A stretch of 64,000 bases of DNA from Mariniphaga sp. (lineage in GTDB: Bacteria; Bacteroidota; Bacteroidia; Bacteroidales; Prolixibacteraceae). Where the stretch lies: positions 186,001 through 250,000 of the forward strand of contig JAGXGA010000055.1 of assembly GCA_024636975.1 (NCBI GenBank). The letters run 5' to 3'. The notes under the pieces are model-generated. The model was not told where the DNA came from. It searched no databases and worked only from the letters and a program-made list of their open reading frames with translations. Numbering within the stretch: the stretch's first letter is position 1; every line of letters begins with the position of its first letter. Below are positions 1-64,000 of the stretch, piece by piece. The position numbers and the translations under genes were made by a program.

Positions 1-383
1 ACACACTTTCCTTCTTCGCGGAAATCGATTTTGTCGGAAATCGATTTCATAATAAAAATACCCCTGCCTGTTTCATTTTTAATATTTTCTTTCATAGTAG
101 GATCGGAAACTTCATTATAATTAAATCCATCTCCTTCATCGGTAACAGTAATATATAATTCCTTATGATGACAGGATACTTCAATAGTAACTTTTTTTCC
201 TTCTTCATTCTTATTACCGTGTTCAATTGAATTAATCACAGCTTCAGAAACACATAACAACACTTTATGGAACCATTCCTGAGGAAGCTCCTCCTCTTTA
301 AACAGAAGTCTGAGAAAATTTTCAACCTGTGCTAATTCTTTCTTATCAGATTGTAAAACCAGTATTTGCGGGTAATTTTTCAT
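1..383 (-). CDS. Anti-sigma-type ATP-binding regulator (RsbW/SpoIIAB-like), C-terminus outside window
   Basis: A GHKL-fold protein of the serine kinase/anti-sigma type, expected to act in the cytoplasm on an anti-sigma antagonist or a sigma factor. The ATG is at 383 and the frame stays open to base 1, so about 127 N-terminal residues are visible. The ATP-binding boxes are clear: N-box EAVINSIEHGN (residues 47-57), G1 box DEGDGFN (82-88) and G2 box ETGRGIFIM (104-112). The gene starts 2 bp after the stop of the DUF4175 gene on the same strand, so the two are probably co-transcribed. The family is secure from the motifs; the partner protein is not visible. Confidence 0.9.
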   Translation of the reverse strand, partial: MKNYPQILVLQSDKKELAQVENFLRLLFKEEELPQEWFHKVLLCVSEAVINSIEHGNKNEEGKKVTIEVSCHHKELYITVTDEGDGFNYNEVSDPTMKENIKNETGRGIFIMKSISDKIDFREEGKC

Positions 384-385
384 CC

Positions 386-3300
386 TTATTTATTTTGGAT
401 GTTGTTTAAATATTGCTTGTATTTGTTATTATAGAAATTATTTAATTTATGTGAATTACGATTTAAATATTCCAGGGTAGAATTATTCTTCTGCTGATAT
501 TCAAAAAACTCCACAGGATTACTATAAAAATCATCAGCACTTTTACTTTCTCTTTCATCTTCAAATTCACGTTCCATTTCTGCTTTCTCTGCTTCGAGCA
601 AGCGTGTTGTAATAAGATTCTGCCGGGCAATCATTTGCGAATTTACATTTTTATTCATCAACTGCCTGCGATTCTGTTCCAGAATATCATCAATCTGCTG
701 CAGCGCCTTCTTTGCTTCACTGCCTACACCACCAGTATTCATAAGTTCCCGTAGCATCTGCTGCATCATTTCATGCTGCATCAGTGACTGGCCCAACTGC
801 TGATTCATGTTTTGCTGGTTTCCGTTTTTCATTTGCTCAATCATTTGCTGCAATTGTTCCTTTAAGCTTTCCGATTGCTCCTTGAGCAGATTCATCCCTG
901 GCTTTCCCTGCCCCGGATTATCGCTTTCCTGATCACCAGGTTTTGCGTTTGCCATCTGTTGTTCCAGATTGTCGAGTGCTTCATTTAATAAAAGTGCCAG
1001 GTTATTTGTGGCAGTCATTACAAATTGCTGACTAACACGTGCATTTGGATACAATCCTTCACCCATTTCATCAATTGCTTTATTAAGATTAAGCTCAATG
1101 TTTAGCAACTCATTGCTAATCATATTATTAATATGAGGAGTACGTTTTGCAAGCGCATAGAGTGAGTCTTTTACAATCTGACTTTGGTCACTTATACGTT
1201 TCTGTACACGGTTCAATTCGTTAAGAGAAGGATCAATCGTATGGATACCTGATAATTCATTTAGCACTTTCTCCTGTTCAAATGAAAGATAAACCAGGTT
1301 ACTAAGTATTTGTTTCAGGTTTTGAATGTTCTCCATATTTTGTTTTGTAGTGTTCGAATCAAGCATCTGCTGCATGGCAAAGGCAGTATTTTTCATTTTT
1401 TCGGAAGTTTCTTTCATGTCGGAACCAGCTTTCTTTTGATTTTTCTGTTTCAATGCATCTTTACTGTCTTCCATACTTTTCTGAATATCCTCGAACTCTT
1501 CACTAAAATCATCGAAATTCATTTGTTCTTTCAACTCCTCATTTAACTGAAGAGCATCGTTTATCTGATCTTGCAAATTATTTAATTCCTGCTCATTCTG
1601 TTCCTGTTGTTGCCCTACTTCTTCAAAATCCGACTGTTCATTTATATCTTCAGCCATTTTTTCTTCCACAGCCGCCATACGGCTCAACTCATCAATTACA
1701 TCCTGAAGTTTCTGTTCAACTTTCATTTTCCTCAGCATTTCAAGGTTCCTGTCGAGTTGCTTCTGCAGGTCTTCATAGGTAAAATCCATTTTTTCAGTAA
1801 GTTGGTTAAGCATTTTACTGTCAAATTCTTCAGCAAGCTTTTGAAACTCCTCCAACAATTCCTTTAACTCATCAGTAAAAACTTCTTCAAGTAATTCTTC
1901 TATTTGTTTTTGCTTTTCAACTATATCCTGATTCTGCTCATTGAAAGAGTTCATATAGTTATTCAGCTGTTCGTTGTCCTTTTTGATTTTTTCGTAAAGT
2001 TGCTCCAGCTGGTCCTGCTTTGATAGCACTTCATTCACCATCTGAGTCTTTTCCCAGTCAGATACATTGGTATCCATATTCTTTAACCGAAGATTCTGTA
2101 AATCGTTTTGAATCTCCTTAGCCAGCTTTTCACTTTGTTGCAGCATATCCTCCAACTTATTGAACTGATCATTTTCGCTTTGGGCTACTTCCTGTCTGCT
2201 GGGAACATTAAACGTGAAATTATCGGATGTAGTGGTTTTATAATTATTAATGACATCATTGTCGGTAACTGAAAAATAATAGGAGATTGTACCTGTTGAC
2301 AAGCCCAAATCAGCGAAATCGAAACTGAAATAAAAATCCTGATCGGTTAAATTCCTTGTGAATGGAATTGAAACTGCAGAATCAGCATTGTTAATATTGT
2401 AATGAAATTTCAATGAAGAAAAACCATAATCATCACCTATTGATCCTTTAAAAAAGAATCTTGACATTTTCAATGAATCCTGCAACCTTACAAGATTTAT
2501 TTCAGGATACAGGTCAGGAATAACTTCCACAGAATAAGAAAGCGCTAAATCAGGCTCAGTAAGGTCATTTTTAATATATACATGATAACCAGCAGATTTA
2601 AAAAATGAATGTTCTACGTGAAACGCTTTATCATTTTTCTGTCCGCCAATTACGATTGAATCTGCCATATTAAGATAAAGCGTATCAATATCAATACCTT
2701 TAAAATTCCATTCCACTTTTGTTCCATTAGGAACCTGAAGATCACCTGTATTTTCGAAATTTTGAACAGCAAGACCAGTATAGGAAGGAGGTGTAACTGT
2801 AACATCGAAATGATTTATACCCGGTTTAGGCAGCAACTGCAGAGCATAAACCTCTGAGTTGTACTTTAAATCAGTAAAATAAAAGTTAACCGGATTAATT
2901 ACAGAAGCCATTTCAAATTCAAAATTACCGGGCCCGGTATTCTTCATCAGGTAATTATTCCCTTCTATATTTATATATATAATTTCGGGAATTTCATTTC
3001 CCCTTGATTCCATACTAATTTTAAAAGCTTCACCTTTTGTTGCCTTCAAATCGTTATTCAGCAGATGAAAGCTATATGGAGCAGGTTTTACAAATTGGGT
3101 ATTATAATGTATAATACGGTTGGGTGCAGTTGTAAATATCGATTTATTCATACCAAAAACAACGGCAGTGATAAGCACACTTGCCAAAAAATAAAGCATT
3201 ATCAGCTTTAGATTTTTGTATTGCACTGCCTGTCTGAAATCGAAAACACTTAGTTCATCAATTTTCTGATCAATACTGGCAAATACGATTTCCCTTGATG

Positions 3301-3667
3301 CAGTTGATTCTCTTATTTCTGATAACTCAATAACATTTAATAGTTTATCTTTAATCTCAGCAAAATGTTTTTGAATTATAACCGAACTCATTTTTAAATC
3401 AATCGGCTTTAACAAATGAAATAACTTAAATAACGGGATTAAGATAAACTGAACGGAAAGCAGTCCTCCAAATAATATAAAACCGAAGAAAAGAACTTTC
3501 CTGATTTCAGAAGAGAGATAAACAAAGTATTCAATTACTGAAAAAACAGTAAATAATGCCAGCAAAAGAAAAAATGTAATTATAATTCCTTTCAGAAGTT
3601 TATATGAGTAGTACCTGGACTTAAAGCGATTAAGCTTATTAACAAGTATTTTAAAATTTTTCGTCAT
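386..3667 (-). CDS. DUF4175 family membrane protein with long coiled coil
   Basis: A 1093-residue protein of the DUF4175 type found in Bacteroidota; its biochemical role is unknown. Two adjacent hydrophobic segments lie at about residues 25-53 and 58-83 and a third at about 155-173. A beta-rich, probably extracytoplasmic region follows to about residue 490. Then comes a very long Gln/Glu/Lys-rich coiled coil (about 500-1000) with a low-complexity Q/N/M stretch near 930-970, and a charged tail. The length and order match full-length family members. The gene begins an operon with the downstream anti-sigma-type ATPase, suggesting a link to envelope sensing or signalling, which is inference only. 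Confidence 0.85.
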   Translation of the reverse strand: MTKNFKILVNKLNRFKSRYYSYKLLKGIIITFFLLLALFTVFSVIEYFVYLSSEIRKVLFFGFILFGGLLSVQFILIPLFKLFHLLKPIDLKMSSVIIQKHFAEIKDKLLNVIELSEIRESTASREIVFASIDQKIDELSVFDFRQAVQYKNLKLIMLYFLASVLITAVVFGMNKSIFTTAPNRIIHYNTQFVKPAPYSFHLLNNDLKATKGEAFKISMESRGNEIPEIIYINIEGNNYLMKNTGPGNFEFEMASVINPVNFYFTDLKYNSEVYALQLLPKPGINHFDVTVTPPSYTGLAVQNFENTGDLQVPNGTKVEWNFKGIDIDTLYLNMADSIVIGGQKNDKAFHVEHSFFKSAGYHVYIKNDLTEPDLALSYSVEVIPDLYPEINLVRLQDSLKMSRFFFKGSIGDDYGFSSLKFHYNINNADSAVSIPFTRNLTDQDFYFSFDFADLGLSTGTISYYFSVTDNDVINNYKTTTSDNFTFNVPSRQEVAQSENDQFNKLEDMLQQSEKLAKEIQNDLQNLRLKNMDTNVSDWEKTQMVNEVLSKQDQLEQLYEKIKKDNEQLNNYMNSFNEQNQDIVEKQKQIEELLEEVFTDELKELLEEFQKLAEEFDSKMLNQLTEKMDFTYEDLQKQLDRNLEMLRKMKVEQKLQDVIDELSRMAAVEEKMAEDINEQSDFEEVGQQQEQNEQELNNLQDQINDALQLNEELKEQMNFDDFSEEFEDIQKSMEDSKDALKQKNQKKAGSDMKETSEKMKNTAFAMQQMLDSNTTKQNMENIQNLKQILSNLVYLSFEQEKVLNELSGIHTIDPSLNELNRVQKRISDQSQIVKDSLYALAKRTPHINNMISNELLNIELNLNKAIDEMGEGLYPNARVSQQFVMTATNNLALLLNEALDNLEQQMANAKPGDQESDNPGQGKPGMNLLKEQSESLKEQLQQMIEQMKNGNQQNMNQQLGQSLMQHEMMQQMLRELMNTGGVGSEAKKALQQIDDILEQNRRQLMNKNVNSQMIARQNLITTRLLEAEKAEMEREFEDERESKSADDFYSNPVEFFEYQQKNNSTLEYLNRNSHKLNNFYNNKYKQYLNNIQNK

Positions 3668-4104
3668 CTTATTCTTAAAATGTTTTCCTACAGCTTATTA
3701 TAAAAACTGTAATATGTTCATAAATGTTTAAAAAACATATGAAAAAACAAAAATAATCTTTTACATTAACATTTTGATTTATCAGTTTTTAAAAATTATA
3801 ATGAAATTTTCGGAACTGAAAAATTTAATAACACAAAAGTTCACGTCTTCTTTACACATGTTATTCACAAGTGGAAAAACCTTAAAATAAGATCCTATGG
3901 ATATAAACACATGTTAGCAAAAAAAATTATGACCTTGAATTTAAATCAATTAATAAATTTGTTGATGTTAGTATTTTGGTAGTTTTGCAGTGAAAGGTGT
4001 TGTATTAAAAAGTGATAAAATATAATTAACAGTTATTAACAGGCTATAATCATTTGCATTATATTTTATTTTTAAATTAAAGAATATATATAAAGAATAG
4101 AATA
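3668..4104. other. AT-rich divergent intergenic region with DnaA-box-like site
   Basis: 437 bp separate the minus-strand DUF4175 gene from the plus-strand response regulator, and I see no coding frame. The region is very AT-rich. It contains one exact TTATNCACA match (TTATTCACA, 3861-3869), a weaker reverse-strand TTTTCCACT close by (about 3870-3878), and a direct repeat of ACACATGTTA at 3854-3863 and 3907-3916. It also carries the promoter at 3958-3987. A replication-origin role is possible but unsupported by skew data. Confidence 0.4.
3958..3987 (+). promoter_or_regulatory. Bacteroidota-type promoter of the response regulator-ruvB operon
   Basis: TTTG at 3958-3961, an 18-bp spacer and TAGTTTTG at 3980-3987 match the Bacteroidota vegetative -33/-7 elements (TTTG and TAnnTTTG) in both sequence and approximate spacing. 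Transcription would start near 3993, giving a leader of about 110 nt before the GTG start. This is the best two-element match in the window. Confidence 0.6.
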
Positions 4105-4485
4105 GTGTTAAGAATACTTTTGGTAGAAGACAATATACTTAATCAAAAAGTGGTAAGCTTCCATTTAAAAAAGGTTAATTACGATATTACATGCGTTAAT
4201 AACTGGCGTGAAGCAATGGAGGAAGTGAAAAATAAGCCGCCCGATCTGATACTGATGGATATAATGCTTCCAGAAAAAAATGGGTTCGAAATTACTTCAG
4301 AAATCAGAGAGTATGAAGAAAGTTCGGGTAAGGATAATAAAATTCCCATTGTGGCCCTTACTGCAAATACTCTTGATAACGACAAGGATAAATGCATTGA
4401 GGCAGGCATGAATGATTATTTACCCAAACCTTTTACTCCCGGAGAGCTGTATGCAGTTATTGAGCAATTTATTGGAAAACATTGA
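4105..4485 (+). CDS. Single-domain response regulator (CheY-like)
   Basis: A 126-residue stand-alone receiver domain with no output domain. The acidic pocket (LLVEDN, residues 5-10), phospho-acceptor D52 in LILMDIMLP, switch T86 (VALTAN) and K108 (LPKPF) are all present, so it should be phosphorylatable. The start is GTG at 4105; the frame is closed by a TAA at 4078-4080 and no ATG lies between. Its last 4 bases overlap the start of ruvB in an ATGA arrangement, implying translational coupling. No histidine kinase is nearby, so its partner is unknown. Confidence 0.92.
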
Positions 4486-5516
4486 TGAGCGACGATTTGG
4501 ACATCAGAGGCAGTAATTTTCCGGATACCGAAAGGGAATTTGATCAAAAGCTCCGGCCCCTGCAATTCAACGATTTTAGGGGACAGAAGCAAATTGTTGA
4601 AAACCTGGAAATTTTTGTAAAGGCAGCTTCTATGCGAAATGAAGCGCTTGATCATGTTTTATTGCATGGCCCGCCTGGGTTGGGTAAAACCACTTTATCA
4701 CACATTATTGCAAATGAACTGGGGGTAGGCATTAAAATTACTTCAGGTCCTGTATTGGATAAACCAGGCGATCTTGCCGGGTTGCTTACCAATCTCGAAG
4801 AAAAGGATGTGCTTTTTATAGATGAAATACACCGGTTATCTCCTGTAGTTGAAGAATACCTCTACTCAGCAATGGAAGATTACCGGATAGATATCATGAT
4901 TGATAAAGGACCCTCTGCACGGTCAATCCAACTTGAACTGAACCCATTTACCCTTATAGGCGCCACAACACGTTCAGGGTTGCTTACATCGCCTCTCAGG
5001 GCTCGTTTTGGTATCAACTCACACCTTGAATATTACGATAACGAAATTTTAAAAGGAATAGCTGAACGTTCGGCCCGGATTCTTGGGGTAAAAATTTCAG
5101 CTGATGCAGCAGCTGAAATTGCAGGCAGAAGCAGGGGCACGCCGCGTATTGTAAATTCGCTCTTACGGAGGGTACGCGATTTTGCCCAGGTGAAGGGAAC
5201 CGGTAAAATTGACATTGAAATTACAAGGATTGCACTCCAGGCGATGAATATCGATAAACACGGTCTCGATGAAATGGATAATCGAATACTCCTTTGTATT
5301 ATCGATAAATTTAAAGGGGGACCAGTAGGAATTTCAACAATAGCAACTGCAGTTGGGGAAGACAGTGGAACAATTGAGGAGGTTTACGAACCATTTCTAA
5401 TTAAGGAAGGATTTATTAAACGTACACCCCGGGGCAGGGAAGCAACAGATTGGGCATACAAACACCTTGGAAGAATAAATTATGGCGGACCAAAAGAAGG
5501 TCCAACCTTATTTTGA
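4482..5516 (+). CDS. ruvB: Holliday junction branch migration helicase RuvB
   Basis: AAA+ motor of the RuvAB complex, which drives branch migration of Holliday junctions in recombinational repair. All family landmarks are visible in the 344 residues: Walker A GPPGLGKT (63-70), Walker B LFIDEIH (111-117), sensor 1 and arginine-finger region ([18 protein letters not shown], about residues 160-180) and the C-terminal winged helix ending [16 protein letters not shown]. The start is ATGATG, so either Met is possible. Cotranscription with a CheY-like regulator is unusual in the bacteria I know best. Its 3' end overlaps the convergent cyclase gene by 9 bp. Confidence 0.98.
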
Positions 5517-6581
5517 TTCTACCAGTTCAATTTCAAATATCCGGGGCCACCATTTGCCTGTGATTAAATAACGACCTGAGTTGCTATCGTAGGCTATTCC
5601 GTTTAAATAGTCAATGGTATCGGCTGGATTGGTGTACATATTTAATATACCATCCATGTTTACCTGTGAAAGCACTTTACCTGTTTCAGGATCAATCTGG
5701 ACTATCATATTGGTGGTATAGACATTGGCAAATATGGTTTCCCTTATGTATTCCAGTTCGTTTAAATTATTGATAAGACCCAGGTTATTTGCTACATCTA
5801 CTCTTTTAACTTCTGAATAATCAGAAGGATCAAGCCATATTAATTCATGGGTTCCATTGCTCATTATTAAATATTGGCCATCGTTTGTTAAGCCCCAGCC
5901 TTCTTTTGATTTGTAAGTGAAACTGTCAATTATAGCAAAATCATCTAAATTGTATACAAAACCTTTTTGAGCACGGTAGGTAAGTTGATATACCTTGTCG
6001 TTGAGTATGGTAATGCCTTCACCAAAATATTTCACATCAAGCAAATGTTGCATAACCGGTTTTCCGGTTTGCAGATTTACTTTAAACAATCCCGATTTGC
6101 CATGTTCACCTGTTCCTTCATATAAGTATCCATCATGAAATTCCAGACCCTGTGTATAAAACCCTTCATTATGAGGATAATCCCTTATAGTAGTATAGGT
6201 AAATTTTTTAGGCTCTAAATCTGAAAGTACTGTAAATGGTGATGTTCGTGTATTGCTAACGTTATCGGTTTTAGTAGCAATTACATGAAAGTTATTGTTA
6301 CCCAGTTTATCCAGCTTAATTCCATCAACTGTAAAATCCAAACTCTTACTTTCCTCCAGTAAGTTACCGTTTAAGTACAATTTAATATTGTCAATTTCCC
6401 CGTTTCTGAGTTTTGTTTCTACTTTAACTGCGACAGTGGTTCCATAAATATAATTTCTTGCAGCCGGCAATATGCTGATATTGCTTACAGGTTTTCGTGA
6501 ACGCCTTGGTTGATTTGAACACGAATATGAAGCTGCAACTACAATTAAAAGTAATAGCAACAGAGAAAAGATTTTTTTCAT
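5508..6581 (-). CDS. Glutaminyl-peptide cyclotransferase (type I) lipoprotein
   Basis: Likely converts N-terminal glutamine of exported proteins to pyroglutamate. The C-terminal ~250 residues carry the plant/bacterial five-bladed-propeller cyclase signatures: [28 protein letters not shown] and YLNGIAYD. I choose ATG 6581 because it gives a canonical lipoprotein signal ([10 protein letters not shown]... ASYSC, Cys21); the frame upstream adds 15 unlikely residues. Between the lipobox and the propeller lies an Ig-like segment (about residues 45-115). The length of 357 residues fits the Bacteroidota version. It is convergent with ruvB and probably monocistronic. Confidence 0.88.
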
Positions 6582-6782
6582 CTTATATAAAATATTTATT
6601 TTCATTGAACTAAGATAGAATATCAATAGGTTTTTAATAAAGATAAATATAAAAAGTTTTTAAGCCTTTTACATTTTTAGAAGTGCCAAATTGTAACACG
6701 CGCTGAATATAAAAGTTTTTGTTCTAAAATTAATTAAATTGATGAACTGATCTGACGTTTCGTTCCTAAAGCAAATCAATAC

Positions 6783-6790
6783 TATATTTG
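6783..6790 (+). promoter_or_regulatory. -7 promoter element (TATATTTG) of the flippase gene
   Basis: An exact TAnnTTTG match placing transcription start near 6797, about 13 nt before the TTG start codon of the flippase. It supports the TTG because more upstream starts would not be transcribed. No clear TTTG is seen at -33. Confidence 0.5.
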
Positions 6791-6809
6791 TCGGAAATTT
6801 TTACGACTA

Positions 6810-8294
6810 TTGAATCCTTTTAAAAAATTAGCAGGCGACACTGCCATTTATGGCATCAGCAGTATTGTAGGCCGGTTCTTAAACTGGGGACTGGCTCCTT
6901 ATTATACTTTTGTTTTTATTGCTGAAGAGTTCGCAGTGGTTACAAATTTGTATGCCTATGTTGCATTTTTTCTGGTATTGCTAACTTACGGCATGGAGAC
7001 TGCATATTTCAGGTATGCTTCAAAAAGTAAAAATCCGGAAGAAGTTTATTCCACTTCGCTGATTTCTTTATTTTTCACATCCATACTGTTTGGTGTTCTT
7101 GTACTTTCTTTCAGTTCTTCCATTTCATCTTTTATCGGTTATCCCGATTATCCTCAATACATTGTATGGCTGGCAATTATATTGGCTATCGATGCATTAA
7201 CTGCTATTCCATTTGCCAGGCTCCGTTTGAATAACAGGCCAGTTAAATTTGCTACCATACGGATTATCAGCATTGCCTTTAACATAGGCTTTAATTTGTT
7301 TTTTCTTTCATTTGCTCCAAACTGGCTGGAGAATCATCCTGATTCGGTAATTCGATTGGTTTACTCACCTGAAATAGGGGTGGGATATGTTTTTATTTCC
7401 AATTTGCTCGCATCCCTCGTAACATTGCTGTTGCTTATACCTGAAATATTTAAGATTTCTTACGAGTTCAACAAGAAACTGCTGGCCACTATGCTTAATT
7501 ATGCATTGCCTGTTTTAATTGTAGGACTTGCTGGTATGGTGAATCAAAACATCGATAAAATTCTGATACCCTTTCTGGTCAGTGAAGATCAGAATCCGAT
7601 GTACCAATTAGGTGTATACGGTGCGAATTTTAAGCTTGCCGTTTTGATGAACATGTTCATACAGGCATTCCGTTATGCATTTGAACCATTTTTCTTTTCA
7701 CGTGGAACATCTGAAAATGATCCTAAGATTTATGCAACCGTAATGAATTACTTTGTAATATTTGGTCTGCTTATATTTTTGGGAATGGTATTTTATATCG
7801 ATCTGATTAAATTTATTATTGATCCGGAGTATCATGACGGACTTAAAGTAGTTCCAATTGTTTTGATGGGTAATTTATTCTTTGGAATTTATTTTGCCCT
7901 TTCACTGTGGTATAAGCTTAAGGATATGACCCGTTATGGTGCCTATATTGCCATAATAGGCGCTGTATTCTCCCTGTCACTTAATTTTATGCTGATTCCT
8001 GTTTGGGGATATATGGGATCAGCTGTAGCCGTTTTCTTCAGCTATTTTATTATGATGGTAATTTCCTATTTTTTAGGTAGGAAATTTTATCCAATCCCCT
8101 ATGATTTAAAAAGGATTGGTACCTATTTTTCTATTGCAATGGTTTTATTTATTGTCTCTGTTTTTACTTCTTCTCAACCTACTATGATAAAATATTCGGT
8201 TAATACTGTTCTATTAATGTTTTTTTTGTTTTCTGTATACAGAATGGAAAAAAATCAGCTCCGGCGTTTATTTAATCGAAAAATTATCAAATAG
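6810..8294 (+). CDS. Oligosaccharide flippase (Wzx-like, MOP superfamily)
   Basis: Polytopic inner-membrane transporter of 494 residues with about 14 hydrophobic segments, of the polysaccharide biosynthesis/MurJ-like type that flips lipid-linked saccharides across the membrane. The N-terminus MNPFKKLAGDTAIYGISSIV is characteristic of the Bacteroidota branch that commonly lies near dut and TPR genes, as here. The start is TTG at 6810, chosen from this conserved N-terminus and the promoter at 6783-6790. Substrate is not predictable from sequence; lipid II or a surface glycan are both possible. Confidence 0.88.
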   Translation: MNPFKKLAGDTAIYGISSIVGRFLNWGLAPYYTFVFIAEEFAVVTNLYAYVAFFLVLLTYGMETAYFRYASKSKNPEEVYSTSLISLFFTSILFGVLVLSFSSSISSFIGYPDYPQYIVWLAIILAIDALTAIPFARLRLNNRPVKFATIRIISIAFNIGFNLFFLSFAPNWLENHPDSVIRLVYSPEIGVGYVFISNLLASLVTLLLLIPEIFKISYEFNKKLLATMLNYALPVLIVGLAGMVNQNIDKILIPFLVSEDQNPMYQLGVYGANFKLAVLMNMFIQAFRYAFEPFFFSRGTSENDPKIYATVMNYFVIFGLLIFLGMVFYIDLIKFIIDPEYHDGLKVVPIVLMGNLFFGIYFALSLWYKLKDMTRYGAYIAIIGAVFSLSLNFMLIPVWGYMGSAVAVFFSYFIMMVISYFLGRKFYPIPYDLKRIGTYFSIAMVLFIVSVFTSSQPTMIKYSVNTVLLMFFLFSVYRMEKNQLRRLFNRKIIK

Positions 8295-8317
8295 ATGAAA
8301 TAAATATCAAATTGTAT

Positions 8318-8325
8318 TATTTTTG
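8318..8325 (+). promoter_or_regulatory. Possible -7 element (TATTTTTG) directly before rpiB
   Basis: Exact TAnnTTTG match ending 6 bp before the rpiB ATG at 8331. If used, the mRNA would be nearly leaderless. It may be a chance match in AT-rich sequence. Confidence 0.3.
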
Positions 8326-8330
8326 CCAAA

Positions 8331-8780
8331 ATGAAAGGACTAAGCAAAAAAACCATTGCTCTTGCCAGTGATCATGCAGGTTTTGAAAAGAAACAGGTAA
8401 TTATACGATTTTTAGAGGAGAATGGAATTTCGTATAAGGATTTTGGCTGTTATTCTGATGACAGCTGTGATTATCCCGATTACGCGCACGCTATAGCAGA
8501 ATCAATTGATTCAGGTGAATATGAAACCGGAATAACTTTTTGTGGCAGTGGACAGGGAATAAGCATTACAGCCAATAAACATCAGAATGTACGTTCGGGA
8601 CTATGCTGGAATACTGAAATAGGTACTTTGGCAAAAGAGCATAATAATGCAAATATTTGCGCTTTACCCGCACGATTTATTTCTGATGAAGAAGCAATTG
8701 CTATTGTAAAGGCTTTTTTAACTGCAGAATTCCAGGGAGGAAGACATACTGATAGAATTGCTAAAATTCCTTTGAAATGA
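8331..8780 (+). CDS. rpiB: Ribose-5-phosphate isomerase B
   Basis: Interconverts ribose 5-phosphate and ribulose 5-phosphate in the pentose phosphate pathway. The 149-residue protein has the RpiB/LacAB fold signatures: ALASDHAGFE near the N-terminus (phosphate binding), DYPDYA, the catalytic-cysteine loop TFCGSGQGISITANK and the LAKEHNNANICALPAR segment. The length is normal for RpiB. It starts 36 bp after the flippase and is followed by an Rrf2 regulator 48 bp on; whether these share a transcript is unclear. Confidence 0.96.
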   Translation: MKGLSKKTIALASDHAGFEKKQVIIRFLEENGISYKDFGCYSDDSCDYPDYAHAIAESIDSGEYETGITFCGSGQGISITANKHQNVRSGLCWNTEIGTLAKEHNNANICALPARFISDEEAIAIVKAFLTAEFQGGRHTDRIAKIPLK

Positions 8781-8828
8781 TGAAGATAAATTATTCATTT
8801 GTAAAGAAATAAATTAAAATTTCCTGAT

Positions 8829-9272
8829 ATGCTGTCTAATACATGTAAATATGCTCTGAGAGCGCTGATTTATCTGGCGAAGTTTTCTAAAGAAGAGCGA
8901 ATGATTGGAATCAAAAAGATTTCGGAAGATTTGAATCTTTCTTCCCCTTTTCTGGGAAAAATTTTGCAAAACCTTGTAAAACAAAAATTACTGGTATCAA
9001 CAAAAGGGCCAAATGGTGGATTTGCTTTGGCAAAAAATGCAGCTGATATTTCATTATGGGATATTGTTACAAGAGTTGACGGAGAAGATTTTTTTACAAA
9101 CTGTCTTATTCGTCTTGAACCTTGTAAAACCCACGACAGTTCGAAGCCACTTTGCCCGGTCCATGCTCAGTACGATAAACTTCGGACAGAAATCGCTAAT
9201 TTCTACCAGGGAACCAACCTTGAAATTGTTGGGAAGGACATAGAGAAATATGAAGACCTGGTTAAGCTTTAG
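8829..9272 (+). CDS. Rrf2 family transcriptional regulator with cluster-binding cysteines
   Basis: A 147-residue winged-helix regulator of the Rrf2/IscR/NsrR family. The N-terminal helix (MLSNTCKYALRALIYLA) and wing (KGPNGGFALAK) are typical. Three cysteines at 92, 99 and 109 are spaced like the Fe-S ligands of IscR and NsrR, so it probably senses Fe-S status, nitric oxide or oxygen. No Fe-S assembly genes are adjacent, so its regulon is likely elsewhere; hemW downstream is a 4Fe-4S protein and a possible target, by inference only. Confidence 0.92.
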   Translation: MLSNTCKYALRALIYLAKFSKEERMIGIKKISEDLNLSSPFLGKILQNLVKQKLLVSTKGPNGGFALAKNAADISLWDIVTRVDGEDFFTNCLIRLEPCKTHDSSKPLCPVHAQYDKLRTEIANFYQGTNLEIVGKDIEKYEDLVKL

Positions 9273-9286
9273 CTAGCCGGAGTTGA

Positions 9287-9670
9287 TTATATAAGTTTTT
9301 CCATTTTTGTACCTGATACAATAAAATGGAAAAACAATACTGCTGCCAGTATCCCTAAGCTGTTTGCAATGAAATCATAAAAATTGCTGCTTCTCGACGA
9401 CGAGACGATATGTTGTACAGTTTCAAGTAATGCAGAAAGAATAAAGGAAATCAAAGGTGCAATAACCAGATGATTGGTTTTTAATTTTTTAAACGGCACA
9501 AACAGTAGCAGGCAAAAAATGAAAAACAATCCGAAATGGACCAGCTTGTCGAAATGGGGTATCACCATGAATGGCTTCTTTGGCAGGTTATCAGCCGGGA
9601 TGAATAATCCGTAAAATATAATCAGCAACCAAATAATGGGCTTAACAAAAAACTTTGGCTTCATAAACAA
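9287..9670 (-). CDS. VanZ family small membrane protein
   Basis: A 127-residue protein with four hydrophobic helices and VanZ-like landmarks: PHFDKLVHFGLFF in the centre, then an E-x2-Q helix (LLETVQHIV) and the downstream R/D/N series (SSRSSNFYDFIANSLG). Members of this family are linked to glycopeptide resistance in enterococci, but most have no known function. It points against its neighbours between the Rrf2 regulator and hemW. A start at the third residue (MKPKFF) is equally plausible. Upstream on the minus strand, TTACTTTG (about 9688-9695) is a near match to the -7 element. Confidence 0.82.
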   Translation of the reverse strand: MFMKPKFFVKPIIWLLIIFYGLFIPADNLPKKPFMVIPHFDKLVHFGLFFIFCLLLFVPFKKLKTNHLVIAPLISFILSALLETVQHIVSSSRSSNFYDFIANSLGILAAVLFFHFIVSGTKMEKLI

Positions 9671-9703
9671 GTGAACTTTTAAAGGGGCAAAGTAACAAAA
9701 TCA

Positions 9704-10831
9704 ATGGCAGGAATTTACATTCATATCCCATTTTGCCGACAAAAATGCTATTATTGCGATTTTTATAAGACCACAAACAGTAGCAGGACAGCAAATTTTC
9801 TTTCAGCTCTTGAAAAGGAGGCTGAACAAAGAAAGGAATATATTAAAGGAGAAAGTATAAAAACCATTTATTTTGGGGGCGGTACTCCATCAGTATTAAA
9901 AGAAAAAGAACTTTCAGGCATATTGAATTGGCTGAACAACAAATTTAAATTAGACTCTGGTGCTGAAATTACTTTTGAAGCAAACCCCGATGATTTAAGT
10001 ACCGACTACCTTCAATCGCTCAAAAGAGCAGGAATAAACAGGCTTAGTATTGGCATCCAGTCGTTCAGCAATGAACACCTGAAGAAAATGAACCGTCGTC
10101 ACAATGCCAGTCATGCTATAACTGCTGTTGAAAATGCTTTTAATGCAGGTTTTTCCAATCTTAGTACCGACCTTATTTATGGGCTGCCCGGCTTAACCAA
10201 TCAACAGTGGCGGCACGATTTGCAGGTGATGTTCCGTCTGCCGGTAGTTCATTTGTCGGCCTATCATTTGACTTATCATCAGGGTACTCCATTTTATACC
10301 TGGTTAAAGAAGGGTACCCTTAAAGAACTTTCTGAAGACAACAGTGTAGGTCAGTTCAATATTCTGCTTGATGAAACAGCATCTGCAGGCTTCGAACAGT
10401 ACGAAATTTCCAATTTTGCCCGTAATCAATGCTATTCGGCTCATAACAAAGCCTATTGGTTTGGTGAAACTTATCTGGGTCTTGGACCATCAGCTCATTC
10501 ATTCAACGGAATCTCAAGGCGATGGAATGCTGCGCATCTGGAGGCTTATATTAACGGACTTGAGAAAGCAAAACCGTATTTCGAAGAAGAGCATTTATCG
10601 GAAAGCAATGCATTTAACGAATACATTTTAACCCGCATTCGCACAAAATGGGGTATTTCAATTCAAGAAATACAGAACCGGTTTGGGTTCAAAGCAGCCG
10701 AAAATGTAGAGAAAACAGCTGATAAATTTATTGGTTCAGGTAAAATGTCAAAACAGGATGATAAATATACTTTTACCCGCGAAGGGTTATTTGTATCGGA
10801 TAATCTTATGGCCGACTTTATGATTATTTAA
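9704..10831 (+). CDS. hemW: Radical SAM family heme chaperone HemW
   Basis: HemW binds heme and delivers it to target proteins; it resembles but is not the oxygen-independent coproporphyrinogen oxidase HemN. The 375 residues begin MAGIYIHIPF and carry the CX3CX2C radical SAM cluster motif at C11, C15 and C18, followed by YFGGGTPS (about residues 55-62) and EANPDDLS. It lacks the long N-terminal extension expected for HemN, which supports the HemW call. Oxidative decarboxylation of coproporphyrinogen is instead provided by hemF at 34.5-35.4 kb. Confidence 0.94.
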   Translation: MAGIYIHIPFCRQKCYYCDFYKTTNSSRTANFLSALEKEAEQRKEYIKGESIKTIYFGGGTPSVLKEKELSGILNWLNNKFKLDSGAEITFEANPDDLSTDYLQSLKRAGINRLSIGIQSFSNEHLKKMNRRHNASHAITAVENAFNAGFSNLSTDLIYGLPGLTNQQWRHDLQVMFRLPVVHLSAYHLTYHQGTPFYTWLKKGTLKELSEDNSVGQFNILLDETASAGFEQYEISNFARNQCYSAHNKAYWFGETYLGLGPSAHSFNGISRRWNAAHLEAYINGLEKAKPYFEEEHLSESNAFNEYILTRIRTKWGISIQEIQNRFGFKAAENVEKTADKFIGSGKMSKQDDKYTFTREGLFVSDNLMADFMII

Positions 10832-10949
10832 TTGCTGTTCAAACTATTGGTTGTTTTTCCAATTTGATTAAATAATGTTAATGCCTTTTTTACCGGGGGG
10901 CTCCTGTAATTAAAAATCCTATCTTAGCAGGTCTTAAAAAATTGGGTAC

Positions 10950-11384
10950 ATGTTTGTAAAAATTGTAAACGAATCGAATAATCCGTTACCGCATTACAGT
11001 ACTGAGATGTCGGCAGGAATGGACTTGCGTGCTTATTTATCTGAACCTGTAGTTTTAAAACCCATGGAGCGGAAGCTTATACCTACAGGCCTTTACATTG
11101 AATTGCCCAAAGGATATGAAGCACAAATAAGACCCCGCAGCGGACTGGCCATTTCAAAAGGAATTACCGTATTGAATACTCCGGGAACAATCGATGCTGA
11201 TTACAGGGGAGAGATAAGAGTTATTCTTATTAACCTTTCGCTGGAAGATTTTGTTATTGAAAGCGGCGAACGCATTTGTCAGATGATAATTGCTTCGCAT
11301 GAAACAGTGGAATGGAATTTGGTAGAAGAACTGAATGTTACCCAAAGAGGAGCAGGTGGCTTTGGCCACACAGGGAAAAATTAA
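10950..11384 (+). CDS. dut: dUTP diphosphatase
   Basis: Hydrolyses dUTP to dUMP and pyrophosphate, preventing uracil incorporation and supplying dTMP synthesis. The 144-residue trimeric-type enzyme shows all five motifs: [38 protein letters not shown] and the C-terminal [10 protein letters not shown]. It is first in a run of tightly spaced genes: the TPR lipoprotein starts 6 bp after its stop, then DUF4292 3 bp later. This order is one I associate with Bacteroidota genomes. Confidence 0.98.
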
Positions 11385-11390
11385 AAAAGA

Positions 11391-13154
11391 ATGAATAGAA
11401 AATTGATGAAATTGGTACTGGTAATCGTTTTACCAGGAATAATATTTGCCTGTTCGGGCTCAAAAAGCATTGCCCAGCAGGATGTAGAACCGGATGTAAC
11501 AATCGATCAGCAGGAACTCAGGATTGAGGAACAGAAGCAGATGGAGTTCGAATACCTTTATGTGGAAGCCCTCAAGGAAAAAGCACTTGGAAATCCCCAA
11601 AAAGCTATCCAGTATTTATCGGGATGCCTTGAAATTAACCCCAACTCATCGGCAGCAATGTACGAGCTTGCTTCCATCCATGCCGAAAATAACGATTTCA
11701 CAAGTGCATCGCTTCTGCTGGAAAAGGCAATATCTCTTAATTCTGAAAATAAGTGGTACCAGTTACTGCTGGCACAGATTTACCAACAGACTCGCCGGCT
11801 GGAGCAGGCAGCAGATATATATGATAAGCTGTTGCAGGAAGAACCTGAAAACCTTGAATTCATTTATATGAAGGCTATGTTGTATGCCAGTTCGGGTAAG
11901 ACCGAAGAGGCCCTGAAAGCATACAACCAGCTGGAGAATAAAGTGGGCCTGAATGAACAGATAGCTGTTGAAAAACAACAGTTGTATCTGAAAAACGGGC
12001 AAGTAGATAAGGCTTTCGAAGAAATAGAAAAACTTATTGAAAATGATCCGCAGGAGCCTAAATATTATGGTTTGCTGGCCGACCTCTATCAGAGCAGGGG
12101 CGACTCGGCAAATGCCATGAAATACTATCGTAAGATTAAGGAAATAGACCCTGACAATGGCTTTGTACATTTCTCCCTTGCCAATTTTTATTTGCAGAAT
12201 GGCAATCTGACAAAATCGTTTGAAGAAACCATAGAAGGGTTCCGAAGCGCTGATGTGGATATTCAAACCAAACTGCAACTGTACCTTATGCTCACTTCCA
12301 ACCCTTCACAATCGGGAATTAATGCCGATCAGGAAGAAGAACTTATCAACGTTCTTATGGAGGCGCATCCCGACGAGTACCTTTTGCATACCGTTCGTGC
12401 TGAATCATTATTGAAACAAGGCAAACTGGAAGAAGCGCGGACCGAAATACTAAAGGCCCTTGAGATGGAAAAGAACGATTACGTTTTGTGGGAAAGGGTG
12501 CTGTTTATCGATAACGATTTGCAGGATTGGGAAGGCCTGCAAAAACACAGCAGCCAGGCAATGGATCTTTTTCCAAACCAGCCCCAGGTTTATTTTCTCA
12601 ATGCAATTGCAGGAATTCAGCTTGAAGAGTATGACGAAACAGTGGCTGTTGTTGACGAAGGTCTGATGTATGTGGTTGATAATAAAGGATTGGAAGGACA
12701 GTTTTTAATGCTTAAAGGCGAAGCATACTATAAAATGGGAAAAAAGCAGGAAGCCTTCAAATTGTTTGACGAATCGGTAGAACTTGATCCTGAAAATCAT
12801 ATTGCCCTTAACAATTATGCCTATTATCTTTCAATCGCAGGCGAAAATCTCGATAAGGCTGAGCGAATGAGTGGCCGGGTTATCGAAAAGTTCCCCGATA
12901 ATTCCACATACCTCGATACTTATGCATGGGTCCTTTTTAAAAAGGGAGAATATAAACTGGCTCGCTTTTATATGGAATCGGCATTAAAATTTGATGAAGA
13001 TGACAATTCCACATTGCTTGAACATTATGGCGACATTCTTTTTAAGCTTAAGCAAACCGAGGAGGCCATGAAATACTGGCAGAAAGCAAGAGAATTGGGG
13101 GGTTACTCTGAGTTGCTTGAAAAGAAAATTAACGAACGAAATTATTACGACTAG
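11391..13154 (+). CDS. TPR repeat lipoprotein
   Basis: A 587-residue lipoprotein: MNRKLMKLVL signal with lipobox IIFAC (Cys21), then an almost continuous array of about a dozen tetratricopeptide repeats from about residue 55 to the end (recurring A-x-Y-x-L-A, A-x2-Y-x3-L and P-x-N patterns). It should be anchored at the envelope and act as a protein-protein scaffold. It lies 6 bp after dut and 3 bp before the DUF4292 lipoprotein gene. The shared context with an EnvC-like factor suggests a role in cell-envelope assembly, by inference. Confidence 0.88.
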   Translation: MNRKLMKLVLVIVLPGIIFACSGSKSIAQQDVEPDVTIDQQELRIEEQKQMEFEYLYVEALKEKALGNPQKAIQYLSGCLEINPNSSAAMYELASIHAENNDFTSASLLLEKAISLNSENKWYQLLLAQIYQQTRRLEQAADIYDKLLQEEPENLEFIYMKAMLYASSGKTEEALKAYNQLENKVGLNEQIAVEKQQLYLKNGQVDKAFEEIEKLIENDPQEPKYYGLLADLYQSRGDSANAMKYYRKIKEIDPDNGFVHFSLANFYLQNGNLTKSFEETIEGFRSADVDIQTKLQLYLMLTSNPSQSGINADQEEELINVLMEAHPDEYLLHTVRAESLLKQGKLEEARTEILKALEMEKNDYVLWERVLFIDNDLQDWEGLQKHSSQAMDLFPNQPQVYFLNAIAGIQLEEYDETVAVVDEGLMYVVDNKGLEGQFLMLKGEAYYKMGKKQEAFKLFDESVELDPENHIALNNYAYYLSIAGENLDKAERMSGRVIEKFPDNSTYLDTYAWVLFKKGEYKLARFYMESALKFDEDDNSTLLEHYGDILFKLKQTEEAMKYWQKARELGGYSELLEKKINERNYYD

Positions 13155-13157
13155 CAG

Positions 13158-14048
13158 ATGACCGGTAGGATATGCACCCAAAAGCAGAGGTTTCTGGTTC
13201 TTTTATTTGTGATAATTGTTGCAGGTTTATCATCATGCCGGACAGGGCGTGATTTGCCGGCAAGACGATTAAAACCCATGGCATCCGAAAAGCTTTTAAA
13301 CAAGGCAAGGGAAAATGCATTTGATTTTAATGACCTTACTATCCGTCGCATTAATGTCCAGTTCTCCGACGGATACACCCGAACAAGTTTCAGGGCAAAC
13401 CTGAAAGCAGCAAAAAATGAAAGGATACTTGCTTCCATCTCCAAGCTGAATATCCCGCTTGGCAGAGTACTGCTAACTCCCGATGGCGTTACCTATGTGA
13501 ATTACATCGACAAGAACTATTTTGAAGGAGATTATTCCTACATAAGCAACCTTTTGGATTTTAACCTCACTTTTAATATCGTTCAGGCTATAATTTCAAA
13601 TCCTGTTAAAACCGGCATTCCTGAATTGAATGTGGATAGTAAACAATTCGCTACCACAGTTGAGGACGGAAAGTATGTGCTTCAACCGGTAACCCGGGCG
13701 AACAGAACAGTTTCCGAACAAGACAGGTTCTATATCAGGAACCACCAAAACCGGAATGTTTTGGAAGATGAGAATTTGGTAGTCAGCAAGATGATGTTTA
13801 ATCCGCAAAGCTTTGTTCTTGAAAAACTGGTAATGGATGATCCTGTTGATAACCGGCGACTGGAGGTAGATTTTAGCGATTTTGTCAAAGTAGATGGCTA
13901 CGATTACCCGGGAGCCATCGATGTGAAAATGTTTTCCGGAAATGAACTAACGGAGCTGAACATTAAGTTTAGAAACTTATCGACCGAAAAAACAGATGAT
14001 GTGGAATTAAATATTCCCGGCAGTTACCAACGGATCCGTCCAAGGTAG
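13158..14048 (+). CDS. DUF4292 lipoprotein
   Basis: A 296-residue lipoprotein with signal peptide and lipobox GLSSC (Cys27). The mature part is beta-rich and resembles DUF4292 proteins, which I consider related in fold to LolA/LolB-type lipoprotein carriers; that relation is from memory of the family, not shown here. Internal landmarks are NDLTIRRINVQFSDG, LGRVLLTPDG and the C-terminal LNIKFRNLS. It is tightly linked to the TPR lipoprotein upstream and the EnvC-like gene downstream. Confidence 0.8.
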   Translation: MTGRICTQKQRFLVLLFVIIVAGLSSCRTGRDLPARRLKPMASEKLLNKARENAFDFNDLTIRRINVQFSDGYTRTSFRANLKAAKNERILASISKLNIPLGRVLLTPDGVTYVNYIDKNYFEGDYSYISNLLDFNLTFNIVQAIISNPVKTGIPELNVDSKQFATTVEDGKYVLQPVTRANRTVSEQDRFYIRNHQNRNVLEDENLVVSKMMFNPQSFVLEKLVMDDPVDNRRLEVDFSDFVKVDGYDYPGAIDVKMFSGNELTELNIKFRNLSTEKTDDVELNIPGSYQRIRPR

Positions 14049-14081
14049 GGCCGGCAGATAAAAAAGAAATAATCCTTTTTT

Positions 14082-14089
14082 TATCTTTG
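14082..14089 (+). promoter_or_regulatory. -7 element (TATCTTTG) before the EnvC-like gene
   Basis: Exact TAnnTTTG match in the 78-bp gap before the EnvC-like gene; transcription would begin near 14096, about 30 nt before the GTG start. It may give this gene its own promoter besides readthrough from dut. Confidence 0.4.
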
Positions 14090-14126
14090 ATCTCATTATT
14101 GATGAAGAAACATAGAAAACAGAAGA

Positions 14127-15374
14127 GTGAACAAACAGAGGCTTTTTCAAAATAAAATTGCAATCTCCAGGTGCCTTCAGAAACTGACTTTTCCGGCACT
14201 GATAATGCTGTTCATTCTTTTAAATACATCAATCCGGGCTCAATCTATTTCCGATTTACAGCAGAAAAAAGAAAGTGCCGCCCGGGAAATTGAAATCACA
14301 TCCCGGTTGTTAAGCCAGGTTCAACAGCAGGAAAAAGCTTCTCTCAACCGCCTGCAATTGATCACAAACAACATCAATCAGCGGAACCGGCTCATTGCAG
14401 GACTCAATTCCGAAATAAAACTTTACAGCGAATTTATAAAGAACAATCAGCTGGTCATTAAACTGGTTACCGATGATCTTGAACATATGAAGGAGGAATA
14501 TGCCCGGCTTATCCGATTGACTTATGTAAGCCATAATTCCGGAAATCCCCTGTTGTTTTTATTGTCGGCCGAGAACTTTAACCAGGCCTACCGAAGGCTT
14601 CTGTACATGAAAAGATATGCTTCAGTCAGAAGCCGGCAGGCAGAGGCAATGGAACAGCTGCAGCTTCTGCTTGATGAGAAAATTGTAAAGCTTGAAGAAC
14701 AAACTGAAACAAGCAAACAACTGCTTGCCGAATCACAGGAAGAGGCTCGTAAAATGGCGCAGGAAAAAAAACAACAGAGCCAGGAAGTACAGAAATTAAA
14801 AAACCAGCAGCGTGACTTGCGACAGAAACTGGAACAGCAGCGAAAAATTGAGCAGCAGCTTGAGCGCGAAATTCAAAGCATCATTGAAGAGGAGGCCCGG
14901 AAAAACAGGGCTGCCGGTGAACCTGCCTATTCACTTACTCCTGAGCAGAAGCTGGTGGGTGAAAATTTTGCTCAAAACAGGCTTCGTTTGCCCTGGCCCG
15001 TTGAACGGGGTGTCATTACCGAAAAGTTCGGTGTACACCGGCACCCTGTGCTTGAAAAGGTCCAGGTACGAAACAACGGAATCAACATTGCCACCGAGCC
15101 TGGATCAAAGGCAAGGGCCGTATTTAATGGCGAAGTGTCCCGCGTATTTGGAATTACAGGAGGGAACTCGGCTGTTATCCTCAGACATGGAAGCTATCTT
15201 TCGGTCTATTCCAACCTGCGTGAGGTAACCGTGAAAACAGGCGATAAGGTATCGGCACGACAATCGATCGGTACCGTTTATACCGACGCTGAAGACGGCG
15301 ATAAAACAATATTAAAGTTCCAGATCTGGCACGAGAACCAGAAGCTTAACCCGGAAGAGTGGCTGGGGAAGTAA
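14127..15374 (+). CDS. EnvC-like murein hydrolase activator with degenerate LytM domain
   Basis: A 415-residue exported protein: a hydrophobic signal (about residues 20-38, ending RAQS), a long coiled coil (about 40-265) and a C-terminal LytM/M23 fold (about 285-415). The metal and catalytic residues of active M23 peptidases are replaced: the HxxGxD region reads NNGINI, the YxHL motif reads YSNL, and the final HxH reads LKFQIW. This pattern fits an amidase activator like EnvC or NlpD rather than an endopeptidase. The start is GTG at 14127; the frame is closed just upstream by TGA at 14103-14105. Confidence 0.88.
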   Translation: MNKQRLFQNKIAISRCLQKLTFPALIMLFILLNTSIRAQSISDLQQKKESAAREIEITSRLLSQVQQQEKASLNRLQLITNNINQRNRLIAGLNSEIKLYSEFIKNNQLVIKLVTDDLEHMKEEYARLIRLTYVSHNSGNPLLFLLSAENFNQAYRRLLYMKRYASVRSRQAEAMEQLQLLLDEKIVKLEEQTETSKQLLAESQEEARKMAQEKKQQSQEVQKLKNQQRDLRQKLEQQRKIEQQLEREIQSIIEEEARKNRAAGEPAYSLTPEQKLVGENFAQNRLRLPWPVERGVITEKFGVHRHPVLEKVQVRNNGINIATEPGSKARAVFNGEVSRVFGITGGNSAVILRHGSYLSVYSNLREVTVKTGDKVSARQSIGTVYTDAEDGDKTILKFQIWHENQKLNPEEWLGK

Positions 15375-15459
15375 AGTATGAGCCCAAACCAGATTCATGC
15401 TGATGGTAATTATATCCGCATATTATTCTTAAAATCTGACTTTCCAAAACCAAAAATTA

Positions 15460-15918
15460 ATGAGAACGTTAATGTTAATACTATCTTTAAATGTATTGAC
15501 CATGAGTACAACGGGACAAATTAAACATCCGATGAAGGTTGCAATGGTAAGCATACTGGTGGAAGATCCATCTAAGGCTTTTAAATACTATACTGAAGTT
15601 CTGGGATTCGAAGAAGTGATGTTTTCACCTGAAAATTACATTGCCATAGTGAAAGCGCCGCTCACCGCTGAGGGGCCGATGATATTACTGGAACCAACAG
15701 AGCCCGGGGGAATAGAAATTGCAAAAAAGTATAAGAAGGAACTGTATTCCATGGGAATACCTGTTATAACTTTTAGCTCAGATGATATATATAAAACCGT
15801 GGATGAGCTGAAAAGTAAAAATGTTGTCTTTAAAAAAGATCCGGTAAAAACCGACTATGGTATTGAAGCTGTATTCGATGATTCAAATGGCAATTACATC
15901 CAGTTGCTTCAGATGTAA
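15460..15918 (+). CDS. VOC (glyoxalase/dioxygenase) superfamily protein with apparent signal peptide
   Basis: A 152-residue single-module VOC protein (beta-alpha-beta3 repeats): KVAMVSILVEDPSKAFKYYT opens the fold and FDDSNGNYIQLLQM closes it. The closing E of the usual metal-binding motif is replaced by Q. Residues 1-19 form a hydrophobic leader ending STTGQ, so the protein may be exported, which is unusual for this superfamily. A start at Met26 (MKVAMV) would give a cytosolic form. Substrate is not predictable. Confidence 0.75.
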   Translation: MRTLMLILSLNVLTMSTTGQIKHPMKVAMVSILVEDPSKAFKYYTEVLGFEEVMFSPENYIAIVKAPLTAEGPMILLEPTEPGGIEIAKKYKKELYSMGIPVITFSSDDIYKTVDELKSKNVVFKKDPVKTDYGIEAVFDDSNGNYIQLLQM

Positions 15919-15934
15919 TACGATATGTATAGGC

Positions 15935-16672
15935 CTATAAAGATTCTATATTCTTTCCTATCATAATTAATGAAGGGGTTTCAGGGATGTTTTTTTGCAG
16001 AAACTCATCCACTTCACCAAGTGTTGTCTGGTATTTTATTTGTCCGGGCTGAGATATCCTGCACATTATCTGTACCTTAACCGTTTGCTCAATCCCATAA
16101 CTAAGGAGGCATTCAGCCAGATCAACAAGGTGGCATAGTCCCATGTATATTATAACAGGCGAACCAGTTTGAATTACATTTACAACCGATTCCACCTGTG
16201 GGTATCCACAGTTGTTCTTTCTTCCGGTATAAAAGAGGACCATGCTGTTTTTCCCCCGTCGGGTAAGAGGTGTTGTAAACAGTGAAGCCCCGGCCATGGC
16301 AGCAGTAATTCCGGGAATGACTTCAAAGTTAAGCTGATGTTTGCGACAAAAGCTGATTTCTTCCGCCCCCCGGCTGTAAACCATCGGATCGCCTGATTTT
16401 AAGCGTACAATCTGCTTGTTTTGCTGAGCCCAGTACAAAAACTGGTTATGAATATCATCCTGTCGTTTCTGGGGGTCCTGACCGTCGTTATGCAATTTAC
16501 CGAAATACATTTTTACTGCATCAGGTGGCGCTATATTCAGCAATTCTTCACCTATTAAGGCATCGTATAAAACCACCTGAGAATTTTTAAGCCGGTTCAT
16601 TGCCTTAACAGTCATAAGTTCCGGGTCACCCGGACCTGCGCCAACAATTGATATCAGATGCGATAAGCCCAT
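15935..16672 (-). CDS. cobA: Uroporphyrinogen-III C-methyltransferase
   Basis: Transfers two methyl groups from SAM to uroporphyrinogen III, giving precorrin-2 for siroheme (and B12) synthesis. The 245 residues contain the SUMT hallmarks: IVGAGPGDPELMTVKA at the N-terminus, LKSGDPMVYSRGAEE in the centre and the PGITAAMAGAS loop. It is the last gene of the sulfite reduction operon and its 5' end overlaps the preceding SDR gene by 19 bp. Together with the SirC-type protein at 21.0-21.5 kb it completes siroheme synthesis for CysI. Confidence 0.95.
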   Translation of the reverse strand: MGLSHLISIVGAGPGDPELMTVKAMNRLKNSQVVLYDALIGEELLNIAPPDAVKMYFGKLHNDGQDPQKRQDDIHNQFLYWAQQNKQIVRLKSGDPMVYSRGAEEISFCRKHQLNFEVIPGITAAMAGASLFTTPLTRRGKNSMVLFYTGRKNNCGYPQVESVVNVIQTGSPVIIYMGLCHLVDLAECLLSYGIEQTVKVQIMCRISQPGQIKYQTTLGEVDEFLQKNIPETPSLIMIGKNIESL

Positions 16673-17493
16673 TCTTCCAGTTCCTTTAAATAATTCATGA
16701 GGTTGGGATATTCAAAGCTATACCCCAGTTGCCCGATTAACTTTTCGCTGTTGACTATTTTATAATCTCCGGTGCCGCTTGTAAATTGGGGAGGAGGGAT
16801 GTTACGTATCTGAGCAGCTTTGGTATAAAATTCCTGTTTTGTCGGATGGTCGGGGCTGCAGGCATTATAAACCTCTCCCCACTTTTCCTGCACAATAATT
16901 TCAGAAATAATCCGGACACAATCATTCCGGTGTATGAGGTTCACAGGGGCTTCGGCAGGTACGCTTTGCTTATTGGACATATAACGTGCCGGATTACGGT
17001 CAGCTCCGATGAGGCCTCCAAACCTAACTACGGTAGTTCCTACGCCATTTAAACCCAACAGCTTGTTTTCAGCTTCCAACAACGCATAGCCAACCGGCTT
17101 GTTGGGGTGTCCCTCATTTCCTTCACGTACCGTTCCATTTGTATTTCTATATACCGAAGTGGAGGATATAAACACCACCCTTGGAATATTCAACTTGTGG
17201 ATGTATTTAATTACCTGGTCGATCTGACGGGGAAACAATTCCGTGATGTTCTCGTTTCTTTGTGGCGGTAATGATATTACCAGCACATCGGTATTGAAAA
17301 AGTTCATGTAATCCAATTCAACTGAATCCTGATCCACTTTAATGTAGTACGTATCGATGCCCGTATTTTCCAAACGGATGCATCCTTCCTGCGAAGCGGT
17401 GGACCCTTTTACTCTCCAACCTTTTGCCGACAGGTACAACCCAAGGGCAGCACCCAGCCAGCCACAACCTAATATTGATATTTTTTTACGCAT
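16654..17493 (-). CDS. YeeZ-like NAD(P)-binding SDR protein
   Basis: A 279-residue extended SDR with an N-terminal Rossmann motif (ILGCGWLGAALG, residues 7-18). It closely follows the pattern of E. coli YeeZ: GW.V.GSTAS, FISSTSVY (about 108-115), GLIGADRNPARYMSNK, VNLIHRNDC and PPQF. The function of YeeZ is not known to me. The canonical SDR Tyr-x3-Lys is only partly preserved (YALLEAENK). Its position between cysI and cobA, overlapping cobA by 19 bp, links it to sulfite or siroheme metabolism. Confidence 0.82.
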   Translation of the reverse strand: MRKKISILGCGWLGAALGLYLSAKGWRVKGSTASQEGCIRLENTGIDTYYIKVDQDSVELDYMNFFNTDVLVISLPPQRNENITELFPRQIDQVIKYIHKLNIPRVVFISSTSVYRNTNGTVREGNEGHPNKPVGYALLEAENKLLGLNGVGTTVVRFGGLIGADRNPARYMSNKQSVPAEAPVNLIHRNDCVRIISEIIVQEKWGEVYNACSPDHPTKQEFYTKAAQIRNIPPPQFTSGTGDYKIVNSEKLIGQLGYSFEYPNLMNYLKELEEWAYRI

Positions 17494-17531
17494 GATGTTT
17501 CTGTTTATCTGTTCATTGTTCTGTTCTTATT

Positions 17532-19232
17532 TTAATGCTGAAATTCTTTTCCTTCTTTGATTTCAGTTACATAATTGGTACGGATCACAAAATCACCCAG
17601 TTTTTCGTTCTCTTGTCGGTTTTGGGCATAATCTTTAAAAATAGGGTCCAGTACCTCCAGTATTTCCTGTTCCGACAGCGTCTCCTTATAGAGCTTGTTC
17701 AGGCGTGTTCCGTCGAAACTACCCCCCAGGTAAAGGTTATAGTAACCCAGTGATTTTCCGATAAGCCCTATTTCAGCCAGATAAGGCCTCCCGCAGCCAT
17801 TTGGGCAGCCGGTCATGCGAATCACTATTTCTTCCTTCAGCAATTTGTATTCTTTCAGTTTATTTTCCAGTTTTGTTATCAGGGTGGGTAAATACCGTTC
17901 GGCTTCTGAAAAGGCAAGCGGGCAGGTAGGAAGTGCTACACAGGATATTGAATTCTTACGCAATCCGGAGATGTTGCCGGGTGAAGCGTTGTTTTTTTCC
18001 AGAATGGCGTTCACCTGGTTTTTCACCTTTTCCGATACGCCGGCTATAATTACATTTTGGTTGCCGGTGAGGATAAAATTCCCGTCGCTGATACCTGCTA
18101 TTTCCCGTATGGCGCTTTTCAACTGAATTTCATCACTGTTCTTTACGCGACCCCCCTCTACAAAATAAGTCAGATGCCATTTATCATCGGTGCCTTTCTT
18201 CCAGCCGTAATTGTCTCCGTTACGGGTGAGTTTAAAGGGTTTTGCTTCAATAAGGGAGCTACCGGGCTGTTTCTGAAGCTCATTTTTAAACCAATCCAGC
18301 CCCAGCCGGTCGATTGTATATTTTAACCGTGCCAGTTTTCTGTCAACCCGGTTACCATTATCGCGTTGGATGAGTACCACCTGTTCTGCAACTTTAAGCA
18401 CCTGGTCAGGTGTACAGAAGCCAATCACATTTCCGGTGCGGGGATAGGTTGAGGTATTGCCAAATGTTGAACCCAGTCCGCCCCCCACAACTACATTGTA
18501 GCCAATTATTTTTTCTTCTTCCACAATTGCAATAAATCCCAGATCCTGGGAAAATATGTCGCAGTCGTTTTGCGGAGGGATAATAATAGCTATTTTGAAT
18601 TTGCGGGGCAGGTAACGCCGGCCATATAAAGGTTCAATTTCTTCTTTACTGTCGACTATCAGCTTTTCATCGAGCCATATTTCATGGTAAGCCTTAGTGC
18701 GGGGCATTAAATGTCTTCCGATTTCTTTTGACAGCTCCATTATTTCAGGGTACAGGGGTGACTCAGCCGGATTGGCATGGCACATTACATTCCGGTTTAC
18801 ATCACCACATGCGGCAATGGTATCTAGTAAACTGTCGTTTATCTGGCGAATGGTTTTTTTAAGGTTTTTCTTCAAAACGCCGTGCAGCTGAAATGTCTGA
18901 CGGGTGGTTATTTTTAGTGTACCGTTAGCATATTTATCGGACAGGACATCCATTTGCAGCCATTGCTGCGGGCTGATGACTCCACCGGGCATGCGTACCC
19001 TTATTAAAAATGAAAAGGCAGGTTCCAGTTTTTGCTGTTTCCGTTCTTTATCAAGGTCACGGTCCCATTGAAGGTAAGTTCCATGAAATTTCGATATCTG
19101 CCGGTCGGATGGTGAAATGGCACCGGTTAGCGGATCTGCCAGACTTTCCTCCAGGGTGCCACGCAGGTAATTACTGTCGTATTTTATTTTTTCGAGTCCT
19201 GATAATTCTTTCCAATTAATTTCTTCACTCAT
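17532..19232 (-). CDS. cysI: Assimilatory sulfite reductase hemoprotein subunit
   Basis: Reduces sulfite to sulfide with six electrons at a siroheme-[4Fe-4S] centre. The 566 residues contain both nitrite/sulfite reductase repeats and the four cluster ligands C431, C437 (CVALPTC), C476 and C480 (CPNGC), the last bridging to siroheme. CDVNRNVMCHANPAE (about residues 145-160) is the conserved substrate/siroheme region. It follows cysJ by 17 bp, so the two subunits are cotranscribed. A gap of 38 bp leads to the SDR gene. Confidence 0.97.
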   Translation of the reverse strand: MSEEINWKELSGLEKIKYDSNYLRGTLEESLADPLTGAISPSDRQISKFHGTYLQWDRDLDKERKQQKLEPAFSFLIRVRMPGGVISPQQWLQMDVLSDKYANGTLKITTRQTFQLHGVLKKNLKKTIRQINDSLLDTIAACGDVNRNVMCHANPAESPLYPEIMELSKEIGRHLMPRTKAYHEIWLDEKLIVDSKEEIEPLYGRRYLPRKFKIAIIIPPQNDCDIFSQDLGFIAIVEEEKIIGYNVVVGGGLGSTFGNTSTYPRTGNVIGFCTPDQVLKVAEQVVLIQRDNGNRVDRKLARLKYTIDRLGLDWFKNELQKQPGSSLIEAKPFKLTRNGDNYGWKKGTDDKWHLTYFVEGGRVKNSDEIQLKSAIREIAGISDGNFILTGNQNVIIAGVSEKVKNQVNAILEKNNASPGNISGLRKNSISCVALPTCPLAFSEAERYLPTLITKLENKLKEYKLLKEEIVIRMTGCPNGCGRPYLAEIGLIGKSLGYYNLYLGGSFDGTRLNKLYKETLSEQEILEVLDPIFKDYAQNRQENEKLGDFVIRTNYVTEIKEGKEFQH

Positions 19233-19249
19233 GGTTGTGTTTTTAATAG

Positions 19250-21034
19250 TTAATAAACATCACTCTGGAAACGCTTTTCGCGTTTCAACTGCTTTACATA
19301 CTTTTCGGCTTGTTCCTCACTAATTCCACCTTCAGTCCTGATTATTTCCAGCAAGGTTTTGTTAACATCTTTTGCCAGGTTTTTCCGGTCGCCGCATAAA
19401 TAAAAATGGGCTCCCAGTTCAAGCCACTGAAAAACCTCTTTCCGGTGCTCCAGCAGTTTATGCTGAATATAGACTTTCTCCTTTTGATCGCGGGAAAAAG
19501 CCACGTCCATTCTTTTTAGTTGTTTTGAATCAAGGTGTTTTTGCCATTCAAGCTGATACAGAAAATCGGAATAGAACCTGCGGTCGCCGAAAAAGAGCCA
19601 CGAATCTCCATCTATACCGAGGCTTTCGCGGTGTTGCATAAATGCACGGTAAGGAGCAATGCCTGTACCGGCGCCCACCATAATAATGGGAGATCCGTTT
19701 GCCGGCAACCTGAATGACGGGTTCTTCTCGATGTACACAGGAACTTTGTCACCTGGTTCAAGACAGTGCGACAGGAAGGACGAGCAGGCCCCGTTCCGAT
19801 GCCGGTTTTTTCTTTGGTATTGAACTACCGACACGGTTAAATGCACTTCCTCGCCTACGTTTTCCTGACTCGATGAAATGGAATACAGCCTCGGAGGCAG
19901 CTGCCTTAAAATGTCAGCCAGGTCCTGCGCCTTCCATTCAAAGGGAAAATCTTCCAATAGGTCGAACAGATCGTTTCCATACAGGTAATCATCTAGCAGG
20001 CTTTCATCACCGAGCAATTTCCCAACTTCCTCAATGCCAGTTTTTGTATAATAATTTTGAACCACTTCGCGGGTAAGCAATGTGATTTCCAGGTGATGAG
20101 AGAGTGCTTCGCCGATTGTAATTTCACCTGTTCTCAGATTTATGGTTTGAGAAGGTGTAAACCCCGACTTCTGGATTACCTGTTCTACCAGCACGACAGG
20201 GTTTTGAGTAAATATGCCTGCTGCATCGCCCGGTTCGTAAGTAAGCCCTGAATCTTCCAGGGAAAGCTCCAAATGAAAAACTTCTTTGTCTGAATCACGC
20301 CCTGTAATTCTTACCTTATCAAGCACAGTGGCCATAAACGGATTTTGTTTTGAGTATTCAGTGGCAACCTTTGTTGAAACATCCCTTTCGTTTGTGCTTG
20401 TACCTTCCGCAGGTGCAATATTTTTTAAAAGCAGGTTCATCCATGCTTCGGTATCATCTTCGTAATTCACATCACAATTTACAAGGGGTGTTATACATAA
20501 AGCCCCCAGCCTTGTAAATGCAGAATCAATGTCCTTGCCCGTCTGGCAAAAGTGTTTATACGTTTTATCACCCAGAGCCAAAACCGAGTAGCTAACGTTC
20601 TCCATCCGGGATGCGCGTTTGTTTGTAACAAAATTGTGAAAATCTTCAGCCATGGCTGGCGGTTCGCCTTCGCCATGTGTACTTACAATAACCGCTAAAT
20701 TCTTCTCTTCCTTAAGTTTGCGTGGATTATAATCGTACATGCTGTTTACATGCACTTCAATATTGTGTTTCCCGGCCTTTTCTGCAAGCTTTGCTGCCAG
20801 AGCCTCCGACCTTCCGGTATCGGTACCGAACAGGATGGTCAGCTTTGTTTTTGTTTCAGTCCGGTCAGCCATCGCGGACACAGCAGTTGTTTGCTTGCCA
20901 TTGGGTTGAATGGCAGCTAGTCTTCCCTCGAGGTAGCCGCTCAGCCAAAGTATCTGCTCAGTGGTAAGTTCCCTGGTTACCTGTTCCAGAGCTGCCAGCT
21001 GACTTTCAGTTAACGGGTTCGTTTTTGAATTCAT
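19250..21034 (-). CDS. cysJ: Sulfite reductase flavoprotein subunit
   Basis: FMN/FAD flavoprotein that passes electrons from NADPH to CysI. Order: short helical leader, flavodoxin domain (ILFGTDTGRSEALA, then VIVSTHGEGEPP and LALGDKTYKHFC), FAD-binding domain with RLYSISSS, and NADPH-binding domain with GAGTGIAPYRAFMQ and CGDRKNLAKDV, ending in the standard RFQSDVY. I use ATG 21034 (595 residues), not the 46-residue longer frame, because it makes an ATGA overlap with the preceding gene's stop (21031-21033). Confidence 0.96.
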   Translation of the reverse strand: MNSKTNPLTESQLAALEQVTRELTTEQILWLSGYLEGRLAAIQPNGKQTTAVSAMADRTETKTKLTILFGTDTGRSEALAAKLAEKAGKHNIEVHVNSMYDYNPRKLKEEKNLAVIVSTHGEGEPPAMAEDFHNFVTNKRASRMENVSYSVLALGDKTYKHFCQTGKDIDSAFTRLGALCITPLVNCDVNYEDDTEAWMNLLLKNIAPAEGTSTNERDVSTKVATEYSKQNPFMATVLDKVRITGRDSDKEVFHLELSLEDSGLTYEPGDAAGIFTQNPVVLVEQVIQKSGFTPSQTINLRTGEITIGEALSHHLEITLLTREVVQNYYTKTGIEEVGKLLGDESLLDDYLYGNDLFDLLEDFPFEWKAQDLADILRQLPPRLYSISSSQENVGEEVHLTVSVVQYQRKNRHRNGACSSFLSHCLEPGDKVPVYIEKNPSFRLPANGSPIIMVGAGTGIAPYRAFMQHRESLGIDGDSWLFFGDRRFYSDFLYQLEWQKHLDSKQLKRMDVAFSRDQKEKVYIQHKLLEHRKEVFQWLELGAHFYLCGDRKNLAKDVNKTLLEIIRTEGGISEEQAEKYVKQLKREKRFQSDVY

Positions 21035-21528
21035 TGTTCTATATTTTCTGATTGTAAATAATCCTGAAGACTGTTTCTTAACCTGATGGACTCGTATACA
21101 TCTTCGCCATTGGAACTCACTGCCACCGAAATGTTGCCGTTCCTGTAAATTGCGGGTGAAATGAACCTGCAAAGCGCCGGCTTGTCATGAATGTTGATTA
21201 AAACACCGGCTACCTTGCCATCTTCGGCAATTTTCCGGTCGAGGGTTATATTATTGGTGCACGAGTATACCATCAGATAGTTTTGAAGGCATTCTGAATG
21301 GTATTCCGTTTCATAGAATACGATCCCACTTTGCCTGATTTCAGAGCATACTTTTTTTGCCAATACCTCCACTTCGGCGCCAAACCGTTGCAAAATTTTA
21401 AGCTTTTTTACCGCACTTTGATCCCCTCCCACAATCAGGATTTTTTCTCCTGAAATGTCAATGGCTATGGGCAAAAAGTTCTTTTTCATTCTCATTCCTT
21501 CAACTATTAATATTCTTTCTTTTTCCAT
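21031..21528 (-). CDS. Precorrin-2 dehydrogenase/sirohydrochlorin ferrochelatase (SirC/Met8-type)
   Basis: N-terminal half of a CysG-like enzyme as a stand-alone 165-residue protein: NAD-dependent oxidation of precorrin-2, and probably iron insertion, to give siroheme. The Rossmann motif EKILIVGGDQSAVKKLKIL (about 29-47) and the PALCRFISPAIYRNGNISVAVSSNG segment match the family. Other possible starts are Met12 and Met14 (21489); Met14 is preceded by GAAGG at good spacing and matches where homologues begin. First gene of the sulfite reduction operon, behind the attenuator. Confidence 0.9.
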   Translation of the reverse strand: MEKERILIVEGMRMKKNFLPIAIDISGEKILIVGGDQSAVKKLKILQRFGAEVEVLAKKVCSEIRQSGIVFYETEYHSECLQNYLMVYSCTNNITLDRKIAEDGKVAGVLINIHDKPALCRFISPAIYRNGNISVAVSSNGEDVYESIRLRNSLQDYLQSENIEQ

Positions 21529-21550
21529 CTGGACTTAACCGGTTTAAAAA

Positions 21551-21585
21551 ACAAAGGCCCTTCTGCTGGTTGCAGAAGGGCCTTT
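21551..21585 (-). terminator. Intrinsic terminator in the leader of the sulfite reduction operon (attenuator)
   Basis: On the minus strand a perfect 14-bp stem (arms 21585-21572 and 21566-21553, 5-nt loop AACCA) is followed by GTTTTTT. It lies between the leader peptide gene and the first structural gene, 23 bp before the outermost start, so it would abort the operon transcript rather than end a previous one. The first arm contains CTTCTGCA, complementary to TGCAGAAG at 21633-21626 inside the leader peptide gene, which gives an alternative antiterminator helix of 8 bp. Confidence 0.85.
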
Positions 21586-21614
21586 GGCTTTCATATATAA
21601 CGCTTTTCGGTTAT

Positions 21615-21710
21615 TTATATATCTTCTTCTGCACATAAAAATAATGAGCCACACATACATACCATGCATGCCATTCGGTTCATTTTTAGGTGCGAAGAAT
21701 TTCTTTTCAT
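21615..21710 (-). CDS. Cys/Met-rich leader peptide of the sulfite reduction operon
   Basis: A 31-codon frame with ATG at 21710 and TAA at 21617-21615, too short for usual gene callers. Residues 10-20 read MNRMACMVCMC; in all there are four Cys (15, 18, 20, 26) and four internal Met (10, 13, 16, 19), a density far above chance for a gene controlling sulfur assimilation. A ribosome stalled at codons 15-20 would leave TGCAGAAG (21633-21626, codons 26-29) free to pair with the first terminator arm and let transcription continue. A ribosome reaching the stop would cover it and permit termination. The mechanism is inferred. Confidence 0.75.
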   Translation of the reverse strand: MKRNSSHLKMNRMACMVCMCGSLFLCAEEDI

Positions 21711-21759
21711 CGTGTCTTGTCGTTTAAAACTATGTCAATTTTATCCCTTGTCTCGATTG

Positions 21760-21767
21760 CAAATGTA
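21760..21767 (-). promoter_or_regulatory. -7 promoter element (TACATTTG) of the sulfite reduction operon
   Basis: Exact TAnnTTTG match on the minus strand. Transcription would start near 21753, giving about 43 nt before the leader peptide ATG and roughly 225 nt before the first structural gene. No clear TTTG is visible at -33. Confidence 0.5.
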
Positions 21768-21918
21768 AATAATTATTTTACTTCTCATAAAAAGTGAATA
21801 ACTTTTTTTTATTCAGTCTAAATAAACTTCACAGCTTTGCCTTATTAAACCTATTGATTTTCAACTGTTAAATTATCTCTGACCGTTTAAAATAAGGACG
21901 TTTAAAAATTCAGGCCTA

Positions 21919-22413
21919 TCAGCCGATTATTTTCTGGTACGCCACTACGTCGAGCAACCGGTTAAATTTCTCGCCTACCTGCTTGTAATGGGCACATTTA
22001 TCATAGCCACATTTCTCAAACAATTTAATGCTGGCATAGTTTTCACCTGTGATAATCCCAATCAGTACGCAAATATTGTTTTGCTGTGCAACCTGTTCAA
22101 GTAACTTCATTGTTTCTTTTCCAATACCTTTATTCCAGAATTCCGGTTTCAGGTAAAGGGTAATTTCAGCCGTCCGGTCGTACGCCTGTCTCGGCTTGTA
22201 CCTCGAAATGTAACAATAGCCGCATACCATTCCGTCATATTCAATCAGGTACGATTTATATTTCGGATGACCTGCCGGAATTACAGATTTTAATTCCTCT
22301 AATGAAATCAGACCGGTATGAAAAGTAGCGGTTGTGTTCAGAATATAATAATCATAAATTTCCTTAACAATGCTGTAATCCTTTTCCTGTAAATCAATAA
22401 GCTTCACATTCAT
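21919..22413 (-). CDS. GNAT acetyltransferase, phosphinothricin-acetyltransferase-like
   Basis: A 164-residue acetyl-CoA-dependent N-acetyltransferase. The acetyl-CoA loop is NKGIGKETMKLLEQ (about 93-106). The N-terminal EIYDYYILNTTATFHT and the YISRYKPRQAY..TAEITLYL segment resemble the PAT/Bar and YwnH-type group that acts on methionine sulfoximine-like or amino-acid substrates. It is minus-strand and ends upstream of the sulfur operon promoter. The true substrate is unknown. Confidence 0.85.
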   Translation of the reverse strand: MNVKLIDLQEKDYSIVKEIYDYYILNTTATFHTGLISLEELKSVIPAGHPKYKSYLIEYDGMVCGYCYISRYKPRQAYDRTAEITLYLKPEFWNKGIGKETMKLLEQVAQQNNICVLIGIITGENYASIKLFEKCGYDKCAHYKQVGEKFNRLLDVVAYQKIIG

Positions 22414-22499
22414 TCCTGTACAAAAGTTTAATAGTTCATGTTGTTATAATTTATACAATTTCTGTTTGTTGTCTGTAATATGAACAGAACTGAAATCTA

Positions 22500-22507
22500 C
22501 AAAAATA
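22500..22507 (-). promoter_or_regulatory. Possible -7 element (TATTTTTG) of the acetyltransferase gene
   Basis: Exact TAnnTTTG on the minus strand, placing a transcription start near 22493, about 80 nt before the ATG at 22413. Single-element evidence in AT-rich DNA. Confidence 0.3.
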
Positions 22508-22573
22508 TGAATTCAGTTGTTGTTACTTTCTGAGAATGATCTAAATTTAGTACATTACAGATTAATGTAAAAT

Positions 22574-23656
22574 ATGAGATACAAGGGAGTTTTTGTACTG
22601 GTACTTTTTGCCTGTTGCCTAAAAATCAATAGCTATGGGCAGAATATGAACAATGCCAACCGATATAACGATGCCTATAAGCAATACCTGGGAGCTGTCT
22701 GCCCTTTGGAAGAAGACACCATTAAGCATTTTGTTTATTTTGCACGCGACAGGGAACTCTTACGCAACCATCATTTTCTAAAGGTTAATAGGATTGCGGG
22801 TGCACAGGTTATGTATTCCTGGAAGCAGCTTGAATACGAAAAGGGGAAATACGATTTTTCAATCATTAAATCCGACTACGAATATCTGAATTCCCATGGA
22901 AAGAAACTGTTCATTCAGTTGCAGGATGCTACTTTCAATCCGGAGTATGTAGGCGTGCCAGCCTATTTAATTTCAGGTGAATACAACGGTGGCGTAACAA
23001 CTCAGTTCAATGACGAAGGAGTAGCCGAAGGGTGGGTTGCAAAGAGATGGAACCCAAAAGTACAACAACGGTTCGCGTTATTGCTGGAAGCTCTGGGGAA
23101 AAAATTTTATGGAAAAGTGGAAGGAATTAACTTACAGGAAAGTGCAATAGGTGTCAGCAATGAAACAGATTCCACCTTTACTCCTGAAGGTTATGTACAA
23201 GGCATTAAATTGAATATGCTTGCACTAAAAAAAGCATTTCCTCAATCGGCTACCATGCAATATGCCAATTTTATGCCCGGCGAATGGCTTCCCTGGGACG
23301 ATAAGGGTTATTTACGTTCCGTTTACAGGTATGGGCAGGAGATCGGGGTAGGGTTGGGGGGCCCCGATCTGATGTTTCAAAGAAGGGGTCAGCTTAACCA
23401 TACCCTGGCAATGATGCATGAAAATGATTATACCGTTCCGTTGGGTATTGCTGTACAAGATGGAAACTATATTGGTAAAACGGGCGCCGACCAGGATTAT
23501 AATCAATCCATTGACAAACAACCTGATGAACGTGAAAATCTGGTTCCTCTTCTACATGCCTTTGCAAAAGATTTTCTTAAGGTAAGCTACATGTTTTGGG
23601 TTCACCAGGAACCCTATTTTTCAAGTGATGTGTTACCTTGTTTAGATACTGATTAG
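22574..23656 (+). CDS. Exported glycoside-hydrolase-like TIM-barrel protein
   Basis: A 360-residue protein with an N-terminal signal (about residues 1-22, ending SYGQ). The segment YSWKQLEYEKGKYDF followed by HGKKLFIQLQD is typical of clan-A glycoside hydrolases (GH42/GH5-like). A candidate acid/base is the Glu of INLQESAIG (about residue 189) and a candidate nucleophile the Glu of FWVHQEPYF near the C-terminus. I do not recognise the exact family. It could act on a periplasmic or extracellular glycan. It appears monocistronic, divergent from the acetyltransferase. Confidence 0.6.
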   Translation: MRYKGVFVLVLFACCLKINSYGQNMNNANRYNDAYKQYLGAVCPLEEDTIKHFVYFARDRELLRNHHFLKVNRIAGAQVMYSWKQLEYEKGKYDFSIIKSDYEYLNSHGKKLFIQLQDATFNPEYVGVPAYLISGEYNGGVTTQFNDEGVAEGWVAKRWNPKVQQRFALLLEALGKKFYGKVEGINLQESAIGVSNETDSTFTPEGYVQGIKLNMLALKKAFPQSATMQYANFMPGEWLPWDDKGYLRSVYRYGQEIGVGLGGPDLMFQRRGQLNHTLAMMHENDYTVPLGIAVQDGNYIGKTGADQDYNQSIDKQPDERENLVPLLHAFAKDFLKVSYMFWVHQEPYFSSDVLPCLDTD

Positions 23657-23922
23657 AATTCCTGCCGGGTTAAAAAAAATTCACTTTTAGGTTCGATACA
23701 CAAATTATCAGTTAACTATAACCGTGAAGAGCCTAATAAATACTGTTGGTCCTCCTGGTTTTACTATACCTTTTTTATTATCCGGCAAATAGTAACATTT
23801 ACTATTTTCATTAATTCCCTAATTTTTATCGGGTGTTCTATTGACTGGTTTTAATTTTTTACTTTACTTTGTAATTCAAAGTACTTTTAGAAATAGAATT
23901 ATTAACTTTAAAAATAACAGCT

Positions 23923-24213
23923 ATGATTACTCAGAAAAACAGACCAGGTATAATCCTTATCACAATTGCGGTTTTATTGTCCATACTTTTTATTGCTATG
24001 CAGATCACCGACCAGGTTGACTGGGATGCGTTCGACTTTCTGGTTATGGCCATCCTTTTACTTACTACAGGCCTTGTAATTGAAGTGGTACTTAGGGTTG
24101 TAAAAAGGCCGAAATACCGTCTTATCCTTTGCGGAGCTGTCCTGTTTGTATTCTTCCTTATCTGGGCAGAGCTGGCAGTTGGTGTATTTGGAACACCCTT
24201 TGCCGGAAGCTGA
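23923..24213 (+). CDS. Small three-helix membrane protein of unknown function
   Basis: A 96-residue protein with three hydrophobic helices at about residues 8-26, 37-59 and 66-90 and a short acidic loop (DQVDWDAFD) between the first two. No enzyme motif is visible. Base and codon usage look like its neighbours and it is followed by a strong intrinsic terminator, so it is likely a real single-gene unit. TACTTTG at about 23864-23870 with TTG roughly 20 bp upstream may be its promoter. Confidence 0.7.
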   Translation: MITQKNRPGIILITIAVLLSILFIAMQITDQVDWDAFDFLVMAILLLTTGLVIEVVLRVVKRPKYRLILCGAVLFVFFLIWAELAVGVFGTPFAGS

Positions 24214-24254
24214 AAATGAGCACAGGAAAAAAACACAACAGGCATTCATGTGTT

Positions 24255-24294
24255 AAAAGCCTTCACAATTTTTAAATTGTGAAGGCTTTTTTCT
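24255..24294 (+). terminator. Intrinsic terminator after the small membrane protein gene
   Basis: AAAAGCCTTCACAATTT pairs with AAATTGTGAAGGCTTTT (17-bp stem with almost no loop, effectively a shorter stem), followed by TTTTTTC. Confidence 0.85.
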
Positions 24295-24363
24295 TTAATA
24301 AAATCAACTTACCTTTCTAAATTGCTACTTGGTATACAGGCCGAATTAATATTATTAGTACTT

Positions 24364-24420
24364 GTTTGATTTGATCAAACTGGTAAACCTTTAAAACCTT
24401 ATCAAGGTTAATAACAGGTA
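24364..24420 (+). promoter_or_regulatory. Two operator-like inverted repeats before the NTF2-like gene
   Basis: GTTTGAT-TTG-ATCAAAC (24364-24380) is a perfect 7-3-7 palindrome. About 20 bp later AACCTT-ATC-AAGGTT forms a 6-3-6 palindrome. Both lie upstream of the NTF2-like gene at 24465. They could be binding sites for a dimeric regulator; no regulator gene is adjacent. Confidence 0.4.
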
Positions 24421-24464
24421 AACAATAGTTATACTCCTGATATAATTCCAAAAAAAAGATTGCT

Positions 24465-24842
24465 ATGAATACAGGACAGAACAAACTCAATGCAATTGCC
24501 TTTTACAAAACAGCCTTTGAAGGAAACCCTGAAATAGCTGTGGAGCTTTACATCGGTGAAGAATACATACAGCACAATCCGGCAGTAAAAGATGGCAAGG
24601 CAGGTTTCATCGAATATTTCAAACGGCTGGCGCAGGAGTATCCGCAAAAGAGCATCCGGTTTGTAAGAGCTGTTGCCGAAAACGACCTGGTAGCAATGCA
24701 CACGCACCAGATCTGGCCAGGCAATGAAGAGTGGGTCACCATGGATTTCTTCCGGTTCAATACCCGGGGTAAAATTGTGGAGCACTGGGATACGATCCAG
24801 AAAATACCCGAATCGGCTCAACACAGCAATAAAATGTACTGA
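24465..24842 (+). CDS. NTF2-like / SnoaL-like protein
   Basis: A 125-residue cone-shaped alpha+beta-fold protein of the SnoaL-like group. Recognisable parts are the N-terminal helices (AIAFYKTAFEGNPEIAVELY), YIQHNPAVKDG, and VAMHTHQIWPG ... FFRFNTRGKIVEHWDTIQ, where the conserved His/Asp/Trp residues line the pocket. Related proteins include isomerases, cyclases and binding proteins, so no reaction can be assigned. The gene stands alone. Confidence 0.85.
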   Translation: MNTGQNKLNAIAFYKTAFEGNPEIAVELYIGEEYIQHNPAVKDGKAGFIEYFKRLAQEYPQKSIRFVRAVAENDLVAMHTHQIWPGNEEWVTMDFFRFNTRGKIVEHWDTIQKIPESAQHSNKMY

Positions 24843-25206
24843 TTCATCAAAAGTCGCCTGCTTGGTATGCTACCTTCTATCGTTATAGGTATTAGCTCCC
24901 TGTTAACTTCGCTTTAAATTCGGTACAACTTCGTATTAAACTCGCAAATTCGCGAATTTGATACGAATAAACCCCGAATAAACCCCGAAAAAAACATAGA
25001 GTTGGTAAGACCAAATAATTTATCATGTGTTTATCAATTGAGGTAGGCTAAGAGCGGAGATCTTTATTTATTGCAGATTAATGCCAGGCATTTACAGCCC
25101 AACATACATTTCCGGAAATAAACAACCCGTTGCCGGTACATGAGATATGCCGCAAATGACAGCAGTGGATTTTTGGTTGTTGCCGCTATGCTTTCTTTGA
25201 ATGCTT
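24843..25206. other. Non-coding interval between convergent genes
   Basis: 364 bp between the 3' ends of the NTF2-like gene and the methyltransferase gene. No plausible coding frame. It holds the 11-bp-period array at 24903-24990; the remaining ~215 bp show nothing I can classify. Confidence 0.6.
24903..24990. repeat. 11-bp-period inverted array, locus 1
   Basis: Eight consecutive 11-mers. The first four are direct copies of TTAAMTTCGSW: TTAACTTCGCT, TTAAATTCGGT, ACAACTTCGTA, TTAAACTCGCA. The fifth, AATTCGCGAAT, is palindromic. The last three carry the opposite polarity: TTGATACGAAT, AAACCCCGAAT, AAACCCCGAAA. The C of YTCG falls at 24910, 24921, 24932 and 24943, and the G of CGAA at 24954, 24965, 24976 and 24987, so the phase is exactly 11 bp through the inversion. 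The period is not a multiple of 3, which argues against coding. Confidence 0.75.
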
Positions 25207-25995
25207 TTAGGGCTTCTTTGAGATTACATAGTAGGCGGCGGTGGTAAAAAAGTTCCGTAATCCGGGAATGGCTGCAACCAGCTTCGACTGCTCCCGTGGT
25301 TTTATCCCGAATTTGGTCTGGTAGTTGGGATTGATGAAAAACAGGGTACGTTTATCTACCGTATATTTTTCTTTTTTCAGAATACGTTCGAACCGGTCGA
25401 TGGAAATTCCGGTTTCTTTTATTTCCATAAGCGCTTCGGTTCTCCTGGGGTTTTTTTCGATCCGGTTGAGGATGAACCTGTACATACCAGCAGGTAAAAG
25501 ATGAAGCCAGGGCAATTTGGAGAGCAACTTATTTTGGCAAATCTGCTGGTGACCTCCGAAAGGATTCTGCCAGGGAGGAAAAGCCAGGAAAAATTTCCCT
25601 TCAGGCTTCAGGAACTTTTGCACATAATGCATAAACCTTTCCTGGTTGGGAATGTGTTCAATCACGTCGCGCATAATTATCAGATCGAACCTTTTTCCTT
25701 TCAGATCAATTTTATAAATGTCCTCGCATATCAGCTCCAGGTTCTGCCGGTTGGGATGGGCGTTATAATATTCTTTGGCAAGTTCAATACGGCCGCAAGA
25801 AATGTCAATGCCGGTGCATTTACATCCCTTGTTGAGGAAAGGCATCAGGTTACCGGCTTCGGCACAGCCAATTTCAAGCACTTCGGTTTGTGGAGTGATT
25901 TCAAGTAACCCGGAGAGGTAGGGAATAACATACTTTTCAGTGGTAGCTCCCTGTTCGGCAAAATACTGCTCCTTGTTCTGATGACGTTCCTGCAT
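25207..25995 (-). CDS. Class I SAM-dependent methyltransferase
   Basis: A 262-residue methyltransferase with motif I VLEIGCAEAGNLMPFL (about residues 39-54), acidic motif II region CTGIDISCGRIELAK and the post-I segment FDLIIMRDVIEHI. Substrate unknown; the layout resembles ubiquinone- and sugar-type O-methyltransferases. It starts 3 bp after the stop of the Crp/Fnr-family gene, so the two form an operon and the methyltransferase may be under, or may affect, the same response. Confidence 0.88.
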   Translation of the reverse strand: MQERHQNKEQYFAEQGATTEKYVIPYLSGLLEITPQTEVLEIGCAEAGNLMPFLNKGCKCTGIDISCGRIELAKEYYNAHPNRQNLELICEDIYKIDLKGKRFDLIIMRDVIEHIPNQERFMHYVQKFLKPEGKFFLAFPPWQNPFGGHQQICQNKLLSKLPWLHLLPAGMYRFILNRIEKNPRRTEALMEIKETGISIDRFERILKKEKYTVDKRTLFFINPNYQTKFGIKPREQSKLVAAIPGLRNFFTTAAYYVISKKP

Positions 25996-25998
25996 AGT

Positions 25999-26700
25999 TT
26001 AAATGTTGGCTACCCGCTTTAACCCGGGTGTATCCAAAAACTTGATTCTGCGTCCGTGCAGTTCAATCAGGTTATCCTGCCTGAATTCCGAAAGCAGGCG
26101 GATTACCGATTCTGTGGCTGTACCCACCATGTTGGCCAGCTCTTCACGGGTTAACGAAATCTGAAGGGTATTTTGGTTATCGAGCTCAAAGTTTTCCATT
26201 AGCAGAAGCAAAACCTCAGCCAGGCGTTCGCGAACGGTTTTCTGGGCAATATCGGTGATGTAGTCGTTGGCTTCACGCAATTCGCGACAAACAATCTGCA
26301 GCATGTGGTGCGAAAACTGCCAGTTATTTTTAATTAAAAACTGCAAGGTCTGGTAGGGGATGTGGCATAAAACTGCCTCATCAATTACCTTGGCGGTAGT
26401 GCAAGCCAGCTCCTGGCTCAGCAACGAACGGTAGGCAATGATCTCCCCCTTTTTTGCAAAACGAATGATCTGCTCTTTTCCGTCGATACCTGTTTTAAGT
26501 ATTTTAACTATACCACGTGTAACACAGTAAAAACCGGTTAGCCTGCTTCCCTCACGATAAATGACAGTGCCTTTTTTGTAAAGCGAACATGTCTTTTCAT
26601 AATTAAGCTGGTTGAATTCTTCTTCATTCAGTTTCTTAAACAGATTAAATCCGCTTAAATCGGTTTCTTCATCGGTTGGTCTTTTTAATACACTTCTCAT
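25999..26700 (-). CDS. Crp/Fnr family transcriptional regulator
   Basis: A 233-residue regulator with an N-terminal cyclic-nucleotide-binding-like domain (about 20-145; GTVIYREGSRLTGFYCVTRG) and a C-terminal winged helix whose recognition region is LTREELANMVGTATESVIRLLSEF (about 180-203). It lacks the N-terminal Cys cluster of Fnr; its few cysteines are scattered, so direct Fe-S oxygen sensing is not indicated. It faces OsmC divergently across 183 bp and precedes YceI, pirin and aldehyde dehydrogenase genes, a plausible stress regulon. Confidence 0.92.
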   Translation of the reverse strand: MRSVLKRPTDEETDLSGFNLFKKLNEEEFNQLNYEKTCSLYKKGTVIYREGSRLTGFYCVTRGIVKILKTGIDGKEQIIRFAKKGEIIAYRSLLSQELACTTAKVIDEAVLCHIPYQTLQFLIKNNWQFSHHMLQIVCRELREANDYITDIAQKTVRERLAEVLLLLMENFELDNQNTLQISLTREELANMVGTATESVIRLLSEFRQDNLIELHGRRIKFLDTPGLKRVANI

Positions 26701-26834
26701 AGGTGAATTGTTCTGTAATTTATATATCCCCTGATTATCTTCTTATTATGTTAATATGTAGGTTTTTAAACCCCCTAAAGATACAATTTCAGCCAATATA
26801 TGAAAAACAATTTTATGCAGATAGCCGAATGTAG

Positions 26835-26866
26835 TATATTTGTTATTCAAACAAGCTGAATAACAA
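26835..26866 (+). promoter_or_regulatory. OsmC promoter overlapped by a perfect inverted repeat
   Basis: TATATTTG (26835-26842) is an exact -7 element. TTGTTATTCA (26840-26849), a 7-bp spacer and TGAATAACAA (26857-26866) form a perfect 10-bp inverted repeat that begins inside the -7 element and spans the expected start point near 26848. It could be an operator where a repressor blocks the promoter, or a hairpin at the mRNA 5' end. The adjacent Crp/Fnr regulator is a candidate binder, although its typical half-site (TTGA/TGTGA) is not obvious. Confidence 0.55.
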
Positions 26867-26883
26867 TAAAAAAAGAATCAGAA

Positions 26884-27300
26884 ATGAAGCACAAGGTGGA
26901 TATGTCGTGGACCGACCAGGTAGCTTTTCAGGCCGATATGGACGGGCATAAAGTAGTGATTGACGCCACTGAAGAAAGCGGTGGCAATAATTTAGGACCC
27001 AGGCCAAAACAATTGATGTTAACAGCTCTTGCCGGCTGCACAGGTGTCGATGTAATTATGATCCTTAAAAAGATGAAGGTGGAACCCGAAGCCTTTAATG
27101 TAATTGTGGAAGCCGATGTTACCGATGAACATCCGAAACATTATACAAAAATGAAGATCGTCTACCAGTTTAAAGGCAAGGATTTGCCAATGGATAAACT
27201 GGAGAAAGCGGTTAAACTCTCGGAAGAAAAGTATTGCGGAGTGACTGCCGTTTATAAAAAAGCAATGGAAATGGAATCTGAAATCAGGGTGGTTGAATAA
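26884..27300 (+). CDS. OsmC/Ohr family protein
   Basis: A 138-residue OsmC-type thiol protein, a family that reduces organic hydroperoxides or similar electrophiles. The two redox cysteines are present at C52 (ALAGCTGVD) and C118 (EKYCGV), with the usual long helix between. The GPRPKQLMLTALAGC motif and length place it in the OsmC rather than the Ohr branch; thiol function is inferred from the conserved pair. It is divergent from the Crp/Fnr-like regulator. Confidence 0.93.
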   Translation: MKHKVDMSWTDQVAFQADMDGHKVVIDATEESGGNNLGPRPKQLMLTALAGCTGVDVIMILKKMKVEPEAFNVIVEADVTDEHPKHYTKMKIVYQFKGKDLPMDKLEKAVKLSEEKYCGVTAVYKKAMEMESEIRVVE

Positions 27301-27623
27301 ATCCTGCACCGGTCATTCTTTGAACAGTAGGTTCAAAACCCTCTTACTTACTGCTGACAGTTTTATTTAATACTATTTTGCGGCTCTTATTCCGGAGGGT
27401 CAGGTTTTTTGGTATGCAATTAGTCGTGCTTTTAGAAAGATCAGGAAAGATGTTGCTGTTGTTGTAATCCCTTGCTGCCCGCCATTTACCGCATGATGTT
27501 CTTTAGGTTAATGAAAAATTGTTTGTACTGAGGATGATAACTATTAGAACTTTGAACAAAATTAATACTTTTTTGTCTTTATTGTTTGAGTTTAATTTCG
27601 ATTACATTAACAAATTAAAAAAC
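27301..27623. other. Non-coding interval before the YceI gene
   Basis: 323 bp with no convincing gene. TTTG occurs at 27551-27554 and T/A-rich -7-like sequences follow (TATTGTTTG at 27580-27588, with three instead of two spacer bases), so a promoter for the YceI gene probably lies here but cannot be fixed. Confidence 0.4.
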
Positions 27624-28241
27624 ATGAAAACAACAAAAAGATTATTAGGAACAATTGCATTGGCAGCTGTATTTGCTTTACAGGCAATGGCAACGGAATA
27701 CAAAGTAGACAGCTCTGAAAGCACTGTTAAATGGAATGGCAAAAAAGTTACAGGTGAGCATTACGGTACAGTTGAACTAGAAAAGGGCGCTCTTCAGGTT
27801 GAAAACAACAAGGTGAAATCGGGTACCATAGTTATGGATATGCCAACCATTACAGTTGAGGATTTAACCAATGAATCAATGAATTCGAAGTTGACCGGGC
27901 ATTTAAAATCGGATGATTTCTTCGCTGTTGAAAAGCACCCGTATGCCATGCTTCGTTTAAAGGAGGTGGTCCAGAAAACAGGGAACGAATACACGTTTAC
28001 CGGTGACCTGACGATTAAAGACATTACTCATCCGGTAACATTCGATGCTACCATGGATGTTAAAAATAATAAGCTTACGGCCAAGGGAGAGGTAGAGGTA
28101 GACCGCACTCTTTACGACATCAAATTCAGATCCGGGCGTTTCTTTTCCGATCTGGGCGACAACCTCATTTACGATACATTTACACTTAATTTCGATGTTG
28201 TTGCAAATGCAGAAGGTGATAATGTGACAGGATCGAATTAA
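27624..28241 (+). CDS. YceI family exported protein
   Basis: A 205-residue lipocalin-like periplasmic protein that binds isoprenoid-type lipids in characterised members. ATG 27624 gives a clean signal peptide (MKTTKRLLGT ... AMATEY); the longer frame would bury it. The fold landmarks are YKVDSSESTVKWNGKKVTG at the mature N-terminus, FFAVEKHPYAMLRL, GDLTIKDITHPVTF and VDRTLYDIKFRSG. It is followed by a strong terminator and is probably monocistronic. Confidence 0.94.
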   Translation: MKTTKRLLGTIALAAVFALQAMATEYKVDSSESTVKWNGKKVTGEHYGTVELEKGALQVENNKVKSGTIVMDMPTITVEDLTNESMNSKLTGHLKSDDFFAVEKHPYAMLRLKEVVQKTGNEYTFTGDLTIKDITHPVTFDATMDVKNNKLTAKGEVEVDRTLYDIKFRSGRFFSDLGDNLIYDTFTLNFDVVANAEGDNVTGSN

Positions 28242-28264
28242 TTTAGATTAACTTTGAACGCATT

Positions 28265-28290
28265 AACCCCGGACCTTTTCCGGGGTTTTT
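28265..28290 (+). terminator. Intrinsic terminator after the YceI gene
   Basis: AACCCCGGA (28265-28273), loop CCTTT, TCCGGGGTT (28279-28287), then TTT. GC-rich stem with a T-tract, 23 bp after the stop. Confidence 0.9.
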
Positions 28291-28308
28291 CATTTAAAGT
28301 ACAGTAAT

Positions 28309-29022
28309 ATGGAATCAATCATTCATCCGGCAACAAAAAGAGGTTTGGGAGAACACGAATGGCTTAGGTCGCACCATTCATTCAGCTTTGCTGAATATCA
28401 CAATCCCGGGAAAATGCATTTTGGGAAACTGCGTGTTTTTAATGATGATGAGGTTGCCCCTTCAAAAGGGTTCGGCCTGCATTCGCACAAGGATATGGAA
28501 ATTATTACAATTCCTTTGCAGGGATCACTTAAACACACCGATAATATGGGCAATGAAAAGATATTGGCAGCCGGGGAGGTGCAGGTGATGTCGGCCGGAA
28601 CAGGAGTGATGCATTCTGAATTCAATGCTTCAAAAACAGAACCGGTACATTTTTTCCAGATCTGGATTTTCACCGATCAGCCGGGTCACAGGCCCCGATA
28701 CGGGCAGAAACATTTTTCGGAGCAGGACAGAAAAGAACGCTGGCAGTTGTTGGTTTCTCCCGACGGAAGAGATGATTCATTGCGGATATACCAGAATGCT
28801 TTTATCTCAACCTTTGAATCAGGTGTTTCCGATATTACTTCCTATACCTTACACTCTCCTGGAAACGGAGTTTACCTGATGTTAGTTGAAGGCGCCGTAC
28901 AAATCAATGGTGAGGAACTGCAGCAGAGGGATGCAGCAGGTTTCTGGTCTTTCGACAAGCCTTTGGAAATAAGGTTTATGCAGCCGGCACAACTATTAGC
29001 AATTGAAGTTCCGATGCATTAA
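28309..29022 (+). CDS. Pirin family protein (YhhW-like)
   Basis: A 237-residue bicupin of the pirin family; E. coli YhhW oxidises quercetin and others act as redox sensors. The N-terminal cupin holds the metal ligands in GLHSHKDMEI (two His at about 58-60) and GTGVMHSEFN (His and Glu at about 102-104). HSFSFAEYHNPGKMHFG near the start is the family signature. The gene follows the YceI terminator and lies in the OsmC/YceI/aldehyde dehydrogenase stress neighbourhood. Confidence 0.94.
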   Translation: MESIIHPATKRGLGEHEWLRSHHSFSFAEYHNPGKMHFGKLRVFNDDEVAPSKGFGLHSHKDMEIITIPLQGSLKHTDNMGNEKILAAGEVQVMSAGTGVMHSEFNASKTEPVHFFQIWIFTDQPGHRPRYGQKHFSEQDRKERWQLLVSPDGRDDSLRIYQNAFISTFESGVSDITSYTLHSPGNGVYLMLVEGAVQINGEELQQRDAAGFWSFDKPLEIRFMQPAQLLAIEVPMH

Positions 29023-29102
29023 TTACCGGTTTATAACAACCTGCTTCTCATTTTTTACGTAGTTAGTTTTAAGATTTAGTTCTTTAATCAATTTCTGCAA
29101 TT

Positions 29103-30467
29103 ATGATGAAATCGGTAAATCCTGCCACCGGAGAAACGCTCCAGGTGTATGAATCGCATTCTGAAAAAGGAATGGAAAAGATTGTTAATTCGGTTGATAA
29201 GCGCTGGCATCAGTGGCGTAAAACGTCATTTTATCAACGCAGCCAGATGATGCAGAACCTGGCAAGTTTGTTAAAAAGCAAAAAGGAAGAACTGGCGAGG
29301 CTTATGGCGCTTGAAATGGGGAAAGTAGTGCGGGAAGGTATTTCAGAGATAGAAAAGTGCGCGTGGGTTTGCGACTATTATGCGGGCAATGCCGAAAGCT
29401 TTTTGGAGAACGAAACCATTGTAAGTGATTTTTCAAATTCATATGTCAGCTTTCAGCCATTGGGAACCATCCTGGCCATCATGCCCTGGAATTTTCCGTT
29501 CTGGCAGGTATTTCGTTTTGCGGCTCCAACTATTATGGCTGGGAACACAGCCGTTTTAAAACATGCGAGCAATGTACCCGGGTGCGCCTTAGCCATCGAA
29601 GATCTTTTCCGTGAAGCGGGTTTTCCGGAGAATGTGTTTCGCACACTGCTTATTGGCAGCTCGCAGGTGGAAAAGGTAATCAGGCATCACGCCATAAAGG
29701 CGGTAAGCCTGACAGGCAGCACCCCGGCAGGCAAAAGTGTGGCTTCGGTTGCCGGCAGTGAGCTGAAAAAGTGTGTGCTCGAACTGGGAGGCAGCGATCC
29801 GTACCTTATTCTGGAAGACGCTGATTTAACTGCGGCTGCCAAAACCTGTGCTGCAGGCCGGCTGCTTAATGCGGGGCAGAGCTGCATTGGCGCCAAACGA
29901 TTTATAGTGGTTGAAAAGGTTTATTATGAATTCCTGGAGTATTTCACCCATGAAATGAGTATAGCTACTTTTGGCGATCCATACGAGCCCGAAATGACTA
30001 TGGGACCACTTGCTCGGGCCGACCTGCGTGACGACCTGCACAAGCAGGTAACTGCCTCGGTGAAGAAAGGCGCTGAGATAATCATTGGCGGCGAGAAGCC
30101 TGTTCGTAAAGGAGCATTTTATCCGGCTACCATCCTTGAAAATCTTGCTCCCGGGATGCCGGCTTACGATGAGGAATTATTTGGTCCGGTGGCCTCGGTT
30201 ATTAAGGTTAAGAACGAAAAAGAGGCCATCAGGGTAGCCAATGAATCGGTATTTGGGTTGGGAGCTGCCGTATTTTCACAGAATGTGAAAAGAGCACAAC
30301 AGATTGCCGAAGTTCAGCTGGAGGCTGGCTGCTGCTTTGTAAACGACTTTGTTAAATCCGATCCGCGTCTGCCTTTTGGAGGAATAAAGGAAAGCGGTTT
30401 TGGAAGAGAGCTCTCATCTTATGGCATCAGGGAATTTATGAATATTAAAACAGTGGCTGTAAAATAA
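29103..30467 (+). CDS. NAD(P)-dependent aldehyde dehydrogenase (succinate-semialdehyde dehydrogenase-like)
   Basis: Oxidises an aldehyde to the acid. The 454 residues carry the ALDH active site: oxyanion Asn130 in PWNFPFWQ, general base Glu227 in LELGGSDP, nucleophile Cys261 in NAGQSCIGAKR, and SLTGSTPAGKSV for cofactor. The short N-terminus and the MPWNFPFWQ/GGSDPYLI variants resemble the GabD/Sad group, so succinate semialdehyde is the best guess. The start is ATGATG; either Met works. The gene stands alone. Confidence 0.92.
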   Translation: MMKSVNPATGETLQVYESHSEKGMEKIVNSVDKRWHQWRKTSFYQRSQMMQNLASLLKSKKEELARLMALEMGKVVREGISEIEKCAWVCDYYAGNAESFLENETIVSDFSNSYVSFQPLGTILAIMPWNFPFWQVFRFAAPTIMAGNTAVLKHASNVPGCALAIEDLFREAGFPENVFRTLLIGSSQVEKVIRHHAIKAVSLTGSTPAGKSVASVAGSELKKCVLELGGSDPYLILEDADLTAAAKTCAAGRLLNAGQSCIGAKRFIVVEKVYYEFLEYFTHEMSIATFGDPYEPEMTMGPLARADLRDDLHKQVTASVKKGAEIIIGGEKPVRKGAFYPATILENLAPGMPAYDEELFGPVASVIKVKNEKEAIRVANESVFGLGAAVFSQNVKRAQQIAEVQLEAGCCFVNDFVKSDPRLPFGGIKESGFGRELSSYGIREFMNIKTVAVK

Positions 30468-30566
30468 CTTCAGTTTACAGGTAATTGCCCGTTGGGGGCT
30501 GTTTCTCTCTGTAATGACCGGGGAAAAAGGTGGCTTACACCTATTATTCCTATTCAAATATTTTAT

Positions 30567-30574
30567 TAGATTTG
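30567..30574 (+). promoter_or_regulatory. -7 element (TAGATTTG) of the GH2 gene
   Basis: Exact TAnnTTTG match, with transcription start expected near 30581, about 26 nt before the ATG. No TTTG at -33. Confidence 0.45.
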
Positions 30575-30606
30575 CCGGTATTACTTAGATTCAATCCTTT
30601 TCAGAT

Positions 30607-33045
30607 ATGAAAAAGCTTCTGCTGCTGTTATTGCCTTGCCTTTTTATTGTTATTGCATGTATACGGGATAACGATGTTTCGGAACGTGAAACAGATTTTA
30701 ATTCCGGCTGGAAATTTATTCGTGACGATGTTGCAAGTGCCGAACAAAAAGGATTCGATGATACGGGATGGCGGATGGTAGTTTTACCACACGATTACAG
30801 CATAGAAGATTTGCCTGCAAAAGCGGGTGTCAAACAAATAGGTCCATTTTCAGAAGAAAGCCCCGGAGGAATCTCCACGGGGCATGTAATGGGCGGAACA
30901 GCCTGGTACAGGAAGCATTTTACAATCGACAGGAAGGATAAAGGCAAAATTGTAAAAGTGCTTTTTGATGGAATTTATATGAATGCCGATGTGTGGATCA
31001 ACGGGCAGCACCTTGGCACCCAACCGTACGGTTATTCAGCATTTTCATTTGATCTGACTGATCATCTTCGTCCGGTGGGTGAGGAGAATGTACTGGCCGT
31101 TCAGGTTAAGAACGAAGGAGAGAATTCACGGTGGTTCAGCGGTTCGGGCATTTACCGGAATGTTACACTTATAAAGACTGACCCGGTACATGTCGATCTA
31201 TGGGGCGTATTTATTCGTACCCGGTCGGTTTCAGAGGAAAATGCAGTTATAGGTGTGGATGTTACCGTTATAAACGACAGTGAGGAAGGAAAAGATATTT
31301 CAATGAGGATGGAATTTCTTGACCCGGAAGGCAATCCGGTTACCCATTTTATTGACGATAAAGAACTCGAAGCAGGCAGGAAGCAGATATTTTCACAGGA
31401 ATTTGCACTGCCTGATTACCGGCTGTGGTCGGTTGATAATCCGGAGCTTTATACCCTTGTAGTTCAACTGCTCGACGGAAAGAAGGTGATTGATGAGGTA
31501 AGGGAGCCGTTTGGTATACGTACCATTGACTTTTCGGCAGAGAAGGGTTTTTTACTGAATGGTGAACCTGTGCTGCTGAAAGGAGGATGTCTGCACCACG
31601 ATAACGGGCCGCTGGGTGCGGCTGCATTCGACCGGGCGGAATTCCGGAAGGTAGAAATAATGAAGAATAACGGGTTCAATGCCATTCGGACAGCACATAA
31701 TCCGCCTTCCAAAGCACTTCTCGATGCCTGCGATCAGATGGGCATGCTTGTGATGGATGAATCGTTTGATCAATGGCAGAAACCTAAAAAACCACAGGAT
31801 TACAACCTGTATTTCGATGAATGGTGGGAAAGGGATCTGGAGGCTATGGTACTTCGCGACCGGAATCATCCTTCTGTTATTATCTGGAGCTTTGGCAACG
31901 AAATAAAGGAAAGAGCTGATTCCTCCGGTCTGGAAATAGCAAAAAAAATGAAGGTAAAGATCCTTGAAATGGATGATACCCGACCCGTTACGCAGGCGGT
32001 TTGCAGCTTTTGGGATAATCCGGGTAAGACATGGGAGGATACCAAACCGGTTTTTGCACTGCTCGATGTGCATGGATATAATTACCAGTGGAAGCAGTAT
32101 GAGCCCGACCATGAAGGCTTTCCTGAACGAATAATGATTGGTACAGAATCGATTGCCGGGGAAGCCTTTGAAAACTGGAGCATGGTTGAAAAGCATCCTT
32201 ATGTTATTGGCGATTTTGTATGGACTGGAATGGATTACCTGGGAGAATCGGGTATCGGAAGTACAAAACTTGATAACGATACGACCTCTTTTTTACCACC
32301 CTGGCCCTGGTACAATGCCAATTGCGGTGATATCAGCATATTGGGTTATAAAAAGCCACAAATGTATTACCGCGATGTGATCTGGAGAAACAGTCAACTT
32401 GAAATGGTGGTGCATGAACCCATTCCCGACGGCAGGAGTGAAGTGGTAAGTTTCTGGGGATGGCCCAATGAGTGGAAAAGCTGGAACTGGGAAGGGCATG
32501 AAGGATCACCGGTTCAGGTTTCGGTATACAGCCGGTGTGATGAGGTAAGGCTTGAACTGAACGGGAAGGTGATCGGTACAAAACCGGTTTCAGAGGATAC
32601 AAAACTAACAGCCAGCTTTGAGTTGCCCTATGAGGCAGGAGAACTTACGGCCTTGGGAATTAAAGACGGAAAGGAAGTTGTTCGTCAGGTGCTGAAGACT
32701 GCAGGCGCTCCTGCCCGCATTCTTATTACCCCGGAACAGGAAACAATAGCAGCAACTCCGGGTGATCTGGCTTATTTCAATGTGGAAGTAGTAGACGCGA
32801 ACGGACTGCCGGTGCCTAATGCTGAAATTCCTGTTGAATTCAGCATCGACGGTGTGGGAACCCTGCAGGCTGTTGGCAATGGGAATCCTACCGACATGAA
32901 AAGCTTCCGGCAACCCCGTTTGAATACCTACAGGGGACGATGCCAGGTTATTGTACGTTCGGGTGAAAAAACCGGTGCAATATCTGTTACTGCCACCTCG
33001 GAAGGGCTTGATAGTGGAGAGGCAACCGTGAAGGTTGTTGAATAA
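30607..33045 (+). CDS. Glycoside hydrolase family 2 beta-galactosidase-like lipoprotein
   Basis: An 812-residue secreted lipoprotein (lipobox IVIAC, Cys18). Domains in order: sugar-binding jelly roll (about 30-215), Ig-like domain (about 215-310), catalytic TIM barrel (about 310-600), a DUF4982-type domain and a C-terminal Ig-like domain (about 705-812). The acid/base is the Glu of IIWSFGNEIKERAD and the nucleophile the Glu of MIGTESIAGEAFENW. Beta-galactosidase is likely, but related GH2 enzymes hydrolyse other beta-linked sugars. No SusC/D pair is nearby, so it is not in a visible polysaccharide-utilisation locus. Confidence 0.92.
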   Translation: MKKLLLLLLPCLFIVIACIRDNDVSERETDFNSGWKFIRDDVASAEQKGFDDTGWRMVVLPHDYSIEDLPAKAGVKQIGPFSEESPGGISTGHVMGGTAWYRKHFTIDRKDKGKIVKVLFDGIYMNADVWINGQHLGTQPYGYSAFSFDLTDHLRPVGEENVLAVQVKNEGENSRWFSGSGIYRNVTLIKTDPVHVDLWGVFIRTRSVSEENAVIGVDVTVINDSEEGKDISMRMEFLDPEGNPVTHFIDDKELEAGRKQIFSQEFALPDYRLWSVDNPELYTLVVQLLDGKKVIDEVREPFGIRTIDFSAEKGFLLNGEPVLLKGGCLHHDNGPLGAAAFDRAEFRKVEIMKNNGFNAIRTAHNPPSKALLDACDQMGMLVMDESFDQWQKPKKPQDYNLYFDEWWERDLEAMVLRDRNHPSVIIWSFGNEIKERADSSGLEIAKKMKVKILEMDDTRPVTQAVCSFWDNPGKTWEDTKPVFALLDVHGYNYQWKQYEPDHEGFPERIMIGTESIAGEAFENWSMVEKHPYVIGDFVWTGMDYLGESGIGSTKLDNDTTSFLPPWPWYNANCGDISILGYKKPQMYYRDVIWRNSQLEMVVHEPIPDGRSEVVSFWGWPNEWKSWNWEGHEGSPVQVSVYSRCDEVRLELNGKVIGTKPVSEDTKLTASFELPYEAGELTALGIKDGKEVVRQVLKTAGAPARILITPEQETIAATPGDLAYFNVEVVDANGLPVPNAEIPVEFSIDGVGTLQAVGNGNPTDMKSFRQPRLNTYRGRCQVIVRSGEKTGAISVTATSEGLDSGEATVKVVE

Positions 33046-33123
33046 TATGTATGTTTTTTAGGTAATGTATTCTGGTTTAATTTTTGTAATTTTAAATTTC
33101 AGTAACTAGGCAAGATAAAGGAT

Positions 33124-33330
33124 ATGTTTGATTTATCTGTATTACCCAAAAAAGCGCAGGATGAATTAGTTGATTTTTATCATTTTTTGGTTCAACGCTA
33201 TTCTAAAAACAAAGGAATAAAAGATAAAGGGTTAAAATCAAAAAATGAAAGGATAAATTCGTTCTTCGATAATTATAATCTTGATTTAAAAGATTTTTCT
33301 TTCAATAGGAATGATATCTATGAACGGTAA
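33124..33330 (+). CDS. DUF2281-like antitoxin of a PIN toxin-antitoxin pair
   Basis: A 68-residue protein whose N-terminus (LSVLPKKAQDELVDFYHFLV) matches the DUF2281 type often found before PIN toxins. The middle is Lys-rich and unstructured-looking. Its last 20 bases overlap the toxin frame (11 if the second Met is used), which suggests coupling. The AT-rich, Lys/Asn-rich composition differs from neighbouring metabolic genes and suggests recent acquisition. The antitoxin role is inferred from context. Confidence 0.7.
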   Translation: MFDLSVLPKKAQDELVDFYHFLVQRYSKNKGIKDKGLKSKNERINSFFDNYNLDLKDFSFNRNDIYER

Positions 33331-33727
33331 TTTTACCATAGATACCAATATTTTGATTTATGCTTTTGGGTCACAAGGTGACTCAAAAAAAAGTGTTGCA
33401 AAACTAGTCATGGGAAAATGTAATATAATCAACCTGCAGGCTATAAATGAAACAATTTTTGTTTTGAACCGAAAATTTAATTTTTCTTTCAAAGAACTAA
33501 ATTCCATCGTTAACTTTTTAAAGGAAAGCTTTTTGGTAAAAAACATTGATATTTTTTCCCTCGAATATGCTTTGCTAATTATGGAAAAATACCAATATAG
33601 CTATTGGGATAGTATGATGATCGCATCTTCTGTTGAAAGTGGATGTTCCATACTTTTTTCTGAAGATATGCAACATAACCAAATCATTGATGGAAAATTG
33701 AAGATTATAAATCCATTTTTAAATTAA
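33311..33727 (+). CDS. PIN-domain ribonuclease toxin (VapC-like)
   Basis: A 138-residue PIN domain. The four acidic catalytic residues are in place: D11 (TIDTNILIYAF), E47 (NETIFV), D100 (YSYWDSMMIA) and D119 (FSEDMQ), so the nuclease should be active and cleave RNA. ATG 33311 or 33320 could start it. It is coupled to the DUF2281-like gene upstream, forming a type II toxin-antitoxin module that is AT-richer than its surroundings. Confidence 0.88.
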   Translation: MISMNGNFTIDTNILIYAFGSQGDSKKSVAKLVMGKCNIINLQAINETIFVLNRKFNFSFKELNSIVNFLKESFLVKNIDIFSLEYALLIMEKYQYSYWDSMMIASSVESGCSILFSEDMQHNQIIDGKLKIINPFLN

Positions 33728-33878
33728 AAAGTTTAATAACTACGGTATTTTAGGAGATGGTAAAAAAAACTATTCCCCGTAAAATATTTAATTATTAGAT
33801 TATAATGCAAGTTATTATATTGACCCTCGGTAAATAGGATAACTATGAACTTTAAAAAAGTTCATGTATTAATTTTAC

Positions 33879-34049
33879 TTACCTTTTATGAATAAAGTAA
33901 TAAACGATGGCAGTGATGATGTTGAAAATGAGGGCGGAAATAGTCCAAATGACCTTGGCCACCGTGCTTAAACCCGTGTTGACAGCCCATACTTCGTAAA
34001 TTACCCAGACTGCACAGATAAATGCAATGATTCCAATAATTGCTTCCAT
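33879..34049 (-). CDS. 56-residue two-helix membrane protein (PLDc_N-like)
   Basis: A small frame from ATG 34049 to TAA 33881-33879. It encodes two hydrophobic helices (MEAIIGIIAFICAVWVIYEV at the start and a second at about 31-52) separated by a polar turn with NTGLSTVAK, and ends IHKR. The pattern resembles the short PLDc_N-type membrane domain. Both strong hydrophobicity and a proper initiation codon support it. Function unknown. Confidence 0.65.
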   Translation of the reverse strand: MEAIIGIIAFICAVWVIYEVWAVNTGLSTVAKVIWTISALIFNIITAIVYYFIHKR

Positions 34050-34158
34050 AATTTGTGTGTTATATGTGAATTAAGGCAGTAATTTACGGCTTTTTTTATT
34101 GAAAACAAAGTTTAAATGGAACCACTGTTCCACCAGATGATGCTTATTTACTGAATTT

Positions 34159-34488
34159 TTATTTTGCCCGAATGAACTTCAGGCACTTTTTGCAGGGCCA
34201 CACCGAATAGATCTTTCTTCCCAGGAATTGCCCTATGAAAAAGCTTCCAAGCAGGAAAGGAGCAAGGGTCCAGGATAATTCCAGATCATGAAATTTGCGT
34301 ATCATAACAACCAGCGGCACCGGTGCGTGAATGGCCACAAACCACCAGAACGAAAGCTTTCGCAATCCACCCCGGAGATAACCGAATGGGAGATTGATAA
34401 GAATGGTGGCTATGCATGTATAAGCTAAACGCCATTCAAATGTCAGCATGTCTCCAAATACAGGTATAGTAAGAGTGGGTAATTCCAT
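34159..34488 (-). CDS. Small membrane protein encoded directly after hemF
   Basis: A 109-residue protein with about three hydrophobic segments (around 18-38, 45-64 and 70-90) and a basic C-terminus with a CKKC pair. Its ATG is 2 bp from the hemF stop, so it is the last gene of the hem operon. It is too short and lacks the conserved His pattern for HemJ, so I do not propose it as protoporphyrinogen oxidase. Function unknown. Confidence 0.72.
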   Translation of the reverse strand: MELPTLTIPVFGDMLTFEWRLAYTCIATILINLPFGYLRGGLRKLSFWWFVAIHAPVPLVVMIRKFHDLELSWTLAPFLLGSFFIGQFLGRKIYSVWPCKKCLKFIRAK

Positions 34489-34490
34489 TA

Positions 34491-35399
34491 TTAACTATTA
34501 TGACCGAAATTAATCCAGTCTATGTTTTTTTTCAGCATTTGCTGGGTTTCTTCCTCGAAACTTCCGGCTTCGGGAATAAAATTATACTCCCACGATGCAT
34601 TTGCAGGCAGGCTTACCAAAATGGATTCGGTATTGCCACCCGATTCCATTCCAAACTTTGTCCCCCGGTCAAATAACAGGTTGAACTCTACATAACGCCC
34701 ACGACGCAGCGCCTGCCATTGCTTTTCGCGTTCTGTACAAGGCCTTCTGCCGTTCTTTTTCATAAAGCCGGAATATATAACCGGATACAGCTCAGCCAGA
34801 CTAACGGTAAACCGGAAAAGCTTATCAAAATCTTCTTCGTTTGCCGGCTTTACCCTGTCAAAAAAGATGCCACCTACGCCGCGGGTTTCATGCCGGTGCG
34901 GAAGGAAGAAGTAATCGTCGGCCCACTTTTTATACTCCGGGTAAAAGCTTGCATCGAATCGGTCACATACTTCCTTCAGTGACTGGTGAAACAATCGGGC
35001 ATCAGCGGGCTCAACGATATGCGGGGTAAGATCAATTCCGCCGCCAAACCATGCCGTTCCGTTATCGAGTGCGAAATAGCGGACATTCATATGAATGATT
35101 GGTACCCATGGATTTTCAGGATGCAAGATGGAAGATATACCTGTTGCGGCATACGACCGGGCTTTTTCTCCCAGTATCTTTTCCATTCTGTCGGTAAAAT
35201 TTCCTTTTACAAACGAGAAGTTTACAGCCCCTTTTTCAATTACAGTCCCTTCTTGAAGAACAGAAGTAACCCCTGATCCCAGTTCAGTTGACCACTGATC
35301 ATTGGAAAAATTTCCCAACCCATCGGCATCTTCAATGCAACGGATTATATCCTGCTGAAGTTGACGATACGTCCCCGCTATTTTATCAATTCTGTGCAT
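34491..35399 (-). CDS. hemF: Oxygen-dependent coproporphyrinogen III oxidase
   Basis: Converts coproporphyrinogen III to protoporphyrinogen IX using molecular oxygen, implying growth with oxygen. The 302 residues show the HemF signatures: PIIHMNVRYFALDNGTAWFG (about 100-119), PHRHETRGVGGIFFD and RRGRYVEFNLLFDRGTKFG, with the conserved His residues. Length is normal. It follows hemE by 86 bp on the same strand and is followed by the small membrane protein. Confidence 0.97.
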   Translation of the reverse strand: MHRIDKIAGTYRQLQQDIIRCIEDADGLGNFSNDQWSTELGSGVTSVLQEGTVIEKGAVNFSFVKGNFTDRMEKILGEKARSYAATGISSILHPENPWVPIIHMNVRYFALDNGTAWFGGGIDLTPHIVEPADARLFHQSLKEVCDRFDASFYPEYKKWADDYFFLPHRHETRGVGGIFFDRVKPANEEDFDKLFRFTVSLAELYPVIYSGFMKKNGRRPCTEREKQWQALRRGRYVEFNLLFDRGTKFGMESGGNTESILVSLPANASWEYNFIPEAGSFEEETQQMLKKNIDWINFGHNS

Positions 35400-35485
35400 G
35401 CTTTTATTAATTCTGCAAATGTAGGGTCGTTGATTGATAATTTATTCCACTGATTCAGATTGTTTCGGCTCTTTCAGTTCATCTT

Positions 35486-36523
35486 TTATCCGTTTCTTTT
35501 CCAATCGGTAGTTTTTACCCAATCGGCCAGGAACTTAGCATTTTCGTAGGGGAGCCCCGGAATGAATCCATGCCCCAGGTTGAAAATCCAGTTTTGGTTA
35601 CGGCTGCCAAACTCAATGTACCGGTTCAGTTCCTTTTCCATATCCTCCTGGCTTCCATGGAGCATTCGCGGGTCGATGTTTCCTTGCAACCCTATTTCCG
35701 GATGCACCAGTTTTCGGGCAGCCTGCAATGATGTTTGCCAGTCGATGCTAAGGTAATCACAATGGACGGGTGTTATTTCTGCAATGCCTGTTCCCACTCC
35801 TTTAGGGAAGAAGATGAACGGAGTGTTCTCCTGTCTTACGGCGGCTGCTATTTTTTCTGTAGCCGGCAGGAACAGCTTCTTATAAAGATCAAACGGCAGC
35901 AATCCTGCATGGGTATCAAACAGCTGGAAAACCTCTACACCGTGCTTTATTTGTTCTTTTGCATACACAATTGAAAGTTCTGTAATTTCATCAACCAGCT
36001 TTTGAGTAATTTCAGGTTGCTGGTAGATAAATTTTACTGCATCGGGAAAATCGCCTTTGCGACCCAGACCCTGCAGCATGAAAAGCAATACGGTAAGCGG
36101 AGCCCCGCAAAAACCTATAAGTGGTAAGTTTTCAGGACGGGTTCTGATGATTTCATCCACCACATCATAAATGTAATTGAGTTTGGAGGGATCGGGCTTT
36201 AGGCCATCCAACGGATTGTTACGCTGTGCAAGCGGGTGCTCGAAAACAGGTCCCGAACCGGTAAAATCGAGGCCCATTCCCATGGCATATGGTATCACCA
36301 GTATATCGCTGAACAGAATGGCAGCATCAACACCCAGGTCGTATACTGGTAACAGGGTAACTTCAGCAGCTACCTTTGGGTTTTGCATCATCTGCCAGAA
36401 AGTATAGTTTTCCTTTATTTTCAGGTACGATGGCAATATCCGTCCTGCCTGACGCATGAACCATACCGGCGGGCGGACAGTGGATTTTCCCCTGAGTGTT
36501 TGCAAAAGAATGGCGTCTTGCAT
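35486..36523 (-). CDS. hemE: Uroporphyrinogen decarboxylase
   Basis: Removes four carboxyl groups from uroporphyrinogen III to give coproporphyrinogen III. The 345 residues contain PVWFMRQAGRILPSY (about 20-34), the ILFSDILVIPYAMG active-site Asp region, GFCGAPLTV and the C-terminal NLGHGFIPGLP. It is separated from hemL by 195 bp that contain a large imperfect hairpin. Confidence 0.98.
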   Translation of the reverse strand: MQDAILLQTLRGKSTVRPPVWFMRQAGRILPSYLKIKENYTFWQMMQNPKVAAEVTLLPVYDLGVDAAILFSDILVIPYAMGMGLDFTGSGPVFEHPLAQRNNPLDGLKPDPSKLNYIYDVVDEIIRTRPENLPLIGFCGAPLTVLLFMLQGLGRKGDFPDAVKFIYQQPEITQKLVDEITELSIVYAKEQIKHGVEVFQLFDTHAGLLPFDLYKKLFLPATEKIAAAVRQENTPFIFFPKGVGTGIAEITPVHCDYLSIDWQTSLQAARKLVHPEIGLQGNIDPRMLHGSQEDMEKELNRYIEFGSRNQNWIFNLGHGFIPGLPYENAKFLADWVKTTDWKRNG

Positions 36524-36611
36524 TGTCTTTATGTTTTCAGTTTAACGAATCTGCAAATTTTTATTGTCCTTAAGATGCATTAAAGGATCTTAAAGGGAGT
36601 TCTGTGTTACT

Positions 36612-36708
36612 GCAGGAAGTCTACCTTGCCGAAAGCTGTTGGGCTATCTCAGACCAGGATACAGTTAGTAACAATTCCCTAAGTTGTAGACTGCTTCCGG
36701 CTTCCTGC
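36612..36708 (-). other. Large imperfect hairpin between hemL and hemE
   Basis: GCAGGAAG (36612-36619) pairs with CTTCCTGC (36701-36708), and just inside GTCTAC (36619-36624) pairs with GTAGAC (36686-36691), enclosing about 60 nt. On the minus strand this is in the hemL-hemE gap of the transcript. It has no T-tract and is not a standard terminator; it may be an RNA processing or regulatory structure. Confidence 0.35.
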
Positions 36709-36718
36709 CAAATACAAA

Positions 36719-38011
36719 TTACTTCAGCTTTTTAAGCGCAGAGTAACTTGCTTTAACTGTTTCTTCGATGTCTTCCCGGGTATGGGCGGCTGAAACAAAC
36801 CCTGCCTCAAATTGTGAAGGAGCCAGGTAAATCCCGCTTTCAAGCGATAGCCTGAAGTATTCACCAAACAAGTTGGTATCGCATTTCATAACATCAGCAA
36901 AGGAGTTTACGCTTTCTTCTTCTGTAAAAAAGAGGGTAAACATCGATCCTACCCTGTTAATGACACCTTTCATTTTAAGTTCCTTCAGGTTGTTACGCAA
37001 GCCTTCTTCAAGCAGTGCAGATGAATTCTCCAGTTTGTCATAGAACCCAGGAGTTTCCTGAAGCAGGCTAAGGGTAGCTATTCCGGCGGCCATGGCAAGC
37101 GGATTACCTGATAGTGTTCCTGCCTGGTATACCGGTCCTTTTGGTGCAAGCAGATCCATAATGTCCTGCCTGCCGCCGTAAGCGCCTACGGGAAGTCCTC
37201 CGCCAATGATTTTTCCGAAAGTAGTCAAATCAGGTGAAACTCCCAGGAGTGCCTGTGCACACCCTGTTCCCAGACGAAATCCGGTCATTACTTCATCAAA
37301 TATCAGAACTGTTTCGTTTTCATCACAAAGCTTGCGAAGACCATCAATAAACCTTTTTTCTGGTACAATAACACCCATGTTTCCGGTAACCGGCTCAAGG
37401 ATAACAGCAGCAATCTGGTTTTTATGCTTGTCGAATAACTGTTCAACGGAATCAATATCATTGTACTGGGCGGTTAAAGTGTCGCGTGCAGTCCCTTCTG
37501 TAACACCTGGTGAATCGGGCGCACCAAGGGTAAGCGCTCCCGAGCCTGCCTTTATCAGGAAGCTGTCGTTGTGCCCGTGGTAGCAGCCTTCGAATTTGAT
37601 TACAAGGTCCCGGCCAGTATAGCCTCTTGCCAGTCGCAGGGCGCTCATGGTGGCTTCGGTTCCTGAGTTTACCATCCGTACCATATCAATCGACGGCACC
37701 AGGTATTTTATGAGTTGCGCCATTTCAGTTTCTGCCAGTGTGGGTGCACCAAAACTGGCTCCGCGGGCAGCTGCATGCTGAATGGCATCAACTACTTTGG
37801 GGTGGGAGTGGCCTAAAATCATAGGGCCCCACGAACCTACATAATCGATGTAGGTATTTCCATCGATGTCGGTAACTTTTGAACCGCTGGCTTTGGCAAT
37901 AAATGGCGGATTGCCGCCCACACTTCTGAATGACCTGACGGGAGAATTAACCCCACCTGGAATATGTTGCTGCGCTTCTTTAAAAGCCGCAATACTTTTC
38001 TGATTGTTCAT
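36719..38011 (-). CDS. hemL: Glutamate-1-semialdehyde 2,1-aminomutase
   Basis: PLP enzyme that converts glutamate-1-semialdehyde to 5-aminolevulinate in the C5 pathway. The 430 residues carry [16 protein letters not shown] at the N-terminus, EPVTGNMGV, the PLP-binding Lys in [18 protein letters not shown] (about 265) and [16 protein letters not shown]. Together with hemA this shows that the organism makes ALA from glutamyl-tRNA, not by the Shemin route. Confidence 0.98.
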
Positions 38012-38078
38012 GTTATTCTTTTAAATATTCAGCTGTTGGAAATCTTTCAAACAGCTTTTTGCTAATGACTATACTGGA

Positions 38079-39047
38079 TTATAAGTCCTGTATAATTTCC
38101 TGCGTATGGTATGATATGATGATATCGGCACCGGCACGTTTCAGTCCTGTGAGCAATTCATGTACTATACGTTTTTCATCAATCCAGCCATTTGCAGCAG
38201 CTGCTTTCACCATGGCAAATTCTCCACTTACATTATAAGCCGCTACAGGAATGTTGAATGTTGACTTAACACGATAAATGATATCCATGTAATTCAGCGC
38301 AGGCTTAACCATCACTATATCGGCACCTTCCAAAATGTCAAGCTCCACTTCACGAAGAGCCTCATCACCGTTGGCAGGATCCATCTGGTAGGTTTTCCGG
38401 TCACCAAATTTTGGGGCGCTTTCGGCAGCTTCACGGAAGGGACCATAAAAAGCTGAAGCATATTTTGCAGAATAGGCCATAATGGGCATGTTGTAGAATC
38501 CACTGTCATCAAGGGCAGACCGGATTGCCTGCACACGGCCGTCCATCATATCGCTGGGTGCTACCATATCCACTCCTGCTTCAGCCAGTGAAACCGATTG
38601 CTTCGAAAGTGTTTCGAGTGTCAGGTCGTTATTGACATCACCATCCACTATAGTGCCGCAATGGCCGTGCGACGTATATTCACAGTTGCAGATATCGGCA
38701 ACCAGGAACAACCCCGGAACGTCCTTCTTTAAAGCCCTTACAGCCTGCTGAACAATCCCGTTATGATGGCATGCCACCTCTCCGGTTTCATCCTTCGATT
38801 CAGGTATGCCGAATAGTAAAACCGACTGAACACCTTTATCAAAAAGCTCCCTGCCTTTTTCTACCAGCTTGTCAACCGAAAGCTGTGAGTTTCCCGGCAT
38901 CGATGAAATTGGTTTGTTCACATTTGTTCCGGGGCAAACAAACAACGGCATCATAAGGTCGTTGCGGGTGAGAATTGTTTCACGCACCATGTTTCGAAGT
39001 ACGGGTGACTGGCGCAATCTGCGTAGTCTAACTGTTGGAAATGTCAT
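38079..39047 (-). CDS. hemB: Porphobilinogen synthase (ALA dehydratase)
   Basis: Condenses two ALA molecules to porphobilinogen. In 322 residues the two active-site lysines are in MAYSAKYASAFYGPFR and VMVKPALNYMD. The DICNCEYTSHGHCG motif preserves the Cys triad of zinc-dependent enzymes. It follows hemD by 13 bp in the hem operon. Confidence 0.98.
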   Translation of the reverse strand: MTFPTVRLRRLRQSPVLRNMVRETILTRNDLMMPLFVCPGTNVNKPISSMPGNSQLSVDKLVEKGRELFDKGVQSVLLFGIPESKDETGEVACHHNGIVQQAVRALKKDVPGLFLVADICNCEYTSHGHCGTIVDGDVNNDLTLETLSKQSVSLAEAGVDMVAPSDMMDGRVQAIRSALDDSGFYNMPIMAYSAKYASAFYGPFREAAESAPKFGDRKTYQMDPANGDEALREVELDILEGADIVMVKPALNYMDIIYRVKSTFNIPVAAYNVSGEFAMVKAAAANGWIDEKRIVHELLTGLKRAGADIIISYHTQEIIQDL

Positions 39048-39060
39048 GATATATTATTTT

Positions 39061-39840
39061 TTATGTTTTTGAAATATAGTAATTTAATATGGAATCAACG
39101 ATTCCTTTGGCTGAACTTTTCTGAGCTGTCACCAGGGGATGAAATCCATTGTTAATGGCTTCATTATGGGTGACAGGTCCAATACAGACCATGCGTATGT
39201 TTTGCTTTCGTGATGTCGGGTAAGCTTTCAGGAAATTCTGTATTCCTGATGGGCTTGTAAAAATGAGCATGTCGTACCGGTCTTCCTCTATTTGTTGAAT
39301 GATCCTGCGATCCGGATTAATGGGAATTTCAGTATTGTATACATTAATCCGGGTGCAGTTTGCTGCTCCTTCCAGTTGATCCTGTATTGTGGTACGGGCT
39401 AAATTGCCCAATGGCAGAAGGATATTGGGTTTGGTGCCGCCTGCTTTGATATGGTTTAAATATGGTTTGGAAAAATCTTCGGCAGTGGATCCCGGATTGA
39501 CAAACGATGCCCGGTAACCGAATTCCTTCAAAATGCTTTCTGTTTTTTCGCCTATTACTGCAAACTGTATTTCATCCGGTAATGAATGGCTGCCGGTATA
39601 TTCCTTTAGAATCCCGAAGAAATACCTGACCCCGTTGGGGCTGGTGAAAATTATCCAATGAAATTGTTTGGGTTGGGTAAAATATCTTTTTTCTTTTTCT
39701 GAAATTTGTGCAGCTTTAATTTCTATGAGCGGAAACTCTATAACGGTTGCTCCTTCACGTGAAAGCAAATCTGTCAGTTCACCTGATGAATCTTTAGGCC
39801 GGGTTGAAATAAACAGTTTATTGTGAAGGCGTAAAGTCAT
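39061..39840 (-). CDS. hemD: Uroporphyrinogen-III synthase
   Basis: Cyclises hydroxymethylbilane to uroporphyrinogen III. HemD sequences are poorly conserved; the call rests on length (259), the two-domain pattern with IFTSPNGVRYFF (about 65-76) and LIFTSPSGIQNFLKAYP (about 195-211), and position directly after hemC with a 4-bp overlap. The product is the branch point between heme and the siroheme made by the operon at 16-21 kb. Confidence 0.92.
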   Translation of the reverse strand: MTLRLHNKLFISTRPKDSSGELTDLLSREGATVIEFPLIEIKAAQISEKEKRYFTQPKQFHWIIFTSPNGVRYFFGILKEYTGSHSLPDEIQFAVIGEKTESILKEFGYRASFVNPGSTAEDFSKPYLNHIKAGGTKPNILLPLGNLARTTIQDQLEGAANCTRINVYNTEIPINPDRRIIQQIEEDRYDMLIFTSPSGIQNFLKAYPTSRKQNIRMVCIGPVTHNEAINNGFHPLVTAQKSSAKGIVDSILNYYISKT

Positions 39841-40766
39841 AAATTTCTTATTTCCTCCATTATTTTAGCTGCACCTCTTGCAAGTAATTTTTCAGCCAGC
39901 TTTTCACCTGCCGATTTCAGGTTTTCTATATCTCCGTCCTGAGTTTCCAGAAGATAGATTTCTCCATCCATGGAGGCCACAAAACCTGTTAAAAAAATAT
40001 GCTTTCCGGTAATCTTTGAAAAGCAACCCACCGGCACCTGGCAACCTCCTTCAATGGTTCGCAGGAAACTGCGTTCGGCTTCGCCTGCATTCCATGTTGC
40101 AGTATGGTTAATTGCCTGAAGGTAACCATCGGTATCCGTGTCATTTATTCTTGATTCCACTGCAATTATTCCCTGGCTCACAGCCGGGATAATAATTTCG
40201 GGATTGATAATTTCTGTAATGTACTTATCGAGACCCAGCCGCTGTAGTCCTGCTGCTGCCATAATCATTGCGTCGCAGTAACCCTCTTCCATTTTGCGAA
40301 GGCGTGTATTTACATTGCCACGGATATCAACAATCTGCAGATTTTTCCTGTAGCGGAGCAAGCTGGCTTTACGGCGCAGACTCGAGGTGGCAATTACATC
40401 TTTTTCAGTTAACTCACTCAGCTTGCGTCCGTCCCTGCTAACCAGTGCATCTCTGAACTCAGCCCGCTCCAGAACCGCTCCCAGCTTTAGCCCTTCCGGA
40501 AGTTTAGTAGGAAGATCTTTAAGACTGTGAACAGCGATATCTACTTTGTTGTCGAGCAGGGCGTTTTCAATTTCTTTCGTGAACAGGCCCTTGTCTCCAA
40601 TCTTGGAAAGCGCCACATCCAGAATTTTATCCCCTTTTGTTTGAATAACAACGATTTCAACATTTATATCCGGGAAGTTTTCAAGCAGGTTCTTTTTAGT
40701 AAGTTCTGCCTGGTACAAGGCCAGCTGGCTGCCTCTTGTACCTATTCTTATAGTATGTTTAGCCAT
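39837..40766 (-). CDS. hemC: Hydroxymethylbilane synthase (porphobilinogen deaminase)
   Basis: Polymerises four porphobilinogens into hydroxymethylbilane. Landmarks: IRIGTRGSQLALYQAELTK at the start, AVHSLKDLPT, DIRGNVNTRL and the dipyrromethane-binding Cys in GGCQVPVG. I use ATG 40766 (MAKHT, 309 residues), typical for the family; a TTG four codons earlier overlaps the hemA stop and is less likely. The 3' end overlaps hemD by 4 bp. Confidence 0.97.
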   Translation of the reverse strand: MAKHTIRIGTRGSQLALYQAELTKKNLLENFPDINVEIVVIQTKGDKILDVALSKIGDKGLFTKEIENALLDNKVDIAVHSLKDLPTKLPEGLKLGAVLERAEFRDALVSRDGRKLSELTEKDVIATSSLRRKASLLRYRKNLQIVDIRGNVNTRLRKMEEGYCDAMIMAAAGLQRLGLDKYITEIINPEIIIPAVSQGIIAVESRINDTDTDGYLQAINHTATWNAGEAERSFLRTIEGGCQVPVGCFSKITGKHIFLTGFVASMDGEIYLLETQDGDIENLKSAGEKLAEKLLARGAAKIMEEIRNL

Positions 40767-40774
40767 ACCTGAGA

Positions 40775-42031
40775 TCAAATTTCGCTTATATTAAATAAAT
40801 CGTTTACCAGCTGCAGTGAATCGGTACGCTTTCCGTTAGCAGTCATTTCCTTAAGATTCTTAATGAACAGCCTGGTATATTTTTGAGTAAGGTGGTTTGA
40901 AAATTCATTTATCGCCAGCTGTGTCTCTTCTGATTTCCCTTTATAACCGGATAGTTCATCCTTGGTAACTTTCAAAAGGTTATACGTAATGGCTTTTATA
41001 GCAGGCCTTAGTGACCGGCTTGCCATCCATTCACTGAAATCATCAACTATTTCATCGATAATTTTATTTGCTGATTCAATGCACTCTTTGCGTTTTCCCA
41101 TATTGGTGTCTACAACTTCCTGCAAATCATCAATTGTGAAAAGTTCAACTGCATTCATATTTTCGATATTCTCTTCAATGTTGCGCGGAACAGAAATATC
41201 AACCAGAACCTGATTTTTGCCGTTACGATGAGTTAATGATTTTTCTACCATAGTGCGGTTAACCAATGGTACAGGTGAACCTGTTGCTACGATCACAATA
41301 TCGTAAAGATAAAGGTGATTATCCACCTGATCATAAGGAAGCAGGGTACAATGATGGCGTGCTGCAAGCTTTTCTGCTTTCTCCTGCGTACGATTCGTTA
41401 CCGTGACCTTCGGATTGCCGTTTTTTATAAAGTTTTGTAATACCAATGCACCTGTTTCTCCGGCTCCAATCAACAGCACCCGTTTATCTGATAGGTTTTC
41501 AAAAAGCCTTGAACATTTCTGTACTGCAGCGCTGCTTATTGAGGTAGTACCCATTTTTATTTTGGTTTCGGTACGAACGCGTTTGCCGGCTTCAAACGAT
41601 TTTTGAAACAGACGCATCAGGACTGCATCTGTTAAGGCAGCTTCCGTACAATACATATAGGCATCTTTTATCTGGCCGATGATTTGATCTTCCCCTATTA
41701 CCATTGAATCAATACCCGAGGCCACATTAAATAAATGCCTTACTGCTTCATCATTTGCATAGCTGTAAAACGAATGCCAGTGTTTATTTTCTATGCCTTT
41801 AAAATGCTTAAGTGTTTTGTATACCAGTTTTGCTGCTAGCTGGAAATCGTACTTATTCTGCGAGAAATAAATCTCGGTCCTGTTGCAGGTCGATAAAACA
41901 ACAATATCCGAAATATCTGTTTCTTTTTGCAGAAGCTCTGAAAATGGAACTATTTCTTCTTTAGAAAGTGAAAATTGTTCCCGTACATCAACCCCTGAAG
42001 TTTTATAACTGATCCCTGTCAGACCTACCAT
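40775..42031 (-). CDS. hemA: Glutamyl-tRNA reductase
   Basis: First enzyme of C5 tetrapyrrole synthesis: NADPH-dependent reduction of glutamyl-tRNA to glutamate-1-semialdehyde. The 418 residues contain the catalytic C49 in LSTCNRTEIY, GEDQIIGQIKDAY, the NADPH motif LLIGAGETGALV (about 185-196) and the C-terminal dimerisation helix. It heads the hemA-C-D-B-L-E-F order. I could not identify a clear promoter in the upstream 120 bp. Confidence 0.98.
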   Translation of the reverse strand: MVGLTGISYKTSGVDVREQFSLSKEEIVPFSELLQKETDISDIVVLSTCNRTEIYFSQNKYDFQLAAKLVYKTLKHFKGIENKHWHSFYSYANDEAVRHLFNVASGIDSMVIGEDQIIGQIKDAYMYCTEAALTDAVLMRLFQKSFEAGKRVRTETKIKMGTTSISSAAVQKCSRLFENLSDKRVLLIGAGETGALVLQNFIKNGNPKVTVTNRTQEKAEKLAARHHCTLLPYDQVDNHLYLYDIVIVATGSPVPLVNRTMVEKSLTHRNGKNQVLVDISVPRNIEENIENMNAVELFTIDDLQEVVDTNMGKRKECIESANKIIDEIVDDFSEWMASRSLRPAIKAITYNLLKVTKDELSGYKGKSEETQLAINEFSNHLTQKYTRLFIKNLKEMTANGKRTDSLQLVNDLFNISEI

Positions 42032-42105
42032 AATTAATTTCTTTCTGAAAAAATATTAATAAAAAACGATGAAAACGAACAGGATAGTTTGATTTACATT
42101 ATGCA

Positions 42106-42128
42106 AAAAACCGGTAATGCAGGTTTTT
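42106..42128 (-). terminator. Weak hairpin terminator upstream of hemA
   Basis: AAAAACC (42106-42112) and GGTTTTT (42122-42128) form a stem with a T-rich 3' flank on the minus strand. It lies after the small anchored protein and before hemA, which would separate their transcripts. Confidence 0.4.
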
Positions 42129-42152
42129 GTTTAATCCTGTAATTAAAAAGAT

Positions 42153-42500
42153 TTAAGAAAGAAAAGGGGGAGGGCGGCTAAAATGTACAGCGTAGGTGTG
42201 GTTTTGTCGCTGTATTTCAAGATGTAAGACTTTATGCTTAAGCTTTTGCAATGCAGAAAATGCTGTATTGTAATCAGGGGGTAAAAAAAACTGATCAAAG
42301 TGATTTTGAGCATTGTATGAATCGTGCAGAACGATTTCATTTATGATTTCTGATGTGGGAATTTCAATTGAAATCCTGTTTTCTCCCATTTGGAGTTCGC
42401 CGGTAGAAGCTTTGTTAACACCGAATACCCAAAAAAAAGCATAGAACACCACCAAAGCGATGTAGGGGATATGTGTGGTAAATATGCCTATTGTAAACAT
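42153..42500 (-). CDS. Small membrane-anchored protein of unknown function
   Basis: A 115-residue protein with one N-terminal hydrophobic helix (about residues 4-26) and a soluble remainder containing EIPTSEIINEIVLHDSYNAQ and a Pro-rich end (SRPPPFLS). I do not recognise a family. Upstream TACTTTAG at about 42530 (minus strand) is a near match to the -7 element. Confidence 0.6.
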   Translation of the reverse strand: MFTIGIFTTHIPYIALVVFYAFFWVFGVNKASTGELQMGENRISIEIPTSEIINEIVLHDSYNAQNHFDQFFLPPDYNTAFSALQKLKHKVLHLEIQRQNHTYAVHFSRPPPFLS

Positions 42501-42678
42501 GTGTTTTTCGACCTTTATAACAACGTGCTAAAGTATAAAAAATAACTTGGAAAATTGTTTAACTTATTTGATTTTAATCTCATAATATAAAATGTCAACT
42601 ATGAAGTTATTATATGTCAATGCAGTTTGTCTTCATTAGCTCATTTTAAAAAAGCACAAACTTTATATAAAATCCAAT

Positions 42679-42686
42679 TATCTTTG
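42679..42686 (+). promoter_or_regulatory. -7 element (TATCTTTG) of the YtcJ-like amidohydrolase gene
   Basis: Exact TAnnTTTG match; transcription would begin near 42693, between the first in-frame ATG at 42627 and the ATG at 42717. It therefore supports 42717 as the true start. Confidence 0.5.
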
Positions 42687-42716
42687 TCCCTCATCTACAG
42701 GTTAAATCAGTTAAAG

Positions 42717-44357
42717 ATGAGAATTAACAGGCTTTTACTTTTACTTTTACTTTATTCAATGAGTTCATGCAATTCCAAAAATGCGGCAGACTTAATTATT
42801 GTCAATGCAACGGTGTATACGCTGGATGAGGATTTTTCAAAGGTGGAAAGTTTTGTTGTTACCGGCGAAAAAATTGTTGCTACCGGAACCACAGAAGAAA
42901 TTCTGGATCACTATTCATCTGAAAATATTATTGATGCAAACGGAAAGTTTGTATATCCGGGCTTTAATGATGCCCATTGCCATTTCAACGGTTACGGACA
43001 GAACCTGATGCAGTATGCCGACCTGCGCAGGACTGCTGGTCCGGAGGAGATATACAAAGTTTTGACTGCCCACCATGAAAAGTTTAACGGCGAATGGCTG
43101 CTCGGGCGAAGCTGGGACCAGAACGATTGGGAAGTAACTGAATTTCCGGATAAAAACCGGCTCGATGAGTTGTTCCCGGATGTTCTTGTATACCTTGTGC
43201 GTGTTGACGGTCATGCCGGCTGGTGTAATTCTAAAGCACTTGAGCTGGCTGAAATTACAGCAGAAACAAAAGTGGCGGGTGGTTTGGTGGTGGTTAAAAA
43301 CGGACGACCTACAGGCATATTAATTGACAATGCCATGGGACTTGTATCCCGGATCATACCTGCAATAACCAGGGAACAGCAAACGCTTGGCCTCATGGAA
43401 GCACAGGAAAATTGCTTTGCTGTTGGTCTCACCTCGGTCACTGATTGCGGTGTTGATAAGAATACCATCCTGCTGATGGAAGAGATGCAAAATAAGGATG
43501 AACTTAAGATGCGGATTAATGCCATGCTTAATCCTACCGAAGAGAACTTTTCTTTTTTTGTGAAGAAGGGGCCACAGAAAAGCGAACGACTTGTAGTCAA
43601 CACAATCAAAATATATGCCGATGGTGCGCTGGGTTCAAGGGGAGCACTGCTTATAAACGATTATTCTGATGATGCCGGGAATAATGGGTTGCAGATGGAA
43701 CCACAGGAGTTCTATGATGAAATTTGCCGTTTGGCTTACGATAACAATTTTGTTGTTGCCACGCATGCAATAGGTGACGGTGGCAATCGGCTGATGCTCG
43801 ATACCTATGCCCGGTATCTGGAAGGTAAAAATGACCGCAGATGGCGTATTGAGCATGCACAAATCATACATCCTGATGATTTTCATAAGTATGCTGCTTA
43901 TTCCATTGTGCCATCGATTCAGGCCACGCACTGTACTTCAGATATGAACTGGGCTGACGACCGCCTTGGAGAAGAACGACTGGCCGGAGCATATGCTTAT
44001 CAGACCCTGCTGCAGCAAAACGGCTGGTTACCTAACGGAACTGATTTCCCGGTTGAGCATATCAATCCGCTATACACTTTTTATGCTTCGGTTTTCCGTA
44101 CCGACCACAATGGCCAGCCTAAGGGAGGGTGGCATATTGATGAAGGCCTTTCCCGTGAGCAGGCATTGCGTTCAATGACCATTTGGGGAGCCAGGGCTTC
44201 ATTTGAAGAAAATGAGAAAGGCAGCCTTGAATCGGGTAAATATGCCGATTTTGTGGTTTTGGATACCGATCTGATGGAGGCCTCACCCGATGAGGTTTTA
44301 AAAGCTAAAGTTGAAAGTACCTGGGTTGCGGGAGAGAAAGTGTTTAAGACCAATTAA
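42717..44357 (+). CDS. YtcJ-like amidohydrolase lipoprotein
   Basis: A 546-residue metal-dependent hydrolase of the amidohydrolase_3/YtcJ group with a lipoprotein signal (SMSSC, Cys18), so it acts outside the cytoplasm. Metal ligands are visible in FNDAHCHFNG (HxH), a Lys in INTIKIYADGALGSRG, THAIGDGGN, and RIEHAQIIHP. A second signature is GRSWDQNDWE. ATG 42717 is chosen over 42627 because it begins the signal peptide and follows the promoter element. Substrate unknown. Confidence 0.9.
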   Translation: MRINRLLLLLLLYSMSSCNSKNAADLIIVNATVYTLDEDFSKVESFVVTGEKIVATGTTEEILDHYSSENIIDANGKFVYPGFNDAHCHFNGYGQNLMQYADLRRTAGPEEIYKVLTAHHEKFNGEWLLGRSWDQNDWEVTEFPDKNRLDELFPDVLVYLVRVDGHAGWCNSKALELAEITAETKVAGGLVVVKNGRPTGILIDNAMGLVSRIIPAITREQQTLGLMEAQENCFAVGLTSVTDCGVDKNTILLMEEMQNKDELKMRINAMLNPTEENFSFFVKKGPQKSERLVVNTIKIYADGALGSRGALLINDYSDDAGNNGLQMEPQEFYDEICRLAYDNNFVVATHAIGDGGNRLMLDTYARYLEGKNDRRWRIEHAQIIHPDDFHKYAAYSIVPSIQATHCTSDMNWADDRLGEERLAGAYAYQTLLQQNGWLPNGTDFPVEHINPLYTFYASVFRTDHNGQPKGGWHIDEGLSREQALRSMTIWGARASFEENEKGSLESGKYADFVVLDTDLMEASPDEVLKAKVESTWVAGEKVFKTN

Positions 44358-44429
44358 AGGCTGCTTTAATTAAAAAGTATGGTACTTACATTTAGGCACT
44401 GATTTTTACAAAATCGTATTACCTGGAAT

Positions 44430-44437
44430 TAGATTTG
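44430..44437 (+). promoter_or_regulatory. -7 element (TAGATTTG) of the radical SAM gene
   Basis: Exact TAnnTTTG match, with transcription start expected near 44444, about 10 nt before the ATG. Confidence 0.45.
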
Positions 44438-44453
44438 ACTGACAATTTATTTT

Positions 44454-45233
44454 ATGGCTACTTTTCTTTTTGATGAAATAATTTTCGGCCCGGTAAAAAG
44501 CCGGCGTCTTGGAGTTTCACTGGGCGTTAACCTGCTGCCGGTGAATGTTAAGGTATGCTCTTTTGACTGCATTTACTGTGAATGCGGCTTTACACCTAAA
44601 AAATATCCCGAAAAGGCTATTCTACCTTCCCGTGCTGAGGTGAGGCAAAAGCTTGATCAAAAACTAAGCAAAATGGTAGCCGAAAATTTGCTGCCCGATG
44701 TAATTACCTTTGCCGGAAATGGGGAACCTACTATGCATCCTGATTTTGCCGGCATTATAAGGGACACCATTGAGCTCCGCGATTTATTGACCCCCGGTGC
44801 CCGTATTGCAGTTTTATCAAATGCAACCATGCTTCATAAAACCGACGTGTTTAATGCACTTCTGCAGGTGGAAGACAACATACTGAAACTTGATTCAGCT
44901 TTTGAGGAAACAGTAGCTTTACTTGACTGTCCGCGTGGAAACTTTAACCTGCATAAAGTGATTGACCAACTGGTGCGGTTCAATGGAAAAGTCATTGTGC
45001 AGACTCTTTTTGTGAAAGGCAGCTTTAAAGGGCAGCCGGTTGATAACTCCACCGACAGGGAAGTTGAAGCCTGGCTGAAGCTGCTTCAAAAGATAGGACC
45101 GGAAAAAGTAATGATTTATACCATCGCACGGGATACCCCTGTAGATACACTTGTAAAAGTTTCTCCCGATGAACTGGATGCTATCGCAAAGAGGGTGGAG
45201 AGTACCGGGCTGCAGGTTCAGATTTCTTATTAA
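44454..45233 (+). CDS. Radical SAM protein of unknown specificity
   Basis: A 259-residue radical SAM enzyme with the CX3CX2C cluster motif at C35, C39 and C42 (CSFDCIYCEC), preceded by GPVKSRRLGVSLGVNLLP and followed by TFAGNGEPTMHPDF (about 84-97). This pattern matches a widespread Wyosine-like/Elp3-unrelated radical SAM group of unknown substrate. It stands alone and is followed by the TTACGTAAAAAGCG repeats. Confidence 0.88.
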   Translation: MATFLFDEIIFGPVKSRRLGVSLGVNLLPVNVKVCSFDCIYCECGFTPKKYPEKAILPSRAEVRQKLDQKLSKMVAENLLPDVITFAGNGEPTMHPDFAGIIRDTIELRDLLTPGARIAVLSNATMLHKTDVFNALLQVEDNILKLDSAFEETVALLDCPRGNFNLHKVIDQLVRFNGKVIVQTLFVKGSFKGQPVDNSTDREVEAWLKLLQKIGPEKVMIYTIARDTPVDTLVKVSPDELDAIAKRVESTGLQVQISY

Positions 45234-45236
45234 AAA

Positions 45237-45360
45237 TTACGTAAAAAGCGTTACGTAAAAAACATGATTGTATTTAATTGAAATTCAAACTTTAGGTGAA
45301 GCGAAGTATTTTTTGCAATTATTATATTTTTACGTAAAAAGCGTTACGCAAAAAACGTAA
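45237..45360. repeat. Two copies of a tandem 14-bp repeat pair (TTACGTAAAAAGCG)
   Basis: TTACGTAAAAAGCG is followed at exactly 14 bp by TTACGTAAAAAACA at 45237-45264. The same pair, with TTACGCAAAAAACG as second unit, occurs at 45330-45357, 93 bp away. The second copy runs straight into the decayed ATPase fragment. TTACGTAA is palindromic, so these could be protein-binding sites or the edges of an inserted segment. Confidence 0.65.
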
Positions 45361-45604
45361 TTTTTGGTATAATCATTTCTATTCTATAACCGACCTTCAA
45401 TTCAAAGTCATAAAAGCTATTGCTAAGGAAACGCAGGTTGACAAACCTTTTTCAAGTAAGTTTATTGCCAAATACCAATTAGGATCAGCCAGTTCAGCAA
45501 AGACAGCTATTGATGCATTGCTCAAAAGAGGAATGTTAACCAACAACAATACGATTTATGTTACCGATTGGTATTTCTCTCTTTGGTTAAAAAAGCAGTT
45601 ATAA
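45338..45604 (+). pseudogene. C-terminal fragment of an AAA-type ATPase
   Basis: An 88-codon open stretch without an initiation codon encodes FYSITDLQFKVIKAIAKE, a QLGSASSAKTAIDALLKRGM helix pair and WYFSLWLKKQL before TAA. This matches the C-terminal winged-helix end of the archaeal-type AAA ATPase family (PF01637-like) common in Bacteroidota. The P-loop and the remaining ~300 residues are absent, so it is a decayed remnant. It overlaps the convergent DUF2147 gene by 6 bp. Confidence 0.65.
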
Positions 45605-46042
45605 CTCAGTGCGGTACCATTCCGAGCTGCGTCCAAGCAGACGGATGCCGGCAACATAACCTTTCAGCTTAAGCAAATCGTCACTTTCAAGCCATGCATA
45701 ACATGTGTATGTATTTCCTGATTTAGGATCATATATTTCCCCGTTATTCCATTCTTCATCTTTTGCATCGTATTCAAGGCCGCTAAGAATCTGCAAGCCA
45801 ATCAGTGAACGGTCTTGAAGTTTTTCATCAGGGTTGTTGTCATCTTTTGGGGGCTGTCCGTTTTCATATTTCTCAGGTATCATATAAACGATGGTCCCTA
45901 AATACTTCCCGTTTTCCTTTTCCACTTTAATCTTAGTGGTTTTTTCATCGTTCCACCAGATTCCCGTAATTTTATCTGCTTCCTGTGCAATTCCTGCAAT
46001 TGTGTATAATCCCAGGAAGAAAAGCAATGCAAGATGTTTCAT
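45599..46042 (-). CDS. DUF2147 exported protein
   Basis: A 147-residue protein with a signal peptide (residues 1-19, ending GIAQ). The mature domain contains GIWWNDEKTTKIKVEKENGK, GTIVYMIPEK, LIGLQILSGLEY and the end KGYVAGIRLLGRSSEWYR, which is the DUF2147 pattern. Family function is unknown; it is a small beta-barrel-like periplasmic or outer-membrane-associated domain. It is divergent from the penicillin acylase gene. Confidence 0.9.
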   Translation of the reverse strand: MKHLALLFFLGLYTIAGIAQEADKITGIWWNDEKTTKIKVEKENGKYLGTIVYMIPEKYENGQPPKDDNNPDEKLQDRSLIGLQILSGLEYDAKDEEWNNGEIYDPKSGNTYTCYAWLESDDLLKLKGYVAGIRLLGRSSEWYRTEL

Positions 46043-46148
46043 AATTATCGTTTTGATTATTAATTTTATAGAATTTAAAAGTAGAAATATTATACAATCA
46101 AACCGATATTTTAATAACTTTTTTTCTGATTATAAACTTTAATGCGAA

Positions 46149-48524
46149 ATGAAAAGGATAAAGCGTGTCTTGTTAGCTTTTATAGTATTACTTATAGCTG
46201 CTTTAATTGCCGGATTTATTGTATTGCATCAAATCCGTACCTCATCACTTCCCAATTACTCTGAAGATGTCATCCTTAATGGATTAACTGATGAGGTTAC
46301 CATACTCAGGGATTCATTTGCCATTCCTCATATTTACGCACAAAATGAGGGCGATTTATACAGGGCTACAGGTTTTGCAATGGCCCAGGACCGCTTGTGG
46401 CAAATGGATCTTTTACGAAGGGTAACTCAGGGAAGGCTAAGTGAAATATTGGGGAATGATCAGGTGGAAACCGATTTGCTTATGCGTGCCATACGTATAC
46501 AGGAGAAATCGGAAAGAATTCTGGAACAGACACCCAAAGAAATACTTTTTGCTCTTGAAGCATTTGCCTCAGGCGTAAACTATTTTATTGAAAATTACCC
46601 GTTACCGCCTGAATTTAAAATTCTGGGTTACGAGCCGGAACCCTGGCAACCTGTTCATTCTGTTAACCTGATAGGTTACATGTCGTGGGACCTGACTTCC
46701 GGATGGGGTACTGAGATGCTGCTGTATAAGCTTGCCCGGGAGGTATCCACTGAACAGATTGAGGAGTTGATTCCGGCACCGGAAATCCATTCCACTCCAG
46801 TTTATACGAGTTTTCAAGGCAGTTACAATTTAGAAGAAACACTTCTTTCGGCCAACAGTAAGTTGGAACATTTGGGGGCGCAGGTTTTTTTTGGAAGCAA
46901 TAACTGGGCTGTTTCAGGTGAGAAGAGCATATCAGGCAAACCACTTTTGGCCAACGACATGCACCTGGGATTGTTTGCCCCGGGCATCTGGTACCAGATG
47001 CACCAGGTGGCTGAGGGAACTTTAAATGTAACTGGCCTGGTGTTACCCGGTCAGCCGTTTGTTATCGCAGGGCATAATGATTCCATTGCCTGGGGAATGA
47101 CAAATGTTATGGTTGATGATTTAGATTTTTATGCTGAAACTTTAAACGAAGATTCAACAAAGTATTTGCTCGATGGACAATGGATTGATTTGATTATTAA
47201 AGAGGAAAGCATAACCACTAAAGAGGGAGATGCACTCACACATAGTTTAAAGTTTACTCACAGAGGGCCTTTAGTTAATCGTTTTAGAAGTGAAAAAGAA
47301 ACCGCACTTTCAATCCGTTGGTTGGGAAATGATATGAGCAACGAAATACGCACCGTTTACTTGCTTAACAGGGCATCAGACTGGAGTGAATTCCGTGATG
47401 CGGTAAAAACATTTAAGTCGGTTAGCCAGAATATCGTATATGCTGATGTTGTCGGTAATATAGGTCTGCAGGCTGCTGCAGGGGTCCCATTGCGTGAAGG
47501 CCAGGGGATCAGAATCTATCCGGGCGATACCAGCCTTTACGATTGGAAAGGGTTCGTGCCGTTTGAAGAACTTCCCTTTGAATTTAATCCTGCCCGTGGA
47601 TATGTATCATCAGCCAATAACAAAACAGCTCCCGTTGATTATCCGTATTATGTAGGCACCTGGTATTCACTTCCTGACCGGATCGACAGGATTCGTGAGA
47701 TGCTTGAGGAAACCGAAATGCATAGTTTGGAATCATTTGAACGAATGCATAAAGATTTTAAATCCAAAAAGGCTGAGCGGTTTGTTCCCGAATTTCTTGC
47801 AGCACTGGAAGCATTAGATGACCAATCACAGCGGGCTGCATTAAAAAAGCTTCAGGATTGGGATTATGTGATGACCAGTGAAAGTTCTGCTACTTCAATC
47901 TTTGAAATTCTGTACCGAAAGGTGGCCGAAAACCTGGTGCGAGATGAACTGTCGGAAGAATTATATCGTTCATTTATGGGAGAACGCATCCTGGTTGAAA
48001 ACCTGATGGCCAATTTAATAAATTCAAAATCATCGGATTGGATTGACAATAAAGGCACTCCTGAAGCAGAAACATGGAACGACATTGTAATAAGGTCATT
48101 TACTGAAACTGTTGAAGAACTGAACAATACATTTGGCCCTGACGTTGATGACTGGCACTGGGATAAATTGCATACATTCACCCTGGGACATCCGTTGGGT
48201 GTGGTTGTTTTTTTGGAAAAGGCCTTTAATCTTAATAAGGGGCCTTACGGTGTTCCGGGAAGTTATCATACTGTAACCCCATATTCTTATTCATATAACA
48301 ATTTGTACAAGGTAAACCACGGGGCCTCGCACCGGCATATCTATGACCTTGCAAACTGGAATAATTCCAAAACTGTGATTCCGACCGGAACCAGCGGAAT
48401 ACCCGCCAGTGATTATTACCTCGATCAAACTGAATTGTACCTGGAAAACCTTTATCATGCCGATCCATTTACTAAAGATGAAGTGGAAAAGTTGATTAAA
48501 TATAAAATGAAGCTGCTGCCATAA
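46149..48524 (+). CDS. Penicillin acylase family Ntn-hydrolase
   Basis: A 791-residue envelope amidase. An N-terminal hydrophobic segment (about 7-27) anchors or exports it. The alpha-chain (about 40-249) includes FAIPHIYAQNEGDLYRATG and AQDRLWQMDLLRR. The beta-chain nucleophile is S250 in FFGSNNWAVSG, where autocleavage would occur. The later HNDSIAWGMTN supplies the oxyanion Asn region. The natural substrate could be an acyl-homoserine lactone or other N-acyl compound; this cannot be judged from sequence. Confidence 0.94.
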   Translation: MKRIKRVLLAFIVLLIAALIAGFIVLHQIRTSSLPNYSEDVILNGLTDEVTILRDSFAIPHIYAQNEGDLYRATGFAMAQDRLWQMDLLRRVTQGRLSEILGNDQVETDLLMRAIRIQEKSERILEQTPKEILFALEAFASGVNYFIENYPLPPEFKILGYEPEPWQPVHSVNLIGYMSWDLTSGWGTEMLLYKLAREVSTEQIEELIPAPEIHSTPVYTSFQGSYNLEETLLSANSKLEHLGAQVFFGSNNWAVSGEKSISGKPLLANDMHLGLFAPGIWYQMHQVAEGTLNVTGLVLPGQPFVIAGHNDSIAWGMTNVMVDDLDFYAETLNEDSTKYLLDGQWIDLIIKEESITTKEGDALTHSLKFTHRGPLVNRFRSEKETALSIRWLGNDMSNEIRTVYLLNRASDWSEFRDAVKTFKSVSQNIVYADVVGNIGLQAAAGVPLREGQGIRIYPGDTSLYDWKGFVPFEELPFEFNPARGYVSSANNKTAPVDYPYYVGTWYSLPDRIDRIREMLEETEMHSLESFERMHKDFKSKKAERFVPEFLAALEALDDQSQRAALKKLQDWDYVMTSESSATSIFEILYRKVAENLVRDELSEELYRSFMGERILVENLMANLINSKSSDWIDNKGTPEAETWNDIVIRSFTETVEELNNTFGPDVDDWHWDKLHTFTLGHPLGVVVFLEKAFNLNKGPYGVPGSYHTVTPYSYSYNNLYKVNHGASHRHIYDLANWNNSKTVIPTGTSGIPASDYYLDQTELYLENLYHADPFTKDEVEKLIKYKMKLLP

Positions 48525-48599
48525 TTTGGCAGCGGGTTCTATTTGGACTCAGGATAAAACTCATTCGTTCAATGATTTGTTATAATATAAATTTCAGTC

Positions 48600-49457
48600 A
48601 TGAACGAAAATAATAAAAATACACCTCCTCCGATATTTATCGTTTCCGGCGGACGCGGTCTTGCCGGTAACCATATGGTTCAGTCGCTTCTTATCCAGTA
48701 CCCTGAAAATAAGATACCGGTAGTTATTCATCCTGAAATCGATAGTAAATCAAAAGTAAAAAAAGTAGTGGAGCAGGCAAAGGCAGAAAATGCCCTGATT
48801 GTGCACACAATGGTTGATCCGGCCCTACGGGATGAGCTTAATAAAATTTGTGAAAGCATTGGTGTACGAAGCATTGATTATATGGGCCCACTGGCCAACT
48901 ACCTCGACGAACAGCTTGACGTAGAACCATTGCAGCATCCGGGGTTATATCGTAAACTCAACCAGGAATATTTTGAGCGGATTGAATCCATTGAATTCAC
49001 CCTTTCGCATGATGACGGGATGGGGCATGAACGATTGCAAAATGCTGAAATTATTTTAACCGGAGTTTCACGGGTGGGTAAAACCCCGCTAAGTGTTTAC
49101 CTTGCCATGTTTGGCTGGAAAGTTGCAAATGTACCTCTCGTAAAAGGAATCCAACCACCCGATGAACTGTTTCAGGTAGATCCTAATCGGGTGTTTGGGC
49201 TTCACATTGGCACATCACAACTCATTTCACATCGAAAAAAAAGAATGCAAAGCTGGAACAATCACCAAAACCCGCTTTATGTCGATGAGAATACGGTAAA
49301 GGAAGAAATCCGGAATGCACTGTTTGTATTTGAACGCGGCGGATTTACTGTTCTCACGGTTACAAATAAACCCATTGAAAGTACTGCAAATGAAATTCTA
49401 AACCTTATTTCGGAACGTTTTTCTTACCGTGGAAAACGGATGAATACTCCACACTGA
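48600..49457 (+). CDS. PEP synthase/PPDK regulatory protein (kinase/pyrophosphorylase, DUF299)
   Basis: Bifunctional regulator that inactivates PEP synthase or pyruvate phosphate dikinase by ADP-dependent phosphorylation and reactivates it by Pi-dependent dephosphorylation. The 285 residues contain the P-loop GVSRVGKTPLSVYLA (about 154-168), IEFTLSHDDG and ANVPLVKGIQPPDEL, all typical. No PEP synthase or PPDK gene is in this window, so the target is encoded elsewhere. Probably monocistronic. Confidence 0.9.
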   Translation: MNENNKNTPPPIFIVSGGRGLAGNHMVQSLLIQYPENKIPVVIHPEIDSKSKVKKVVEQAKAENALIVHTMVDPALRDELNKICESIGVRSIDYMGPLANYLDEQLDVEPLQHPGLYRKLNQEYFERIESIEFTLSHDDGMGHERLQNAEIILTGVSRVGKTPLSVYLAMFGWKVANVPLVKGIQPPDELFQVDPNRVFGLHIGTSQLISHRKKRMQSWNNHQNPLYVDENTVKEEIRNALFVFERGGFTVLTVTNKPIESTANEILNLISERFSYRGKRMNTPH

Positions 49458-49555
49458 ATTTATAAAGCTATCTGTATTGAGAAAAACAATAAATTCTGTG
49501 CAGGAATATTTCATTTATCGTGTCTTATTTATAATTTCAGTGAACATTAGATTGG

Positions 49556-50137
49556 ATGGGTGAGGAAGAAATTATAAACAGGTTAAAACAGGGTGACGAA
49601 AAGGTTTTCAGGGAATTTGTTGACCAATACCGACAGCGGGTGGTAAATACCTGCTTTGGTTTGCTACATAATTCCGGGGATGCCGAAGATGTTGCCCAGG
49701 AAGTTTTCATCGAGGTATTTCGTTCGGTGCATAAATTCAGGGGGCAGTCAAAAATATCTACCTGGCTTTACCGTATTGCAGTAACCCGGTCGCTGAACTT
49801 TATTCGCGATAATAAAAAACATTCCTGGTTTAAATCATTCGACAGTGATGTTAAGTCGAAACTGGATGCACTTGCACAGTTGAAATCAGGTGATGATGAT
49901 AACCCTGAACAAAACATGGAGAACCACCAGCGGGCTCTAATGTTGCATGAAGCCATCGATGCGTTGCCTGAAAAACAGCGGGTGGCTTTTACTTTAAACA
50001 AATACGATGATATGGGCTATAAGGAAGTTGCTGAAGTGATGGATCTTTCCGTTTCTTCCGTAGAATCGCTTATCCACCGTGCTAAAATAAACCTTCAGAA
50101 GAAACTCTACCAATGCTATAAAAAAAAGTGCATTTGA
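49556..50137 (+). CDS. ECF-type RNA polymerase sigma factor
   Basis: A 193-residue sigma-70 family protein with regions 2 and 4 only. Region 2 contains NTCFGLLHNSGDAEDVAQEVFIEVFRSV with the STWLYRIAVTRSLNFIRD segment; region 4 contains LPEKQRVAFTLNKYDDMGYKEVAEVM and VSSVESLIHRAKINLQKKL. It starts a four-gene plus-strand cluster with an anti-sigma factor, a CnrX-like sensor and a Spy-like protein, an envelope-stress set. Confidence 0.95.
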   Translation: MGEEEIINRLKQGDEKVFREFVDQYRQRVVNTCFGLLHNSGDAEDVAQEVFIEVFRSVHKFRGQSKISTWLYRIAVTRSLNFIRDNKKHSWFKSFDSDVKSKLDALAQLKSGDDDNPEQNMENHQRALMLHEAIDALPEKQRVAFTLNKYDDMGYKEVAEVMDLSVSSVESLIHRAKINLQKKLYQCYKKKCI

Positions 50138-50175
50138 ACGCAGGAAAAATAGATGATTAGTGTCAAAACAATATA

Positions 50176-50625
50176 ATGCAGAACAAAATGAAATGTAAAA
50201 CAATACATGACAGGCTAATTTTCTTCATTGAAGGCGAACTGCCACAACAAGAGATGCGCGAAGTTGCCTTACATCTTGATGAATGTACCGAATGTGCTGC
50301 ATTTGCTGAAGATATGAGAAGAACCCTGGGCATTGTGGAATTGGAAAAAAATATTCAGACGGCACCCTATTTCTATACCCGGATCAAACGACGTATGGAG
50401 AAACAACAGGAGGCAGAGGTGGTGCATGTAAGTTTTCCACTGTGGGAAAAGGTTTTACAACCTGCAATGTTTTCTGTTTTGCTTTTGGCCGGAATATTTA
50501 CCGGGATAAAGATCGGTGATAAGGCAGGCAGTAATATCCCGGAAAGTGGAAATACAGTAACTGAAATAATCCCGTATTTGAATGAAATGGAAGCAGAACC
50601 ACTTGAAATGTTTTTAATGAAATAA
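50176..50625 (+). CDS. Zinc-finger anti-sigma factor
   Basis: A 149-residue membrane protein with the ZAS-type motif H33-x3-C37-x2-C40 (ALHLDECTEC) in its cytoplasmic N-terminus and one transmembrane helix at about 90-112. The extracytoplasmic tail is short (about 35 residues). It should hold the adjacent sigma factor inactive until an envelope signal is received. Met5 (50188) is an alternative start. It lies 38 bp after the sigma gene and ends 3 bp before the next gene. Confidence 0.88.
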   Translation: MQNKMKCKTIHDRLIFFIEGELPQQEMREVALHLDECTECAAFAEDMRRTLGIVELEKNIQTAPYFYTRIKRRMEKQQEAEVVHVSFPLWEKVLQPAMFSVLLLAGIFTGIKIGDKAGSNIPESGNTVTEIIPYLNEMEAEPLEMFLMK

Positions 50626-50628
50626 CTA

Positions 50629-51162
50629 ATGGCAGCTAAAAATAAATACCGCATTTTAATCTGGGTGATTATCATTCTTGTTGCTACCAATCTTTCAATG
50701 GGTTTGTCTTTCTTTTATCACACAGAGCAGGACAGGCAACTGATAAAGCAGACTGAAGAAGAAAACATAGAGGTTCCTGCACAGCAACGTACCCGGTTTT
50801 TCAGGGAACAACTGGATCTGAATCCACAGCAGGTTGATGTATACAGGGAATTAAACCGCGATTTCAACCGTAATGCCTGGCAAATCCAGAATCAATTATC
50901 AGAATTAAGAATTATAATGGTAGAAGAAATGGGTCTCAAAAATCCGGATATGCAAAAACTGGATAATATAGCAATTCAAATAGGTGAACTGCATAAAGAG
51001 CTGAAAAATAAAACCATTGAATACTACCTGGCAATGAAAGAGGTAAGCACTGAAGAACAACAGGAAAAACTGCATAAGATTTTTATTTCGATACTCAAAA
51101 AAAATGAAGATGTAAAATTGCCCCAGGGGAGACGTAGGTTTAGAAATAACCTGCAGGAATAA
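50629..51162 (+). CDS. CnrX/Spy-like periplasmic sensor protein
   Basis: A 177-residue protein with an N-terminal membrane anchor (about 8-28) and an all-helical periplasmic part. It has the LDLNPQQVDVYRELNRDF helix, which resembles the LTxxQ signature of Spy/CpxP and the heavy-metal sensor CnrX. It likely relays a periplasmic signal to the anti-sigma factor encoded just upstream (3-bp gap). Metal or misfolded protein are both possible signals. Confidence 0.82.
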   Translation: MAAKNKYRILIWVIIILVATNLSMGLSFFYHTEQDRQLIKQTEEENIEVPAQQRTRFFREQLDLNPQQVDVYRELNRDFNRNAWQIQNQLSELRIIMVEEMGLKNPDMQKLDNIAIQIGELHKELKNKTIEYYLAMKEVSTEEQQEKLHKIFISILKKNEDVKLPQGRRRFRNNLQE

Positions 51163-51249
51163 ATCAACAGCAGAATGCCTGGACTACTGCAGTATGCTAT
51201 TGCTGCATAAATCATGAAATATATTTAATAACATTAAAATTTTTAAGCA

Positions 51250-51702
51250 ATGAAAAAATTAAAATTTGCATGGATTTTTATCGCCCTTATGCTGGGTTCA
51301 ACAATTGTTTTTGCCCAGGGCTGGCGAAATGGCCGTTGTACAGGTTATAATGTTGACAACAGGCAAGGTGTATGTTTAAATATTCTGTCTGATCTATCTG
51401 ATGAACAGATGGAGAAAATTACGGAACTTAATACCGCTCACCAAAAAGCAATGGCTGAATTGCGGACAGAAATGCGGTCAACCAACGATCTGGTTAAGAA
51501 AAATGAAATCAGGGGAGAAATGCTCCAGCAGGTACAGGCACACCGGAATGAAGTACGCAACCTGTTAACTGAGGAACAGCAAAAGCAATACGACTTGTTG
51601 CAAACCGCAACAGGAAACAGGGGCAACGGGTTTGCAGCTGCGCGTGATGGTGGTCGCGGACAGGCCGGATTTGGCAGGCACAGGTTCCGGGGCGGTTGGT
51701 AA
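51250..51702 (+). CDS. Spy/CpxP-like periplasmic chaperone
   Basis: A 150-residue exported protein: signal peptide (residues 1-22, VFAQ), then a helical Spy-like core with LSDEQMEKITELNTAHQKAM and LTEEQQKQYDLLQ repeats, and a Gly/Arg-rich tail (GGRGQAGFGRHRFRGGW). Two Cys (GRCTGY, GVCLN) in the mature N-terminus could form a disulfide. It probably belongs to the regulon of the ECF sigma factor encoded three genes upstream. Confidence 0.85.
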   Translation: MKKLKFAWIFIALMLGSTIVFAQGWRNGRCTGYNVDNRQGVCLNILSDLSDEQMEKITELNTAHQKAMAELRTEMRSTNDLVKKNEIRGEMLQQVQAHRNEVRNLLTEEQQKQYDLLQTATGNRGNGFAAARDGGRGQAGFGRHRFRGGW

Positions 51703-51729
51703 TTTGTAAGTCACAACATTAGTACCCCA

Positions 51730-51800
51730 AAGAACCTTGAAATGAATGCTTTATTTTACCATTTTGGTAATACTGACAGGGCTTTCAAGGTTCTTCTTTT
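51730..51800. terminator. Bidirectional terminator-like hairpin with an inner hairpin
   Basis: AAGAACCTTGAAA (51730-51742) pairs with TTTCAAGGTTCTT (51783-51795), enclosing a second small hairpin (TACCATTTTGGTA). CTTTTTTC follows on the plus strand. It separates the convergent Spy-like and amidohydrolase genes. Confidence 0.7.
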
Positions 51801-51801
51801 T

Positions 51802-53004
51802 TCAGGCCGGCTGCTGTAAAACCTTAACCCGACAGGCGGAAGTGAGCTTCAAATGCTGTAGATCGGCTCCTGTAATGAGATTAATTCCCGGATTTTTGCC
51901 CCGTTCAAAACTACCGTACCTGTGGTCGATGCGGAGTGCCCGGGCACCATTCAGGCAGGCCCAGGTTACCAGCTCATGAAGTGTTATATCCGGAAAATGC
52001 TGCTGCAATGTTATCATTTCCTGCAATACCGAAAGCTGATGATTTGATGCCAGGCTGTCGGTACCAAGGCAAAGGTTAAGTTTTTCGTTTTGAAACAGCG
52101 GTACCGGCGGAAGCTGATCTTCAATGTACAGGTTGGAGTTGGGGCAAAGGACAAAGTAAGTGTTTTCAGGATTTCTGTTTTCTTTAATAACTGAAATATC
52201 GGACTGAGAGGTATAGGTGTTGTGGACCAGTAACAACTGATTTTCTTTAGGCAGCAGAGATAAAACCCAATGGAGCATGCTTCCCCGCTTTGGTTTCAAA
52301 TGCGAGACATCAAGCCCCAGGTTATGTTGCAGGTGATTTAATATGGGGCCGCTGCAGCTTTTAAAGAACATTTCCTCAGCTATACTTTCCTGATTATGAA
52401 TCGATAAGATGCTGTTGTCCGACAAAGCATTATCTTTAATCCTTTTGAATAAGGTTTCTGAAACCGAGTAGGAGGAATGGGGCGTTACCGACACTGAAAG
52501 TCCGGCTTCATGAAACATACTTTCGACGAATTTAGCAATACTGAATGCCTTTTCAACCCGAGATGGATGAAAACCAAACGCTTCGGTAAATGTGTGGTAA
52601 TAAAGCTTACTGGTGCGTTTTACTTCGAGGGAACTAATGGAGTTGGAAACATCACCAACGGCAACTGTTCCTGAATGCTGCATCTGAAAATCGGCTTTTT
52701 TAAGAGCTAACGGATCAAGAAGGTTTTCATCATTTCGCAGTTTGTTGATTTCTCCAAGAAATCCTCCCAACCCTTTTCTTTCAGGTATTTTTCCTTTAAG
52801 ATGTGAAAGTTCAAGGTGGCAGTGGGAATTCACAAAACCGGGTACCAATATGCCGCTGTAGTATTCAAGACCGGCCTGCTCCCGGAGCATGCCACCGGTG
52901 TCGGTGATTTCTGCTATAGTGCCATCGTCTTCACAAATTAAAATGCCATTTTTTAGGGGAGGTCGATTGCCCGGGAAAATAAAGGTTGCAGAAATTTTTC
53001 TCAC
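51802..53004 (-). CDS. Amidohydrolase family protein (deaminase-like)
   Basis: A 400-residue metal-dependent hydrolase, cytoplasmic. Metal ligands: NSHCHLELSHLKG (HxH, about 59-61), SVTPHSSYSVS, SIHNQES, LLLVHNTYT and LCLGTDSLASNHQLS with the catalytic Asp. The arrangement is that of the TrzN/guanine deaminase/aminofutalosine deaminase group. It partners the DUF4296 lipoprotein gene (4-bp overlap), a pairing I associate with Bacteroidota. 6-Amino-6-deoxyfutalosine deamination (menaquinone) is one possibility. Confidence 0.85.
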   Translation of the reverse strand: MRKISATFIFPGNRPPLKNGILICEDDGTIAEITDTGGMLREQAGLEYYSGILVPGFVNSHCHLELSHLKGKIPERKGLGGFLGEINKLRNDENLLDPLALKKADFQMQHSGTVAVGDVSNSISSLEVKRTSKLYYHTFTEAFGFHPSRVEKAFSIAKFVESMFHEAGLSVSVTPHSSYSVSETLFKRIKDNALSDNSILSIHNQESIAEEMFFKSCSGPILNHLQHNLGLDVSHLKPKRGSMLHWVLSLLPKENQLLLVHNTYTSQSDISVIKENRNPENTYFVLCPNSNLYIEDQLPPVPLFQNEKLNLCLGTDSLASNHQLSVLQEMITLQQHFPDITLHELVTWACLNGARALRIDHRYGSFERGKNPGINLITGADLQHLKLTSACRVKVLQQPA

Positions 53005-53396
53005 TGTCCTCTTCTCTGTATTTCCAGTTCCTCCATGTCGGTCTTTCGACCTGAATATTCCTGTTCAATTTCAGTGAGCTGGTTCATCACCTTCCTGTAC
53101 ATTTTTTCGAACTGGCGTGGCTGACTGGCATAAAAAACCAGCGAGCGTTCAAACACCGAATCCTGAACTTCATGCTCCTGTAAAATGGAGTAATAAAAAT
53201 CGGTCGAACTGCTTCTTTGCACAAGTGTATCTCGATGTCTGCGGCTGTTAAAGGCAGCTTCTGCCATATGAACATCAACCAGGATATTTATCATCCTGTC
53301 TTCTTCAATCAGGTTTTCAGGTTTTTCAACCGGCGGCTTGCTGCAGGAGAAAACAACTATTAAGGCAAGAAATAATATGGTACTTATTTTTTTCAT
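53001..53396 (-). CDS. DUF4296 lipoprotein
   Basis: A 131-residue lipoprotein (lipobox VVFSC, Cys18). The mature part shows the DUF4296 pattern: MINILVDVHMAEAAFN (about 35-50) and DSVFERSLVFYASQPRQFEKMYRKVM. Function unknown. It is translationally coupled to the amidohydrolase gene downstream by a 4-bp ATGA overlap, although one protein should be outside and the other inside the cytoplasm. Confidence 0.85.
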   Translation of the reverse strand: MKKISTILFLALIVVFSCSKPPVEKPENLIEEDRMINILVDVHMAEAAFNSRRHRDTLVQRSSSTDFYYSILQEHEVQDSVFERSLVFYASQPRQFEKMYRKVMNQLTEIEQEYSGRKTDMEELEIQRRGQ

Positions 53397-53582
53397 ATAA
53401 AACGACCGCCAAATTATAAATAGTTTCAGTATCAGGCAAAAACCTGTTGTTAAAAAATCTAATCTTTCCGTATTACTTGTGAGGCTGGTTTCAAAATATG
53501 CCGTTCCTGAAGTAAACCGGTCAAAATTAGCTAAATTCGTGGATTAAACTTGCAGTTATAATGCTTTAACTTGTGTGATCGG

Positions 53583-55073
53583 ATGCAGGAAAAAATTACA
53601 ATTACCCTTTCTCCATTAGGTAAAAAACTGGTTGTAGGACGCGGAGTTCCGTTGATCGACGTACTCCATGAGTATGGTGTGGAATTTCCATGTGGAGCCA
53701 AAGGAACCTGCGGGCGGTGCAGAATTAAGTTACTTGCCGGGGAATTGAAAGCAGACAACCTGCAAAAGCAAAAGCTCAATAAGCTTGGGCTGGATGAAAA
53801 CTGGCGGCTGGCCTGCTTTTGCAAAGCTGAAACGGACATTGTTATTGAAATTACACAGTTTGAAGATATTATTCTTGCTGATAACACCAGTTTCAGGTTT
53901 AAGCCGGGTGACGGCTTTGGAATTGCAGTTGATTTGGGCACCACTACCATTGTGGTCCAGTTACTCGACCTCAAAAACGGGCATGTCATCGATGTTGTAA
54001 CAGCCATAAACCCGCAAATAAAATTTGGTGCCGATCTTATCTCCCGCATTCAAAATTGCATCGATGGCAACAAGGAGGAGATGCAAAAATTGGTTCGCCG
54101 TAAAACAGGAGAGATGATTCAATCTGCATTGCAAAAGCATCCGGTTGATGTTTCAAAAATTACCCTGGTAGGCAATACGGTAATGCACCATATTTTTTCG
54201 GGGTTGGATGTCAGGCCGCTCTCATTTTATCCTTTTGATTCTGCAAACCGGGGCATGCAGATTTTCTCGCCGGAACAGCTGCAATGGGATTTACCTGAAA
54301 AGGCGAGGATTATGTTTTATCCTTCCATCGGGAGTTTTGTCGGAAGCGATATACTGGCTGGTATTGCAGCAACAAAGCTTACTGAAAAAGAAAAATTTTC
54401 GCTACTCATTGATTTGGGAACCAATGGTGAAATTGTTTTGGGAAACCGTGAAGGGATTATCTGTGCATCGACGGCAGCAGGCCCCGCTTTCGAAGGGGCA
54501 AAAATCAGCCAGGGAATGCGGGCTGTCACAGGAGCTGTTTCTTCATTATACCTTGAAAATGGATTGATGCAGTATCATGTAATCGGAAACGTGCCGGCCA
54601 AAGGTATATGTGGCAGCGGGCTTATTGATGCCATGGCCATACTGTTGCAACAGGAAAAAATAGGAATGTTTGGTGAAATCAATTCAGGCGAAGATTCTGT
54701 TGAACTGGCACCCGGGGTGTTCCTCACCCAGCAGGATATCCGCGAATTTCAGCTTGCAAAGGCTGCCATTGCTGCCGGGTTGCAAATATTACTTAAGAAA
54801 GCAGGCATTACTTTCAATGAGGTGGAAAATGTTTACATCGCAGGCGGATTCGGTAATTTCCTGAACCTACAAAATGTAATTAAAACAGGACTGATAGAAA
54901 CGGATGAGGAAAAAATAGTGAAAATGGGCAATACAGCGCTTATTGGCGCTAAAATGTTCCTGTTTGAAGATGAAACTTTTGCACTGGATATTCTGAAGAA
55001 AACCCGGCACATAAACCTGGAAGCCGATCCTGATTTTCAGGATATCTTTGTGGAGAAGCTGATGCTTTTTTAA
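53583..55073 (+). CDS. Ferredoxin-ASKHA reductive activator of corrinoid enzymes (DUF4445, RamA-like)
   Basis: A 496-residue protein: an N-terminal 2Fe-2S ferredoxin domain with ligands in FPCGAKGTCGRC and LACFC (about 35-82), then an ASKHA ATPase domain with the nucleotide motifs IAVDLGTTTIVVQLL, LLIDLGTNGEIVLG and YIAGGFGNFLN. Relatives use ATP to drive reduction of Co(II) corrinoid in methyltransferases. A partner such as a cobalamin-dependent MetH lacking its own reactivation domain is plausible, but none is nearby. ATG 53583 is preferred over the TTG four codons earlier. Confidence 0.88.
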   Translation: MQEKITITLSPLGKKLVVGRGVPLIDVLHEYGVEFPCGAKGTCGRCRIKLLAGELKADNLQKQKLNKLGLDENWRLACFCKAETDIVIEITQFEDIILADNTSFRFKPGDGFGIAVDLGTTTIVVQLLDLKNGHVIDVVTAINPQIKFGADLISRIQNCIDGNKEEMQKLVRRKTGEMIQSALQKHPVDVSKITLVGNTVMHHIFSGLDVRPLSFYPFDSANRGMQIFSPEQLQWDLPEKARIMFYPSIGSFVGSDILAGIAATKLTEKEKFSLLIDLGTNGEIVLGNREGIICASTAAGPAFEGAKISQGMRAVTGAVSSLYLENGLMQYHVIGNVPAKGICGSGLIDAMAILLQQEKIGMFGEINSGEDSVELAPGVFLTQQDIREFQLAKAAIAAGLQILLKKAGITFNEVENVYIAGGFGNFLNLQNVIKTGLIETDEEKIVKMGNTALIGAKMFLFEDETFALDILKKTRHINLEADPDFQDIFVEKLMLF

Positions 55074-55079
55074 ACTTAC

Positions 55080-56105
55080 TTATTTCGCACCCGATAATTC
55101 CTTTGTTGACAGCAGCCCGCATGCAGCATAAATATCCTCTCCCCGCGAAGCACGTATAGTTGTCAGTATTCCTTTTTGATTAAGCTCCTCCTTAAACCGG
55201 TTAATTGTTGCCTCGCCGGGGCTTTTAAGCGGAGTGCCCGGTACAGGGTGAAAACGTATCAGGTTAATGCGGCATTTCAATCCGCTCAGCATTCGGGCCA
55301 GCTCTTTTACATGACGGGGACTGTCATTTAATCCCTCGAACAGGATGTATTCAAACGAAATTCTCCGTTGCCGGCCAAAGTCCCAGCTTTTTACCTCTTT
55401 CACCACTTCATCTATTGGGTAAGCTACCTGCACCGGCATCAGTTGCTGGCGTTCGCTGTTGAAGGGGGTATGCATGCTTACCGCCAGGTGGGCCTCGCTT
55501 TTTTCTAAAAAGGTAAGCATACCGGGAATGATGCCAATTGTGGAAACCGTTATCCGGCGGGGGCTCATGGCAAATCCCCATTCGGAGGTTAATATGTCAA
55601 GGCTTTTAAGCACGGCTTCCAGGTTATCGAATGGTTCGCCCATTCCCATATAAACTATGTTGGATACCGAATCGGCCTCTTCAATACTGGTTACCTGGTT
55701 TACAATTTCGCCGGCTGTAAGCTGTCCCTGGAAACCCTGTTTGGCAGTGAAACAAAACAGGCAACCCATTTTGCATCCCACCTGTGAACTTACGCATACT
55801 GTATTGCGATCACCTTCAGGGATCATGGCCGTTTCAATAAATTTATTGCCGGCAGTAGGAAAGAGGTATTTTTTAGTGCCATCACTGCTTACCTGAACTC
55901 TTGTAGGCGCAGTTAAGCCGACTTCAAATTTTTCGTCCAGCTGTTCACGTGCATTTTTCGATAAATTGGTCATTTCCTCAATCGAGGAAACCTTCTTTTT
56001 ATACAGCCAGTCGGTTATCTGTTTTGCCGCAAATTTAGGCAACCCCAGCTGATTGGTAATCTGCTGAAGTTCAGTTAATGTTTTTCCGAAAAGCTTTTCC
56101 TTCAT
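55080..56105 (-). CDS. rlmN: 23S rRNA (adenine2503-C2)-methyltransferase / tRNA A37 methyltransferase
   Basis: Radical SAM enzyme that methylates C2 of A2503 in 23S rRNA (and A37 in some tRNAs). Cluster ligands C111, C115 and C118 (CKMGCLFC) and the methyl-carrying C329 near the C-terminus are present, with VYMGMGEPFDN, RITVSTIGIIPG and LAVSMHTPFNSERQQLMP in order. Length 341 is standard. It has its own promoter element 18 bp upstream. Confidence 0.97.
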   Translation of the reverse strand: MKEKLFGKTLTELQQITNQLGLPKFAAKQITDWLYKKKVSSIEEMTNLSKNAREQLDEKFEVGLTAPTRVQVSSDGTKKYLFPTAGNKFIETAMIPEGDRNTVCVSSQVGCKMGCLFCFTAKQGFQGQLTAGEIVNQVTSIEEADSVSNIVYMGMGEPFDNLEAVLKSLDILTSEWGFAMSPRRITVSTIGIIPGMLTFLEKSEAHLAVSMHTPFNSERQQLMPVQVAYPIDEVVKEVKSWDFGRQRRISFEYILFEGLNDSPRHVKELARMLSGLKCRINLIRFHPVPGTPLKSPGEATINRFKEELNQKGILTTIRASRGEDIYAACGLLSTKELSGAK

Positions 56106-56122
56106 GGTGATCGAATTTAAGA

Positions 56123-56130
56123 CAAAGATA
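56123..56130 (-). promoter_or_regulatory. -7 element (TATCTTTG) of rlmN
   Basis: Exact TAnnTTTG on the minus strand, with transcription start near 56116, about 11 nt before the ATG at 56105. Confidence 0.5.
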
Positions 56131-56273
56131 TAGGAATTAAATGAGATGATTCATTTTATCACATACAACGGAAAAGAACAATAAAGTTATAATACAGTGA
56201 ATAATAGATGGGTAAATATTTTGACACAACAAAAAAAATCGTTATTATTCAGTAGGTTAAAAAATTTAAAGCA

Positions 56274-56804
56274 ATGGATAATAAAAATATCATTTCAGGG
56301 ATGTTGCTTTTTGGAGGTAAACCAGGTTCAAAGGTTGCCGGAGCAATTGTTTATCTTGATGCGGGTGCAGAACATGAACCGGTTGCATTTCAAAAAACAG
56401 GTGAATCAGGTAAGGTAACCTTCGCTCATCTCGATAAGGGTGTGTACCGGATTCTTCTCGACATCCCGCAACAAAAAGGAAAACTTGAGGCAAAAGAGGC
56501 CTGGATGGGTGACATAAAGGTGGGTTACCACAGCGAGAAAAAGTTGTATCTTTTTCAGGAGGAAGCCGGCTTTTTCTCAGTGCGGTACTCGAATCTGCAT
56601 AACCTGGCAAATAAAAACATTACTCCTATGTATGAAATTGACAATATCTGGCAAAAAAGCAGAATTGTTATCGGAAAACTGGAAGTGGAACATAAATTTG
56701 GAAGTGTAACCCTTCAACTGGCAGCCCACACCCAAATTAAGTTCCATAAACTGACCGACAAGTATAAAACCGATGCAGAAATGTCGGTGATCAGAAAAAG
56801 CTAA
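56274..56804 (+). CDS. Unknown protein with prealbumin-like N-terminal domain
   Basis: A 176-residue protein without signal peptide or membrane helix. The first ~65 residues (GAIVYLDAGAEHEPVAF..TGESGKVTFAHLDKGVYRI) resemble a CnaB/carboxypeptidase-regulatory beta-sandwich, which is usually extracellular, so a cytosolic location would be odd. The rest (YEIDNIWQKSRIVIGKLEVEHKFGSVTLQLAAH) I do not recognise. Base composition matches the neighbours and it is a single plus-strand gene. Confidence 0.6.
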   Translation: MDNKNIISGMLLFGGKPGSKVAGAIVYLDAGAEHEPVAFQKTGESGKVTFAHLDKGVYRILLDIPQQKGKLEAKEAWMGDIKVGYHSEKKLYLFQEEAGFFSVRYSNLHNLANKNITPMYEIDNIWQKSRIVIGKLEVEHKFGSVTLQLAAHTQIKFHKLTDKYKTDAEMSVIRKS

Positions 56805-56953
56805 CAACGATTAATTAATGCCGGAGTAAAGCTCTTTATAGGCTTTCGCCCGGAGAAAAAATGTCAACCCTTCTTTATCAGACAATTTACCTGGAAGGTA
56901 TTATCTGTGGAAAATCTGCCTTAAAGAATGAAGGGTTGCAGTCGCTGGATTCA

Positions 56954-56994
56954 TAAAAAAAGCGATGCAGGTGAATCATTCACCTGCATCGCTT
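56954..56994 (-). terminator. Intrinsic terminator of kbl
   Basis: AAGCGATGCAGGTGAAT (56960-56976) and its complement (56978-56994) form a nearly perfect long hairpin; on the minus strand it is followed by TTTTTT. It lies about 55 bp after the kbl stop. Confidence 0.88.
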
Positions 56995-57049
56995 ATAGTA
57001 TTAATCCGGCGTTCCTAAAATTAACGGACTCCCTTTTTTTTAATTAGGA

Positions 57050-58237
57050 TTAAATAATATTCAGTTCTGTTCCTACCTTAATAAAAGCTTCAACTGCAGC
57101 ATCAATTTCTTCAATACTGTGTGCTGCCGAAAGCTGTACTCTGATTCTTGCTTTTCCACGCGGCACAACAGGGAAACAGAATCCCACTACATAAATTCCT
57201 TCCTTAAGAAGTTCATCGGCAAATCGGAGAGCAAGTGGTTCATTGTATACCATTACCGGCACAATGGCTGTAGTTCCGCGCACCAGGTCGAACCCGGCTT
57301 TCTTCATCTTATTTCTGAAATACTTGGCGTTCTTCATGGTTTTGGCTGGCAGGTTGCCCGATGTGGAAAGCATTTCCAAAACTTTCATGGTAGCTCCAAC
57401 AGTGGCTGGCGCTAATGAGTTGGAGAACAGGTAAGGACGTGACCGCTGCCTCAGCATATCAATGATCTCTCTTCGTCCGGATGTACAGCCACCGTTTCCG
57501 CCGCCCAGGGCTTTCCCAAAAGTGGTGGTAATGATATCGATTTTTCCCAGCAATCCGAAATGCTCGGCAGTACCTCTGCCGTTTTTGCCAATGTATCCCG
57601 ATGCATGTGAATCATCGACCATTACAAGGGCATTGTACTCTTCAGCCAGCTCCACTATTTTAGGAAGTTTGGCCATATCACCATCCATCGAAAACACCCC
57701 ATCGGTAACAATCAGCCGGTGGGTTGCATCGGATGCTTCCTTCAGGCACTTTTCAAGGTCCTTCATATTCGAATGCTTGTAACGGTAGCGTTGTGCTTTG
57801 CTCAACCGCACGCCATCGATGATGGAGGCATGGTTCAGTTCATCTGAAATAATGGCTGAATCTTTACCCAGCAAAGGCTCGAAAACCCCGCCGTTGGCAT
57901 CGAAGCACGCACAATAAAGTATGGTGTCTTCAGTACCCAGAAACTCTGAAACTTTCTGCTCCAGTTCCTTGTGTATCGATTGGGTGCCACAGATAAACCG
58001 CACCGACGATAGCCCAAACCCCCAATAATTCATTGCCTCCTGGGCTGCCTTCACAACTTCCGGATGATTGGCCAGACCCAGGTAATTGTTGGCACAGAAA
58101 TTCAATACGGTTTCTCCGGTTGATATCCTGATTTCAGAATCCTGTGCCGAGGTGATTATTCGTTCCGTCTTATATAAACCCTGCTCCTTAAGTTCTTCAA
58201 TGTTCTGAAGCAGATCTTGTTTTAATTGCCCGTACAT
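57050..58237 (-). CDS. kbl: Glycine C-acetyltransferase (2-amino-3-ketobutyrate CoA ligase)
   Basis: PLP enzyme that cleaves 2-amino-3-oxobutanoate with CoA to glycine and acetyl-CoA in threonine degradation. The 395 residues of the alpha-oxoamine synthase fold include NFCANNYLGLANHPEV, FICGTQSIHKELE, VMVDDSHASGYIG and the PLP Lys in ITTTFGKALGGGNGG (about 240). The length and FGKALGGGNGG variant favour Kbl over BioF or HemA-type ALA synthase. No tdh gene is adjacent. Confidence 0.95.
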   Translation of the reverse strand: MYGQLKQDLLQNIEELKEQGLYKTERIITSAQDSEIRISTGETVLNFCANNYLGLANHPEVVKAAQEAMNYWGFGLSSVRFICGTQSIHKELEQKVSEFLGTEDTILYCACFDANGGVFEPLLGKDSAIISDELNHASIIDGVRLSKAQRYRYKHSNMKDLEKCLKEASDATHRLIVTDGVFSMDGDMAKLPKIVELAEEYNALVMVDDSHASGYIGKNGRGTAEHFGLLGKIDIITTTFGKALGGGNGGCTSGRREIIDMLRQRSRPYLFSNSLAPATVGATMKVLEMLSTSGNLPAKTMKNAKYFRNKMKKAGFDLVRGTTAIVPVMVYNEPLALRFADELLKEGIYVVGFCFPVVPRGKARIRVQLSAAHSIEEIDAAVEAFIKVGTELNII

Positions 58238-58881
58238 ATATTTGTTTTTTATTTTATACGCCTGTTCTTTTAATCTATAACGCCTGATTAATTAATGGGA
58301 ATCCTGTTGAGCAAATAAGTATAAAATTCCAGCCGCAAAGTAACAGAACAAATATCAGAAAAAGTGTGGTAAAAGACGAAAGGATTTTTAAAAACCGGAA
58401 ATTATTTTATTGGCAAGTGCCCGGTTTGCCTTTTACTAAACTCACTTTTGCCTTAAAACAGCTCAAAAAGTGCACCATTTGAAACCGTGATTATTTCTAT
58501 AAACCAGATTAAGTGTTGCATTCTGCTACCAATATTCGTGTGCGTTGCACCTTCATTATAGCCAGGGATGGCATCCCTTGTTGTACTTTGAACAAAATTT
58601 GAATTAAAAAGCAGGGATGCTATTCTTTTAATATTATTTACTGTGCTGCAACCAATCAGGTTGGAGAATAGCGGGGCATGGAAAGGATGTATTTCCAACC
58701 CATGCCGGTAGTTGCGCTATGGGGAACTGTTGGCATTTTACCCGGAAGGCGCCTGTCAGAATACTGACGGAATGCCGCCGGGCAGAATTAACCTGGGCCC
58801 CCCTTACGGAACGGGCAGGCCTGCAGCCCGCAAGAGGAATACATGGCTTTCCTATACACATTGAACGGACCTGGGCCTGAC
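58238..58881. other. Long non-coding region upstream of kbl, possibly a dispersed repeat
   Basis: About 640 bp without a plausible gene. The part from about 58540 to 58880 has several hairpins (for example the palindrome GGGATG-G-CATCCC at 58565-58577, with AGGGATG again at 58614-58620) and a G/C-richer core at 58670-58860. The open frames across it (about 75-81 codons, minus strand) are rich in Cys, Pro and Arg and have no recognisable domain. The composition and folding suggest a degraded mobile or dispersed element. Confidence 0.4.
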
Positions 58882-58981
58882 TAAACTCAATGTAAACTCA
58901 ATATAAACTCAATATTAATTCAGTGTAAATTCAATTATAACTGAGTTAACATTGAGATTTAACTGAGTTAACAATGAGTTT
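58882..58981. repeat. 11-bp-period inverted array, locus 2
   Basis: Nine units at an exact 11-bp period. The C of CTCA/TTCA falls at 58888, 58899, 58910, 58921 and 58932 (units TAAACTCAATG, TAAACTCAATA and variants). The polarity then flips and the G of TGAG falls at 58943, 58954, 58965 and 58976. The two arms can be aligned as inverted copies with about 40 of 51 positions complementary. The layout is that of locus 1 at 24903-24990 with a different unit sequence. It lies in the divergent gap between kbl and the DUF177 gene. Confidence 0.8.
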
Positions 58982-59163
58982 AATAGGGTGATGGTACCTT
59001 CCAAATTAAAACTTGAATTAGATTTTATAATTTTTAGCGTATATATTCCGTTTAATGGTGTGTAAGGCTTAGAATTGAATTAACAGTTAGGACTAAATGT
59101 ATCTTATACTGTTTTTATTTGTACTATTTTCTTTCACTATTTTAACTGTTTATAAAAAATTTA

Positions 59164-59171
59164 TACTTTTG
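59164..59171 (+). promoter_or_regulatory. -7 element (TACTTTTG) of the DUF177-rpmF operon
   Basis: Exact TAnnTTTG match. Transcription start near 59178 gives a leader of about 23 nt to ATG 59201. Confidence 0.55.
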
Positions 59172-59200
59172 CAGCACTTTTTTCGGACATGGGGTGGAGA

Positions 59201-59722
59201 ATGAAATATGACGTAGAGTTTAAGGGTCTTAAAGAAGGCCTGCACGAGTTCGAATTTGAAGTTCAGGATACGTTCTTTGAACACTTTGAACAGGGGCTGG
59301 TTAATAAAGGGTCCATTAAAGTGAAGGTGTTACTTGAAAAGCGGAGTTCATATATGAAAATGTTTTTCGGAATTAAAGGGCATGTGCAGCTTGTTTGCGA
59401 TCGTTGCCTGGAAAACTACCTTCAAAAAGTGAAAGGCAAGTATGAGCTTTTCATCAAATTTGGTGAAAACGATTATGAAGACGATGAAATAATCTGGGTT
59501 TTACCTGAAGAGCATAAAATTAACCTGGCACAGTTAATTTACGAATATATTATTTTGAGCTTGCCCATGAAGCAGGTTCACCCCGACGGTAAGGATGGAG
59601 TGAGCGGTTGCAATGAGGAGATGCTCAAAATACTTGAAGAACATAAAATAAGGGAAGAAGAGAAAAAAACAACCGATCCCCGCTGGTCGGCATTGAAAAA
59701 CTGGAATAATAATCAAAATTGA
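59201..59722 (+). CDS. DUF177 (YceD) family protein
   Basis: A 173-residue YceD-type protein, a family genetically linked to L32 and required for normal 23S rRNA processing in some bacteria and plastids. CDRCLENY (about 67-74) is the conserved Cys pair, followed by the acidic stretch FGENDYEDDEIIWVLPEE and LSLPMKQVHP. I prefer ATG 59201 (MKYDVEF) to the ATG four codons earlier, based on homologue starts and leader length. rpmF follows 6 bp later, the standard order. Confidence 0.9.
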   Translation: MKYDVEFKGLKEGLHEFEFEVQDTFFEHFEQGLVNKGSIKVKVLLEKRSSYMKMFFGIKGHVQLVCDRCLENYLQKVKGKYELFIKFGENDYEDDEIIWVLPEEHKINLAQLIYEYIILSLPMKQVHPDGKDGVSGCNEEMLKILEEHKIREEEKKTTDPRWSALKNWNNNQN

Positions 59723-59728
59723 AATATC

Positions 59729-59914
59729 ATGGCACATCCAAAGAGTAGAATATCAAAAACAAGAAGGGATAAAAGACGTACGCATTACAAAGCTACACTT
59801 CCTACCCTTGCAACTTGTTCAAATTGCGGGGCTACAGTAAAATACCATCACATTTGCCCTGAATGTGGTTATTACAGGGGAAAACAGGTTATCGAAAAAG
59901 ACATTACTGTTTAG
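59729..59914 (+). CDS. rpmF: 50S ribosomal protein L32
   Basis: A 61-residue ribosomal protein of the large subunit. MAHPKSRISKTRRDKRRTHY is the typical start, and the two CxxC pairs (CSNCG and CPECG) form the zinc ribbon, so this is the zinc-binding (C+) form. A strong terminator follows it. Confidence 0.98.
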   Translation: MAHPKSRISKTRRDKRRTHYKATLPTLATCSNCGATVKYHHICPECGYYRGKQVIEKDITV

Positions 59915-59933
59915 CAATTTTGCAGGAAGAAGG

Positions 59934-59974
59934 ACCACCGGATAAAATTATTTGATATTGTCCGGTGGTTTTTC
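59934..59974 (+). terminator. Intrinsic terminator after rpmF
   Basis: ACCACCGGA (59934-59942) and TCCGGTGGT (59961-59969) with an 18-nt loop, followed by TTTTC. It would end the DUF177-rpmF transcript before fabH. Confidence 0.85.
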
Positions 59975-60100
59975 ATTGTTTAAACTCTTGGTATTTTACG
60001 GGTAAATTCCTCGAATTCCAATGTTCATTGGGCAGAGGGCGTAAATTATAAGGAATTCATAATTAATTTGGGAAGCCTCATTTCTTCGAAGTTTTCCGGT

Positions 60101-60108
60101 TATATTCG
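60101..60108 (+). promoter_or_regulatory. Probable -7 element (TATATTCG) of fabH
   Basis: One mismatch to TAnnTTTG. Start near 60114 would give a 17-nt leader to ATG 60131, consistent with fabH having its own promoter after the rpmF terminator. Confidence 0.35.
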
Positions 60109-60130
60109 CACCCTCAAAAATGAAATTAAA

Positions 60131-61126
60131 ATGGCTAAAATAAGGGCTGCAATAACTGGTGTAAATGCTTTTTTGCCGGAATACCGGCTTACCAATGAGG
60201 AAATCAGCACCATGGTAGACACTACCGATGAGTGGATAATGCAACGTATTGGCATTAAAGAACGCCGTATCTTAAAGGAAAAGGGAAAAGCCACCAGTGA
60301 TATGGGAGCTGAAGCAGTGAAAGGGCTGCTGCAAAAAACCGGTACTTCAGCCGATGAGGTAGATTTGCTAATTTGTGCCACCATAACTCCCGATATGCCA
60401 TTTCCGGCTACAGCCAATATTATAGCCCATAAAGCAGGCATTCACAATGCCTGGAGCTTCGATTTAAATGCTGCCTGTTCAGGATTCATTTTTGCATTGG
60501 CTACAGCTGCACAGTTTATTGAATCGGGAAGGTACCGCAAGGTGATTGTTTCCGGGTCGGATAAAATGTCGGCCATAACCAATTACAGCGACCGTACCAC
60601 CTGCCCTTTATTTGGTGATGCTGGTACTGCTGTGCTGCTTGAGCCGACCATTGAAGAAGTTGGCGTTTTTGATTACATCCACAGGGTAGATGGTTTAGGT
60701 CGCCATCACCTGCACATGAAGGCCGGCGGATCGTTACTTCCGGCATCAAAGGAAACTGTGGAAAATAAGGAGCATTACGTGTATCAGGAAGGACAAACGG
60801 TGTTTAAGTACGCAGTAACCGGCATGGCTGATGTGGCTGCTGAAATAATGCAGAGGCACAATCTTGCCTCCGAAGATATCGCGTGGCTGGTTCCTCACCA
60901 GGCGAATATGCGTATAATTGAGGCAACTGCCAGGCGCATGGGTTTGGATAAAGAGAAGGTAATGATAAACATTGAAAAATATGGTAATACCACTGCTGCT
61001 ACTATACCGCTTTGCCTTTGGGATTTTGAAAAACAACTTAAAAAAGGCGACAATGTGATTCTTGCCGCATTCGGTGCAGGTTTTACATGGGGAAGCGTTT
61101 ATTTAAAATGGGCATACAATAGTTAA
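60131..61126 (+). CDS. fabH: 3-oxoacyl-ACP synthase III
   Basis: Condenses a short acyl-CoA with malonyl-ACP to start fatty acid synthesis. The 331 residues have the catalytic triad Cys ([13 protein letters not shown]), His ([11 protein letters not shown]) and Asn ([12 protein letters not shown]) in the normal order. ATG 60131 ([11 protein letters not shown]) is used; the frame extends 21 codons upstream but that part is not family-like and would precede the -7 element. The usual neighbour plsX is absent between rpmF and fabH. Confidence 0.96.
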
Positions 61127-61296
61127 TCATACAGCCTGTTTACTTGGTGTATACTGCCTTAATTCAGGTTTTTACAATACAATTACAACTTTTTTTACCT
61201 GTTGTTGGAATGTGAATACTACCAATTTTTCATTTTTGCTTTGACGGCCTCTTAAAAATTCGTAATTTCAGCCGGACAATATTATTGGAGGCTAAA

Positions 61297-61335
61297 ATGT
61301 TTAAACATAATTTGAACCGTATCATAACAAAATGA
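61297..61335 (+). CDS. Twelve-codon upstream ORF coupled to bactofilin
   Basis: ATG 61297 (MFKHNLNRIITK) is preceded by GGAGG at 61287-61291 with a 5-nt spacer, one of the strongest Shine-Dalgarno matches here. Its TGA (61333-61335) overlaps the bactofilin ATG at 61332 as ATGA. It may deliver ribosomes to the bactofilin start, which lacks its own binding site. The peptide need not have a function. Confidence 0.35.
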   Translation: MFKHNLNRIITK

Positions 61336-61754
61336 AATTTAAAATGACAAAGCAAACGAATAATTTTGGTGAAACACCAAATCAGTCCATCAATATAATT
61401 AATGAAGGAACATTAATTAAGGGGGATATTGTTGCCAATGGAGATATCCGCATTGATGGCGAACTTGTTGGAAATATTGATGCAAAGGGAAGGTTGGTGA
61501 TTGGACCTAATGGTAAGGTTGATGGCGAAATCAACTGCAACAATATTGAAGTGTCAGGTTATGTAAAAGGAAAGGTAAATGTGTCGGAAATGCTTACAAT
61601 GAAAGCTTCGGCAAAAGTAGCTGGCGATATTGTGGCAGGAAAACTTTCAGTAGAACCGGGTTCGTTGTTCACAGGTACCTGTTCCATGGGAGAAACAAAA
61701 AGTTTCGGAGGGAAAAATGAAAAACCAGTTCCGAAAGAACAAAAACAAGTTTGA
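61332..61754 (+). CDS. Bactofilin (polymer-forming cytoskeletal protein)
   Basis: A 140-residue bactofilin that should polymerise into cytoskeletal filaments at the membrane. The core beta-helix (about 28-110) shows the repeating pattern GDIVANGDIRIDGELVGNID, KGRLVIGPNGKVDGEI and VKGKVNVSEMLTMKASAKV. N- and C-termini are polar and unstructured. Met5 is an alternative start. The last 38 bp overlap the atpZ gene, so it is joined to the ATP synthase genes. Confidence 0.93.
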   Translation: MKFKMTKQTNNFGETPNQSINIINEGTLIKGDIVANGDIRIDGELVGNIDAKGRLVIGPNGKVDGEINCNNIEVSGYVKGKVNVSEMLTMKASAKVAGDIVAGKLSVEPGSLFTGTCSMGETKSFGGKNEKPVPKEQKQV

Positions 61755-61935
61755 TGCATTTATCCGGTATTCCAGTCTTGGATTTGAGATGATGGCAATG
61801 ATTGTCGTTGGAACTTTTCTTGGTTATAAAATTGACCAGTGGCTTGAGAATAACTTTAAATGGTTTACGCTTGTGCTGATGGTTTTTTCGGTTATCGGAT
61901 CTGTTATTTATTTTGTACGAAAATTGTTGAAATGA
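61717..61935 (+). CDS. AtpZ/AtpI family protein
   Basis: A 72-residue protein with two membrane helices (about 20-40 and 47-67) of the AtpZ/AtpI type, which accompanies F-type ATP synthase operons and helps c-ring assembly or ion uptake. The FIRYSSLGFEMMAMIVVGTFLGYKID pattern is characteristic. The ATG sits inside the bactofilin frame and has a good GGAGG six bases upstream (61707-61711). Its stop overlaps the next gene as ATGA. Confidence 0.88.
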   Translation: MKNQFRKNKNKFDAFIRYSSLGFEMMAMIVVGTFLGYKIDQWLENNFKWFTLVLMVFSVIGSVIYFVRKLLK

Positions 61936-62321
61936 TGGATCGGGACATTAGAAATTTTATTACCAGGATTTTGATCGCCGGCATTGTAATGATAATTCTG
62001 GGGTGGATTGTGTTCACATATATCATGCCTGGTAAGTATTTACAGGTTTTGCCCTGGATGCTGGCATTTTTTACACTTATTGCTATATTAACACATGCCT
62101 GGCAGGTGAAGCTGTCAAAAAAGAAGTTAAGTCAGTTTACCCGGAACAGTATGATTGTATCCATCCTCAGGCTGCTGCTTTACTCAGTTTTTGCTATAGT
62201 TTATTTGGCCAGTAATCAGGAAAATGCTGCTGTATTTGTGGTCTGTTTAATTTTTGTTTATTCGGTGTACACCATTTTCGAAGTATCAGAGTTGTCGCGG
62301 GTTGTAAAGAAAAGGCAGTAG
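61932..62321 (+). CDS. Membrane protein of the ATP synthase cluster
   Basis: A 129-residue protein with four hydrophobic helices (about 10-30, 38-56, 75-96 and 100-120). The position between atpZ and atpB is where Bacteroidota often encode a small AtpI-like membrane protein; sequence alone does not prove function. The start is ATGATG with the first ATG overlapping the atpZ stop; the 24-residue longer frame upstream is not hydrophobic in the expected way. Confidence 0.78.
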   Translation: MMDRDIRNFITRILIAGIVMIILGWIVFTYIMPGKYLQVLPWMLAFFTLIAILTHAWQVKLSKKKLSQFTRNSMIVSILRLLLYSVFAIVYLASNQENAAVFVVCLIFVYSVYTIFEVSELSRVVKKRQ

Positions 62322-62585
62322 GGGATATTCTCAAAACACAACTGTAAAAATTTCAAATCTCAATCTTCAAATCGCAAAAGAGGTATGGTTGGTTGAAGGG
62401 ATTTAATAGCAAATCGAATTAAATATATTTCCCTGATTCACCAAAAATCTCCATTCGGTTACCACCTGATTACTTTTCCATTTCAGCCGGATCTCGCTCA
62501 CACTCCTAATATTTTGCGAATAAGTGCCTTTTAAGTATTTTTATAATTATATATCAATTTAAGGCACCTGCTAAAAAAAATCGTT
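62322..62585. other. Gap between the membrane protein gene and atpB
   Basis: About 265 bp without a gene. Near 62525-62570 GTGCCTTTTAA and TTTAAGGCAC form a hairpin around a T/A-rich loop. The atpB promoter lies at the end. Confidence 0.45.
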
Positions 62586-62593
62586 TATTTTTG
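62586..62593 (+). promoter_or_regulatory. -7 element (TATTTTTG) of atpB
   Basis: Exact TAnnTTTG match. Transcription start near 62600 is 21 nt before ATG 62621 and after the in-frame TTG at 62591, so it supports 62621 as the start. Confidence 0.5.
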
Positions 62594-62620
62594 TGCATAC
62601 TCGAAAAACAGAAATACATC

Positions 62621-63736
62621 ATGCCTTTACCAGGAAAGTTGATTTTTGCGTTAATGCTGGTTGCTATTTTCCGGATACTTCCGGTTTCGGCACAGCCTGA
62701 TGCTGTTTATGAAAAACTTACTCCTGCTGAAGATCATCTGGAAGAAGAATTTGAAGCAGGAAAATTTGTTATTGAACATGTTCTCGATGCTTACGACTGG
62801 CATATTGCAAGTTTGGGTGATAAACATTTCAGCATTCCTTTACCTATAATTCTTTTCAGTAGTAATCCTGAGCTTCATGAAGGCAAAAAACTTCATGTAT
62901 TCATGTCGTCAAAATTCCATCACGGACATGATGACTACAAAGGATTTAGAATCTCACACACCGAAGAGCACAATAATAAAATTGTGGAGGTAAATGAACA
63001 GGGCCATGAAATAGGAAAACCCCTTGATTTATCGCTTACAAAATCAGTTGCAGGAGCCATCGTAACGTCAATTGTGTTATTGATATTGGTGTTCGCAGCA
63101 GTTCGTGGTGCAAGACGAAACAGTGGAAGGGCGCCATCCGGAATACAGAACCTGCTTGAACCGGTTATCGTGTTTATTCGTGATGAAATAGCCAAACCTT
63201 CAATAGGTCCGCATTATAAGAAGTTCATGGCCCCCTTATTAACATTGTTCTTTTTCATTTTGTTGAACAATCTGTTGGGGCTGATACCAATATTTCCATT
63301 TGGGGCAAATGTAACAGGGAATATTTCTGTTACCCTTGTGTTGGCGTTATTTACGTTTATGGTTACAACACTTAGGGGAAATGTCAACTACTGGAAAGAG
63401 ATTTTCAATCCGGATGTACCTACCTGGTTAAAATTTCCAATACCACTGATGCCTTTCCTTGAATTAACCGGCATGTTTACAAAACCTTTTGTTTTAATGG
63501 TTCGTTTATTTGCCAACATGTTGGCGGGGCATTTAATTATAACTGTTTTTATCAGCCTGATTTTTATTTTCAGCAATCTGATGGGACCGGCAGCAGGCTA
63601 TGGGGTAAGTCCTGTGTCGATTGCCTTTTCGGTTTTTATAATGCTGCTCGATGTGTTGGTTTCATTTATACAGGCATATGTTTTTACACTGCTTTCCGCC
63701 ATTTATTTTGGAATGGCAACAGCAGAACATCACTAA
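62621..63736 (+). CDS. atpB: F0F1 ATP synthase subunit a
   Basis: Membrane subunit that forms the two proton half-channels beside the c-ring. The 371 residues start with a signal-like segment (about 1-24, VSAQ), followed by an unusually large extracytoplasmic domain (about 25-130) rich in His, Asp and Glu, as known for Bacteroidota, then about five membrane helices. The essential Arg is in MVRLFANMLAGH (about 290). It is followed by the c subunit gene 22 bp later. Confidence 0.96.
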   Translation: MPLPGKLIFALMLVAIFRILPVSAQPDAVYEKLTPAEDHLEEEFEAGKFVIEHVLDAYDWHIASLGDKHFSIPLPIILFSSNPELHEGKKLHVFMSSKFHHGHDDYKGFRISHTEEHNNKIVEVNEQGHEIGKPLDLSLTKSVAGAIVTSIVLLILVFAAVRGARRNSGRAPSGIQNLLEPVIVFIRDEIAKPSIGPHYKKFMAPLLTLFFFILLNNLLGLIPIFPFGANVTGNISVTLVLALFTFMVTTLRGNVNYWKEIFNPDVPTWLKFPIPLMPFLELTGMFTKPFVLMVRLFANMLAGHLIITVFISLIFIFSNLMGPAAGYGVSPVSIAFSVFIMLLDVLVSFIQAYVFTLLSAIYFGMATAEHH

Positions 63737-63758
63737 TATAAATTTAAATTTAATTGTT

Positions 63759-64000
63759 ATGGTATTAGCTATTTTAGGCGTATTGCTACAGGTGGCCGAC
63801 GGAGCAGCCCAACTAAGTGAATTTGGAGCTGCTATAGGCGCTTCCTTCACAGCCATCGGTGCCGGATATGGTATCAGCCGTATCGGTGCCAGCGCAATGG
63901 AGGCAATTGCCCGTCAACCGGAAGCCAGCGGTGACATTCGTTCAAACATGATTGTTTCGGCGGCACTCATCGAAGGGGTTTCCTTCTTTGCAGTGATTGT
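63759..64000 (+). CDS. atpE: F0F1 ATP synthase subunit c (3' end outside window)
   Basis: About 80 codons are visible before the window ends. It is a two-helix hairpin: IGASFTAIGAGYGISRIG as first helix, the polar loop ARQPEASGD and a second helix with the ion-binding carboxylate E72 in ALIEGVSFFAV. The residue after E72 is Gly, and the first helix lacks the Gln of Na+-dependent rings, so proton coupling is expected. Confidence 0.95.
   Translation, partial: MVLAILGVLLQVADGAAQLSEFGAAIGASFTAIGAGYGISRIGASAMEAIARQPEASGDIRSNMIVSAALIEGVSFFAVI

Follow-up and report, generated by a model that had tools for sequence, protein, structure and literature searches.

The siroheme synthesis and sulfite reduction genes of Mariniphaga sp. 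are preceded by a leader that very probably acts as a ribosome-mediated transcription attenuator tuned to cysteine, with our confidence slightly lowered by a frame difference in the copy that lies in the window, the 64,000-nt stretch of genomic DNA analysed here. Ribosome-mediated attenuators control the trp, his and leu operons of enterobacteria, and the leader resembles them in that its peptide is rich in the amino acid produced by the pathway, in that its RNA comprises four segments capable of forming the helices 1:2, 2:3 and 3:4, and in that it contains an intrinsic terminator. It differs from them in the amino acid concerned, which is cysteine (together with methionine), in its host, a member of the Bacteroidota, and in the position of segment 1, which does not contain the regulatory codons but precedes them, so that a stalled ribosome would reside between segments 1 and 2. 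Such an attenuator would probably let the sulfite-reduction genes switch on only when cysteine runs short.

In the mechanism that we propose, RNA polymerase would start a few bases after position 21760, and a ribosome would begin to translate the leader ORF. With Cys-tRNA plentiful, this ribosome would move on to the stop codon and cover segment 2, allowing the terminator to form from segments 3 and 4 and to stop transcription prematurely, before sirC. With Cys-tRNA in short supply, as expected upon cysteine starvation, it would wait at Cys15, Cys18 or Cys20 and leave segment 2 free to pair with segment 3 ahead of the synthesis of segment 4, thereby allowing read-through into sirC-cysJ-cysI and the genes behind them. 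On a leader without a ribosome, segments 1 and 2 would pair and favour termination, a protective effect that is predicted to be strong in the window but to prevail in only half of its relatives. A conserved, protein-free switch before sulfite reductase, with related ones before cysK, osmC and metY, would explain how sulfur assimilation is matched to demand.

The leader, the genes behind it and its conservation

The leader and its flanking genes all lie on the minus strand of the window. Its promoter is marked by TACATTTG (21767-21760), which we take to be a -7 element of the Bacteroidota type and which is separated by 49 nt from the start codon of the leader ORF. This element, read directly from the letters, had been placed correctly in the initial annotation, and 49 of 54 named loci (see below) have the pattern TAnnTTTG at most 120 nt 5' of the leader, compared with 4 of 54 control windows placed some 500 nt farther 5'. 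The ORF comprises 31 codons, from the ATG at 21710 to the TAA at 21615, and encodes the peptide MKRNSSHLKMNRMACMVCMCGSLFLCAEEDI, whose four cysteines (Cys15, Cys18, Cys20 and Cys26) and four internal methionines (Met10, Met13, Met16 and Met19) had likewise been recognised at the outset. Between the ORF and the first gene lies an intrinsic terminator, a hairpin at 21586-21552 followed by TTTTTT; its U-tract had been described before, and its stem, when read directly (21586-21572 paired with 21566-21552), measures 15 bp instead of the 14 bp given previously.

The first gene 3' of the leader (21031-21528) encodes a SirC-like precorrin-2 dehydrogenase/siroheme synthase N-terminal domain, as judged from PF13241 and an alignment of homologs. 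Because these homologs start at approximately the equivalent of position 21489, this is probably the true start of the gene, and the start of the longer ORF at 21528 is probably wrong. Then follow genes for a CysJ-type sulfite reductase flavoprotein (19250-21070; PF00258, PF00667 and PF00175), a CysI-type sulfite reductase hemoprotein (17532-19232; PF01077 and PF03460), a protein without a Pfam match and a tetrapyrrole methylase (15935-16672; PF00590), probably for siroheme. The cluster functions in siroheme synthesis and sulfite reduction, and its order and spacing suggest that sirC-cysJ-cysI and the genes behind them form one operon. On its 5' side, the leader is flanked by a GNAT gene (21919-22413) on the same strand. 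No Rfam family matched the window above its gathering score, the best sub-threshold match at 21400-21800 being PyrR, with 29.5 bits against a cut-off of 54, and a known RNA family was therefore rejected as an explanation for the leader.

Taken alone, the window ORF is borderline in its four cysteine codons (p = 0.053) and unusual in its cysteine plus methionine codons (p = 0.0012; 5000 dinucleotide shuffles in both cases). The enrichment of these codons in homologous leaders, which the initial annotation had proposed as a check, proved to be a general feature: the 1701 codons of 56 leaders include 210 for cysteine (12.3%) and 292 for methionine (17.2%), methionine thus being the commoner. The +1 frame of the same ORFs holds 177 cysteine codons, as against the 210 in the ORF frame, but also 204 stop codons, and its many cysteine codons are a by-product of the TGTATGTGT core. 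In an alignment of 20 leaders, a Met-Cys-Met-Cys core is nearly constant, and many positions outside the Cys/Met codons and the pairing segments vary. This core, together with ribosome geometry, points to Cys15-Met-Val-Cys18-Met-Cys20 (21651-21668) as the presumed stall codons. The leader is a short translatable ORF enriched in codons for the product of the pathway, and the decisive evidence against a chance occurrence is its conservation, with 54 of 56 named SirC loci carrying it.

A SirC search in 100 related genomes yielded matches in 37, and the approximately 700 nt 5' of SirC were inspected at 30 loci (L003-L032). All of the 20 nearest (L003-L022) have a Cys-bearing ORF in the equivalent place, with a full terminator that was found by a script in 18 of them and is visible in the alignment in L008 and L020. 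At L023-L028, L030 and L031, no Cys-bearing ORF was present in the inspected 700 nt. However, all six genomes that contain L023-L028 (G016, G040, G009, G044, G055 and G033) have a strong match elsewhere to R1, a model built from the 20 nearest leaders. In G033, G044 and G055 (L072-L074), the leader precedes a gene for a small DUF2061-type protein and cysJ, and in G040 and G009 (L075 and L076) it precedes cysD-cysN, a gene for a DUF2061-like protein, sirC and cysJ; the families in these contexts were assigned from tests on L072 and L075. In several loci, the first gene 3' of the leader encodes a DUF2061 small membrane protein, at 2926-3153 (minus strand) in L072, the only one on which DUF2061 itself was tested, and as similar ORFs in L073-L076. 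Poly-Cys ORFs of a different design lie 5' of the more distant SirC genes of L029 and L032, the latter without this terminator.

An alignment scan for SirC gave the 56 named loci, 54 of which match R1 at 64.7 bits or more; the other two (L165 and L167) start at a contig edge. Their sources include Tangfeifania (Prolixibacteraceae), Mariniphaga, Draconibacterium, Maribellus, Sunxiuqinia, Gaoshiqia, Marinilabilia (Marinilabiliaceae), Anaerophaga and Thermophagus, along with numerous metagenome bins, among them one titled Odoribacter and one titled Chlorobiota. Within the family of the window, R1 matches with E ≤ 0.001 occur in 90 of 140 genomes. This figure is an overestimate, since a match of at most 43 bits may be a plain terminator, as those inspected in the window's own genome appear to be; matches of at least 83 bits occur in 65 of the 140. 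Some weak matches 5' of cysK are Cys leaders of another class. Across 295 genomes of the order, R1 found only the window and two weak matches, which were rejected as plain terminators without a Cys leader.

Three RNA helices and their coordinated change

Segment 1, TTCTTCGCAC (21690-21699), corresponds to codons 4-7 of the ORF and pairs, with one bulged base, with segment 2, GTGCAGAAGAA (21624-21634), at the ORF end. Segment 2, which includes TGCAGAAG at 21633-21626, is also the antiterminator strand, since it can alternatively pair with segment 3, CAAAGGCCCTTCTGC (21572-21586), the 5' arm of the terminator. Segment 4, GCAGAAGGGCCTTTG (21546-21566), provides the 3' arm plus the U tract. The region 21529-21760 folds with a z-score of -6.07, none of 200 shuffles being equally good. 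Its minimum-energy fold contains helix 1:2 (21699-21690 with 21634-21624), a third conserved helix missed by the initial annotation, which had proposed the pairing of TGCAGAAG with the first terminator arm as an antiterminator exclusive of the terminator.

As judged from the comparison of homologous leaders, all three helices are conserved with coordinated change, and helix 2:3 is an antiterminator mutually exclusive with the terminator. The compensatory changes anticipated for the antiterminator and the terminator are indeed present in both. Among the 20 aligned leaders, 94.4% of the cells of helix 2:3 are paired, with 8 double-change cells compared to 2.8 in shuffles (0/500), and 94.6% of those of helix 3:4, with 13 compared to 4.7 (0/500); for helix 1:2, the values are 80.0% and 7 compared to 3.0 (2/500). 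These counts were complemented by an alignment-free swap test, in which segment partners are exchanged between sequences and the pairing energies compared. From 57 loci, it retained 56 distinct leaders, one duplicate having been dropped, with gene context known for part of them. The true partners reached -11.84 kcal/mol for 1:2 and -14.80 kcal/mol for 2:3, as against -9.03 and -12.46 kcal/mol after swapping (2.8 and 2.3 better, respectively), with none of 2000 swaps as good in either case, whereas true and swapped values were alike for the non-partner control 1:3. The result persists in 36, 21 and 14 representatives (<75, <65 and <60% identity; 0/5000 each), which only partly cure the relatedness of the sequences that makes such shuffle counts overstate independence. 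We place weight on the pair counts for 2:3 and on the swap tests because another alignment was fitted to helices 1:2 and 3:4. In three leaders (L080, L081 and L086), both partners of helix 2:3 differ together from the common form at several bases.

Ribosome position and the window copy

With an assumed footprint of 15 nt on either side, a ribosome that has the last upstream cysteine codon in its A site does not reach the antiterminator strand in 54 of the 56 leaders, and one at the stop codon overlaps segment 2 in 52 of 56. In this model, a stall leaves the antiterminator strand free and the stop position covers it in nearly all of the leaders, in line with the initial proposal of a stall at Cys20. 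The proposal needs to be amended for the window copy, which is one of the two exceptions to the stall geometry, due to Cys26. As this codon overlaps TGCAGAAG and thus segment 2, only Cys15, Cys18 and Cys20 can be stall codons that leave segment 2 free, and a stall at Cys26 would favour termination.

Partition-function folding agrees with these geometries. When the ribosome is placed at the last cysteine codon clear of segment 2, a state that leaves out overlapping codons such as Cys26 of the window, at least five 2:3 pairs are expected in 56 of 56 leaders, and with the ribosome at the stop codon at least eight 3:4 pairs, again in 56 of 56. If no ribosome is present and segment 4 is left out, the balance favours helix 1:2 over 2:3 in 28 of 56 leaders. 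The ribosome-free window RNA strongly favours 1:2 (7.73 vs 0.21 expected pairs), suggesting that 1:2 likely serves as a protector in the window, whereas this role is uncertain in general. If 1:2 is allowed to close round the stalled ribosome, it beats 2:3 in 10 of 56 leaders, the window included (4.79 vs 3.10 expected pairs), in which case the window leader would be less inducible than most.

The window copy is also peculiar in its reading frame, with the core of segment 2 lying in the +1 frame of the ORF, as opposed to frame 0 in the other 55 of the 56 leaders. As a consequence, segment 2 reads Cys-Ala-Glu-Glu where most relatives have Gln-Lys or Gln-Arg. The pairing of the RNA thus survives a shift that alters the end of the peptide, consistent with a role for the RNA and not for the peptide end. 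It may be that the window copy is atypical, degenerate or affected by a sequence error.

Related leaders and the amino acid sensed

Related leaders precede other sulfur genes, and the differences in cysteine and methionine content among these sisters constitute a natural experiment on codon-specific sensing. Within the set of 56, L078-L082 and L086 stand before carbonic anhydrase, OsmC or DUF4395-like genes, except for L079, which is followed by no evident sulfur gene. The 13 leaders of the cysK2 class, located before cysK, contain 19.0% Cys and 4.7% Met, the 12 of the osmC and/or cysK class 14.2% Cys and 14.8% Met, and the 11 of the metY class, from 10 loci, 25.9% Met and 16.1% Cys, so that the classes overlap in composition, through the methionine of the osmC-cysK leaders and the cysteine of the metY class as a whole. 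The metY leaders of the window's family (L088, L099 and L102, the latter two assigned to metY by N-termini) have 9 to 11 Met and 0 to 3 Cys codons; L102, with 10 Met and 0 Cys, shows the same architecture, and L088 is followed by genes for O-acetylhomoserine sulfhydrylase and a MetX-like protein below the NCBIfam cut-off. When 40 leaders from these classes and the carbonic anhydrase/OsmC class were subjected to the swap test for helix 2:3, the true partners again proved superior (-13.04 vs -9.04; 0/2000). Six of the 40 are also among the 56; they represent 42 leaders minus L219 and L223, for which the terminator finder gave none, and include L079, L221, L229, L233 and L234 despite short or doubtful terminator stems.

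When 247 genomes of the phylum were searched with MetY of the L088 type, 30 loci were obtained, and at 7 of these a Met/Cys-rich leader lies near metY. All seven are among the 19 loci of a single family (f124, at a guess the Flavobacteriaceae) from the same class as the window, and in these, apart from the second ORF of L250, the terminator arm again finds its partner in the ORF end. The loci with a Met-rich or Met/Cys-rich leader close to metY are L088, L099, L102, L250-L255 and L259, with a SAM-II riboswitch nearby on the opposite strand at L253. In several members of the window's family, short Cys-rich, mostly Met-poor ORFs lie 5' of cysK (L233-L240 and L242), and most of them are followed by a terminator. 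At L084, L085, L087, L091-L094, L096-L098, L100 and L101, genes for an OsmC-like protein and/or cysK are preceded by leaders such as MMCMCCCM..HVEG, which have a terminator and a segment 2 of their own (often TGTGGAGGG). In the window's own genome, two cysK copies and cysD (L230-L232) have no such leader. CysD matched in 130 of 345 genomes of the phylum; of the best 30 loci examined, 6 had a short ORF with at least three cysteines (a loose rule), 4 of them alike, and none of the 6 showed the leader pattern by eye.

These data bear on what the hairpin and the peptide do. The hairpin could simply terminate an independent small RNA or the upstream gene, with the ORF a by-product. The GNAT gene does lie on the same strand and strong terminators are common, as illustrated by the plain-looking R1 matches of up to 43 bits in the same genome. 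However, the promoter element is conserved between the upstream gene and the ORF, the ORF itself is conserved, and its end changes together with the terminator arm, which a plain terminator would not need. We reject this explanation on account of the joint change and regard it as extremely improbable. A nascent-peptide arrest, in which the Met-Cys-Met-Cys peptide stalls the ribosome on a small molecule or metal (sulfide, copper or SAM) rather than on uncharged tRNA, is also quite unlikely, if somewhat less so. It would account for the near-constant core, and Cys/Met-rich peptides could bind metals. Yet the other leader classes differ in their peptides while keeping Cys/Met codons and the pairing between ORF end and terminator, and variation is frequent outside the Cys/Met positions and pairing segments. 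The attenuator reading is thus preferred, and codon-specific sensing of sulfur amino acids by these leaders is likely on comparative grounds.

Which codons matter is less clear-cut. The initial annotation had suggested that charged tRNA-Cys (and tRNA-Met) is sensed. For the sirC leader, analogy and the gene contexts lend good support to cysteine sensing, and methionine sensing, jointly with cysteine, is plausible, the two not being separable in this leader. Methionine might even be sensed as much as or more than cysteine, as Met-codon stalls would also free segment 2, and the genes would then respond to the combined need for both sulfur amino acids, which draw on sulfide. The predominance of methionine codons in the 56 leaders and the low methionine content of the cysK2 class point in this direction, as does L102, whose methionine codons seem sufficient alone. 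On the other hand, the osmC-cysK leaders are Met-rich although the product of cysteine synthase is cysteine, and the methionine codons of the sirC leader belong to the near-constant TGTATGTGT core and may be kept for other reasons. We thus consider it possible but rather doubtful that methionine has so large a part, and cysteine remains the preferred signal. It is also conceivable, and only slightly less doubtful, that Bacteroidota leader-peptide attenuators of one shared design constitute a sulfur amino acid regulon, being Cys-dominated on cysK, mixed on sulfite reduction, which feeds both amino acids, and Met-dominated on metY, with the codon mix setting the product to which each answers. 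This idea is weakened by the high cysteine content of the metY class when taken as a whole.

Cysteine-responsive leaders have precedents in other phyla. Polycysteine leaders were predicted before mycobacterial cys operons (PMC1262725), and experiments on mycobacterial Cys-codon leaders have been reported (Canestrari et al. 2020, as cited in PMC9031893, PMC9094748 and PMC13236596). The likeness, which is one of logic only, lies in short ORFs with runs of cysteine codons before cys operons that are proposed or reported to answer to cysteine. Unlike the leader described here, with its terminator and coevolving antiterminator, the mycobacterial ones showed no conserved terminator-capable hairpin in the 2005 paper, as far as its passages on them go (PMC1262725). 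In the Rhodobacterales, the uORFC-8-2 motif 5' of cysS is a predicted Cys-tRNA attenuator and shares an upstream ORF with conserved cysteine codons and a U run consistent with a terminator stem (PMC8632094). It differs in its tandem cysteine codons, its association with a tRNA synthetase gene and its alphaproteobacterial hosts, whereas the present leader precedes an assimilation cluster, has relatives elsewhere and follows a different RNA design. Within the same phylum, leader-peptide attenuators 5' of amino-acid biosynthesis operons are noted for Flavobacterium psychrophilum, although none of those named under 5' cis-regulatory RNAs concerns cysteine, methionine or sulfite reductase (PMC9723704). 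Leader-like sORFs are mentioned for Bacteroides (PMC7366714), and the main text of a 2010 survey of premature terminators does not mention Bacteroidetes (PMC2965389). Among the matches listed in our literature search, which covered few subscription journals and no supplements, no title or abstract opening names a Cys or Met attenuator in Bacteroidota, in agreement with the initial annotation, which knew of no described case. As far as searched, a cysteine attenuator before sulfite reduction is thus new in Bacteroidota, whereas cysteine attenuators themselves have already been described in mycobacteria and predicted in Rhodobacterales. Our findings would make Bacteroidota the third phylum with cysteine attenuation, here involving a terminator and backed by strong comparative evidence.

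Two minor observations concern neighbouring elements. At L175, L176, L180 and L193, which belong to one family of the phylum, cysD is preceded by short Cys-bearing ORFs that resemble one another (MGYC..., MGCG...) and perhaps represent only another frame of a neighbouring gene. Moreover, 13 of the 54 named loci (L112-L115, L117, L119, L123, L131, L132, L135, L140, L143 and L144) have the sequence GTGA-N6-TCAC, a CRP/FNR-like palindrome or 5' hairpin, in the stretch from the -7 element to the leader ATG. The window leader lacks this sequence; a Crp-family gene is located in the window at 25999-26700.
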